From Deltaproteobacteria bacterium (GTDB taxonomy: Bacteria; Desulfobacterota; Desulfobacteria; Desulfobacterales; Desulfosarcinaceae): a stretch of 35,628 bases of DNA. The stretch is from positions 1 to 35,628 of the forward strand of contig JAHLLR010000053.1 in assembly GCA_020444075.1 (NCBI GenBank), written 5' to 3'. Under the pieces are notes generated by a model. That model was not told where the DNA came from, did no database searches, and worked only from the letters and a program-made list of their open reading frames with translations. Below, piece by piece: positions 1 to 35,628 of the stretch. How positions within the stretch are numbered: position 1 is the first letter of the stretch; every line of letters starts with the position of its first letter. Position numbers and translations under genes: made by a program.

Positions 1-1794
1 ATCAATTCAAAGGAGCGGGTGGGCCTGGTGGGACGCAACGGCCACGGCAAATCCACCCTGTTTCGCATCATCGTCGGCGAAGAAGGATACGATGAAGGGG
101 CCATCAGCATGCCCAAGGGATATCGCATCGGCTACGTGCAGCAGCACATTCAGTTCACCGAAAACACGGTCCTGGCCGAAGGCATGAAAGGGTTGATGGC
201 ATCGGAAAAGGATCACCACTGGAAGGTGGAAAAAATCCTGGCCGGACTGGGATTCTCCGACGGCGACATGGTCAGAAGCCCCCATGATTTCTCCGGTGGG
301 TTCCAGGTGCGGCTCAACCTGGCCAAAGTGCTGGTTTCGGAACCGGACCTGCTGCTGCTGGACGAACCCACCAACTACCTGGACATCACCTCCATCCGCT
401 GGATCGAAAATTTCCTGCTCTCCTGGCCCCATGAGCTGATCCTGATCACCCATGATCGGGGATTCATGGACAAGCTGGTCACCCACACCGTGGGCATTCA
501 CCGCAAAAAGGCCAGAAAAATAGAAGGCAACACGGAAAAGTACTACGATCGCATCGCCCAGGATGAGGAAATCTACGAAAAGACCCGGCTCAACGATGAG
601 CGCCGGGAAAAAGAGATCCGCCTGTTCATCTCCCGGTTCCGGGCCAAGGCCCGGCTGGCCAACATGGTCCAATCCCGCGTCAAAACCCTGGCCAAGATGG
701 AGAAAAAGGACAAGCTGGAGCAGGCGAAGAACCTGGAGTTCTCCTTTCGCAGCAAGCCTTTCAAGGGAAAGCAGGTGGTTACTGTGGAGAATCTCTCCTT
801 TGCCTGGGGGGCAAGCCGTCCACTTTTCGAAGACCTGGGTTTTTCCATCCTGGCCGGAGAACGGATCTGCGTCGTGGGCAAAAACGGCAAAGGCAAGACC
901 ACCCTGCTCAAAGTGCTGGCCGGCAGCCTGACCCCGGCAGCGGGCCAGATCACGTATAACCCCCAGGTCGAGTCCGGCGTGTTCGAGCAGACCAACATCC
1001 AGAGCCTGGTGGACAGCCGCACCGTGGAGGAGGAGATCCTTTACGCCCAGCCGGACGTGGACCGCCAGAAAGCCCGCAACATCTGCGGAGCCATGATGTT
1101 CGAGGGCGACAGCGCCCTGAAGAAAATCGGCGTACTGTCCGGGGGTGAAAAAAGCCGGGTGATGCTGGGCAAACTGCTGGTGACCCCGGTAAACCTGCTG
1201 ATGCTGGACGAACCCACCAACCATCTGGACATGGACGCCTGCGACGCCCTGCTGGCCGCCATCGATATTTTCGACGGCGCGGTGATCATGGTCACCCACA
1301 ACGAGATGTTCCTGCATGCCCTGGCCGACCGGTTGATTGTTTTCGATGACGTCGGCGCCCGCATGTTCGATGGCAATTACCAGGATTTCCTGGAAAAGGG
1401 CGGCTGGGGGGACACGGCGGCAATGACCCGCCGGGTTGACGATTCGGACGTCGACCGGTCGCCCGACCTTCCCCGTCTCACCAAAAAGGAACTGAGACGC
1501 CTGCGATCGGAAATCATCACCGAAAAATCCAAGGTGCTCAAGCCCTTGGAAGACATCATCGCCGCGGCAGAAAATGCAATTGAGAAAAATGAGGCCCTGC
1601 TCGACCGGCTGAACCAGGAGATGGTCGAGGCATCGGAACAAGGCGACGGCGTCCGGATCGGCCCCCTCTCTCAAAAGATCCGCGCCTGCCAGGAAATCAT
1701 CGAAACCCGTTTCGCCGAAATGGAGGAGATGGACGACCAGCGACAGCGGCTGGAAAAGAAATTCGAAAAACGCCTTGCCGAACTGGAAGGATGA
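1..1794 (+). CDS. ABC-F family ATP-binding protein, 5' end cut by window edge
   Basis: The reading frame is open from base 1, so the true start lies upstream; roughly 25-30 N-terminal residues are probably missing, because the first Walker A (GRNGHGKS) appears about 11 residues in. Two complete ABC modules follow on one chain with no membrane segments: the first has signature FSGGFQVRL and Walker B LLLLDEPTNYLD, the second has GKNGKGKTT, LSGGEKSRV and LLMLDEPTNHLD. A charged linker separates them, and a Lys/Glu-rich coiled-coil tail occupies about the last 110 residues. This is the ABC-F architecture (Uup/EttA group), whose members act on ribosomes or nucleic acid rather than in transport. 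The Uup-like C-terminal coiled coil suggests a housekeeping translation role, but the subfamily cannot be fixed by eye. Its stop codon overlaps the next start (ATGA), so the two genes are probably translationally coupled. Confidence 0.93.
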   Translation: MNSKERVGLVGRNGHGKSTLFRIIVGEEGYDEGAISMPKGYRIGYVQQHIQFTENTVLAEGMKGLMASEKDHHWKVEKILAGLGFSDGDMVRSPHDFSGGFQVRLNLAKVLVSEPDLLLLDEPTNYLDITSIRWIENFLLSWPHELILITHDRGFMDKLVTHTVGIHRKKARKIEGNTEKYYDRIAQDEEIYEKTRLNDERREKEIRLFISRFRAKARLANMVQSRVKTLAKMEKKDKLEQAKNLEFSFRSKPFKGKQVVTVENLSFAWGASRPLFEDLGFSILAGERICVVGKNGKGKTTLLKVLAGSLTPAAGQITYNPQVESGVFEQTNIQSLVDSRTVEEEILYAQPDVDRQKARNICGAMMFEGDSALKKIGVLSGGEKSRVMLGKLLVTPVNLLMLDEPTNHLDMDACDALLAAIDIFDGAVIMVTHNEMFLHALADRLIVFDDVGARMFDGNYQDFLEKGGWGDTAAMTRRVDDSDVDRSPDLPRLTKKELRRLRSEIITEKSKVLKPLEDIIAAAENAIEKNEALLDRLNQEMVEASEQGDGVRIGPLSQKIRACQEIIETRFAEMEEMDDQRQRLEKKFEKRLAELEG

Positions 1795-3320
1795 AATCCA
1801 TCCTGCTGATCAACCCACCGGTCACCAAGCCCTGCGAGCCCCCGGCGGGACTGGCCAAACTGGCCTGGGCACTGGGCGCCCAGGGAGTCGACTGCCGGGT
1901 GTACGATGCCAGCATCGATGGCGTCCTGGGATTGATCTATCGGCCGACAGCGGCCGACGATACCTGGTCCCGCCGGGCACTGGCCGGCCGCGCGGCCAGC
2001 ATCGATGCCCTGCGTTCCCCGGACCTGTATCGCCACCGGGACCGCTACAAACGGGCAGTCATGGACATCAACCGGGTCCTTCACATGGCGGGCCTTGAAT
2101 TCGATGCCACCCTTTCCCTGTCCAACTTCGGATCACCAACCCTTTCACCGGTTCGCAGCGCAGATTTGGTGCGGGCGGCCGAGCAATCCGAATCCAACCC
2201 GTTTCATTCCATTTTTTCTGATAGGTTGCTGGAGCTTTTCGACCAAGGCGAGCCGGACATCATCGGTCTGTCAATCAATTTCATGAGCCAGGCCCTGTGC
2301 GCCTTTGCCATGATCGGATTTATGCGCAAGCAGTTGCCCCGGGCAACGATCGTCTGCGGGGGCGGGCTGGTGACGTCCTGGATGAACATCCCGAACCTCG
2401 GCAGCCCCTTTGGCGGATTGATTGACGAAATAGTCTGCGGGCCGGGGGAAAACCGGCTGATCGAAATGTGTACGGGCAGAAAACGGATCCGGACGGCCGT
2501 TACCGGATATGATTTTTCCTGGACGGCCATGGGCCGTTACCTATCTCCGATGCGGGTGCTTCCCTACAGCACCTCCCGGGGGTGCTACTGGAAAAAATGC
2601 GCCTTCTGTCCGGAAACCGCTGAAGATGCACCTTACCTCACCGGCGCCCCGCAGGCGATGGTGGATGATCTGAGACAGGTGGCCGCGCAAACCTCGGCCG
2701 GGCTGGTCCACTTTCTGGACAATGCCCTCTCGCCCCGGCTGATGGGGCATCTGATCGACCATCCGCCCGGTGTGCCCTGGTATGGATTTGCCCGGGTCAC
2801 CCGGCACCTCACCGATCCTGCTTTTGTCAGCGGGTTGAAAACATCCGGATGTGTCATGCTGAAGCTGGGGGTGGAATCCGGGGACCAGGATGTGCTGGAC
2901 GCCCTTTCCAAAGGGATCGACATCGGCATGGTATCCAAGGCGCTCGGCACCATTCACGGGGCGGGCATCGCCACTTACGTATATCTGCTTTTCGGAACGC
3001 CGGCGGAAAATGAAAAAAGCGCCGGCAGGACGCTGGCCTTTACCCTCGCCCACGCCTCGTTCATCGATTTTCTCAACCTGGCCATCTTCAATCTTCCCGC
3101 CTACAGCCGCGAAGCCCATGGATTGGAGACGATGGACTTCTATGACGGTGACCTGTCATTGTATCGGGAATTTATCCATCCCCGGGGTTGGAACCGTAAC
3201 CGGGTGAGGCGGTTTTTATCCAAGACCTTTAAAAAACAGGCTGCCATCAAAACCATCTTAAACAACGACCCTCCGTTTTTCACCTCCAACCACGCGCCTT
3301 TCTTCGCCATGCCCGGTTGA
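1791..3320 (+). CDS. B12-binding-domain radical SAM protein
   Basis: This 509-residue protein begins with a Rossmann-like half (LLINPPV at residues 5-11) typical of cobalamin-binding radical SAM proteins, and reads IIGLSINF near residue 157 and VCGGGLV near 188. The radical SAM cluster motif is SRGCYWKKCAFC, Cys265, Cys270 and Cys273, a CX4CX2C spacing instead of the textbook CX3CX2C; this spacing occurs in a subset of B12-type radical SAM proteins. Further down, KLGVESG and YLLFGTP fit the rest of the TIM barrel. The start ATG overlaps the stop of the ABC-F gene by 4 bp. The substrate is unknown: the family includes methyltransferases and RiPP-modifying enzymes, but no precursor peptide gene is visible nearby. 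A functional assignment beyond the superfamily would be a guess. Confidence 0.85.
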   Translation: MKSILLINPPVTKPCEPPAGLAKLAWALGAQGVDCRVYDASIDGVLGLIYRPTAADDTWSRRALAGRAASIDALRSPDLYRHRDRYKRAVMDINRVLHMAGLEFDATLSLSNFGSPTLSPVRSADLVRAAEQSESNPFHSIFSDRLLELFDQGEPDIIGLSINFMSQALCAFAMIGFMRKQLPRATIVCGGGLVTSWMNIPNLGSPFGGLIDEIVCGPGENRLIEMCTGRKRIRTAVTGYDFSWTAMGRYLSPMRVLPYSTSRGCYWKKCAFCPETAEDAPYLTGAPQAMVDDLRQVAAQTSAGLVHFLDNALSPRLMGHLIDHPPGVPWYGFARVTRHLTDPAFVSGLKTSGCVMLKLGVESGDQDVLDALSKGIDIGMVSKALGTIHGAGIATYVYLLFGTPAENEKSAGRTLAFTLAHASFIDFLNLAIFNLPAYSREAHGLETMDFYDGDLSLYREFIHPRGWNRNRVRRFLSKTFKKQAAIKTILNNDPPFFTSNHAPFFAMPG

Positions 3321-3328
3321 TTTTAGTA

Positions 3329-3358
3329 TTGACAAAGCAATTGATGTACTAATATATT
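3329..3358 (+). promoter_or_regulatory. Sigma-70-type promoter of the GntR regulator gene
   Basis: A perfect -35 box TTGACA (3329-3334) is followed after 18 bp by TATATT (3353-3358). The -10 box lies inside the 30-bp palindrome at 3340-3369, and the GntR start codon is about 85 bp downstream. The overlap points to autoregulation by occlusion of RNA polymerase. Confidence 0.7.
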
Positions 3359-3369
3359 AGTACATCAAT
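3340..3369. promoter_or_regulatory. 30-bp perfect palindrome, likely GntR operator
   Basis: Bases 3340-3354 are the exact reverse complement of 3355-3369 (half-site ATTGATGTACTAATA). It covers the spacer and -10 region of the promoter at 3329-3358, immediately upstream of a GntR/FCD regulator gene. FCD-type GntR proteins bind palindromes as dimers and often repress their own promoter, so this is most simply its operator. It has no T-run and sits 20 bp after the radical SAM stop codon, so a terminator is less likely. I did not find a second full copy upstream of the ABC operon. Confidence 0.7.
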
Positions 3370-3443
3370 GAACATAATTCACTTTTTATCCGCTCATCAA
3401 TCCATCTCGAATCGATGTCCTATCCAGTTGAGGGAGTCTTTTG

Positions 3444-4079
3444 ATGAATTTTGCCGCCGCACCCGGAAACCAATTGTTGCGTCAACAGGTTTATGAACAC
3501 CTGCGAAGAGAACTGAAAAGCGAAAAGCTAGCTCCGGGCAACACCGTTAGGATCAACCAGCTCGGTGAAGCGCTTGGAATCAGCCGGACACCCCTGCGGG
3601 ATGCACTCCTTCAACTTCAGGCCGAAGGATTTGTCACCTTTTTGCCCCAACGCGGAATCCTGATCAATGAAGTCGCGGAAAAGGAAATTAAAGATATCTA
3701 CGAGATGCTCGGCGCTTTGGATTCCCGCGGGCTGCTGTCGGTTTTCTCTCGGATCGGCAGCGGTGAAATCCATCGAATGAAAACGATCAACGAAGAGATG
3801 CTTCTTCAAGTGAAAAATCGCGCTTACTATGAATACTTCGATCTGAATACCGGTTTTCACAATGTCTACCTGAATTTATCAGACAACACGCTGTTGCTCA
3901 ATCAGCTGAACATCCTCAGGCAGCGATTGTTCGATTTCGGGACAAAGGGTGAATGGATAAAAAAGGTCCAGGTGCTCAACTATCAGGAGCACTTGAAACT
4001 CATCGAACTGATCGAAGCCGGCAACGCCAACATCACAGCCGATTTCATTCGTGATGTACATTGCTCCATCAACTGGTAG
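3444..4079 (+). CDS. GntR family transcriptional regulator, FadR/FCD type
   Basis: The predicted 211-residue protein has an N-terminal winged helix (VYEHLRRELKSEKLAPG, then INQLGEALGISRTPLRDAL with the typical GntR recognition helix, about residues 14-65, ending LPQRGILIN). An all-helical FCD-like ligand-binding domain (about 70-211, EIKDIYEML and later residues) follows. The ATG at 3444 is preferred over the TTG at 3441 because GGGAG lies 7 bp upstream. FCD domains usually bind carboxylic acids or metals. The gene precedes a peptide-type ABC operon on the same strand by about 150 bp, so it probably controls that operon as well as itself. The ligand is unknown. Confidence 0.88.
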   Translation: MNFAAAPGNQLLRQQVYEHLRRELKSEKLAPGNTVRINQLGEALGISRTPLRDALLQLQAEGFVTFLPQRGILINEVAEKEIKDIYEMLGALDSRGLLSVFSRIGSGEIHRMKTINEEMLLQVKNRAYYEYFDLNTGFHNVYLNLSDNTLLLNQLNILRQRLFDFGTKGEWIKKVQVLNYQEHLKLIELIEAGNANITADFIRDVHCSINW

Positions 4080-4227
4080 CATCAAAACAAGCTTGTACCC
4101 TTCGTCGGACCATGAGCCCCGTTACCGGACCCACGCCATACCCGTGTAGACGGGGATAGGGTTCACATCGGCCGCCGCGGGACGGGTCAGCACCCATTCC
4201 ATCAAAATCAATCATAAAGGGGGAAAA

Positions 4228-5778
4228 ATGGGAAAACATCTGGCATTGATTTTTCTACTGGTTGCGTCAGTTGCAGCGATGGCGAATCCCGCAGCCGCGG
4301 CGGAAAAAAACATGGTTTTCGCTTCGCCATACGGGATCACCACCCTGGATCCGTCCGTCTCTTATTCGACGGAGCTGACCTATATGGCCAACATTTATGA
4401 AACCCTGATCAGGGTCAATCCGCCGGGGAGCAAAGAACGGTTCAGCTATCTGCTGGCAACCGGTTTCAATGCTTCCGAAAACGGGTTGAAGTACACCTTC
4501 AACCTGAGAAAAGGGGTAAAGTTTCACGATGGCACCCCCTTTACCGCAGAGGCGGTTAAATACTCGATCGAACGGACCACGGGGCTTGGCAAAGGTGCGG
4601 CGTTTATCTGGGGAGACCTGGCGTCAATCGATATCGTCGATGACTATACCGTTACGTTTGTAATGAAACAGGCGGTCCCCCTGCCGCTGATCGCCGCTTC
4701 GGCCTATGCGTCCTATATCCTCAGCCCGTCGATGAAGGACAAGGACACCGCCTGGTTCGACCAGGGACATGCCTGCGGCACCGGTCCGTATATGCTGAAA
4801 AACTACAAAGATGGCGAGAGCTGGATGCTGGCCAAGTTCGACGATTACTGGGGAGGATGGAAAGGCCCCCACGTTGAAAACGTACTGGTCAAATATACCA
4901 AGGAAGCGCTGATTCAGCTGCAAATGCTTCAGTCCGGCCAGGCTGCAATGGTGGGCCGCATACCCCTGGACAGCTATCCGGCAGTAAAATCGGGTAAGGA
5001 TACGACGGTTGTTTATGGGCCCAGCTATCAAAACTACATGGCTTTTTTCAACACGACCCGGCCGCCGCTGGATAACGTCAAGGTGCGCAAGGCCCTGGCC
5101 CATGCAATCCCCTACAAGGACATTATCGATATCGGTTTCAACGGAATGGCTACTCAGGCGCGCGGTCCCGTGCCAAAAGGTCAGTTCGGCTACTCCGAAA
5201 AGGTGGTCCAATATAACTATGATATAGGAAAAGCGAAAAAACTGTTGGCTGAGGCCGGGTACCCCAATGGCGGCTTCAATCTGACCCTGACCTATGCCGC
5301 CGAAAATCCACAGGAAGCCCGGTTCGCACCCTTAATTCAGAGCGAATTCAAGAAAATCGGAATCGATGTGGAGATCAAGGCGCTCGTCTGGACCTCCCAA
5401 TGGAGCCAGGCCAAAGCAGACCCGAAAAATGCCCAGGACATCTTTTTGTTATTATGGTGGCCGACCTACAGCGATCCCTATGAGACACTTTTTTCGCTGC
5501 TGCACGATGAAGGCGACAAACCGGCCTGGAACCTGGCTTACTATAAAAACCCGGCGTACGACGAATTGATCCGCCAGGCGTACGAAACCACGGGCAGTCA
5601 GCCCGAAAAGGCGCTGGAACTTTACGTCAACGCCCAGAACCTGATCCAGGCCGACTGCCCGGTGGCCTGGCTGGTGGACATCGTCGGCAACTGGCCGGCC
5701 AGCAAACGGCTCAAAGGGCTTGCCATCAACCCGGCGTATCCCAATGTTCCGTTCTTTTATGACATGCACCTGGAATAA
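4228..5778 (+). CDS. ABC transporter substrate-binding protein, family 5 (peptide/nickel/opine type)
   Basis: This 516-residue protein starts with a Sec signal peptide (hydrophobic stretch LALIFLLVASVAAMA, probable cleavage after AAAA near residue 25). The mature part has the SBP family 5 hallmarks: a region TLDPSVSY, LRKGVKFHDGTPFTAEAVKYSIER around residues 91-114 (the family signature area), and a C-terminal lobe with YPNVPFFYDMH. It captures the ligand in the periplasm and delivers it to the two permeases encoded just downstream. A strong ribosome binding site (AAAGGGGG) lies 7 bp before the ATG. The family binds oligopeptides, dipeptides, nickel or glutathione. The amidase at the end of the same operon makes a small amide or peptide-like ligand plausible, but specificity cannot be read here. 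Confidence 0.92.
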   Translation: MGKHLALIFLLVASVAAMANPAAAAEKNMVFASPYGITTLDPSVSYSTELTYMANIYETLIRVNPPGSKERFSYLLATGFNASENGLKYTFNLRKGVKFHDGTPFTAEAVKYSIERTTGLGKGAAFIWGDLASIDIVDDYTVTFVMKQAVPLPLIAASAYASYILSPSMKDKDTAWFDQGHACGTGPYMLKNYKDGESWMLAKFDDYWGGWKGPHVENVLVKYTKEALIQLQMLQSGQAAMVGRIPLDSYPAVKSGKDTTVVYGPSYQNYMAFFNTTRPPLDNVKVRKALAHAIPYKDIIDIGFNGMATQARGPVPKGQFGYSEKVVQYNYDIGKAKKLLAEAGYPNGGFNLTLTYAAENPQEARFAPLIQSEFKKIGIDVEIKALVWTSQWSQAKADPKNAQDIFLLLWWPTYSDPYETLFSLLHDEGDKPAWNLAYYKNPAYDELIRQAYETTGSQPEKALELYVNAQNLIQADCPVAWLVDIVGNWPASKRLKGLAINPAYPNVPFFYDMHLE

Positions 5779-5836
5779 TCAACACGATGCCTGGGGTCCT
5801 GTTTTCTCCGACGGGACCCCGGGACGGCGATGAAAC

Positions 5837-6853
5837 ATGTCCCTTGTCCCTTTTCTATCCAGACGGTTGATCGGCCTGGCTGTCATGCTTGTGGCCTTGA
5901 GCGCGCTGGTTTTCTTCTTTTCGCGTTCAATCCCCGGCGATGTTGCCGCTATGTATATCGGGGGCATGGCCAAGCCGGAACAGATCGAACGGGCACGCCA
6001 GGAATTGGGTCTCGACCAGCCATTGACCCTGCAGTATGTGAAGTACATGAAAAAGCTTCTCAGCGGTGACCTTGGCATCTCCCTTCGGACCCATCGCCCG
6101 GTTTTTCAGGATCTGCTCGAGAAGATCCCCATGTCCATGGAAGTGGTTTTATGGGCGATTGCACTGGCCATGGTGTTGGGGATCGGGTTTGGCGGCCTTG
6201 CCGCGCTCCGGCAGGGCACCTGGATCGACGAAGGCATCAAGTGGCTGTCGTCCGCAGCGGTCAGCATCCCCATCTTTTTTCTCGCCCTGCTGCTGCAGCT
6301 CATCTTTTTCAATCTCCTGGGCTGGTTTCCCCTGCAGGGACGCATCGACACGTTTCTGGAATTTTCCAATCCCCTTGAATTGGTGACGGGTTTCAGCCTG
6401 ATCGATTCGCTGTTGACGGGCAATCACGCGGCTTTTTTCAACGTAGCCTGGCACATGGTGCTGCCGGTTCTCTCCCTGATTGCCTATCCGCTCGGACTGA
6501 TCACCCGTCTGACGCGGTCATCGCTGCTGGAAGTCATGAGCCAGGATTATATCCTGGCCGCACGGGCATCCGGTATTCGGGAATCGGTTCTTTTTTTCAG
6601 GTACGGCCTTCGAAATGCCCTTTCACCCGTGTTGACGGTGGTCGGTCTTTCCGTGGCCCTGACCCTGCTGGCCACGTTTTATGTGGAAATCATCTTTAAC
6701 TGGCCGGGGATCGGTTATTATGCGCTGACCGCTATTTTAAGCCTCGACTATCCGGTATTGATGGGCGTCACGCTGATGATCGGAACCGTTTACGTGGTAG
6801 CCAATACCAGCATGGACATCCTCCGGCGAATCGTTGACCCCCGGATCAAGTAA
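5837..6853 (+). CDS. ABC transporter permease, DppB/OppB type
   Basis: The 338-residue protein has about six hydrophobic segments, an N-terminal one (LIGLAVMLVALSALVFFF) and the typical DppB start (RRLIGLAVML). The inner-membrane permease motif that docks the ATPase is visible around residues 236-265 (SQDYILAARASGIRE, the EAA loop), followed by FRYGLRNALSPVLTVVGL. It forms the transmembrane channel together with the DppC-type protein whose gene starts 5 bp after its stop. The gap from the binding-protein gene is 58 bp. Only the general transporter class can be assigned. Confidence 0.93.
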   Translation: MSLVPFLSRRLIGLAVMLVALSALVFFFSRSIPGDVAAMYIGGMAKPEQIERARQELGLDQPLTLQYVKYMKKLLSGDLGISLRTHRPVFQDLLEKIPMSMEVVLWAIALAMVLGIGFGGLAALRQGTWIDEGIKWLSSAAVSIPIFFLALLLQLIFFNLLGWFPLQGRIDTFLEFSNPLELVTGFSLIDSLLTGNHAAFFNVAWHMVLPVLSLIAYPLGLITRLTRSSLLEVMSQDYILAARASGIRESVLFFRYGLRNALSPVLTVVGLSVALTLLATFYVEIIFNWPGIGYYALTAILSLDYPVLMGVTLMIGTVYVVANTSMDILRRIVDPRIK

Positions 6854-6858
6854 AAATT

Positions 6859-7758
6859 ATGTCAGACCTCGATTTCAAGCAACTGGCCGAAAAAGCCGCC
6901 GCCGATCATCGCCGGCACCGGCGATACCTGCTTCGCCTGGTGTTCAAAAAAAGAGCGGCGCTGGCCGCCGCCGCCATTTTGTCACTCATGGTCCTGGCGG
7001 CAGTATTCGCACCCTGGATCGCACCTTACCCCGACCAGGGGAAAGGGGAAGTAAACCTTGCGGATCGGCTGCAGCCGGCATCTTTCAACCACTATCTGGG
7101 AACGGACGTTTACGGCCGGGACATGCTCAGCCGTATCATCTACGGCTCCCGGATTTCTATTTTCGGTGGATTGATCATTGTCGTAGCAGCAGCCCTGATC
7201 GGCGTGCCGCTGGGTTTGCTGGCCGGCTACCGGGAAGGAATTCCCGGAGCAATCATCACCCGCGTGGTGGAACTGGTCCTCTCATTCCCTGCCGTACTTC
7301 TGGCCATGGGCATTTCCATCGTGGCCGGAGCGGGCTTTGCCACCGCCGTAATCGCCCTGATAATCCCCTGGTGGCCCTGGTATACCCGGCTGGTCCAGGG
7401 GGAAGTGATATCAATCAAGCACATGTTGTATGTAGAGGCCGCCGGCATGCTGGGCTATGGCCGGGTCTATATCCTTTTCAGACACCTGCTGCCCAATATC
7501 CTCACGCCCGTCATCGTCATGATGCTGCTGGATTTCGGACCGGCAATAATCTCCATCGGATTGCTGAGTTTTCTGGGCCTCGGCACACAGCCACCCCAGG
7601 CGGACTGGGGGCTCATGGTCTGGGAAGGGGCACCCAACATTTTGAACCAATGGTGGATCGCGGTTGTTCCGGGGTGCGCCATGTTCATTCTCGTGACTGC
7701 ATTCAATCTTTTTGGGGACCGATTAAAGGAAGTCCTTTCGATCGATAGCAATCAATAA
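6859..7758 (+). CDS. ABC transporter permease, DppC/OppC type
   Basis: The 299-residue protein begins with a cytoplasmic basic stretch and the OppC-type N-terminal membrane segment (ALAAAAILSLMVLAAVFAPWIAPY), then HYLGTDVYGRDMLSRIIYGSRIS, the highly conserved DppC/OppC signature near residues 75-97. The EAA ATPase-docking loop is at VEAAGMLGYGRVYILFRHLLPN. It pairs with the DppB-type permease encoded 5 bp upstream. A 71-bp gap separates it from the first ATPase gene. Confidence 0.93.
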   Translation: MSDLDFKQLAEKAAADHRRHRRYLLRLVFKKRAALAAAAILSLMVLAAVFAPWIAPYPDQGKGEVNLADRLQPASFNHYLGTDVYGRDMLSRIIYGSRISIFGGLIIVVAAALIGVPLGLLAGYREGIPGAIITRVVELVLSFPAVLLAMGISIVAGAGFATAVIALIIPWWPWYTRLVQGEVISIKHMLYVEAAGMLGYGRVYILFRHLLPNILTPVIVMMLLDFGPAIISIGLLSFLGLGTQPPQADWGLMVWEGAPNILNQWWIAVVPGCAMFILVTAFNLFGDRLKEVLSIDSNQ

Positions 7759-7829
7759 ACACGAAAGCCGGTAGAGCCTACCAGGCGGACAGAAAACGAT
7801 CACCGCTGGCAACCTTTCCGGAACGATCG

Positions 7830-8909
7830 ATGATGAAATCAAACACCAGCGTCAGTCAACCCGTTTTGCGGGTCAGGAATCTGAAGGTCGATTTCCCCAG
7901 TTCCAGGGGAAGGGTCAGGATCCTCGAAGGGGTCAATTTTTCCCTTTATCCCGGAGAAATTCTCGCACTGGTCGGCGAAACCGGATGCGGCAAAAGCGTG
8001 ACGGCCAAATCAATCCTCAACCTGCTGCCCCGGTCTGGCGTTCATCGCCATGGGGAAGTATTCCTCGACGGATGCGACCTGATGAAGCTTTCCAATGCAG
8101 CCATGCGGCCTTTCCGCGGCCGACGGATCGCAATGATTTTTCAGAATCCGCAATCCAGCATCAACCCCGTATTTACCTTGGGGGAGCAGATCTTCCGCCT
8201 CATCCGTATGTATCTGTCCGATGAAATCAAGGCCGTTCAACAGCGTCTGAACATCAGCGGTCGGGCAGCGGTGGGTCAAATCGCCAAGGAGCGGTTCGAA
8301 GAGGTGGGATTGACCGATGTCGAGCGACTGCTCAAATCCTATGCCCATCAGATCAGCGGCGGCATGGCCCAACGATATCGGATTGCAACCGCACTGCTGA
8401 GTTCTCCAGAAGTTCTCATCGCAGATGAAGCCACCTCGGCATTGGATGTAACGGTTCAATCCCATATTTTAAAACTGCTTCGCTCACTGTGCCGCCGGAA
8501 AGGAACTTCCATCGTTTTCATTACCCACGACCTGGGCATCGCCGCCCAGATGTGCGACCGGGTGGCCGTGATGTACTCCGGTCGGATTGTCGAGACCGCG
8601 CCGACACTATCCATTTTTGAAGCGCCGCGGCACCCTTATACGCAAGGGCTTCTGGCTGCGGTCCCCCGACTCGGCAGCGGTAAGCGACTGGCGAATATCC
8701 CGGGCATGATTCCTGACCTGGCCAACCCGCCTGCCGGGTGCCGTTTCCACCCCCGTTGCCCGCAGGTCATGGCGTGCTGCAAAGAGGAAAAACCGCCCCA
8801 GCAGGATATCGACGAACAGCATCAGGTCGCCTGTTATCTTTATGGTGAACATGTCCCGTGCCTGCCGACAGGCCATTCACGCCAGCCTCAGGGAGCGATT
8901 GTTGAATAA
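7830..8909 (+). CDS. Peptide-type ABC transporter ATPase, DppD/OppD type
   Basis: The 359-residue cytoplasmic ATPase has Walker A GETGCGKS, Q-loop IFQNPQSSINP, signature ISGGMAQRYRIA, Walker B VLIADEATSALD and H-loop FITHDLG. The C-terminal oligopeptide/dipeptide-transporter extension (PPAGCRFHPRCPQ, cysteines near residues 301 and 309) is present. This extension marks OppD/DppD and OppF/DppF proteins. Two in-frame ATGs lie side by side (7830 and 7833), and the Shine-Dalgarno is weak. The last 8 bp overlap the following ATPase gene if that gene starts at its TTG. It forms a heterodimeric motor with that protein. Confidence 0.93.
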   Translation: MMKSNTSVSQPVLRVRNLKVDFPSSRGRVRILEGVNFSLYPGEILALVGETGCGKSVTAKSILNLLPRSGVHRHGEVFLDGCDLMKLSNAAMRPFRGRRIAMIFQNPQSSINPVFTLGEQIFRLIRMYLSDEIKAVQQRLNISGRAAVGQIAKERFEEVGLTDVERLLKSYAHQISGGMAQRYRIATALLSSPEVLIADEATSALDVTVQSHILKLLRSLCRRKGTSIVFITHDLGIAAQMCDRVAVMYSGRIVETAPTLSIFEAPRHPYTQGLLAAVPRLGSGKRLANIPGMIPDLANPPAGCRFHPRCPQVMACCKEEKPPQQDIDEQHQVACYLYGEHVPCLPTGHSRQPQGAIVE

Positions 8910-9939
8910 AGCTATCATCCAGCTGAACCAGGTAAAAACGCATTTCCCATACCGCAAAAATTGGCGGGGGCAGCCGGCGGAATGGCTTCGGGCCGTGGAT
9001 GGGGTCAACCTCGACATTGTGGCCGGCGAGTGTCTTGGATTGGTGGGCGAATCGGGCTGCGGCAAGAGCACACTGGGTCGCAGCATCCTTTGTATGGCAC
9101 CCGTGGTTTCCGGATCGGTTCTTTTCCACGGGAAAGAGATCCAGGGTTTAAACGATGCGAAGCTAAGGCCGCTTCGCCCGAAAATGCAAATGGTATTTCA
9201 GGACCCCCGCGCATCCCTCAACCCCAAAATGACGGTTCTCCAGATCTTGCAGGAAGCCCTTTTCATCTGCCCCGGCTTCGATCATAGGCGGAGCCTGGAA
9301 CGATCTGCCGAGCTGCTCGACACGGTAGACCTGCGGCCCGAACATCTTTTTCGGTACCCGCATGAATTCAGCGGCGGTCAGCAGCAACGGATCTGCATCG
9401 CAAGGGCGTTGGCCACGGAGCCGGAATTCATCGTCTTCGACGAAGCCACCAGCGCGCTGGATGTTTCCGTTCAGGCCCAGGTCATCAACCTGATGGCCGA
9501 CCTGCAGCAACGCTTGAACCTGACCTATCTGTTTATCAGCCATGACCTGAGCATCATGGAACAGGTCTGCCACCGGATCGCCGTGATGTACGCCGGCAGA
9601 ATCATGGAAGTACAGCGGGCGCAGGCGCTGTTCGGATCACCCCGTCATCCGTATACCAAAGTCTTGCGGGATGCGCTGCCCGTTGCCGACCCGAGGCAGC
9701 GGCGCGAACTCGCCACCCTGCCGGGCGAAGTGCCCAGCCTGGTCCATCCGCCGTCCGGGTGCCGCTTCCACACCCGCTGTGTCTATGCGACGGATGTATG
9801 CCGCGACGCCGAACCCCGGATGAGCGTAATTGACACCGGCAACTGGGTGCGCTGCCATCACCATGAACATCTTCAGGCAAACGATGAACTGAAAGCACAA
9901 CCCCTCAACCGGTCAACGGAAATAAAGGAAACACCATGA
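8902..9939 (+). CDS. Peptide-type ABC transporter ATPase, DppF/OppF type
   Basis: I chose the TTG start at 8902: GGGAG lies 6 bp upstream and the protein then begins LNKAIIQLNQVKTHFPYR, where the family normally begins. A longer in-frame ATG at 8842 would add 20 residues lying wholly inside the preceding gene. The 345-residue product has Walker A GESGCGKST, Q-loop VFQDPRASLNP, signature FSGGQQQRICIARAL, Walker B FIVFDEATSALDVSVQAQ and the C-terminal extension PPSGCRFHTRC. It is the second ATPase of the transporter. Its stop overlaps the amidase start by 4 bp (ATGA), which ties the amidase to the transporter operon. Confidence 0.92.
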   Translation: MNKAIIQLNQVKTHFPYRKNWRGQPAEWLRAVDGVNLDIVAGECLGLVGESGCGKSTLGRSILCMAPVVSGSVLFHGKEIQGLNDAKLRPLRPKMQMVFQDPRASLNPKMTVLQILQEALFICPGFDHRRSLERSAELLDTVDLRPEHLFRYPHEFSGGQQQRICIARALATEPEFIVFDEATSALDVSVQAQVINLMADLQQRLNLTYLFISHDLSIMEQVCHRIAVMYAGRIMEVQRAQALFGSPRHPYTKVLRDALPVADPRQRRELATLPGEVPSLVHPPSGCRFHTRCVYATDVCRDAEPRMSVIDTGNWVRCHHHEHLQANDELKAQPLNRSTEIKETP

Positions 9940-10781
9940 ACCGTCTACTCGGTATGGGTGTCTGCCAGCTTGAAACGGACACCGCGGATATTCAAAAAAA
10001 CATGGACTCTCTCGCCGGGCAAATCAAGATCATGCGTGCTTACAGCCCATGGATAAAACTGGTGTGTGCGCCCGAACTCTGTCTCCAGGGGCCCTATCAC
10101 ATGGCGTCATCCGCCGAAACCATTCCGGGGCCGATCTCGGACTTCTGCGCCGATCTTGCCCGAAAGCATGAGATCTACCTGATTCCCGGATCCCTTTACG
10201 AAAAAGCAGGCAATACGGTTTACAACACGTCGCCCGTATTTACCCCCCAGGGTAAAATGGTCGCAAGGTACCGTAAAATGTACCCTTGGCGTCCCTATGA
10301 GAAGACCGTCTCGGGCAGTGAAACCGTCGTTTTCGATATTGCCGGTGTGGGACGGGTCGGCGTCTGCATCTGCTATGATCTCTGGTTTCCGGAAGTCATT
10401 CGCGACCTGGTCTTCAAAGGTGCTGAAGTAATCATGGTTCCCACGCTAACCGGCACCCAGGACCGCAGTCAGGAAATCATCCTGTGTCGGGCCGCGGCGA
10501 TAGCCAATCAATGTTATGTGGCCAGTATCAACGGGGCCAGTCGAATTTCCAAGGGCGAGAGCCTGATTGTCGATCCGGAAGGCAATATCATGCAAAAAGC
10601 CGGGCAGCTTCCCGAGAACCTGATGGCGATGCTGGATTTGAGCCGGGTGGACCAGGTGCGACAATATGGCACCTGCGGCGTATCACGACCGGTTGCCAGT
10701 TTTCTCCACGAATCACACCGGTTTCCACATCAGGAGCCACGCATGAAGACACCGCTGTTGGACACGATAGATCTGTTTTGA
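9936..10781 (+). CDS. Carbon-nitrogen hydrolase, nitrilase superfamily (probable amidase)
   Basis: The 281-residue protein carries the nitrilase catalytic triad in its usual spacing: Glu47 in CAPELCLQGPY, Lys114 in ARYRKMYPW and Cys146 in VGVCICYDLWFPE. These enzymes hydrolyse non-peptide C-N bonds through a Cys thioester. The context around Lys and Cys resembles the amidase or N-carbamoyl hydrolase branches more than true nitrilases, but the branch is not certain. It has no signal peptide, so it acts in the cytoplasm. It overlaps the transporter ATPase gene by 4 bp as the last gene of the operon, suggesting that it hydrolyses what the transporter imports. A hairpin with a T-run follows 18 bp after the stop. 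Confidence 0.9.
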   Translation: MNRLLGMGVCQLETDTADIQKNMDSLAGQIKIMRAYSPWIKLVCAPELCLQGPYHMASSAETIPGPISDFCADLARKHEIYLIPGSLYEKAGNTVYNTSPVFTPQGKMVARYRKMYPWRPYEKTVSGSETVVFDIAGVGRVGVCICYDLWFPEVIRDLVFKGAEVIMVPTLTGTQDRSQEIILCRAAAIANQCYVASINGASRISKGESLIVDPEGNIMQKAGQLPENLMAMLDLSRVDQVRQYGTCGVSRPVASFLHESHRFPHQEPRMKTPLLDTIDLF

Positions 10782-10798
10782 AGGCAGGGAGAAACGGC

Positions 10799-10824
10799 CG
10801 ATCAATTTCGACTTGATCGTTTTT
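10799..10824 (+). terminator. Rho-independent terminator of the ABC transporter-amidase operon
   Basis: A perfect 7-bp stem (CGATCAA at 10799-10805, TTGATCG at 10813-10819) with a 7-nt loop is followed directly by TTTTT (10820-10824). It overlaps the last codons of the convergent hydrolase gene. The stem is short and only moderately GC-rich, so strength is uncertain. Confidence 0.6.
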
Positions 10825-11521
10825 GTGTTAACCACTGATGCATTATTCTGGAGACCCTTTCGGGCTTTTCCATTGTGCTCATGTGGCCACAGTTACTGAC
10901 GGTCACCAATTCTGCTTCGCTTATATTCGCAGCCATCTCCTCCGAACATTCGAGTGGGGTGATTTGATCGTGTTCCCCACAAACAACGACTGTCGGGCAG
11001 TCGATTGTCGAAAGGTTCGGCACCTGATCGATCCTGTCCATGATGGCGCGTTGCTGTCGAATAAAATTTTCCGGTCCTATCCGACCCGCCATGTCAATCA
11101 CTTCACGCCTCAACGTGGAATCAGCCAGCCGGCTTGCATGAACTAAAAAAGGATAGAGCGTTTCCGCAACATTTTCGAATTTGCCTTCCCGGCATCGGGT
11201 TATCAGGCTTTCCCGTCGATCCTTTTGCATGTGCGTATCCGCTCTCGCCGAGGTGTCTATCAGTGCCAGGCGGTCGACCCGCTCACCGAATCGTCGACAG
11301 ATTTCCAGGGCGATATACCCCCCCATGGACAACCCGGCCAAGGCAAACCGAGACGGGGCCTCGGCGACGATTGCTTCCGCGATCCCGCCGATGGTATCGT
11401 GGTGCATGTGTTTGTCGGTTATCGTACAGATGGCAATACGGCTGAGCGCGGCGGCCTGATCTTTCCAGAGAACGCCATCGCAGAGCAACCCGGGAATAAG
11501 GACGAGCGGGATTTTTTTCAA
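10802..11521 (-). CDS. Alpha/beta hydrolase
   Basis: The 239-residue protein has the alpha/beta-hydrolase triad: nucleophile Ser65 in GLSMGG, acid Asp185 in CGEHDQITP and His213 in NCGHMSTMEKP. An oxyanion-hole region LIPGLLCDG sits near residue 8. The start is a TTG at 11521; a stop codon lies five codons upstream in frame and GAGGG sits 4 bp before it. It follows the BUDH-like gene by 29 bp and is the last gene of the minus-strand cluster. In a CoA-ester pathway it could be a thioesterase or an enol-lactone/ester hydrolase; the sequence does not say which. Confidence 0.85.
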   Translation of the reverse strand: MKKIPLVLIPGLLCDGVLWKDQAAALSRIAICTITDKHMHHDTIGGIAEAIVAEAPSRFALAGLSMGGYIALEICRRFGERVDRLALIDTSARADTHMQKDRRESLITRCREGKFENVAETLYPFLVHASRLADSTLRREVIDMAGRIGPENFIRQQRAIMDRIDQVPNLSTIDCPTVVVCGEHDQITPLECSEEMAANISEAELVTVSNCGHMSTMEKPERVSRIMHQWLTQKRSSRN

Positions 11522-11550
11522 AATGCCCTCACTTTACAGGACGATTGCCT

Positions 11551-13041
11551 TTAGTTTTTCTTACCTTCCTCGGCCTTTTTTCTTTTTTCAGTTTTGTCGG
11601 AAGGCAATCCGGCAAGCGCCTTGGCCAGTTTGATTTTATTGCCCAGATCGCCCTCACGAAAAATCATTATTCGCTGAGCCTGAGGCGAACCTGCACCGTG
11701 CATCGATTCAACCAGGGCCGTACCACCGGTCATGGCTTCGATGAGCCGGCCGATTTTGATCCGGTCCTCAACCGGGATATCGGCTACCCCGGAAAAGTAT
11801 TTGCTCACCAGGTGCCCGACCTCATCGCTGCGTAAATCATATTCACTGGGAAGGGTAGCGAGAAATCCGCCGGCCAGGTCCACCGCCAGACGGGCGACCT
11901 CAAAATGGAAACGAGTGACGTTCTGCTTGCACACATTGGCCAGCATCGTGTTGACCAGAAAAGCCCCCGAAGCGGTGGGCGCCCCTTCTATCGAGCAGGC
12001 CAGGGAAGAGCTGTACAATGTCTCACACAAATGGATCATTTCCGTGATTTTGTCCCTGACATGCGAACCTTTTGAAGTCCCCTGTATCTGGCACAGATAA
12101 CTGACCGCCCCGGTCAATACATCCATCAGACCGGTCTTGCAGGCACCGTAGTTCGCCCGGTGATGGGCGGCAAAACGATAAACGATATCACCGGTGAATT
12201 CCACCTCTCCATCGAGAAAAACCCGATCGTTTGGAACAAATACGTCATCGAAGACAATGACCGCCTCGCCGCCGACGGCACCGAAGGAAGGTTTACCCAC
12301 ATCGATCCGCTCTAAATTATCCCTCCGGTCGTCCCCGGCCTGGCGCCCGAAAATCATCGTAATTCCGGGGGCGTCCACCGGAACGGCGCAGACAAAGGCA
12401 TAATCCTTCGATTTTTCATCCATGGCCATGGTCGGCATAATTAATATTTCGTGGGAATTCACGGCGCCGGTCATGTGAAGTTTTGCACCCCGGACAACGA
12501 CACCATCCTTCCGTCGTTCAACGATATGGACAAACTGATCCGGATCGGACTGGTCCACTGGGCTTTTTGACCGATCGCCTTTCGGATCGGTCATTGCGCC
12601 GACCACCATCAGGTTTTCATCCTGGATGCGAATCAACCATTTTTTAAATCGCTCCAGATAGTCTGTGCCGTGCTTCCGGTCGACCTCATAAGCGACGGAA
12701 TAAACCGCATTGATGCCATCAAACCCCACGCACCGCTGAAAACAGGTTCCGGTCTTCTGTCCAAGCAGTCTGAGGAGTTTAACTTTTTTGAGAAGATCCT
12801 CAACATTCTGATGAACGTGAGTGAACCGGCTGATGGTCCTGCCCGTGAGATGGGATGTAGCGGTGGCCAAATCTTTGGATTCTTCACTATTGGCCGTCGC
12901 ATAAGTCATGGCCGCGGCCCGCACATGGGGGGCGGTCGCCGGATGGTTGACGACATCCTTAATTTTCTTGCCTTTGTAGTAAATGATCGGGCTGAGTTTC
13001 TGCAGGCTTGCCATATAGTCTGCACTGCTTTTAATTTTCAT
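11551..13041 (-). CDS. 4-hydroxybutyryl-CoA dehydratase / vinylacetyl-CoA isomerase family protein (closest to canonical)
   Basis: The start at 13041 (GAGGG 8 bp upstream) gives 496 residues, close to the about 490 of the clostridial enzyme AbfD; an upstream ATG at 13092 would add 17 residues. All four ligands of the unusual [4Fe-4S] cluster are present at nearly the known positions: Cys100 and Cys104 in GTCFQRCVG, His294 and Cys301 in HHRANYGACK. The adjacent Lys302, Tyr298 and Glu445 in VESMHGAGSPQAQ match residues linked to catalysis in the characterised enzyme. The family uses FAD plus the cluster to dehydrate 4-hydroxybutyryl-CoA to crotonyl-CoA by a ketyl-radical route and is oxygen-sensitive. 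The fold is shared with 4-hydroxyphenylacetate 3-monooxygenases (HpaB), which lack the cluster. The exact substrate is not known. Confidence 0.88.
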   Translation of the reverse strand: MKIKSSADYMASLQKLSPIIYYKGKKIKDVVNHPATAPHVRAAAMTYATANSEESKDLATATSHLTGRTISRFTHVHQNVEDLLKKVKLLRLLGQKTGTCFQRCVGFDGINAVYSVAYEVDRKHGTDYLERFKKWLIRIQDENLMVVGAMTDPKGDRSKSPVDQSDPDQFVHIVERRKDGVVVRGAKLHMTGAVNSHEILIMPTMAMDEKSKDYAFVCAVPVDAPGITMIFGRQAGDDRRDNLERIDVGKPSFGAVGGEAVIVFDDVFVPNDRVFLDGEVEFTGDIVYRFAAHHRANYGACKTGLMDVLTGAVSYLCQIQGTSKGSHVRDKITEMIHLCETLYSSSLACSIEGAPTASGAFLVNTMLANVCKQNVTRFHFEVARLAVDLAGGFLATLPSEYDLRSDEVGHLVSKYFSGVADIPVEDRIKIGRLIEAMTGGTALVESMHGAGSPQAQRIMIFREGDLGNKIKLAKALAGLPSDKTEKRKKAEEGKKN

Positions 13042-13177
13042 GGTCGATTCCCTCGTTGAATTTTCATCCATTACCGGGCCGGTAATGATCACTTTGCCGC
13101 AACGCTTTCCTGGCTGTCATCGTTCCCGGTTTCATCGTCATACGGTCCGTGCTTTCACGCGGACAAGTTGCGACCGA

Positions 13178-14347
13178 TCAATCCTTCCCCAGGAGTTTAA
13201 CCGCGGCCCTGCAGTAAATCTCGACACCGGTCAGAAGGACATCCTCATTGAATTCAAACCGGGGGTTATGAAGCGGCGCACCGCCATCTCGGCCGACACC
13301 GAGAAAGAAAAAACAGCCTTTGGACCGCTCCAGAAAAAATGACATGTCTTCGCCGCCCATAGTCGGTTCGGGGTCGACAACCTTGTCCGGTCCCACCACA
13401 GACCGGGCAATGTCTCTGATCTCGCCGGCCATCCATGCGTCGTTCACGGTCACGGGATATCCCGCCTGGTAATCGAGTTCGTAGGAAGCGCCCATGGCCT
13501 GGCAGATGCCGCTGACCACCGTATCGATCCGATCAGGCCATGATTTCCATATGTCCGGGTCAAATGTCCGCGTCGTTCCGCTCAGGTGCGCCGTTTCGGG
13601 AATGATGTTGAACGCGGTTCCGGAATGAAACTGGCCAACCGTCACCACCGTCGGGCTCAACGGATTCATCTGGCGGCTGACGATGCGTTGGAGCGCGTTG
13701 ACGATCTGAGCCCCGACATCGAGCGCATCCACACAAAGATGGGGCATGGCCCCATGCCCTCCCCGACCGGTGACGGTGAGGTCGAAGCGGTCCATGGCCG
13801 CCATGAGCGGACCGGCCTTGACACCGACCCGGCCTTCGTCGATTCCGGGCCACAGGTGGCACCCCAGGCTATAATCGACTCGCGGATTATCCATAATCCC
13901 CTCCTCGATCATCGGTTTGGCGCCACCGGGACCTTCCTCTGCAGGCTGGAAAACGAAATTGATCCGGCCCGAGAGCGGATCCGCCAATTCTGAAAGAACC
14001 GTTGCCGCACCCAATACCATGGCCATGTGGCCGTCGTGCCCGCAGGCATGCATGGCCCCTTCGTGAGTGGAGGCAAAAGGCAAACCGGTCTCTTCCGACA
14101 CGGGCAGCGCATCCAGTTCACTTCTCAGCATCAGGGTCTTTCCCGAGTCGGAGAAGGTGCGAGCGCCGACCACACCGAATCTGGCGATTCCGGTTTTCAC
14201 CGCCAACCCGAGTTGGCTCAAATAATCAGCGACGTAGGCGGCCGTTTTTGATTCCGTATAAGCCGGCTCCGGGATCCGGTGAAGATCCCGTCGCACCTGA
14301 ACGATTTTTTCGCTATGTTTGTTGATTAAAGATTTTATATCATCCAT
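13178..14347 (-). CDS. M20 family amidohydrolase (N-acyl amino acid / hippurate hydrolase type)
   Basis: This 389-residue cytoplasmic protein has the M20D metal-site motifs: Cys102 and His104 in HACGHDGHMAM, the Glu pair at 137-138 in PAEEGPGGAK, and GCHLWPG near residue 161. GRGGHGAMPHLCVDA marks the dimerisation-domain insertion and GGEDMSFFL lies near the C-terminus. Such enzymes release free amino acid and carboxylate from N-acyl amino acids, hippurate or indole-acetyl conjugates. The ATG at 14347 is preceded by AAGGAA about 8 bp upstream. It lies between the TRAP binding-protein gene (251 bp upstream) and the BUDH-like gene (136 bp downstream), so it may feed a released acid into the CoA pathway. 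That link is inference. Confidence 0.9.
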   Translation of the reverse strand: MDDIKSLINKHSEKIVQVRRDLHRIPEPAYTESKTAAYVADYLSQLGLAVKTGIARFGVVGARTFSDSGKTLMLRSELDALPVSEETGLPFASTHEGAMHACGHDGHMAMVLGAATVLSELADPLSGRINFVFQPAEEGPGGAKPMIEEGIMDNPRVDYSLGCHLWPGIDEGRVGVKAGPLMAAMDRFDLTVTGRGGHGAMPHLCVDALDVGAQIVNALQRIVSRQMNPLSPTVVTVGQFHSGTAFNIIPETAHLSGTTRTFDPDIWKSWPDRIDTVVSGICQAMGASYELDYQAGYPVTVNDAWMAGEIRDIARSVVGPDKVVDPEPTMGGEDMSFFLERSKGCFFFLGVGRDGGAPLHNPRFEFNEDVLLTGVEIYCRAAVKLLGKD

Positions 14348-14558
14348 TGGAAAAGTTCCTTGACCAGGAGACGCAGTGAACCGTCATCGACTGAAAGTGA
14401 AGGTTATCTTATCTTTCGGCGGTTGGTATCACTCAGCGGAGGCGTTGCATTCAGGATAGCGGGAGAACCAATAATTGTTCAATCAGACACAGCAAGTGCC
14501 GGCAGAACGCGCTTGTCAAGAACCACCCAAAAAATCAATGAAGCCGTATTACCGGGCA

Positions 14559-14592
14559 GCCGGCCGGTCCTCCACCATGCGGACCGGCCGGC
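14559..14592 (-). terminator. Strong hairpin after the TRAP binding-protein gene (no T-run)
   Basis: A perfect 12-bp GC-rich stem (14559-14570 with 14581-14592) encloses a 10-nt loop, 6 bp beyond the stop codon of the binding-protein gene in its direction of transcription. No T-run follows on the minus strand. It is therefore either a weak or factor-dependent terminator or an RNA-stabilising stem that keeps binding-protein mRNA more abundant than its downstream genes. Confidence 0.6.
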
Positions 14593-14598
14593 GCGTAA

Positions 14599-15654
14599 TT
14601 AAATCCGTCCGGTCATCTTCAACAGGTCTTTGAGCAAACTGCCTGCCTTGGCACAATATTTCGGATCTTTTACCGAGTATTCGTCGACGACTTCGATGGA
14701 AAATTTCCGAAGCTGGGCGACGGTGTCTTCATTCATCTTGGAAAGCTCGCCCATTTTCTTTTCCTGGAATTGGTTGATATCCAGAATGTCATTATATCCC
14801 GACCACCGGAGAAAATCCGTTCCGCAGGAATTGGCGCACTCTTCCACGATTGCCTTGAGGTGGGGCGGCAGTTCATCCCACTTCTTCTGGTTCATGATGA
14901 TTTCGCCGTTATTGATGTTGGCCAGGTAGGGCATAACAATATATTTGGTTACTTCCTGAAATTTCATGTCCCAGGCAGTCGATACGGTTCCCCAGTGGGC
15001 CCCGTCGCAAACCCCTGTCTGAAGTGCCTGGTAAATTTCCTCTCCGGGGAAGAATACCGGTGTCGCACCGGCCTTCTGGAAGACCTGGGCGGCGATGCCC
15101 GTGCTCCGCACTTTGAATCCCTTGAAATCGTCAAGGGTGTGGATCGGTTTTCTGGAGTAAAGCGCCAGACCGGTCATAGGCAGCGGGGCCACGAACCGTA
15201 CACCGTGTTCACCATAAGCTTCCCTGAAGATTTCGATGGCGCCCATATCATAGAAATAGGCATACATTTCAGCCACGTTTTCCCAGGTGAAAAGCTGACC
15301 GTTGATGTGGCCGGCAACCGGTATCTTGCCGATCCAGTAGGCCGGCCAGATCAGGGAAATTTCAAAGAGCCCCCGGCCCAGGGCCTCGAACACGTCCTTG
15401 GTGGGTACAATGGCGCCCGGAGGCAGGGGGGTGATGTCCAGTTCGCCGCCGCTGGCATCCCTGACGCGATCGCAGAATTTCACATAGACATCCTTGTAAT
15501 ACCCAACGCCCGTGGGCCAATGGGTCTGCATGCGCCACTTGTACTTCGCCTTCGAGCTCGCTCGGGCCGCCTTCGGCATAATCGCTGCTGCACCGGCTGC
15601 CGCGGCAACCATCCCGGCTTTGATCACTTTTCGTCTGCTGATGTTCTCTGCCAT
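14599..15654 (-). CDS. TRAP transporter solute-binding protein, DctP type, with Tat signal
   Basis: The 351-residue protein starts with a twin-arginine signal (SRRKVIKAG at residues 6-14, then a small-residue hydrophobic stretch, cleavage near ARA-SS). The mature domain has DctP features: FCDRVRDASGGELDITPLPPG, then LDDFKGFKVRSTG near residue 168, where the conserved carboxylate-binding Arg sits, and GVCDGAHWG. DctP proteins bind organic acids in the periplasm for sodium-driven import by DctQM. Tat export suggests that it folds, possibly with cofactor or ligand, before transport. The matching DctQ and DctM genes are not adjacent but about 4 kb upstream in the same cluster. A strong AGGAGG precedes the start. 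Confidence 0.93.
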   Translation of the reverse strand: MAENISRRKVIKAGMVAAAAGAAAIMPKAARASSKAKYKWRMQTHWPTGVGYYKDVYVKFCDRVRDASGGELDITPLPPGAIVPTKDVFEALGRGLFEISLIWPAYWIGKIPVAGHINGQLFTWENVAEMYAYFYDMGAIEIFREAYGEHGVRFVAPLPMTGLALYSRKPIHTLDDFKGFKVRSTGIAAQVFQKAGATPVFFPGEEIYQALQTGVCDGAHWGTVSTAWDMKFQEVTKYIVMPYLANINNGEIIMNQKKWDELPPHLKAIVEECANSCGTDFLRWSGYNDILDINQFQEKKMGELSKMNEDTVAQLRKFSIEVVDEYSVKDPKYCAKAGSLLKDLLKMTGRI

Positions 15655-15764
15655 TTCTGTTTTCCTCCTGTAACGAGTTTAAGATACCTTCAGCCCAGCC
15701 TCATCAGTCGGTCCGGTGGGTTCACACTCCGCCGATCGCCCATAATCCGGTCAACGATACCTGT

Positions 15765-15781
15765 GGGGTTGGCCTAACCCC
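15765..15781 (-). terminator. Small hairpin between the acyl-CoA ligase and TRAP binding-protein genes
   Basis: A 6-bp stem (GGGGTT at 15765-15770, AACCCC at 15776-15781) with a 5-nt loop begins a few bases after the ligase stop codon on the minus strand. No T-run follows, so it may only attenuate or protect the mRNA. The rest of the 130-bp gap shows no clear promoter. Confidence 0.35.
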
Positions 15782-15784
15782 TCA

Positions 15785-17449
15785 CTATCGGCCCCTGAGT
15801 TCCCGGCGAAGCATTTTCCCGGTGGTCGTTTTGGGCACATCCTCGATAATTTCGACGATGCGCGGATACTTGTATGCCGCCAGTCTGTCTTTACAAAACC
15901 GGATCAATTCCTCCGGTGTGGTTTTTCCCATGAACCCGTCGCTCAGCGAGACGAATGCCTTGACCGTCTCACCCCGGTAGCTGTCCGGTACACCCACCAC
16001 GGCGGCCTCCTTGACACCCGGATGCCGGTACAGGACGTCCTCCACATCCCGGGGCCAGACTTTGAACCCGGAGACATTGATCAGGTCCTTCTTGCGGTCG
16101 ACGATATAGCACCAGCCCGCCTCATCGATCTTGGCCACATCCCCGGTATGGAATCGGCCACCCCGTATGGCGGCGGCCGTCTCTTCAGGCTTCTGCCAGT
16201 ATCCACTGACAATGCTGGGCCCCCTCAATACCAGCTCACCCTCTTCGCCCGGGGGCATGAGGGTCTCCGGGTTATCCACATCCACGACCCAGGCTTCGAT
16301 CCCCGGGATGATCAATCCCACGGACAGCGCCCCGGACGCCTCATCCACAGGTCCGTTCTGTCCCAGGGGAGCGATGGTGGCCGGTGACGTGCTTTCGGTC
16401 AGCCCGTAGACATTGTGGATGGTCAGGCCCATCGCTTCCTTGAATTTCCCGACCGTGCTCGGAGAAACGGGCGCACCGCCGCTGTATGCCTTCTGAAAGT
16501 GGGCAATGTTAAATGACTGCACGTCCGGATGGTTGAGCAGCGCGATATAAACCGTTATCGACGCAACCGTGAAGGTGGCTTGGTGCTTCTCGATCAGCCG
16601 AAGAACGTCCCGCGCATCGAACCGGTTGAATAGAATTATGGGGATTCCCATGTGAAAAGCGATGGCAAGATGGGCGACGATGCCGGTAATGTGAAACATC
16701 GGGGCGATGCCCAGCACGACATCGGAGCGGTCCAGCCGCGCGGTCGACTCGTAAACCAGGCAGTTGTGATGAATGTTGGCGTGGGAGATCATGGCGCCCT
16801 TCGGCGGACCGGTGGTTCCCGATGTGTAGACCAGATACGCCAGGTCCTCGGGCGCCGGGTCGATCTCCTCGATTCGGCTGCCGGTGAACTCACGGATCAG
16901 CGTCATGAAGTCGTACGTACTCTCGAAAGTCTTCTTTTTTGCCGTTTTCAGCTGCTCTGGAAGACCGCCATCGGCATCGATCAGATCGAGCGGCGAGGTG
17001 GTGATTACGGTGCATTCGCCTGCGGCGGCACAAACGGTCTTTTCGTATAGGGAATCCTCGCAGACGACGCAGCGGGCGCCGCTGTCCGCAATCAGGTGCT
17101 TCAGGTCCCGGGTGGTGTACATGGGGTTTACCGGCACCACGATCGCCCCCCGCATCCAGACAGCGATGGCACCGATTATGGCCTGGGGAATGTTCTGGAG
17201 CACGAAGAGGATTCGATCGCCCTTCGCCACCCCTTTTTGGGACAATGCGGCAGCAAGGGACGCGGCCATTTTTTCCACCTCGGCAAAGCTGTAACGGGTG
17301 TCGAAGTAGTAGATGCATGGTGCATCCGGAACCCTATCGGCAGCATGTCTGAATTTGGCGAGCACACTTTCGGAAGGCGTTGCAAAGTCCGGGGCAAACC
17401 ACTCAGGATAGGTTTTGAGCCACGGTTTATCATCATAGTATCGGGTCAT
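15785..17449 (-). CDS. Acyl-CoA synthetase, AMP-forming (long-chain fatty acid/aryl-CoA ligase type)
   Basis: The ATG at 17449 is chosen because AAGGAGG lies 6 bp upstream, giving 554 residues; an ATG 30 bp further up would overlap the preceding gene. ANL-family motifs are complete: the P-loop YTSGTTGPPKGAMISH, NVYGLTEST, the hinge TGDVAKIDEAGWCYIVDRKKDLI and the C-terminal catalytic Lys in KTTTGKMLRREL. The enzyme activates a carboxylic acid through an acyl-adenylate and transfers it to CoA. The fold and length resemble medium/long-chain FadD-like enzymes, but chain or ring specificity is unclear. It lies 22 bp after the SDR gene and next to the TRAP binding-protein gene, which fits activation of the imported acid. 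Confidence 0.93.
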   Translation of the reverse strand: MTRYYDDKPWLKTYPEWFAPDFATPSESVLAKFRHAADRVPDAPCIYYFDTRYSFAEVEKMAASLAAALSQKGVAKGDRILFVLQNIPQAIIGAIAVWMRGAIVVPVNPMYTTRDLKHLIADSGARCVVCEDSLYEKTVCAAAGECTVITTSPLDLIDADGGLPEQLKTAKKKTFESTYDFMTLIREFTGSRIEEIDPAPEDLAYLVYTSGTTGPPKGAMISHANIHHNCLVYESTARLDRSDVVLGIAPMFHITGIVAHLAIAFHMGIPIILFNRFDARDVLRLIEKHQATFTVASITVYIALLNHPDVQSFNIAHFQKAYSGGAPVSPSTVGKFKEAMGLTIHNVYGLTESTSPATIAPLGQNGPVDEASGALSVGLIIPGIEAWVVDVDNPETLMPPGEEGELVLRGPSIVSGYWQKPEETAAAIRGGRFHTGDVAKIDEAGWCYIVDRKKDLINVSGFKVWPRDVEDVLYRHPGVKEAAVVGVPDSYRGETVKAFVSLSDGFMGKTTPEELIRFCKDRLAAYKYPRIVEIIEDVPKTTTGKMLRRELRGR

Positions 17450-17471
17450 CGGTATCCTCCTTGATCGATCT

Positions 17472-18236
17472 TCAGGCAATGGTCCACCCGCCGTCGATGG
17501 CGATGCTCTGGCCGGTGATGAAATCGGAAGCAGGGCTTGCCAGAAAGATCACGATCCCTTCAATTTCCTCGAGCTGGCCCCAACGCCCCATGGGCGTCCG
17601 CGTATTGATGAAGTCAAACCGCTCCTTGTCATTGCGGATCTGCTTGACCATCTCCGTTTCAAAATAAGTCGGCGCGATGGCATTGACCCGCACGCCCAGC
17701 TTGGCCCATTCGATGGCCATGATCTTGGTCATCTGATCGACGCCGCCCTTGGCCGAGGCATAGGCAAGCTGGTTGATGATCCCGATCCGCCCCAGAATGG
17801 AGCTCATGTTGATGACCTTGCCGTAGCCATTCGCGATCATTTGAGGAACCACCGCCTGAGCCACCAGGTAATATCCTTTCAGATTGGTGTCGATTACCCG
17901 GTCCCACTCATTTTCGGGGTACTCGAGAACCGGCACCCGGTAATTGGTCCCTGCATTGTTGAGCAGAATATCAACCCGGCCGAAGTGTTCCAGGATAGCG
18001 TCAACCCCCTGCCGTACGGTTTCAGTTGAGGTGACTTCCAGAACAAAGCCGGCCGATCGGCTGCCCGTGGCGTTGATTCTGTCCACCACGCGATCGATAT
18101 CGGTGCGGTTGCGGCCGCAGACCGCCACATCGGCACCCACCTTGGCCAGTGCCATTGCCGCCGCTTCGCCAAGACCTTTTGAGCTGCCGGTCACCATCGC
18201 CACTTTACCTTTGAGATCAAACAGTTCCAAACTCAT
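17472..18236 (-). CDS. Short-chain dehydrogenase/reductase (active, FabG-like)
   Basis: The 254-residue classical SDR has the cofactor motif TGSSKGLG (residues 16-23), NNAG at 93-96, and a full catalytic set: Ser146 in NMSS, Tyr159 and Lys163 in YASAK. The C-terminal end SDFITGQSIAIDGGWTIA is typical. Lacking an Asp after beta-strand 2 (CGRN instead), it likely prefers NADP(H), though this is only a tendency. In this setting it could oxidise or reduce a 3-hydroxyacyl-CoA made from the ligase product. It provides a useful contrast to the catalytically dead SDR domain of the TetR fusion in the same cluster. Confidence 0.92.
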   Translation of the reverse strand: MSLELFDLKGKVAMVTGSSKGLGEAAAMALAKVGADVAVCGRNRTDIDRVVDRINATGSRSAGFVLEVTSTETVRQGVDAILEHFGRVDILLNNAGTNYRVPVLEYPENEWDRVIDTNLKGYYLVAQAVVPQMIANGYGKVINMSSILGRIGIINQLAYASAKGGVDQMTKIMAIEWAKLGVRVNAIAPTYFETEMVKQIRNDKERFDFINTRTPMGRWGQLEEIEGIVIFLASPASDFITGQSIAIDGGWTIA

Positions 18237-18346
18237 GAGACCCTCTCCACTATGTTTTTGAATCTTATTGAATCACGGGCGGGCACCATCGATTTTTCGT
18301 AGCGATCCCTGGCCGCTCTCGACTCTGTGCCGCCGTGGCCACGTGT

Positions 18347-18856
18347 TTATCTGGGCGGGGCAATGATAACGAGTTTTTTGGACTGGCGCAGAACACCCTT
18401 GACGACACTTCCGAGCATGGCCTCTGCAATTGCGCCTCGCCGGCGGGAACCCATTACGATCGCATCGCAATTCATCTCATCGGCCACGGAGATTATCGAC
18501 TCGATCACATTTCCGTCCACCACCTTTACTTCTCCATTCACATAGGCCTGTCCGGACTGCCTCGCTTCTTCAAATGCACATTCGCAGAACCGGGTCAGTT
18601 CCTTTTCCATAAGCGTCATTTCACGCCGTTTCCCGATAAGTTTGTTTCTGGCGCTCTCTTCCGCCTTCTTTCTTATTTTCTCAATCATTTCCTCATCTAA
18701 AAACCCCTTGGCACTCATGGGCACATCTTCCATGACGTGGAGGAATATAAGGCCGGCACAGAACCGGCCGGCAAGCATCGATGCATATTGGAATGCATGT
18801 CTTGAGTTTTCCGACAAATCGGAAGCGAATAAGATCCTGTTAATGGTAGGATTCAT
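18347..18856 (-). CDS. Universal stress protein, UspA family
   Basis: I chose the ATG at 18856 (MNPTINRILFASDLS), since GAGGAG lies 4 bp upstream and a start at 18868 would consist of that ribosome binding site. The 169-residue protein has the Usp Rossmann-like fold: a start strand RILFASDLS, and IVMGSRRRGAIAEAMLGSVV in place of the ATP-binding motif G-x2-G-x9-G-S, with the second glycine replaced by Arg. Nucleotide binding may therefore be altered. USP domains often sit beside TRAP transporter genes and in stress-linked catabolic operons. It is separated from the SDR gene by 110 bp. Confidence 0.88.
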   Translation of the reverse strand: MNPTINRILFASDLSENSRHAFQYASMLAGRFCAGLIFLHVMEDVPMSAKGFLDEEMIEKIRKKAEESARNKLIGKRREMTLMEKELTRFCECAFEEARQSGQAYVNGEVKVVDGNVIESIISVADEMNCDAIVMGSRRRGAIAEAMLGSVVKGVLRQSKKLVIIAPPR

Positions 18857-18918
18857 AAGACTCCTCATTTCTGTTTGATCAACGGATGACTGACAAGTTT
18901 ATATAAAAAACCTGATGA

Positions 18919-19473
18919 TTATGCCCGGTCTTCGCAGGGTGTTTTCAGCCCCCTGGCGGCCTCTTCAGTCAGGATGATCTCGGCGGCCCATCGGGCCGCT
19001 TTTCCGACGACCATCGGGCACTTCTCGGCGTGTCCGCCGGCTTCGATGAAACCGTTCCACTCATCAGGATGGTTCAGCCGGTAGGTCTGACCCATAACCC
19101 GTTCATGGATTTTCCCGCAGATCGAGGTGCCGTATTCCTTGACAAACCGCTCGTGCAGCCGGGCGGATAGCCGGTAACTGACAAATCGATCCCCTTCCGG
19201 ATCTTCTATATTCTGCAATTCCCGGCCGTAGAAAAGACTGATGCCCATGACCCCGCCGGTAAGTCCGCCGCAGGACCCTTCCACCGACAGCCCCACGCCG
19301 CCGGCCAATCCCGTGGCGCTCTTGAATGCCTCCGGGTGGCGGATCCGGGGAAAGGTATCCATCAACGCGGCAAGGACGCACTGGGCGCAGCCATGATAGT
19401 TTTTTTCAAACAGGGCCGCATTTGCCTCAACGGCATCAAGCAGTTCCATCTCCGAACGATATTTTGTATTCAT
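18919..19473 (-). CDS. C_GCAxxG_C_C family protein (probable redox-active protein)
   Basis: The 184-residue protein matches the C_GCAxxG_C_C family, which is found mainly in anaerobes and has conserved cysteines thought to bind metal or act in redox chemistry. Visible cysteines are Cys29 and Cys32 (HGCAQC), Cys68 in the GSCGGLTGG core, Cys119 (SICGK) and Cys152 (EKCPMVV). ATG at 19473 has GAGGAG 8 bp upstream. Its biochemical function is not established for the family. Placement between the TRAP permease genes and the USP gene suggests a supporting role, for example in electron supply to the [4Fe-4S]/FAD enzymes; that is only inference. Confidence 0.82.
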   Translation of the reverse strand: MNTKYRSEMELLDAVEANAALFEKNYHGCAQCVLAALMDTFPRIRHPEAFKSATGLAGGVGLSVEGSCGGLTGGVMGISLFYGRELQNIEDPEGDRFVSYRLSARLHERFVKEYGTSICGKIHERVMGQTYRLNHPDEWNGFIEAGGHAEKCPMVVGKAARWAAEIILTEEAARGLKTPCEDRA

Positions 19474-19545
19474 CGCGCAATCTCCTCGTGGGCCATGTTT
19501 TCACATTGGACGGTACACCTGCCGTTTTATAGCTGAACCTGTTCG

Positions 19546-20856
19546 TTAGTTGGGGACCATAATATTGGGGAGCCAGGTGATGATCGAAGGAAATATCATC
19601 ATTACAATCAGAAAAAACGTCATGATTCCGATGAAGGGAACGACGCTCCGGAAAATGGCCCGCATTTCCGTATCCGGGCTCAGCGACTTCAGGTAGAAAA
19701 GGTTGTAGCCGAAAGGAGGCGTGATGTATCCGATGCAAAGCGCGATATTAAAAATAACCCCGTACCAGATCGGGTCGTAGCCAAGCCCCTGTACCACGGG
19801 ATAGAAGATCGGCAGGCAGAGCAGGATAATCCCCATTGGGTCCAGAAACATTCCTAATATGAGTATGGCGAACTGAAGGGTGAAGACCATGACCCAGGGA
19901 CTGACATCGAATCCCATGAGCATGCTCTGGACAAAATAAATGCCCCCGCCGCCGCTGTAGATGGCCACGAATCCGGAAGCCCCGAACATGATCCACAGCA
20001 CCATTCCCGTGATGCTGGCCGTCTGATAAGCCACATCCTTGAGAAATTTCCAGTTGCACTCGCCCCGGATCATCACACAGAGCAGGACCGCCAGGGCGCC
20101 GACCGAAGATGCCTCGGTGGGCGTAGCGATGCCGAAAAACAGCGATCCCAGAATGGAAAGAATGATCAGGACCGGAAGGGCCACCGACCGCAGCGCACGG
20201 ATTTTCCGTTTTAAGGTTACCGTCTCTTCCATGGCCGGGCAAAGCGTCGGATCCATCCAGGCCCTGATGACAATGTAGGCAATAAATCCCCCGACAATCA
20301 GAAGACCGGCGATCAGGCCGCCCGCAAAAAGTTTCCCGATGGATTGGCCTGTCATCATGCCGATAACGATCAGGGTGATGCTCGGCGGAATGAGGATTCC
20401 CATGGTACCGGCCGAACCGATAGAGCCAAATATGATGGATTCATTGTACTTACGACTTCTCATAGGAGGAATCGCCACGAGCCCCGTGGTAACCGTGGAG
20501 GCTGAGCAATTGCCCGTCATGGCGGACAGGGCCGCTGCAAAGCAGCACGTACCCACTGCCAGACCGCCCCGCAACCGGCCGGACCAGAGATAAAAAGCCT
20601 CATACATATCTTCGGCGATCTTTGATTTCGAAAGCGCAACACCGATGAAAACAAAAAGGGGAACCGCTGCCAGCAGCAGCATCCACATGTAGTTGAAAAC
20701 CCCCGTGATGATCGGCATCAGCCCCGCCGGACCCCACATCAAAAGGGCCGTTATCGTACCCACGGCACCCAGGGCAAAAGCCAGCGACACCCCGAACATG
20801 ATGCAGATGATCAGGGATCCGAACATTCCTATTGTCAGCAGCAGCTCAGTACTCAT
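19546..20856 (-). CDS. TRAP transporter large permease, DctM type
   Basis: The 436-residue integral membrane protein has a dozen or so hydrophobic segments and DctM motifs such as PLFVFIGVALSKSKIAEDMY, TGNCSASTVTTG (about residues 114-125), GSAGTMGILIPPSI and the C-terminal GLGYDPIWYGVIF with GYITPPFGYNLFYLK. It is the Na+-coupled transport subunit that works with DctQ and a periplasmic DctP. It overlaps the DctQ gene by 11 bp. The C-terminal end is followed by a 72-bp gap to the C_GCAxxG gene. Confidence 0.94.
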   Translation of the reverse strand: MSTELLLTIGMFGSLIICIMFGVSLAFALGAVGTITALLMWGPAGLMPIITGVFNYMWMLLLAAVPLFVFIGVALSKSKIAEDMYEAFYLWSGRLRGGLAVGTCCFAAALSAMTGNCSASTVTTGLVAIPPMRSRKYNESIIFGSIGSAGTMGILIPPSITLIVIGMMTGQSIGKLFAGGLIAGLLIVGGFIAYIVIRAWMDPTLCPAMEETVTLKRKIRALRSVALPVLIILSILGSLFFGIATPTEASSVGALAVLLCVMIRGECNWKFLKDVAYQTASITGMVLWIMFGASGFVAIYSGGGGIYFVQSMLMGFDVSPWVMVFTLQFAILILGMFLDPMGIILLCLPIFYPVVQGLGYDPIWYGVIFNIALCIGYITPPFGYNLFYLKSLSPDTEMRAIFRSVVPFIGIMTFFLIVMMIFPSIITWLPNIMVPN

Positions 20857-21352
20857 ATTTGACTCCCTTGATCAGCGTATAGATAGAAACGATCAGGTGG
20901 TTCAGTCCCTGAAGGGTGATCAACACCGCACCTAACACCAGCAGAAGTTTGACAGGATAGATCGGGTGGGCCAGCACCATCTCGTCGGCTTCCCGGATGG
21001 CCCAGGAGCTTGCGAAAAACGAGGACCCTTCGCGAATCAGCACGAAAGACCAGATGAGCAGCATGACATAGTTGAAGATGTCTAAGAATGCACGTTTCCG
21101 TAAAGAAAATCGTTCATAGAGAATGTCTATCCGCACATGTCCGTTTTTGAGAAGTGTATAGGCGCCGACGAGAACGAAATAGCTGCCGAAGAGCCTTTGA
21201 GAATAGCCATGGGCCCAAACCGTGGGCGAGTCGAAGAAGTACCTGGCGATCACCTCGAAAACCAGCATAAGTATGCCGGCGTAGACGAGAAATGAGCAGA
21301 TTCTGCCCGACCAGTCACTGATAGCGTCGATGGTGTGTAACAATTTTCCCAT
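20846..21352 (-). CDS. TRAP transporter small permease, DctQ type
   Basis: This is a four-helix membrane protein of 168 residues (MGKLLHTIDAISDW start) with DctQ features: FLVYAGILMLVFEVIARYFF, then VWAHGYSQRLFGSYFVLVGAYTLLKNGHVRID around residues 45-77. The start is ambiguous. An ATG at 21379 gives nine extra residues, but GGGAGGGG lies inside that extension, and a second purine-rich stretch AAGGGAAA directly precedes the ATG at 21352, which I prefer. It forms the membrane unit with DctM, whose gene overlaps its 3' end. The BUDH-like gene stops 44-71 bp before it. Confidence 0.88.
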   Translation of the reverse strand: MGKLLHTIDAISDWSGRICSFLVYAGILMLVFEVIARYFFDSPTVWAHGYSQRLFGSYFVLVGAYTLLKNGHVRIDILYERFSLRKRAFLDIFNYVMLLIWSFVLIREGSSFFASSWAIREADEMVLAHPIYPVKLLLVLGAVLITLQGLNHLIVSIYTLIKGVKYEY

Positions 21353-21423
21353 TTTCCCTTTTACCCCTCCCTGTGTCATTGAAAAGCAGGCGTCACCGCC
21401 GCCGGTCCACTGCCCCGGGCGGA

Positions 21424-22914
21424 TTAACTGTCCATACCGCCCAGTTTCGGCTCCATCTTCCGCATTGCAGCATCGTCCAGTTCGTTATCGATACCGGCAA
21501 GATAGCGGGCGAGTTGTTTCTTGTCTTTGAAATCATATCCGATGTTCAACGCAATGGTCTCCATGATCGGTGAACCGCCTCCATGTACGCCGGCGATCTT
21601 GTACCAGGCCGCCATGCTGGACACCCCTATATTTTCAACCAATTGCCATATCTTCAGCGACTCCTCCGAAGACAAGCCGGGGTTTCTGACGATGAACCGT
21701 TGCATTGCCGCGGCATGGTCCCCCTTCTCGAAATCCTCGTCAAAAGGCATGGTCACGGCGATACCGCCGGCAATTTCCGTCAGTATGTTGTACTCATGGT
21801 AAATCAATTCTCCGGTAAGCCGCCGGCCCACATTGGCGTATATGGCGTTGGGAAAGAAAACACCGCTGGCGGTCTTTTCCCCGTAGACAGCCGCCGCGAC
21901 CCCGGCTGCGAAAGCCAGTTCCGCCGCCCCGGCAAATTCGGACAGTTTTTCCTTGATGTGCGAGGCTCTGGCGACATTGTTCGCTTCCGCCGCCAATGAC
22001 GCCGTCCCGCAGAGGATGTCGGAAACCGCCGGTTTGCAGCCGCTGTAGCTGTGCCGGTGGGAGTCGGCGAACAGCATGGCCAGGCGCCGGCCGAACTGCC
22101 ACTCTCCGCACATGAAAACGCGCGCCTTGGGGACGAATACCTTGTCGAAATAAACGATGCAGTCCGACACGCCGTATTTACAGAATGGGGGGGCGTCTTT
22201 TTTATCGTTTCCCCGCAGCCATACCGGGCGGGTGATCAGACTCAACCCCTCGGCATCCCCCGGGATCGCGAAAGCCACCGCATAATCACGGTCCGATTCC
22301 ATCATTGCACGCGTGGGCAGGGCGATGATTTCATCTGCGTAGGCCGCCTGCGTGATGGACATCTTGAATCCGCTGACCACGATGCCGTCATCGCGTTCCT
22401 CCACGACGTGGAGGTAGGCATCGGGATCTTCCTGCTCGCTGGGTCGCTTCATCCGATCGCCTTTGCTGTCGGTTTGAGCGCAGCAGCCATCCAGATCCTT
22501 GTCGTGATACATGGTGAGGTAGTCGAGGAAACGCCGGTGGTAATCGGTCCCGTTGGCATCATCCATCTCGCGGGTGCATATCGCCAGGGCATTGATCGCA
22601 TCGTGGCCCATGCAGCGCTGAATGCAGCCACCGACACGGCGGGCGCCCAGGCGGATAAGCTTCTGTTTGGTAATGAGGTCGTGGGGGTTCTGCGGCAGAT
22701 GGGCCCATCGGTTGATCTCTTTGCCGGTTACCGGCGATATGGCGGTGGCCACCCCTTTCCACTCGGGGTCCTGAGCGAGGTCAAAAGTGACGTCGAGCAC
22801 ATTGATCCCCGGCCGCAGTCTGGGATCGTCCCTGCCGACGCATTCTCCGCCGATGTAGATATTCGACCTCATGGCAAACAGGTCTTCATGATATTTTTCT
22901 TTTGTTCTCAACAT
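21424..22914 (-). CDS. 4-hydroxybutyryl-CoA dehydratase family protein, divergent paralogue
   Basis: The 496-residue protein keeps the whole cluster site of the family: Cys97 and Cys101 in GGCIQRCMG, His286 and Cys293 in DSHRHSYSGCK, with Tyr290 and Lys294. So it should bind FAD and [4Fe-4S] and differs from oxygen-dependent HpaB monooxygenases. Unlike its neighbour at 11551-13041, the segment before HGGGSP reads WYKIAGV, so the position of the catalytic Glu (VESM in the neighbour) is Ala. The reaction is therefore likely altered. AAGGAGA lies 8 bp before the ATG. It directly follows the TetR-SDR fusion gene and precedes the TRAP permease genes. Confidence 0.87.
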   Translation of the reverse strand: MLRTKEKYHEDLFAMRSNIYIGGECVGRDDPRLRPGINVLDVTFDLAQDPEWKGVATAISPVTGKEINRWAHLPQNPHDLITKQKLIRLGARRVGGCIQRCMGHDAINALAICTREMDDANGTDYHRRFLDYLTMYHDKDLDGCCAQTDSKGDRMKRPSEQEDPDAYLHVVEERDDGIVVSGFKMSITQAAYADEIIALPTRAMMESDRDYAVAFAIPGDAEGLSLITRPVWLRGNDKKDAPPFCKYGVSDCIVYFDKVFVPKARVFMCGEWQFGRRLAMLFADSHRHSYSGCKPAVSDILCGTASLAAEANNVARASHIKEKLSEFAGAAELAFAAGVAAAVYGEKTASGVFFPNAIYANVGRRLTGELIYHEYNILTEIAGGIAVTMPFDEDFEKGDHAAAMQRFIVRNPGLSSEESLKIWQLVENIGVSSMAAWYKIAGVHGGGSPIMETIALNIGYDFKDKKQLARYLAGIDNELDDAAMRKMEPKLGGMDS

Positions 22915-22934
22915 ATCGATATTCTCCTTGGTTT

Positions 22935-24320
22935 TTATACCAGCCCGCCGGAGACATTAAGCGTCTGTCCGGTTAGGTATTTGGAAGCGTCGCGGATTAA
23001 GAAAAGCATGGCATCGGTCACATCGTAAATCTCTCCGAGACGCCCGGATGGGATTTCCATGGCCAGTTCATGTTTGAACTTTTTCTCGATTTTAAGTGGA
23101 CGCACGGCGCGTATATAACCGGGCACGATGCAATTTACGTTCACCCCGAACCCTGCCAGTTCACTTGACATGGCTCGACTCAAGGCCATGGTTCCGGCCC
23201 GGACCGTCTCAAACCGTATCGGCGCGGCATACTTGTCCCATGCCCACGGAGCTACGAATACGATCCGTCCGGACGCCCGCGCCCTCATATGTTCCGTGAA
23301 ATAATCGGACAGTTCCTGGGCGCAGCTTAAATTTTCCTCGAGTCGTCGACGCACATGGATCACGTCATCATCCGTGGGCACATCGGTCGTACCGATGCCC
23401 AGGTCGTGCAGGTAAATATCGATGGGACCCTGCCGGGCTTCGATATCTTCCAACATGGCCCGAGTTATCCGGCCGTTTTCGGCACCGTGAATGACGGTCA
23501 GGAGATCCTTTTCAGCATTCAGGGATACCGGGAAGGGGGCAGCGGTGCTTTCATCACACACATGAGCCACAACGCGGATGCCGCGGCCAAGCAGCGCAGC
23601 ACAAATCCCCTGACCGAGAACCGTTCCACCGTTTACGACCAGGGCGGTTTTTCCCTTCAGTGCGTCGGATTCCCGGGCTGCATAGGACTGTTCCCCTTCG
23701 CTGGTGAGCATTCCATGAAAAACCAGATCCAGGATCGAGCGCTCGGCTTCGAGCTGACTGGCATGCGCCCTGAGATCCCATCGTTTAATGGTCCAGGAGT
23801 CGATCATCGACTTGATCAGATTCGCCATCAGACGCACATTACACTCGCGTACCCGTCCTTGCGCGATGCACTCTTCAATGACGATTTCGAATTTTTGGAG
23901 ATGGGCGCGCTCTTTTTCCAACAGGCGTTTGAGAAAATCACCCTTGAGGATGTGGCTCTCCTGGTAAATCAGGAGAAGGGCATCCGCCCATTGATCCATC
24001 AGGTTGAACTCCCCCCGGACCATTCTTCGAAACTTATCGATGGGGTCCTGAATGTTTTCCAGGCTCCGGTTCAGGATTTCCATGGCGGACCCTGCCAGGA
24101 ATTCATGAATCAGGAAGAAGATATCCTCTTTGCTTCCCACGTAATCGTATACGTTACCGTGGCTCAGGCCGGCTTCGTCGGCCAGTTCCTTGAGTGTGGT
24201 CTTGTGAAAACCCTTTTTTGAAAAAAGCTTGATTGCCGCGAGGATGATCTGACGGCGACGCTTTTCGACGAGGTCCTTGTTCTTTACCGTGGTCGGTATA
24301 TCCATCGGAGGTTCAGTCAT
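22935..24320 (-). CDS. TetR family regulator fused to a catalytically dead SDR domain
   Basis: One uninterrupted 461-residue frame encodes two domains. Residues about 17-205 are a TetR/AcrR regulator: RRQIILAAIKLFSKKGF, then the HTH TTLKELADEAGLSHGNVYDYVGSKED (41-66) and a helical ligand domain. Residues about 222-461 are an SDR Rossmann domain starting LKGKTALVVNGG and ending TGQTLNVSGGLV. The glycine motif is kept (GGTVLGQG, 231-238), but the catalytic residues are all replaced: Ser by Ala357, Tyr by Phe370, Lys by Arg374, and NNAG reads HDLG. The fused domain may therefore sense NAD(P)(H) or a CoA-type ligand rather than catalyse. It is the first gene of the minus-strand cluster, with a palindrome over its promoter. 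An internal start near Met204 for a separate SDR product cannot be excluded. Confidence 0.88.
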   Translation of the reverse strand: MTEPPMDIPTTVKNKDLVEKRRRQIILAAIKLFSKKGFHKTTLKELADEAGLSHGNVYDYVGSKEDIFFLIHEFLAGSAMEILNRSLENIQDPIDKFRRMVRGEFNLMDQWADALLLIYQESHILKGDFLKRLLEKERAHLQKFEIVIEECIAQGRVRECNVRLMANLIKSMIDSWTIKRWDLRAHASQLEAERSILDLVFHGMLTSEGEQSYAARESDALKGKTALVVNGGTVLGQGICAALLGRGIRVVAHVCDESTAAPFPVSLNAEKDLLTVIHGAENGRITRAMLEDIEARQGPIDIYLHDLGIGTTDVPTDDDVIHVRRRLEENLSCAQELSDYFTEHMRARASGRIVFVAPWAWDKYAAPIRFETVRAGTMALSRAMSSELAGFGVNVNCIVPGYIRAVRPLKIEKKFKHELAMEIPSGRLGEIYDVTDAMLFLIRDASKYLTGQTLNVSGGLV

Positions 24321-24369
24321 GGTGTCTCCCGAAATCGTTTGCTGTGATAAATTCTGACTGGCTGTTCAG

Positions 24370-24391
24370 ATTCCGATTGATCGATCGGAAT
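24370..24391. promoter_or_regulatory. Inverted repeat, probable operator of the TetR-SDR regulator
   Basis: ATTCCGAT (24370-24377) and ATCGGAAT (24384-24391) are perfect 8-bp arms with a 6-bp centre. The site overlaps the end of the -10 box of the promoter driving the fusion gene, 50 bp upstream of its start codon. TetR proteins usually bind such palindromes and repress their own genes. No second copy was noticed in the window. Confidence 0.65.
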
Positions 24392-24418
24392 TTATTCCAA
24401 AGCCAACCCTCCTGTCAA
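24390..24418 (-). promoter_or_regulatory. Sigma-70-type promoter for the TetR-SDR fusion and downstream cluster
   Basis: Reading the minus strand, TTGACA (24418-24413) is followed after 17 bp by ATAAAT (24395-24390). Transcription would start near 24383, inside the inverted repeat at 24370-24391, and run into the fusion gene at 24320. The twelve minus-strand genes have no equally good promoter between them that I could see, so this may serve all or most of the cluster. Confidence 0.65.
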
Positions 24419-24484
24419 GTGAAAAACATTCAGTTAATGATGCAGGATGAAATTTTCCAATTGATTTTCCCGCATATAATTTAT

Positions 24485-24500
24485 TGGCGCATTCTTTGCT
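24485..24500 (+). promoter_or_regulatory. Sigma-54 promoter upstream of the NifX-like gene
   Basis: TGGCGCATTCTTTGCT matches the -24/-12 consensus TGGCACG-N4-TTGCW with the GG and GC elements exactly 10 bp apart. Start codon of the NifX-like gene is 73 bp beyond. A sigma-54-dependent activator gene follows on the same strand. I found no full activator palindrome upstream of this promoter. Confidence 0.72.
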
Positions 24501-24572
24501 GTAATTATGGGGGATAAATCGATTCTACTGCATTTGCCCAACTCCACGAACCCGATTGAAAGAGGTGGCGTG

Positions 24573-24950
24573 ATGAAAATTGCAATCAGTGCGAAAGGAA
24601 ACACGCCAGCCAGCCAGGTTGCCCCTTATTCTGGTCAGGATGCCGGTTTCATCATCTATGATTCCGATAATTTCGGATTCACCTGTCTGGACGATTCAAC
24701 CAGGAATGGGCCTCTACAGGCAAATAGCAATCCGTCCGCCCAATTGTTTGTTGACGCCGGGATTGATGTGCTAGTCGTTGCAGGGATTGCCCTTGAGGCC
24801 GCCCATGTATTGGGTCGATCCGGGATCAGAATTTATGAATGTATCAGTGCAACGGTCTGGGAGGCCATCCAGGCATTAAAACTGAATATACTCCAAGCGG
24901 TCGACGACGGTTCCGCCCGTCTGGACTGCGGTGAGATATCGATCAAATGA
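24573..24950 (+). CDS. NifX/NifB-type dinitrogenase iron-molybdenum cofactor family protein
   Basis: I chose the ATG at 24573 (MKIAISAKGN); AGAGGTGG lies about 5 bp upstream. The 125-residue protein has the family pattern: N-terminal strand MKIAISA, a central IIYDSDNFGF, then DAGIDVLVVAGIALEAAHVLGRSGIRIYE near residues 62-90. Stand-alone members of this family (NifX, NafY, MTH1175-like) carry or deliver metal-sulfur precursors. No nitrogenase genes are in the window, so a nitrogen fixation role is not implied. It stands alone behind a sigma-54 promoter. The typical family N-terminal His/Cys ligands are not obvious; cysteines are at about residues 38, 89 and 119. Confidence 0.82.
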   Translation: MKIAISAKGNTPASQVAPYSGQDAGFIIYDSDNFGFTCLDDSTRNGPLQANSNPSAQLFVDAGIDVLVVAGIALEAAHVLGRSGIRIYECISATVWEAIQALKLNILQAVDDGSARLDCGEISIK

Positions 24951-25220
24951 AATTCAGTGGGACGTTACGCCCCTGTTGGTGATCAGCGGCCTATACCCGC
25001 CCCCTTATCTTGGGTCTCCCGACGTTGGGGTGACGATTCCTCGATTCACATCGCCCGTAGAATTCTTTTTTAAGGCTGCCTTTCGGCAAAATCCACCGTA
25101 TTTATTCATATTTCCATACTATCCAGAAATAGTCCGACTGTTCAGGAGGAATTTCCCCCATCGCCCTTTCCGAATGAAACGGATTTCAAAAGCAGGAAGC
25201 CGATCAAGCCTTCTCGTGTG
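24951..25220. other. Intergenic stretch without a recognisable gene
   Basis: Between the NifX-like stop and the promoter of the sigma-54 activator lie about 270 bp in which I see no conserved protein, RNA gene, terminator with T-run or repeat. A short open frame on the plus strand lacks any family resemblance. A purine-rich AGGAGGAA occurs near 25145 but no credible start codon follows it. Confidence 0.5.
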
Positions 25221-25249
25221 TTGACTGCACCATTGCATTATGCAAGAAT
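25221..25249 (+). promoter_or_regulatory. Sigma-70-type promoter of the sigma-54 activator gene
   Basis: TTGACT (25221-25226) and AAGAAT (25244-25249) are separated by 17 bp. The spacer contains the inverted repeat TTGCATTATGCAA (25233-25245), so a protein bound there would block RNA polymerase. This suggests negative autoregulation of the activator. Confidence 0.55.
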
Positions 25250-25269
25250 AGGTAGTCTGCATAGATGCA
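25233..25269. promoter_or_regulatory. Paired TGCAT/ATGCA inverted repeats at the activator promoter
   Basis: TTGCATTATGCAA (25233-25245) is a palindrome around one central base. Thirteen bases later comes TGCATAGATGCA (25258-25269), a similar palindrome with a 2-bp centre. The first type recurs as TGCATTATGCA at 26673-26683 beyond the activator gene. They are the best candidates for binding sites of the Fis-type HTH of the adjacent activator. Confidence 0.6.
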
Positions 25270-25307
25270 TGTTGCACGATTTGATTCAACCCAGAAGGGT
25301 TGACCGA

Positions 25308-26669
25308 ATGGCTTGTTCAAGGAAACGAGACGATCAGGACGTTATTCTCGATTCGATCAACGAGGGTGTATTTACCATTGATCTGGATTGGCGCATCACC
25401 TCGTTTAACCGGGCCGCAGAGCGGACCACGGGTGTCAGCCGCAACAATGCCCTTCACCAAACCTGCCAAGAAGTCTTCCAGGCAAACATCTGTAAAAAAA
25501 ACTGTGCCCTGAAACAAACCTTTGAAACCGGTCAACCCGTCGTTAATGCCAATGCATTTATCATTAACCATCAAGGACAACGGGTACCTATCCGTATTTC
25601 AACGGCCATCTTAAAAAATGACGCCGGAGATATCATCGGTGGAGTGGAAACCTTTCAGGATCTCAGTCAGATCGAACAACTGCGGAAACAACTGCACAGC
25701 AGATATACGTTTGAGGATATTATCGGCCGTGGCCCGGAAATGAGGCGATTGTTCGACCTGCTTCCGTTGATATCCAAAAGCAGCAGCAACGTGCTGATTG
25801 AAGGCGCCAGCGGTACCGGGAAAGAGCTTTTTGCCCGGGCCATTCATGATTTGTCTCCCCGGAAGAATCATCGGTTCGTTCCGGTTAATTGCGCCGCACT
25901 GCCGGACACGCTGCTTGAAAGCGAATTGTTCGGCCACAAGGCCGGAGCCTTTACAGATGCCAGAAAAGACAAAGCGGGCCGCTTTTCCCTTGCCCATAAA
26001 GGCACCCTTCTCCTCGATGAAATCGGCGACATCTCACCGGCGATGCAAGTCCGTTTGCTGCGGGTGCTGGAGGACAACCTTATCGAACCGTTGGGCGGTG
26101 AACACCCCATCCCTGTCGATGTCCGCGTGTTGGCGGCGACAAACAGGAACCTTTCCGATCTGGTCCAGTGCGGAAGTTTTCGTAATGATTTGTATTATCG
26201 TATTCGGGTAATTCACCTGAAACTGCCGGCCTTGCGTGACCGCCGAGAAGATATTCCCCTGCTGGTTCAGCACCTCCTGGACAAATTCAACCGACTGCAG
26301 GGAAAGGATATCACCGGTGTTTCCGAAGAAGTGATGGCGCGGCTGATGGACCATGATTATCCAGGAAATGTCCGTGAATTGGAAAATATTATGGAGCAGG
26401 CATTTGTGCTCTGCAGGGGTATTACCATCGAGTTGCGTCATCTTCCTCCTGAATTGCGCCTCGCCACGGCGGGAGGCACCCCTTCGCTGAATCACTTGAG
26501 CCTCAAGGCGATGGAGAAATTTATGATTACGGAGGTCCTGTTGCGACATCAGGGCAATCGGAATCAAGCTGCGCAGGATCTCGGCATCAATCCCAGCACC
26601 CTCTACCGAAAGATCAAGGCCTATCGCATCCATGTCCCTGAAACGGATGGCCGCGGACGAAAAAAATAA
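25308..26669 (+). CDS. Sigma-54-dependent transcriptional activator with PAS sensor domain
   Basis: ATG at 25308 is chosen (AAGGG 8 bp upstream); in-frame earlier codons start inside the promoter. The 453-residue protein has a PAS domain (about 10-120, SINEGVFTIDLDWRITSFN) with Cys53, Cys62 and Cys66 (CQEVF, NICKKNC), an AAA+ domain (about 135-365), and a Fis-type HTH near the C-terminus (GNRNQAAQDLGINPSTLYRKI). Walker A is GASGTGKE (166-173), Walker B is GTLLLDEIGD (232-241). The sigma-54 contact loop reads GAFTDA (213-218) instead of GAFTGA. No receiver domain is present, so the signal probably enters through the PAS/Cys module, perhaps redox or a cofactor. Probable targets are the two sigma-54 promoters on either side. 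Confidence 0.93.
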   Translation: MACSRKRDDQDVILDSINEGVFTIDLDWRITSFNRAAERTTGVSRNNALHQTCQEVFQANICKKNCALKQTFETGQPVVNANAFIINHQGQRVPIRISTAILKNDAGDIIGGVETFQDLSQIEQLRKQLHSRYTFEDIIGRGPEMRRLFDLLPLISKSSSNVLIEGASGTGKELFARAIHDLSPRKNHRFVPVNCAALPDTLLESELFGHKAGAFTDARKDKAGRFSLAHKGTLLLDEIGDISPAMQVRLLRVLEDNLIEPLGGEHPIPVDVRVLAATNRNLSDLVQCGSFRNDLYYRIRVIHLKLPALRDRREDIPLLVQHLLDKFNRLQGKDITGVSEEVMARLMDHDYPGNVRELENIMEQAFVLCRGITIELRHLPPELRLATAGGTPSLNHLSLKAMEKFMITEVLLRHQGNRNQAAQDLGINPSTLYRKIKAYRIHVPETDGRGRKK

Positions 26670-26672
26670 TCG

Positions 26673-26691
26673 TGCATTATGCAATCATGCA
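26673..26691. promoter_or_regulatory. Likely activator-binding site (UAS) for the downstream sigma-54 promoter
   Basis: TGCATTATGCA (26673-26683) repeats the palindrome in the activator's own promoter and is followed by the half-site ATGCA (26687-26691). It ends about 120 bp upstream of the sigma-54 promoter at 26813, a normal distance for enhancer sites of sigma-54 activators. Confidence 0.6.
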
Positions 26692-26812
26692 AAAACCACT
26701 GATTATGTCATCCGACCGTTTCCCCCCTCAATACTTCATTAACACATTGTAATTATATAATTTACCGGCTCTACCGGTTCCGGTGGCAAACCCATGAATT
26801 GCTGTTGGAATA

Positions 26813-26828
26813 TGGCACACTCGTTGCT
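26813..26828 (+). promoter_or_regulatory. Sigma-54 promoter upstream of the small winged-helix gene
   Basis: TGGCACACTCGTTGCT matches TGGCACG-N4-TTGCW at every position but one, with correct GG-to-GC spacing. Transcription would begin about 12 bp downstream, near 26840, leaving a leader of some 90 bp before the ATG at 26929. A candidate activator site lies upstream at 26673-26691. Confidence 0.78.
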
Positions 26829-26928
26829 CAGTTCGGTTGGTGAGCTGTTGGCATATGAAATCGCACTTCCCGCAGAGCTGATGCCGGTGCTGATTGATTT
26901 ATTCATCCCCACAGGGAGGTTCAATCCA

Positions 26929-27147
26929 ATGGAAACAAGAAAAAGTCATGTAAATCGGGAAACAAAGGATGTCATCTTGTCGATGGTAAAAGACCGTCCA
27001 TGCACGATTCGACAAATTACCAACGCCTTCAGCAATAAGAGCTATGAAGTCGTTAAGCTCCTTTCCGATATGGTGCGCAAGGGTCAAGTAATGGTCAAGT
27101 CCACCAACGAGGGACTCTTTGTCATCAGCGGCAATCCGAATCTCTAA
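26929..27147 (+). CDS. Small winged-helix DNA-binding protein
   Basis: The ATG at 26929 (GGGAGG 9 bp upstream) gives 72 residues. A longer frame opening at 26794 would begin before the transcription start predicted from the sigma-54 promoter and is rejected. The protein reads as one winged helix: ETKDVILSMVKDRPCTIRQITNAFSNKSYEVVKLLSDMVRKGQVMVKSTNEGLFVI, with helix-turn-helix about residues 24-50 and a beta wing at the end. I do not recognise a named family. It could be a small regulator working with the sigma-54 circuit. The convergent HAD gene ends 62 bp beyond; the gap holds a 14-bp AT-rich palindrome at 27184-27197. Confidence 0.7.
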   Translation: METRKSHVNRETKDVILSMVKDRPCTIRQITNAFSNKSYEVVKLLSDMVRKGQVMVKSTNEGLFVISGNPNL

Positions 27148-27209
27148 AATTGGGAACGGGATGGATTACTGAAAAAACCGGCCAAAAGAATTCTTTTCCG
27201 ATCCCGCGG

Positions 27210-27887
27210 TTATCGAAGTTCCAGCAGCGGCAGGATTTCCAACGGATGGTTCACCAGCATCCGGCAGCCGTTTTCCCGGAGTTCTTCAGGGCCTCTGAAC
27301 CCCCAGGCAACGCCTACGGCATACATGCCGGCGGTCGCAGCCGTTTGCATATCCACGGCGCTGTCCCCCACAAAAAGAAATTTTTCCGGCGCCAGGCCGA
27401 TCTGACGGGCGATGTCCAGAGCCGACGCCGGATCCGGCTTGACCGGAAAATGGTCGTTCTGCCCCATGACCACCTTAAAATCCCAATTGCCGAAATAGGC
27501 GTTCACATACCGGACGGTAAAGTCGTGAGGTTTGTTGGATAGCACCGCCAGCGGCAGATCTTTTTCTTTCAGGCAGTCCAATAGGTCCGGGATGCCGTCG
27601 TATGGCCGGGTCTTGCGGTTCCAGTTCTCCCAGTATATTTCCCTTGCCCGGCGGACACAGGCGGTGACCAGTTTCTCGGAACGGCCCTCGATGGGCAGCG
27701 CCCGGGTGACCAGCATCCGGATGCCGTTGCCGATAAAACGCCGGTATTCATCCGTGGAGTGACCGGGAAAGCCGTATTCCGCCAGCATCAGGTTTACCGA
27801 ATCCCCGATATCCGCCAGCGTGTCCAGCAAGGTGCCGTCCAGATCAAAGATTATGGCCTGAAAGCCGATTGTGCGGCGATTGTTCAT
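27210..27887 (-). CDS. HAD-superfamily phosphatase, phosphoglycolate phosphatase-like
   Basis: I chose the ATG at 27887 (MNNRRTIGFQAIIFDLDGTLLDT). A Shine-Dalgarno AAGGAGA lies about 10-12 bp upstream, whereas the open frame that extends to 27992 lacks one. The 225-residue protein has the four HAD motifs: nucleophile Asp in FDLDGTLLDT, Thr/Ser in LSNKP, Lys in VKPDP and acidic residues in FVGDSAVDM. A helical cap (about 20-85) places it with Gph-type enzymes that hydrolyse phosphoglycolate or similar sugar phosphates. Substrate is not certain. It follows the YciH-like gene by about 100 bp. Confidence 0.88.
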   Translation of the reverse strand: MNNRRTIGFQAIIFDLDGTLLDTLADIGDSVNLMLAEYGFPGHSTDEYRRFIGNGIRMLVTRALPIEGRSEKLVTACVRRAREIYWENWNRKTRPYDGIPDLLDCLKEKDLPLAVLSNKPHDFTVRYVNAYFGNWDFKVVMGQNDHFPVKPDPASALDIARQIGLAPEKFLFVGDSAVDMQTAATAGMYAVGVAWGFRGPEELRENGCRMLVNHPLEILPLLELR

Positions 27888-27988
27888 GATTACGCTGTTC
27901 TCCTTCAAACCGGAAATTCTAAATTCCATTGAAATGAATTGACCATCCCCTTTACAAAGCAAGCGAGATATCGGCGCTGCGCCGGTCT

Positions 27989-28354
27989 TCATCCCCCCGA
28001 CCGCCGGACCACATATCCCATACCTTTTAGTTCGGCCATCAATACATCCCGATGATCCCCCTGAATTTCAATGGTGCCGGCCTTGACCGTGCCGCCGCTG
28101 CCGCATTTCTGCTTGAGGGTTTTGGCCACCTGCTTCAGTTCGCCGTCATCCAGGGGAATGCCGGTAACCATGGTTACCCCTTTGCCTTTGCGGCCTTTGG
28201 TGGATCGCCCGACTCTGACGATGCCATCCCCTGCATCCGGTACTGATGACTTCCGGCAGGTGCAGCGGTGCAGATTCTTTTTACAGTCCGGGCAGGTTCG
28301 GCCGTGTTCGGTGGAGTATACCAGCCGGGAATTTTTGTTTTCGATTGGAGACAT
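27989..28354 (-). CDS. yciH: SUI1/eIF1-family translation factor, YciH-like
   Basis: The 121-residue protein has an N-terminal four-Cys ribbon (CPDCKKNLHRCTC, about residues 21-33) and a SUI1 domain (about 50-120) including KGRKGKGVTMVTGIPL, KQKCGSGGTVKAGTIEIQGDH and the C-terminal KGMGYVVRRSGG. This matches bacterial YciH, an eIF1 homologue linked to initiation fidelity and stress translation. ATG at 28354 overlies a purine-rich AAAAGGACGGAAATG context. The ArfB-like gene ends 32 bp upstream, so both translation-related genes are probably cotranscribed. Confidence 0.92.
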   Translation of the reverse strand: MSPIENKNSRLVYSTEHGRTCPDCKKNLHRCTCRKSSVPDAGDGIVRVGRSTKGRKGKGVTMVTGIPLDDGELKQVAKTLKQKCGSGGTVKAGTIEIQGDHRDVLMAELKGMGYVVRRSGG

Positions 28355-28386
28355 TTCCGTCCTTTTCGCGAGAGTAAAAATAGGGT

Positions 28387-28800
28387 TTAGAAAGGAACCT
28401 TCTGCCTTAAGGTCTTCTGCTTTCCCCGCCTTGTCTTGCCGTCCATGCGCCGCCGCGCAGAGCCACGGGTGGGGCGGGTGAGTTTTCGTTTTTTGACCGG
28501 CACCAGGCTGCTGCGGATCAGGTGCGCCAGACGCATCAGCGCCGCGTCCCGATTCTTTTCCAGGGTTCTATGTTCCTGGGCCTTGATCACGACAACGCCG
28601 CTTTTGGTAATGCGCTGGTCCCGACATCGCAACACCTGCGCTTTTACGGATTCCGGCAAAGACGACGCAGCGATGTCGAAACGCAGATGCACCGCCGATG
28701 CCACCTTGTTCACATTCTGCCCGCCGGCTCCCTGGGCGCGAATGGCTGTCATTTCAATCTCGTCGTCCGGTATGGACAATTGGTTGGATATGGATAGCAT
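28387..28800 (-). CDS. arfB: Peptide chain release factor-like ribosome rescue protein, ArfB/YaeJ type
   Basis: Starting at the ATG at 28800 gives 137 residues, matching the about 140 of ArfB. The catalytic GGQ is at 26-28 in AIRAQGAGGQNVNK, and a long basic tail (KKRKLTRPTRGSARRR and beyond) is where ArfB enters the empty mRNA channel of stalled ribosomes. It hydrolyses peptidyl-tRNA on non-stop complexes. There is no decoding domain, which separates it from RF1/RF2. The open frame continues upstream into the repeat at 28843-29070, but that part has no release-factor similarity, so the shorter start is preferred. Its Shine-Dalgarno is weak (ATGGAAA). Confidence 0.92.
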   Translation of the reverse strand: MLSISNQLSIPDDEIEMTAIRAQGAGGQNVNKVASAVHLRFDIAASSLPESVKAQVLRCRDQRITKSGVVVIKAQEHRTLEKNRDAALMRLAHLIRSSLVPVKKRKLTRPTRGSARRRMDGKTRRGKQKTLRQKVPF

Positions 28801-28842
28801 TTTCCATGAACCGTTGGCGTTTAATAAGTGCCACACCAATCT

Positions 28843-29070
28843 TGATGAACTCGTAAAAAGTCGGATTTCCAAAGGCTTCGTAAAAGGTCCGAGATCAAGG
28901 CTTGCGGGCCGCGATAGCGAGCAAAAGCGAGCGAACAGCAAATCGATCATCATCATTACGGCGAAAATTTATGTTCCATCCCGAGGAATGCGGCGTACTG
29001 GTCGTACGCCGCAGTGACGAGGGATGAAGCGTAACGCAGGTATCGGATATTTTACGAAGCCGTCGATCTT
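28843..29070. repeat. Palindromic intergenic element with inverted ends (type A)
   Basis: The inner left end (28874-28893, GGCTTCGTAAAAGGTCCGAG) matches the reverse complement of 29042-29061 at 17 of 20 bases. A related TCGTAAAA-containing stretch lies at 28851-28866. A perfect 9-bp hairpin (28990-28998 with 29004-29012) sits near the middle and is flanked by CATCCC and GGGATG. No coding sequence is seen. It fills most of the 500-bp gap between the ArfB-like gene and the liv operon. The layout is that of a small non-autonomous element or large REP-type repeat; its copy number elsewhere is unknown. Confidence 0.6.
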
Positions 29071-29152
29071 GTTGCGGACCATATCAGAGAGCTTTCCCGG
29101 TTGGCAAGGTCGGCAACCCATGGAACTGAAGGATTGAACCGCGATAGCGAGC
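28909..29152. repeat. 14-bp direct repeat around and beyond element A
   Basis: CCGCGATAGCGAGC occurs at 28909-28922 and again at 29139-29152. The first copy lies inside element A, the second between it and the liv promoter region, followed by a short CGCCG/CGGCG hairpin at about 29159-29175. It may mark a second, decayed repeat unit. Confidence 0.5.
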
Positions 29153-29194
29153 GCATTCGCCGTCGCTTGCGGCGGGGAGGGTTCAAAAAAGCGC

Positions 29195-29221
29195 TTGCAT
29201 ATTTGACGACGTTTCTATAAA
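29195..29221 (+). promoter_or_regulatory. Candidate promoter of the liv operon
   Basis: TTGCAT (29195-29200) and TATAAA (29216-29221) lie 15 bp apart, about 80 bp upstream of the binding-protein ATG. The spacing is shorter than usual, so this is only the best candidate in the region. Confidence 0.35.
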
Positions 29222-29302
29222 TAGTAACGCCGAATGCTGAAACAACACCCGCGAATATGCATGGGAGTCAACCACAACCGAGATGGAAGTGAAGGGAGAG
29301 AC

Positions 29303-30472
29303 ATGAAACGATTGCTGATTGTTGGAATGATGATAGCGGCCTTGCTGGCGGGTCCGGCCCAGGCCGTCGAACCGGTTAAAATCGGCATGATTACCACACT
29401 CTCCACCAAGGCCGGCTACCTCGGCGAGGAGATCCGGGACGGGTTCCAGCTGGCCATCGACCAGGAGGGCGGCAAGCTCGGCGGCGTGCCGGTGAAATTG
29501 CTCGTGGATGACGATGGCCGTAAACCGGAAAAAGCCAAACAGATCGCGGAGCGCTACATCAAGCGTGACGGGGTGAAAATCATGACCGGCATCGTGTTTT
29601 CCAACGTGGCCATCGCCGTGGTTCCCAAGGTGGTGCAGCAGGAGGTAATCTATGTGAGCGCCAACGCCGGGCCATCGCTTCTGGCCGGTAAAGGCTGCCA
29701 TAAGAACTATTTCAATGTAGCCTACCAGAACGACAACCTCGATGAAGTCGTAGGCAAATACGTCACGGACGCCGGGTTTAAAAACGTCTACCTGCTGGCA
29801 CCCAATTATCCGGCCGGCAAGGATCACCTGGGCGGATTCAAGCGCTATTACACGGGGGCCATTGCCGGCGAGGTCTACACCAAGCTGGGTCAGTCGGACT
29901 ACGCCGCCGAGATCGCCGCCCTGCGCGCCGCCAAACCGGACGCCGTGTTCTTTTTCCTTCCCGGAGGCATGGGCATCAATTTCCTCAAACAATACGCCCA
30001 GGCAGGCCTGAATCAGACCACACCCGTTTTCGGGCCGGCATTCTCTTTTGACGAACGCCTCCTGCAGGCCGTCAAGGACGCGGCCATCGGTGTGAAAAAC
30101 GGTTCGCAGTGGTCCCACGATCTGGACAATCCGGCCAACCGGCAGTTTGTCGCTGCCTTTAAAACCGCCTTCGGCCGCACCCCTACCCTTTACGCCAGCC
30201 AGGGCTACGATGCCGCAAGGCTGCTGGGCAGCGCCCTCAAACAGGTGGGAGGCGATGTTTCGAACCTGGATGCCTTGCGCGCCGCCATCCGCAAGGCGGA
30301 TTTTGCGACCGTAAGGGGAAAATTCTCATTTTCCGCCAATCAGCACCCGGTCCAGGACATCTATATCCGTGAGGTGGTCAAGGACGCCGACGGCAACTAT
30401 ACAAACAAAACCCTCAAGGCGGTCTTTACCGACCACAGCAATGTGTATGTCGAGCATTGCAAAATGGACTGA
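29303..30472 (+). CDS. livK: Branched-chain amino acid-type ABC transporter substrate-binding protein
   Basis: The ATG at 29303 (GAAGGGAGAG 5 bp upstream) gives 389 residues with a Sec signal peptide (MKRLLIVGMMIAALLAGPAQA, cut before VEP). The mature protein has the LivJ/LivK type I periplasmic fold: VKIGMITTLSTKAGYLG, GFQLAIDQEGGKLGG, LLVDDDGRKPEKAKQIAERYI and YASQGYDAARLL. This family binds branched-chain amino acids but in many anaerobes also aromatic acids or short-chain acids and amides, so the ligand is open. It begins the liv gene set and is separated from the first permease by a 257-bp gap holding repeat B. Confidence 0.9.
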   Translation: MKRLLIVGMMIAALLAGPAQAVEPVKIGMITTLSTKAGYLGEEIRDGFQLAIDQEGGKLGGVPVKLLVDDDGRKPEKAKQIAERYIKRDGVKIMTGIVFSNVAIAVVPKVVQQEVIYVSANAGPSLLAGKGCHKNYFNVAYQNDNLDEVVGKYVTDAGFKNVYLLAPNYPAGKDHLGGFKRYYTGAIAGEVYTKLGQSDYAAEIAALRAAKPDAVFFFLPGGMGINFLKQYAQAGLNQTTPVFGPAFSFDERLLQAVKDAAIGVKNGSQWSHDLDNPANRQFVAAFKTAFGRTPTLYASQGYDAARLLGSALKQVGGDVSNLDALRAAIRKADFATVRGKFSFSANQHPVQDIYIREVVKDADGNYTNKTLKAVFTDHSNVYVEHCKMD

Positions 30473-30615
30473 TGGTTCATCCAGAAACGGCATCTTGCGG
30501 TTCAGGCCAGCGTTCTCACGATATGGAAATCCTCGACGTAGCGCTGCTACGCCTCCGGTTTCAATATCGTTGCGGCCTTGGCCTGAACCGCAATCTACCA
30601 TTTCTGGATAAACCA
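30473..30615. repeat. Hairpin-forming intergenic repeat, type B, copy 1
   Basis: The arms 30473-30509 and 30579-30615 are inverted repeats matching at 32 of 37 positions. Between them lies a core with a small CGTAGC/GCTACG hairpin at about 30536-30550. The element starts right after the livK stop codon. A second copy is at 33489-33635. Three of the five arm mismatches would be G-U pairs in RNA from the minus strand. Confidence 0.82.
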
Positions 30616-30691
30616 TCGAAAAGATAGGATCCTGAAACAGCCTCTGCCGGTCGCGCTTTAAAAGGGAATGAGCAGAGCGACTTCATTTAAA

Positions 30692-30719
30692 TTCTGACTT
30701 CTGGATTCTGGCCCCTGGA
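30692..30719 (+). repeat. Degenerate 7-bp tandem repeat
   Basis: Four adjacent heptamers read ATTCTGA, CTTCTGG, ATTCTGG and CCCCTGG, just before the livH-type gene. They share an NTTCTGR pattern. No function is evident. Confidence 0.45.
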
Positions 30720-30729
30720 TGCTTGGTCC

Positions 30730-31695
30730 ATGATCCGCAGATACAGAATGTCCAGTATTCAATTCAACTGGTACAACCCCATGCTCCTGTTCATCGAACA
30801 ACTCCTCAACGGACTCCAACTCGGCATCACCCTGTTTCTGCTGTCCGCCGGTCTGACGCTGGTTTTCGGCATCATGCAGGTCATCAATCTGGCCCACGGA
30901 TCCTTTTACATGATCGGTGCCTATGTCGGTGCCACGGTGACCGCCCGGACCGGATCCTTCATTTTGGGCATTCTGGCCGCACTGCCGGCGGCCGCCCTGG
31001 CCGGTATGATCGTGGAAGTTCTGGTACTTCGGCGTCTTTACCAAAAAGACCACCTGGATCAGGTGCTGGCCACTTTCGGCATGATCATGTTTTTCAATGA
31101 ACTCACCCGCATCATATGGGGCCGTCAGCCCCTGTTCATGGATGTGCCGCCCTGGCTGACCGGCAGCATCGAACTCATTCCCGGCGTCCCCTACCCCAGC
31201 TACCGCATCGCCGTCATCGCTGCAGGCATCCTGGTGGGAGGGTTTCTCTACCTGCTGTTTACCCGCACGCGCATCGGCATGCAGATTCGGGCCGGGGCCA
31301 GCAACCGCGAAATGGCCGGCGCTCTGGGGGTGAACATTCGACTCCTCTACACCCTGGTATTCGGTCTGGGAACGCTGCTCGCGGGGTTGGCCGGTGTGAT
31401 GGCCGGCCCCATCCTGGCGGTGGAGGCCGGCATGGGAGAGAGTATTCTGATTCTTACGTTCGTGGTGATCGTCATCGGCGGAATCGGCTCCATTCGCGGC
31501 GCCCTGGCGGGAGCGCTGCTCGTGGGCCTGGTGGACACGCTCGGCCGGGCCTTTCTGCCGATAGTGCTGCGGCTGTTTCTTTCGGCGGCCTATGCGGATG
31601 GCATCGCGGCCTCAATGGCTTCCATGTCGGTTTATATTCTCATGGCCACCATCCTTGTGTGCCGCCCGCGGGGTCTGCTGCCGGCTCATGGATAA
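30730..31695 (+). CDS. livH: Branched-chain amino acid-type ABC permease, LivH
   Basis: The product of up to 321 residues has about eight hydrophobic segments and LivH motifs: QLLNGLQLGITLFLLSAGLTLVFGIMQVINLAHGSFYMIGAY near the N-terminus (read as separate segments), and GAAD-like ATPase contact region RAGASNREMAGALGVN around residue 188. The start is uncertain: ATGs at 30730, 30748 and 30781 are in frame and none has a strong ribosome binding site. The last would give about the usual LivH length (304 residues). It pairs with LivM, whose gene starts 54 bp downstream. Confidence 0.9.
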   Translation: MIRRYRMSSIQFNWYNPMLLFIEQLLNGLQLGITLFLLSAGLTLVFGIMQVINLAHGSFYMIGAYVGATVTARTGSFILGILAALPAAALAGMIVEVLVLRRLYQKDHLDQVLATFGMIMFFNELTRIIWGRQPLFMDVPPWLTGSIELIPGVPYPSYRIAVIAAGILVGGFLYLLFTRTRIGMQIRAGASNREMAGALGVNIRLLYTLVFGLGTLLAGLAGVMAGPILAVEAGMGESILILTFVVIVIGGIGSIRGALAGALLVGLVDTLGRAFLPIVLRLFLSAAYADGIAASMASMSVYILMATILVCRPRGLLPAHG

Positions 31696-31749
31696 ATTGA
31701 ATACCTTCATGAATTCACAGATAAAACTGATTGCTGCCGGATTGTTAAA

Positions 31750-32739
31750 ATGGTCTTGAACCGCCAGACCCTTGCTATCGCCACGGGTGCTGTTTTTTTT
31801 CTGGTCCTGCCCGGATTGGCCGGGTTGGCCGAGGAACCTTACCTGGTCACGCTTTTCAGCCGCATCCTGATTTATGCCCTGGCCGCCGTCAGCCTCGATC
31901 TGATGCTGGGTTTCGGGGGTATGGTCAGCCTGGGGCATGCCGCCTTCTTCGGCATCGGCGCCTATGCAGTCTGCATCTTCTCTTTTCATGGCTTTGAGGG
32001 AACACCGATTCTGTCATGGCCCTTTCAGCTTGACGGCAACCAGAGCGGGCTGGTGCTCTGGCCGGCCGCCGTCTTGTTGTCCGGTGCGGCCGCTGCGGTG
32101 ATCGGTGCTCTCAGCCTGCGCACCACCGGCATGCATTTTATCATGATAACCCTGGCTTTCGCCCAGATGCTCTACTACTTCTTCGTCTCCCTGGAGGCTT
32201 ATGGCGGCGACGACGGCATCAGTCTCTTTTCCCGCAACACGCTTCCAGGCATTGATCTGGGAAACGATATCCAGTTCTACTATCTTTGCCTGGCCACGCT
32301 GGCCGTTTTCCTCTTCTTCTTTAACCGGCTGATTCACTCCCGCTTCGGCATGGTGATCCGGGGCAGTAAAGAGAATGAACGGCGCATGAAATCCCTCGGT
32401 TTTCCGACCTTCCGCTATCGGCTGGCCTGCTTTATCATCGCCGGCGCCGGTGCGGGTCTGGCCGGCGCATTGATCGCCAACCAGACCGAATACGTCAGTC
32501 CCGGGCTGATGCACTGGACCCGTTCGGGTGAGATTCTGGTCATGGTGCTGCTCGGAGGCATGGGAACGCTTTTCGGCCCGGTGCTGGGCGCCGCAACGCT
32601 GCTGCTGCTGGAAGAATTGTTGTCGATTTACACAGAGCACTGGATGATCTTCTTAGGCCCGTTTCTGGTCCTGGTGGTGCTGTTTGCCAGGCGGGGACTC
32701 TACGGGATGATCGCAGGGAGCAGCGGAGACCATGATTGA
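31750..32739 (+). CDS. livM: Branched-chain amino acid-type ABC permease, LivM
   Basis: The 329-residue protein has the LivM core LDLMLGFGGMVSLGHAAFFGIGAY around residues 56-79 in a run of about ten hydrophobic segments. RGSKENERRMKSLGFPTFRYRL, the cytoplasmic loop that docks the ATPase, lies near residue 205, followed by GAGAGLAGAL and LGGMGTLFGPVLGA. It overlaps the LivG gene by 8 bp. Shine-Dalgarno upstream of the ATG is poor, so translation may depend partly on coupling. Confidence 0.92.
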   Translation: MVLNRQTLAIATGAVFFLVLPGLAGLAEEPYLVTLFSRILIYALAAVSLDLMLGFGGMVSLGHAAFFGIGAYAVCIFSFHGFEGTPILSWPFQLDGNQSGLVLWPAAVLLSGAAAAVIGALSLRTTGMHFIMITLAFAQMLYYFFVSLEAYGGDDGISLFSRNTLPGIDLGNDIQFYYLCLATLAVFLFFFNRLIHSRFGMVIRGSKENERRMKSLGFPTFRYRLACFIIAGAGAGLAGALIANQTEYVSPGLMHWTRSGEILVMVLLGGMGTLFGPVLGAATLLLLEELLSIYTEHWMIFLGPFLVLVVLFARRGLYGMIAGSSGDHD

Positions 32740-33493
32740 ATCACTGCTTTCCATCCAATCAATCAACAAATGCTTCGGCGCCGCCCGGGCCAGCAACAAC
32801 TTTTCCCTGGAAGTTGGCCGTGGCGAGCTACATGCGCTGATCGGCCCCAACGGTGCCGGAAAAACGACTGCGCTCAACCAATTGTGCGGTGAAATCATGC
32901 CCGACAGCGGCCGGATCATTTTTGACGGCAGGCTGATCACCCGGATGCCGGTGTACCGGCGGGCGCAGTTGGGCCTGGCCCGGTCCTACCAGATCACCTC
33001 GGTGTTCGCGCATCTCACGGTAGGCGAAAACCTCTCTCTGGCCATCCAGGCGCACCAGGGTCACAGCTTCCGTTTCTGGAAAAAAGCAGTCGACGACCCG
33101 GTGATCCGAGAGGCGGTTCTCCCGGCAATGGCGCGCGTCGACCTGGAAGGACGCGCTGATGTGCCGGCGGCCAATCTGTCCCACGGTGAGAAAAGACAGC
33201 TGGAGGTGGGCATGGCCCTGGCCGGCCAACCCAAAATGCTGCTTCTGGACGAGCCCTATGCCGGCATGGGGCCCGGCGGAGCCGTGGAGTTGACCAAACT
33301 GATTCAGCGCTTGAAAACCGAGGTCACCATCCTGCTGGTGGAGCACGACATGGGTGCGGTGTTCTCTTTAGCCGACCGCATCACGGTGCTGGTCTATGGA
33401 CAGGCCATCGCCAGCGGCACACCGGATGAAATTCGAACCAATCCGGCGGTGAGGGAGGCGTACCTGGGCGACGAGGCGCTCGTCAGTCCATAA
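32732..33493 (+). CDS. livG: Branched-chain amino acid-type ABC transporter ATPase, LivG
   Basis: The 253-residue ATPase has Walker A GPNGAGKTT (about residue 38), signature LSHGEKRQLEVGMAL, Walker B MLLLDEPYAGMGPGG and H-loop LVEHDMGAVFSLADRI. LIV-type ATPases of the LivG class carry LSHGEQR in place of LSGGQ, which matches. It energises the LivHM channel together with LivF. The LivM gene overlaps its start by 8 bp. Its stop codon lies within the left end of repeat B copy 2. Confidence 0.94.
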   Translation: MIESLLSIQSINKCFGAARASNNFSLEVGRGELHALIGPNGAGKTTALNQLCGEIMPDSGRIIFDGRLITRMPVYRRAQLGLARSYQITSVFAHLTVGENLSLAIQAHQGHSFRFWKKAVDDPVIREAVLPAMARVDLEGRADVPAANLSHGEKRQLEVGMALAGQPKMLLLDEPYAGMGPGGAVELTKLIQRLKTEVTILLVEHDMGAVFSLADRITVLVYGQAIASGTPDEIRTNPAVREAYLGDEALVSP

Positions 33494-33635
33494 ACAGCAT
33501 CTTGTGGCCCGGGCCGGTGTTCTCACTCCATTGAGCACGCAGTGAAGCTTCAGCGCTATCCTCGACGTAGCGCTGCTACGTCTGCGGTTTCAAACTCGCT
33601 GCGGCCTTGGCCCAAACCACAATCTACCATTTATG
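33489..33635. repeat. Hairpin-forming intergenic repeat, type B, copy 2
   Basis: This is a second copy of the element at 30473-30615, oriented the same way. Arms 33489-33515 and 33609-33635 match as inverted repeats at 19 of 27 positions, most differences being C/T changes. The core around 33560-33580 is identical to copy 1 over 21 bases, including the CGTAGC/GCTACG hairpin. Its left arm includes the livG stop codon, and it ends 20 bp before the livF start. The segment between left arm and core is about 20 bp longer than in copy 1. Confidence 0.8.
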
Positions 33636-33655
33636 AACGGACAAGAGAATAAAGG

Positions 33656-34357
33656 ATGCTCGAAGTAAAAACGATCGAAACCTTTTATGGGAAAAGCCAG
33701 GCACTTTTCGGTGTCAGCCTGACTATCCGGGAAGGCGAAGTGGTCACCCTGCTGGGTCGAAACGGCATGGGAAAAAGCACCACGGTACGATCCATCATGG
33801 GGCTGACCCCGATTCGCGCAGGCCGGATAGTCTTTGACGGGACCGACATTCATCGGCTGCCCAGTTATGCCATCGCCCGTTTAGGTATTGGGCTGGTGCC
33901 GGAAGGGCGCCACATTTTTCCCAACCTGACGGTCCTCGAGAACATCCTGGCCACCGCCGCCAACCGTCTCGGCGTGAAAGTCCCCTATACGCTGGATGGC
34001 GTCCTGTCGATTTTCCCCCGTCTGGCAGACCGGTTGAACCACTACGGCAACCAGCTGTCCGGCGGTGAGCAGCAGATGCTCGCCGTGGTTCGGGCCCTGA
34101 TGACCAACCCGAAACTGCTCATTCTGGATGAAGCCACCGAAGGCCTTGCCCCGCTGATCCGCAAGGAAATCTGGCGGGCACTGGCCCTGCTGAAAGACAA
34201 CGGGCATTCGATCCTGGTAATCGACAAAAACCTCGATTCCCTGATGAAACTCGCCAACCGGCACTGCATCATGGAAAACGGCCGTCTGGTGTGGGAGGGC
34301 AGTACCGCCGAACTGGCCGGCGATGAAACGTTGAAGGCGCGCTATCTGGGCGTGTGA
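33656..34357 (+). CDS. livF: Branched-chain amino acid-type ABC transporter ATPase, LivF
   Basis: The 233-residue ATPase has Walker A GRNGMGKST, Q-loop region LVPEGRHIFPNLTVLENI (the PEGR motif of LivF), signature LSGGEQQMLAVVRAL and Walker B LLILDEATEGLAP. It is the second ATPase of the LIV transporter. The start AUG is preceded by AAAGG almost without spacing, and the 162-bp gap after livG contains repeat B copy 2, so this gene is not tightly coupled to livG. The H-loop position reads VIDKNLDS instead of a His (normally VEQN or VEHD), which is common in LivF-type proteins where this His is often Gln or another residue. Confidence 0.93.
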   Translation: MLEVKTIETFYGKSQALFGVSLTIREGEVVTLLGRNGMGKSTTVRSIMGLTPIRAGRIVFDGTDIHRLPSYAIARLGIGLVPEGRHIFPNLTVLENILATAANRLGVKVPYTLDGVLSIFPRLADRLNHYGNQLSGGEQQMLAVVRALMTNPKLLILDEATEGLAPLIRKEIWRALALLKDNGHSILVIDKNLDSLMKLANRHCIMENGRLVWEGSTAELAGDETLKARYLGV

Positions 34358-34447
34358 GTTCTTTTTGCTTCGGAGATGTCTTTCCGATAAAGGCAGTGCT
34401 GTGCAGCACCGTAAAATACACCCACGGGGGCGGTAAAAGCATCTGTA

Positions 34448-35338
34448 TCACCTGACAAAATGGCCGATCATCGAAAGACCTGCGACACCGAAAGCGATGA
34501 TAATCGAACCGACTGCTCTCAACCAGGAAATGTGTTCCTTGAGAAACAGCCACCCGACAACCGTGCTGAATAGGATCCCCACATTCCTGGCCGCAGCCAC
34601 ATGGGTTACGTTGCCATGCATGAGCGCGATGATGATCAAAAAATAGGCCATGGGAATACACACGCCGACAATAATGATTCCCCTATGGTTGGAATACCAC
34701 TCATCGATAATTTGGCGGCGGCGGCCACTGATAAAGATTACCCAGGCCGTGACGAAGAACGCCAGGAACAAGTGCATTGCAAAAAGATATTCGAGGGGAT
34801 GGGGTGCTTCGGGATGCATCATGGCCCCGCGATCTACCAGGTGGTAGCCGGCAATCATCAAGCCGGTGGAAATGGCCAGCAGAATTCCGGCGCCCTTCAT
34901 CCCCGCCTTGCTTTGCCTAAGCGTTGAAATGCATACGGCTCCGACACCCATGATGATCAGCAGGACTGCAGCAAAATGAGCAACGGAGATGGTATCGCCC
35001 AGCAGGACTCCGCCCAGAAGCATTGTAAAAACAGGGGCCACACCCCGACTTAACGGGTAAACCACGGAGAGGTCCCCTTCTCCATAGGCCTGGAAGAGCA
35101 ATATGGTGTAACATGCTTCAAACAGACCGGAAAGGGCTGCGTAGCCCCATAAATTGATTCCCATGGGAGCGATTCCGTACCAGCGAACAGCAATGTAGAC
35201 GGGACTGGTTACCAACACCCCGAAGATACTGGTCAATAGTGCAAAAGACGGCTTGTCTGTGCAGGTCTTGACCAAGGTGTTCCACAAGACATGCATGGCC
35301 GCGGCGATGGCCACGAGCAGTATTCCTGTCGGTGACAT
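34448..35338 (-). CDS. DMT superfamily permease, EamA type
   Basis: The 296-residue protein is two EamA repeats of about five membrane segments each. The first ends with SVVYPLSRGVAPVFTMLLGGVLLGDTISVAHFAAVLLIIMGV; the second has MHGNVTHVAAARNVGILFSTVVGWLFLKEHISWLRAVGSIIIAFGVAGL. These are the usual proline-containing and helix-terminating signatures of drug/metabolite exporters. The substrate is unknown. It is on the opposite strand to the liv operon and converges with it; the 90-bp gap holds only a weak GTGCT/AGCAC hairpin at 34396-34409. No strong promoter was recognised upstream. Confidence 0.9.
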   Translation of the reverse strand: MSPTGILLVAIAAAMHVLWNTLVKTCTDKPSFALLTSIFGVLVTSPVYIAVRWYGIAPMGINLWGYAALSGLFEACYTILLFQAYGEGDLSVVYPLSRGVAPVFTMLLGGVLLGDTISVAHFAAVLLIIMGVGAVCISTLRQSKAGMKGAGILLAISTGLMIAGYHLVDRGAMMHPEAPHPLEYLFAMHLFLAFFVTAWVIFISGRRRQIIDEWYSNHRGIIIVGVCIPMAYFLIIIALMHGNVTHVAAARNVGILFSTVVGWLFLKEHISWLRAVGSIIIAFGVAGLSMIGHFVR

Positions 35339-35419
35339 GGGCGGTTTAGATCTAAAGGTTTCCCTAAATTAAAGCAATACGGTTAAAAGCAAAAGAAACA
35401 GCGACTTTTCCGGACGAGC

Positions 35420-35471
35420 AAAAACGGCTCCATCCGTCTGAGAATGACCTCGGATGGATGGAGCCGTTTTT
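35420..35471. terminator. Bidirectional rho-independent terminator
   Basis: A 16-bp perfect inverted repeat (35420-35435 with 35456-35471) encloses 20 nt. Each arm ends in five A or T, so the GC-rich part of the stem is followed by a T-run in both directions. It lies upstream of the permease gene, so it most likely ends a gene beyond the right edge of the window. Confidence 0.8.
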
Positions 35472-35505
35472 TCAAGTTACTCCAAATGTACCGTATGAGC
35501 CTGTT

Positions 35506-35628
35506 TCAAAACGTCTTAGTTCGGTCAAGTTCAAGGCGGGCGAACATTTCAACCGCAGGCGCAGCCGCGCTAGGTTGAGGATTGAAATGTGAGCCCAACG
35601 CCGATATTGGCCGAAATGGGGCGTTTTT
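35506..35628. repeat. Palindromic intergenic repeat, type C, reaching the window edge
   Basis: ACATTTCAA (35544-35552) and TTGAAATGT (35582-35590) are perfect arms inside a larger imperfect palindrome, whose outer ends read AAAACG near 35508 and CGTTTTT at 35622-35628. The interior is GC-rich and no coding sequence is visible. It is distinct in sequence from types A and B. The right end may continue past the window. Confidence 0.65.

Follow-up and report, generated by a model that had tools for sequence, protein, structure and literature searches.

A TetR-type regulator fused to a predicted SDR pseudoenzyme at the head of CoA-catabolic operons

Described relatives and the fusion gene

The solved and named repressors nearest to the TetR half studied here, by sequence and by fold, include PfmR, FadR, KstR2 and AibR; AibR has been solved with isovaleryl-CoA, and some members of the group with acyl-CoA. 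These repressors share with our protein the kinship of the TetR half, a dyad operator before their own operon and a CoA-catabolic setting; the fusion differs from them in its added SDR half and in having two candidate dyads 19 bp apart. The AibR–isovaleryl-CoA paper and a study of QacR binding by two dimers are both named in the reference list of PMC10636190. PMC11667970 describes the Mce3R double TetR repressors as a TetR-family subfamily that is made by gene fusion and said to occur infrequently, and Mce3R resembles our protein in this origin. The partner in Mce3R is a second TetR unit, whereas the partner in the TetR–SDR fusion is an apparently dead enzyme, and Pfam finds only one TetR_N stretch in the fusion protein. 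NmrA-like SDR-derived regulators use an SDR fold for regulation instead of catalysis, as we propose for the fusion; the fusion differs in that no NmrA model appears among its Pfam matches up to 1e-3, and NmrA proteins are not known to have a TetR part. Among the matches listed in a literature search that covered subscription journals thinly, there is no TetR–SDR fusion and no studied regulator of this design for acyl-CoA pathways in sulfate reducers; the original prediction knew of no characterised regulator of the kind.

The window is a stretch of 35,628 nucleotides (contig JAHLLR010000053.1, positions 1 to 35,628), and the fusion gene lies on its minus strand (Table 1). As predicted, TetR and SDR domains share a single open frame of 461 residues, with a complete SDR half behind the TetR half, and Pfam detects both: TetR_N at residues 25–69 (3.3e-13, 49.6 bits against a cut-off of 24), TetR_C_24 at residues 92–175 (7.8e-8, 33 bits against 26.4) and adh_short_C2 at residues 235–460 (1.1e-23). 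The AlphaFold2 model of the whole protein has a mean pLDDT of 81.4 and a pTM of 0.54, a value at which the placement of the two domains relative to each other is uncertain. Joining of two genes by a sequencing error is ruled out because 23 sequences from 19 genomes carry the same frame unbroken; the fusion is real.

Table 1. Features of the fusion gene, its upstream region and its cluster in the window
Feature	Position	Strand	Basis or remark
TetR–SDR fusion gene, 461 aa	22935-24320	minus	single open frame, ATG start; full length in 19 genomes including the window's
TetR half, residues 1-205: HTH and TetR_C_24-type ligand domain	23706-24320	minus	
Linker, about residues 206-219, variable, low-confidence	23664-23705	minus	pLDDT <50 at 205-218, poorly conserved
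Pseudo-SDR half, residues 220-461, FabG fold	22938-23663	minus	
VNGGTVLG, residues 229-236, in place of TGxxxGxG	23613-23636	minus	first two Gly lost
HDLG, residues 305-308, in place of NNAG	23397-23408	minus	23+12 alignment; Asp306 invariant
PWAWD, residues 358-362	23235-23249	minus	PWxWD in 23/23; Pro358 at catalytic Ser position
FETVR, residues 370-374, in place of YxxxK	23199-23213	minus	23+12 alignment
Arg-Pro, residues 407-408	23097-23102	minus	23/23 fused, 0/12 ordinary SDRs
−35-like TTGACA	24413-24418	minus	sequence
Putative −10-like ATAAAT	24390-24395	minus	abuts dyad 1
Candidate operator dyad 1, TCCGATCGATCAATCGGA	24372-24389	minus	
Candidate operator dyad 2, TCTGAACAGCCAGTCAGA	24353-24370	minus	19 bp from dyad 1
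HpaB/AbfD-type protein (4-hydroxybutyryl-CoA dehydratase / vinylacetyl-CoA isomerase relative)	21424-22914	minus	next gene
TRAP transporter DctQ	20846-21379	minus	
TRAP transporter DctM	19546-20856	minus	
Ordinary SDR of the cluster	17472-18236	minus	TGxxxGxG and S-Y-K intact
AMP-binding acyl-CoA ligase-type gene	15785-17479	minus	
TRAP solute-binding protein DctP	14599-15654	minus	

Fused relatives occur in 13 of 389 class genomes, the window's own counted (E up to 1e-60), and all 16 places besides the window's span the protein from residue 7 or earlier to residue 459 or later. Six of 395 phylum genomes also hold one (E up to 1e-40), two of which, the window's genome (G000) and G011, belong to the class set as well; a seventh match, in G507, is an unfused TetR and was discarded. 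A search that included the GTDB contigs L012 and L017 gave ten loci, eight fused and two matching the SDR part only. The final set of 23 distinct fused sequences was drawn from the class genomes, the phylum genomes and these two contigs; L011, L015, L018 and L056 were left out as the same places as L039, L047, L048 and L016, together with other repeat loci, and the SDR-only matches L019 and L020 do not belong to it. Since at most four or five candidates were scored in most class, phylum and outside-phylum genomes, remote members may be missed. No fused relative was found in 349 genomes of L019's phylum, where the one match is a TetR alone, nor in 296 genomes of a Streptomyces phylum, where two of three matches cover the SDR only and the third is a pair of separate genes. 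None was found among viral contigs, and the four matches covering at least 80% among 2553 plasmid records with a match are all separate genes. In two genomes the TetR–SDR genes are tandemly duplicated (L037:7568-10834 and L039:8853-12013).

Each half of the fusion forms one clade. The support is 100/100 for the fused rows in the SDR-half tree (35 rows) and a moderate 90/89 in the TetR-half tree (44 rows), where the unfused L054 and L075 stand nearest to the fused clade on long branches. In 241 class genomes, with at most 11 candidates scored in each, the fused SDR signature never appeared outside a fusion: 12 SDR matches, from 3e-161 to 6e-39, are all fused, and the remaining three, at 4e-26 to 5e-23, belong to ordinary SDRs with frames of 250–286 residues. 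A fusion with the ordinary SDR of the window's own cluster was considered and rejected, because that protein is about 23% identical to the fused half and groups with ordinary SDRs in the tree. Separate neighbouring TetR and SDR genes are found in Bosea, Novosphingobium, Phocaeicola and Prevotella records and in G1180; in Bosea the TetR and FabG-like genes overlap, and an AMP-binding gene comes next. These pairs resemble the fusion in placing a TetR gene beside a FabG-like gene and differ in being two genes, in their low identity to it (about 22–26%) and in their intact SDR motifs, as read in G1180, Phocaeicola, Prevotella and Bosea. They are a plausible, if only remotely similar, kind of source for the fusion. 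The arrangement that would have spoken against the original prediction, two genes with an intact SDR, is thus seen only in remote neighbours and not among orthologues.

Lost motifs and conserved cleft residues in the SDR half

A structure search places this half in the SDR/Rossmann fold (best match 8x89_B, Z 25.6, rmsd 2.9 over 228 residues). It shares with FabG-type SDRs both the fold and the core residues N330, P400-G401 and T450-G451-Q452; fused members keep T450, G451, Q452, G458 and G459, and the helix residue Asn330 is kept in 21 of 23. Motifs were counted in an alignment of the 23 fused sequences with 12 ordinary SDRs, a small hand-picked set of which two members also lack the second nucleotide glycine; L008 and the matches lacking a locus were kept out of this set. 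The column of the catalytic serine, Ser in all 12 ordinary SDRs, is Pro in every fused member. The original prediction had read Ser, Tyr and Lys as Ala357, Phe370 and Arg374; the catalytic loss stands, and the serine position is corrected to Pro358. The tyrosine column holds Phe in 14 and Tyr in 9 fused members, and the lysine column holds Lys in 17, Arg in three, Leu in two and Gln in one. For NNAG, the predicted HDLG is confirmed in the window and becomes [HYQ]D[LITF]G across all 23. On these motifs every one of the 23 fused members has a pseudoenzyme as its SDR half. A bifunctional protein, whose SDR half would have some unusual activity as a reductase or another enzyme, could explain why Lys and Tyr persist in part; we regard it as extremely unlikely, given that Pro fills the serine column in all 23 and no fused member can hold Ser, Tyr and Lys together.

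The nucleotide-binding motif has also degenerated. It had been predicted to survive as GGTVLGQG at residues 231–238, a match that lies two residues out of register: the real register is VNGGTVLG, which aligns ungapped with FabG and the 12 SDRs and fits the model, with a strand to residue 229 and a helix from residue 234. At the first glycine position all 12 ordinary SDRs have Gly, and 22 of 23 fused members have Asn; the second glycine, present in 10 of the 12, is lost in all 23; the third is kept in 19. The Thr of PGxIxT, present in all 12 ordinary SDRs, remains in only 4 of 23. The fused half thus departs from FabG-type SDRs at Ser, NNAG and the first two glycines, and adds a new PWxWD and RP signature. 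These counts bear on the original proposal of NAD(P)(H) sensing by the SDR half, through which redox state would control repression. The retained Rossmann/FabG fold, the third glycine and Asn330 still accord with that idea, which is weakened by the nucleotide motif being degenerate in all 23 members, by the loss of NNAG and by the rarity of the PGxIxT threonine; we now hold it to be quite unlikely.

We defined a fused-specific invariant as one residue present in at least 21 of the 23 fused sequences and in at most 3 of the 12 ordinary SDRs. The SDR half has 17 such columns, among them N230, G232, T233, Y303, H305, D306, P358, W359, W361, D362, C397, R407 and P408. Fourteen of the 17 fall inside windows of a few residues around the canonical SDR motif positions, which cover 64 of 239 positions (P = 1e-6, with the windows drawn after seeing the alignment); by "cleft" we mean these windows. 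By comparison, 5 of the 21 conserved residues shared with ordinary SDRs lie inside them. The pattern indicates that the old NAD(P)/substrate cleft was rewritten, and then conserved, in the fused clade. The rebuilt cleft argues for a new binding site; its conservation could also serve folding only.

Selection was compared in six pairs, one of which was saturated and left out, with the window/G195 pair near saturation. In the five others dN/dS is 0.09–0.37 for the SDR half and 0.02–0.07 for the TetR half: purifying selection acts on both, less strongly on the SDR half. A decaying, functionless remnant of the gene fusion would account for this faster change, seen also in the identity to the window over 11 other fused places in the 241 genomes (37–76% for the SDR half, 55–89% for the TetR half). 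Such a remnant is very unlikely, as the half is open and full length in all 23 members, has a dN/dS below 0.4 in all five scorable pairs and carries the 17 new invariant columns.

Candidate operator and gene neighbourhood

The palindrome at 24370–24391 named in the original prediction is real, and it is one of two conserved tandem sites. TTGAC stands 27–29 bp before dyad 1 in 16 of 23 fused members. With a pattern built from the window only, 12 of 22 other fused genes reach the paired score of 18 at a spacing of 19 bp, while 100 shuffled sets averaged 0.02 and never exceeded 1. Under a looser symmetric pattern 18 of 23 fused loci show the 19-bp pair, where shuffled sets average 1.29 and reach at most 5. 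The five without it are L012, L055, L043 and, at the duplicated loci L037 and L039, the copy that lies upstream. Among unfused TetR relatives the count is 2 of 21 (shuffle mean 1.26, largest 6). In those relatives GAGCGCTCG occurs in 16 of the 21 listed sites, usually once. The tandem pattern occurs once in the window (shuffle mean 0.11). Other spacings also rise above background, 13 bp in 8 of 22 genes with the window-only pattern, and 23 and 27 bp in 10 and 6 of 23 with the looser one, which we tentatively attribute to self-similarity of the half-sites. Shuffled sets often contain single dyads that pass the loose score, about 10 in each, so the operator claim rests on pairs, and that for the unfused set on the GAGCGCTCG letters. 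The fused rows being one clade, the link between tandem operator and fusion counts as one association, not many.

The single dyad did not yield a regulon when its pattern was sought across the genome. TCYGAT-N6-ATCRGA occurs in the window's genome at 50 places with up to one mismatch and at 2 exactly, compared with about one exact place expected by chance at equal base frequencies; the control, the pattern read backwards and of different composition, gave 6. With about one exact dyad expected by chance, weight can be given only to sites that are conserved upstream of orthologous genes.

The tandem layout argues for two dimers held together. In one reading the SDR half is an oligomerisation scaffold only, which has no ligand and brings a pair of TetR dimers together on the tandem operator. 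FabG-type SDRs are commonly tetramers, the SDR core residues are kept, and the 19-bp pair goes with the fusion and not with its unfused relatives. The fused-specific residues, however, concentrate in the old cleft, and helices αE and αF, which commonly make up the tetramer interface of SDRs, are no better kept in fused than in ordinary SDRs (0.44 vs 0.51 and 0.56 vs 0.58), so that bridging of dimers draws little support from them. We consider the scaffold-only reading unlikely.

Neighbouring genes in other loci were called as longest frames and labelled by BLAST against the window proteins, and counts were made over 21 loci, with each set of tandem copies entered as one. In 12 of the 21 an AbfD/HpaB-type gene comes directly downstream, the 11 others being 70–85% identical to the window's. 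In four loci the next gene is an AMP-ligase followed by a second AbfD-type protein, and in two an enoyl-CoA hydratase with a ligase, a symporter and a thiolase further on; other genes follow in L044 and L046, and the contig ends in L012. The TetR–SDR gene thus stands directly before CoA-type genes, heading CoA-catabolic operons, in 18 of 21 loci. This position, with the conserved tandem operator after a TTGACA box, favours the predicted role as regulator of its own cluster. The window cluster contains two different AbfD-like proteins (11551-13092 and 21424-22914, both minus), for which the matches to 1u8v and 6vjr score 1.2e-94 or better. Between the transporter and the SDR/ligase genes are a C_GCAxxG_C_C redox protein (18919-19473, minus) and a universal stress protein (18347-18868, minus). 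The AMP-ligase gene at L055:3249-4913 is in two frames, through a frameshift or an assembly error. The closest unfused TetR relative (44%, L054:1491-2129) precedes TRAP transporter genes and apparent BKACE and HgdB-type CoA genes. A PAS-sigma54 activator gene belongs to the divergent unit beside the TetR–SDR gene in the window (25218-26669, plus) and at L017:2844-4619 and L058:11179-12951; it is possibly a second control of the same cluster.

The ordinary SDR of the window cluster, with relatives of 60–81% identity in seven other loci, raises the idea that the fused half docks on it as a mixed oligomer and relays enzyme occupancy to the repressor. SDRs of two unlike chains exist, as in BbsC and BbsD of 7pcs, which is among the fusion's matches; no such SDR is labelled near the gene in other loci, L014, L040 and L041 among them, and we think this arrangement very improbable indeed.

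Probable effector and proposed mechanism

Since matches to the SDR half took up the structure search run on the whole model, the TetR half was folded and searched by itself. Folded alone it reaches a pLDDT of 89.8 and matches TetR regulators (Z 17.6–21.9 over the 50 fold matches listed), headed by 3him_B (Z 21.9, rmsd 2.2 over 189 residues), which has no named ligand; the top sequence match among solved chains, 3dcf, has none either. The FadR/PfmR/KstR2/AibR group lies at Z 18.6–21.0, and DarR (c-di-AMP) and EthR follow at Z 17.6–18.9, within about 4 Z of the top. The best NCBIfam model is FadR at 61.3 bits; as its cut-off is 200 bits, the fusion is not filed as FadR itself. No solved chain matching both halves was found among the matches listed. 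The fold does not place this half clearly with the acyl-CoA type. Because acyl-CoA repressors are among the nearest solved relatives, though matches with unnamed ligands lead, a CoA thioester is the probable but not certain effector, and it may differ between branches. The CoA-type effector of the original prediction thus gains support from the acyl-CoA binders among the nearest named relatives, but the evidence sits in the TetR half, not in the SDR half to which it had been tied.

We propose, with confidence just short of even, that the fusion is an acyl-CoA-responsive repressor whose dead SDR tail adds a further module, for ligand binding and for assembly on tandem operators. The protein would be a one-component repressor of a CoA-thioester catabolic operon of which its own gene is the first. 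Its TetR half, of the FadR/PfmR/KstR2/AibR type, would bind the two dyads over the start of a sigma-70-like promoter and would be released once an acyl-CoA intermediate of the pathway fills the helical pocket; family and layout suggest both steps. The SDR half is a dead FabG-type domain with its cleft rebuilt as a new conserved site around N230-G-T233, Y303-H-D306, PWxWD (358–362) and R407-P408. It most likely provides a second, non-catalytic input, the cleft binding a pathway ligand or the surface of a partner. The SDR core, prone to form tetramers, may at the same time keep two TetR dimers next to each other on the tandem operator. A stricter, two-input form of the proposal is conceivable, and we advance it only tentatively: the TetR pocket would read one acyl-CoA, the SDR cleft would read another pathway metabolite or partner, the core would lock the dimers on the tandem operators, and the operon would open only when both inputs agree.

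A dead copy of a common enzyme whose active site was rewritten and then stayed nearly unchanged among sulfate-reducer relatives suggests a working part of a switch, here one for the breakdown of small organic acids. If the proposal is true, a pseudoenzyme of one clade, with its DNA-binding partner and a conserved operator layout, would offer a clean test of how an enzyme becomes a regulatory part, and the fusion would bring into view the control of acyl-CoA pathways of the 4-hydroxybutyryl-CoA-dehydratase-like kind in sulfate reducers.
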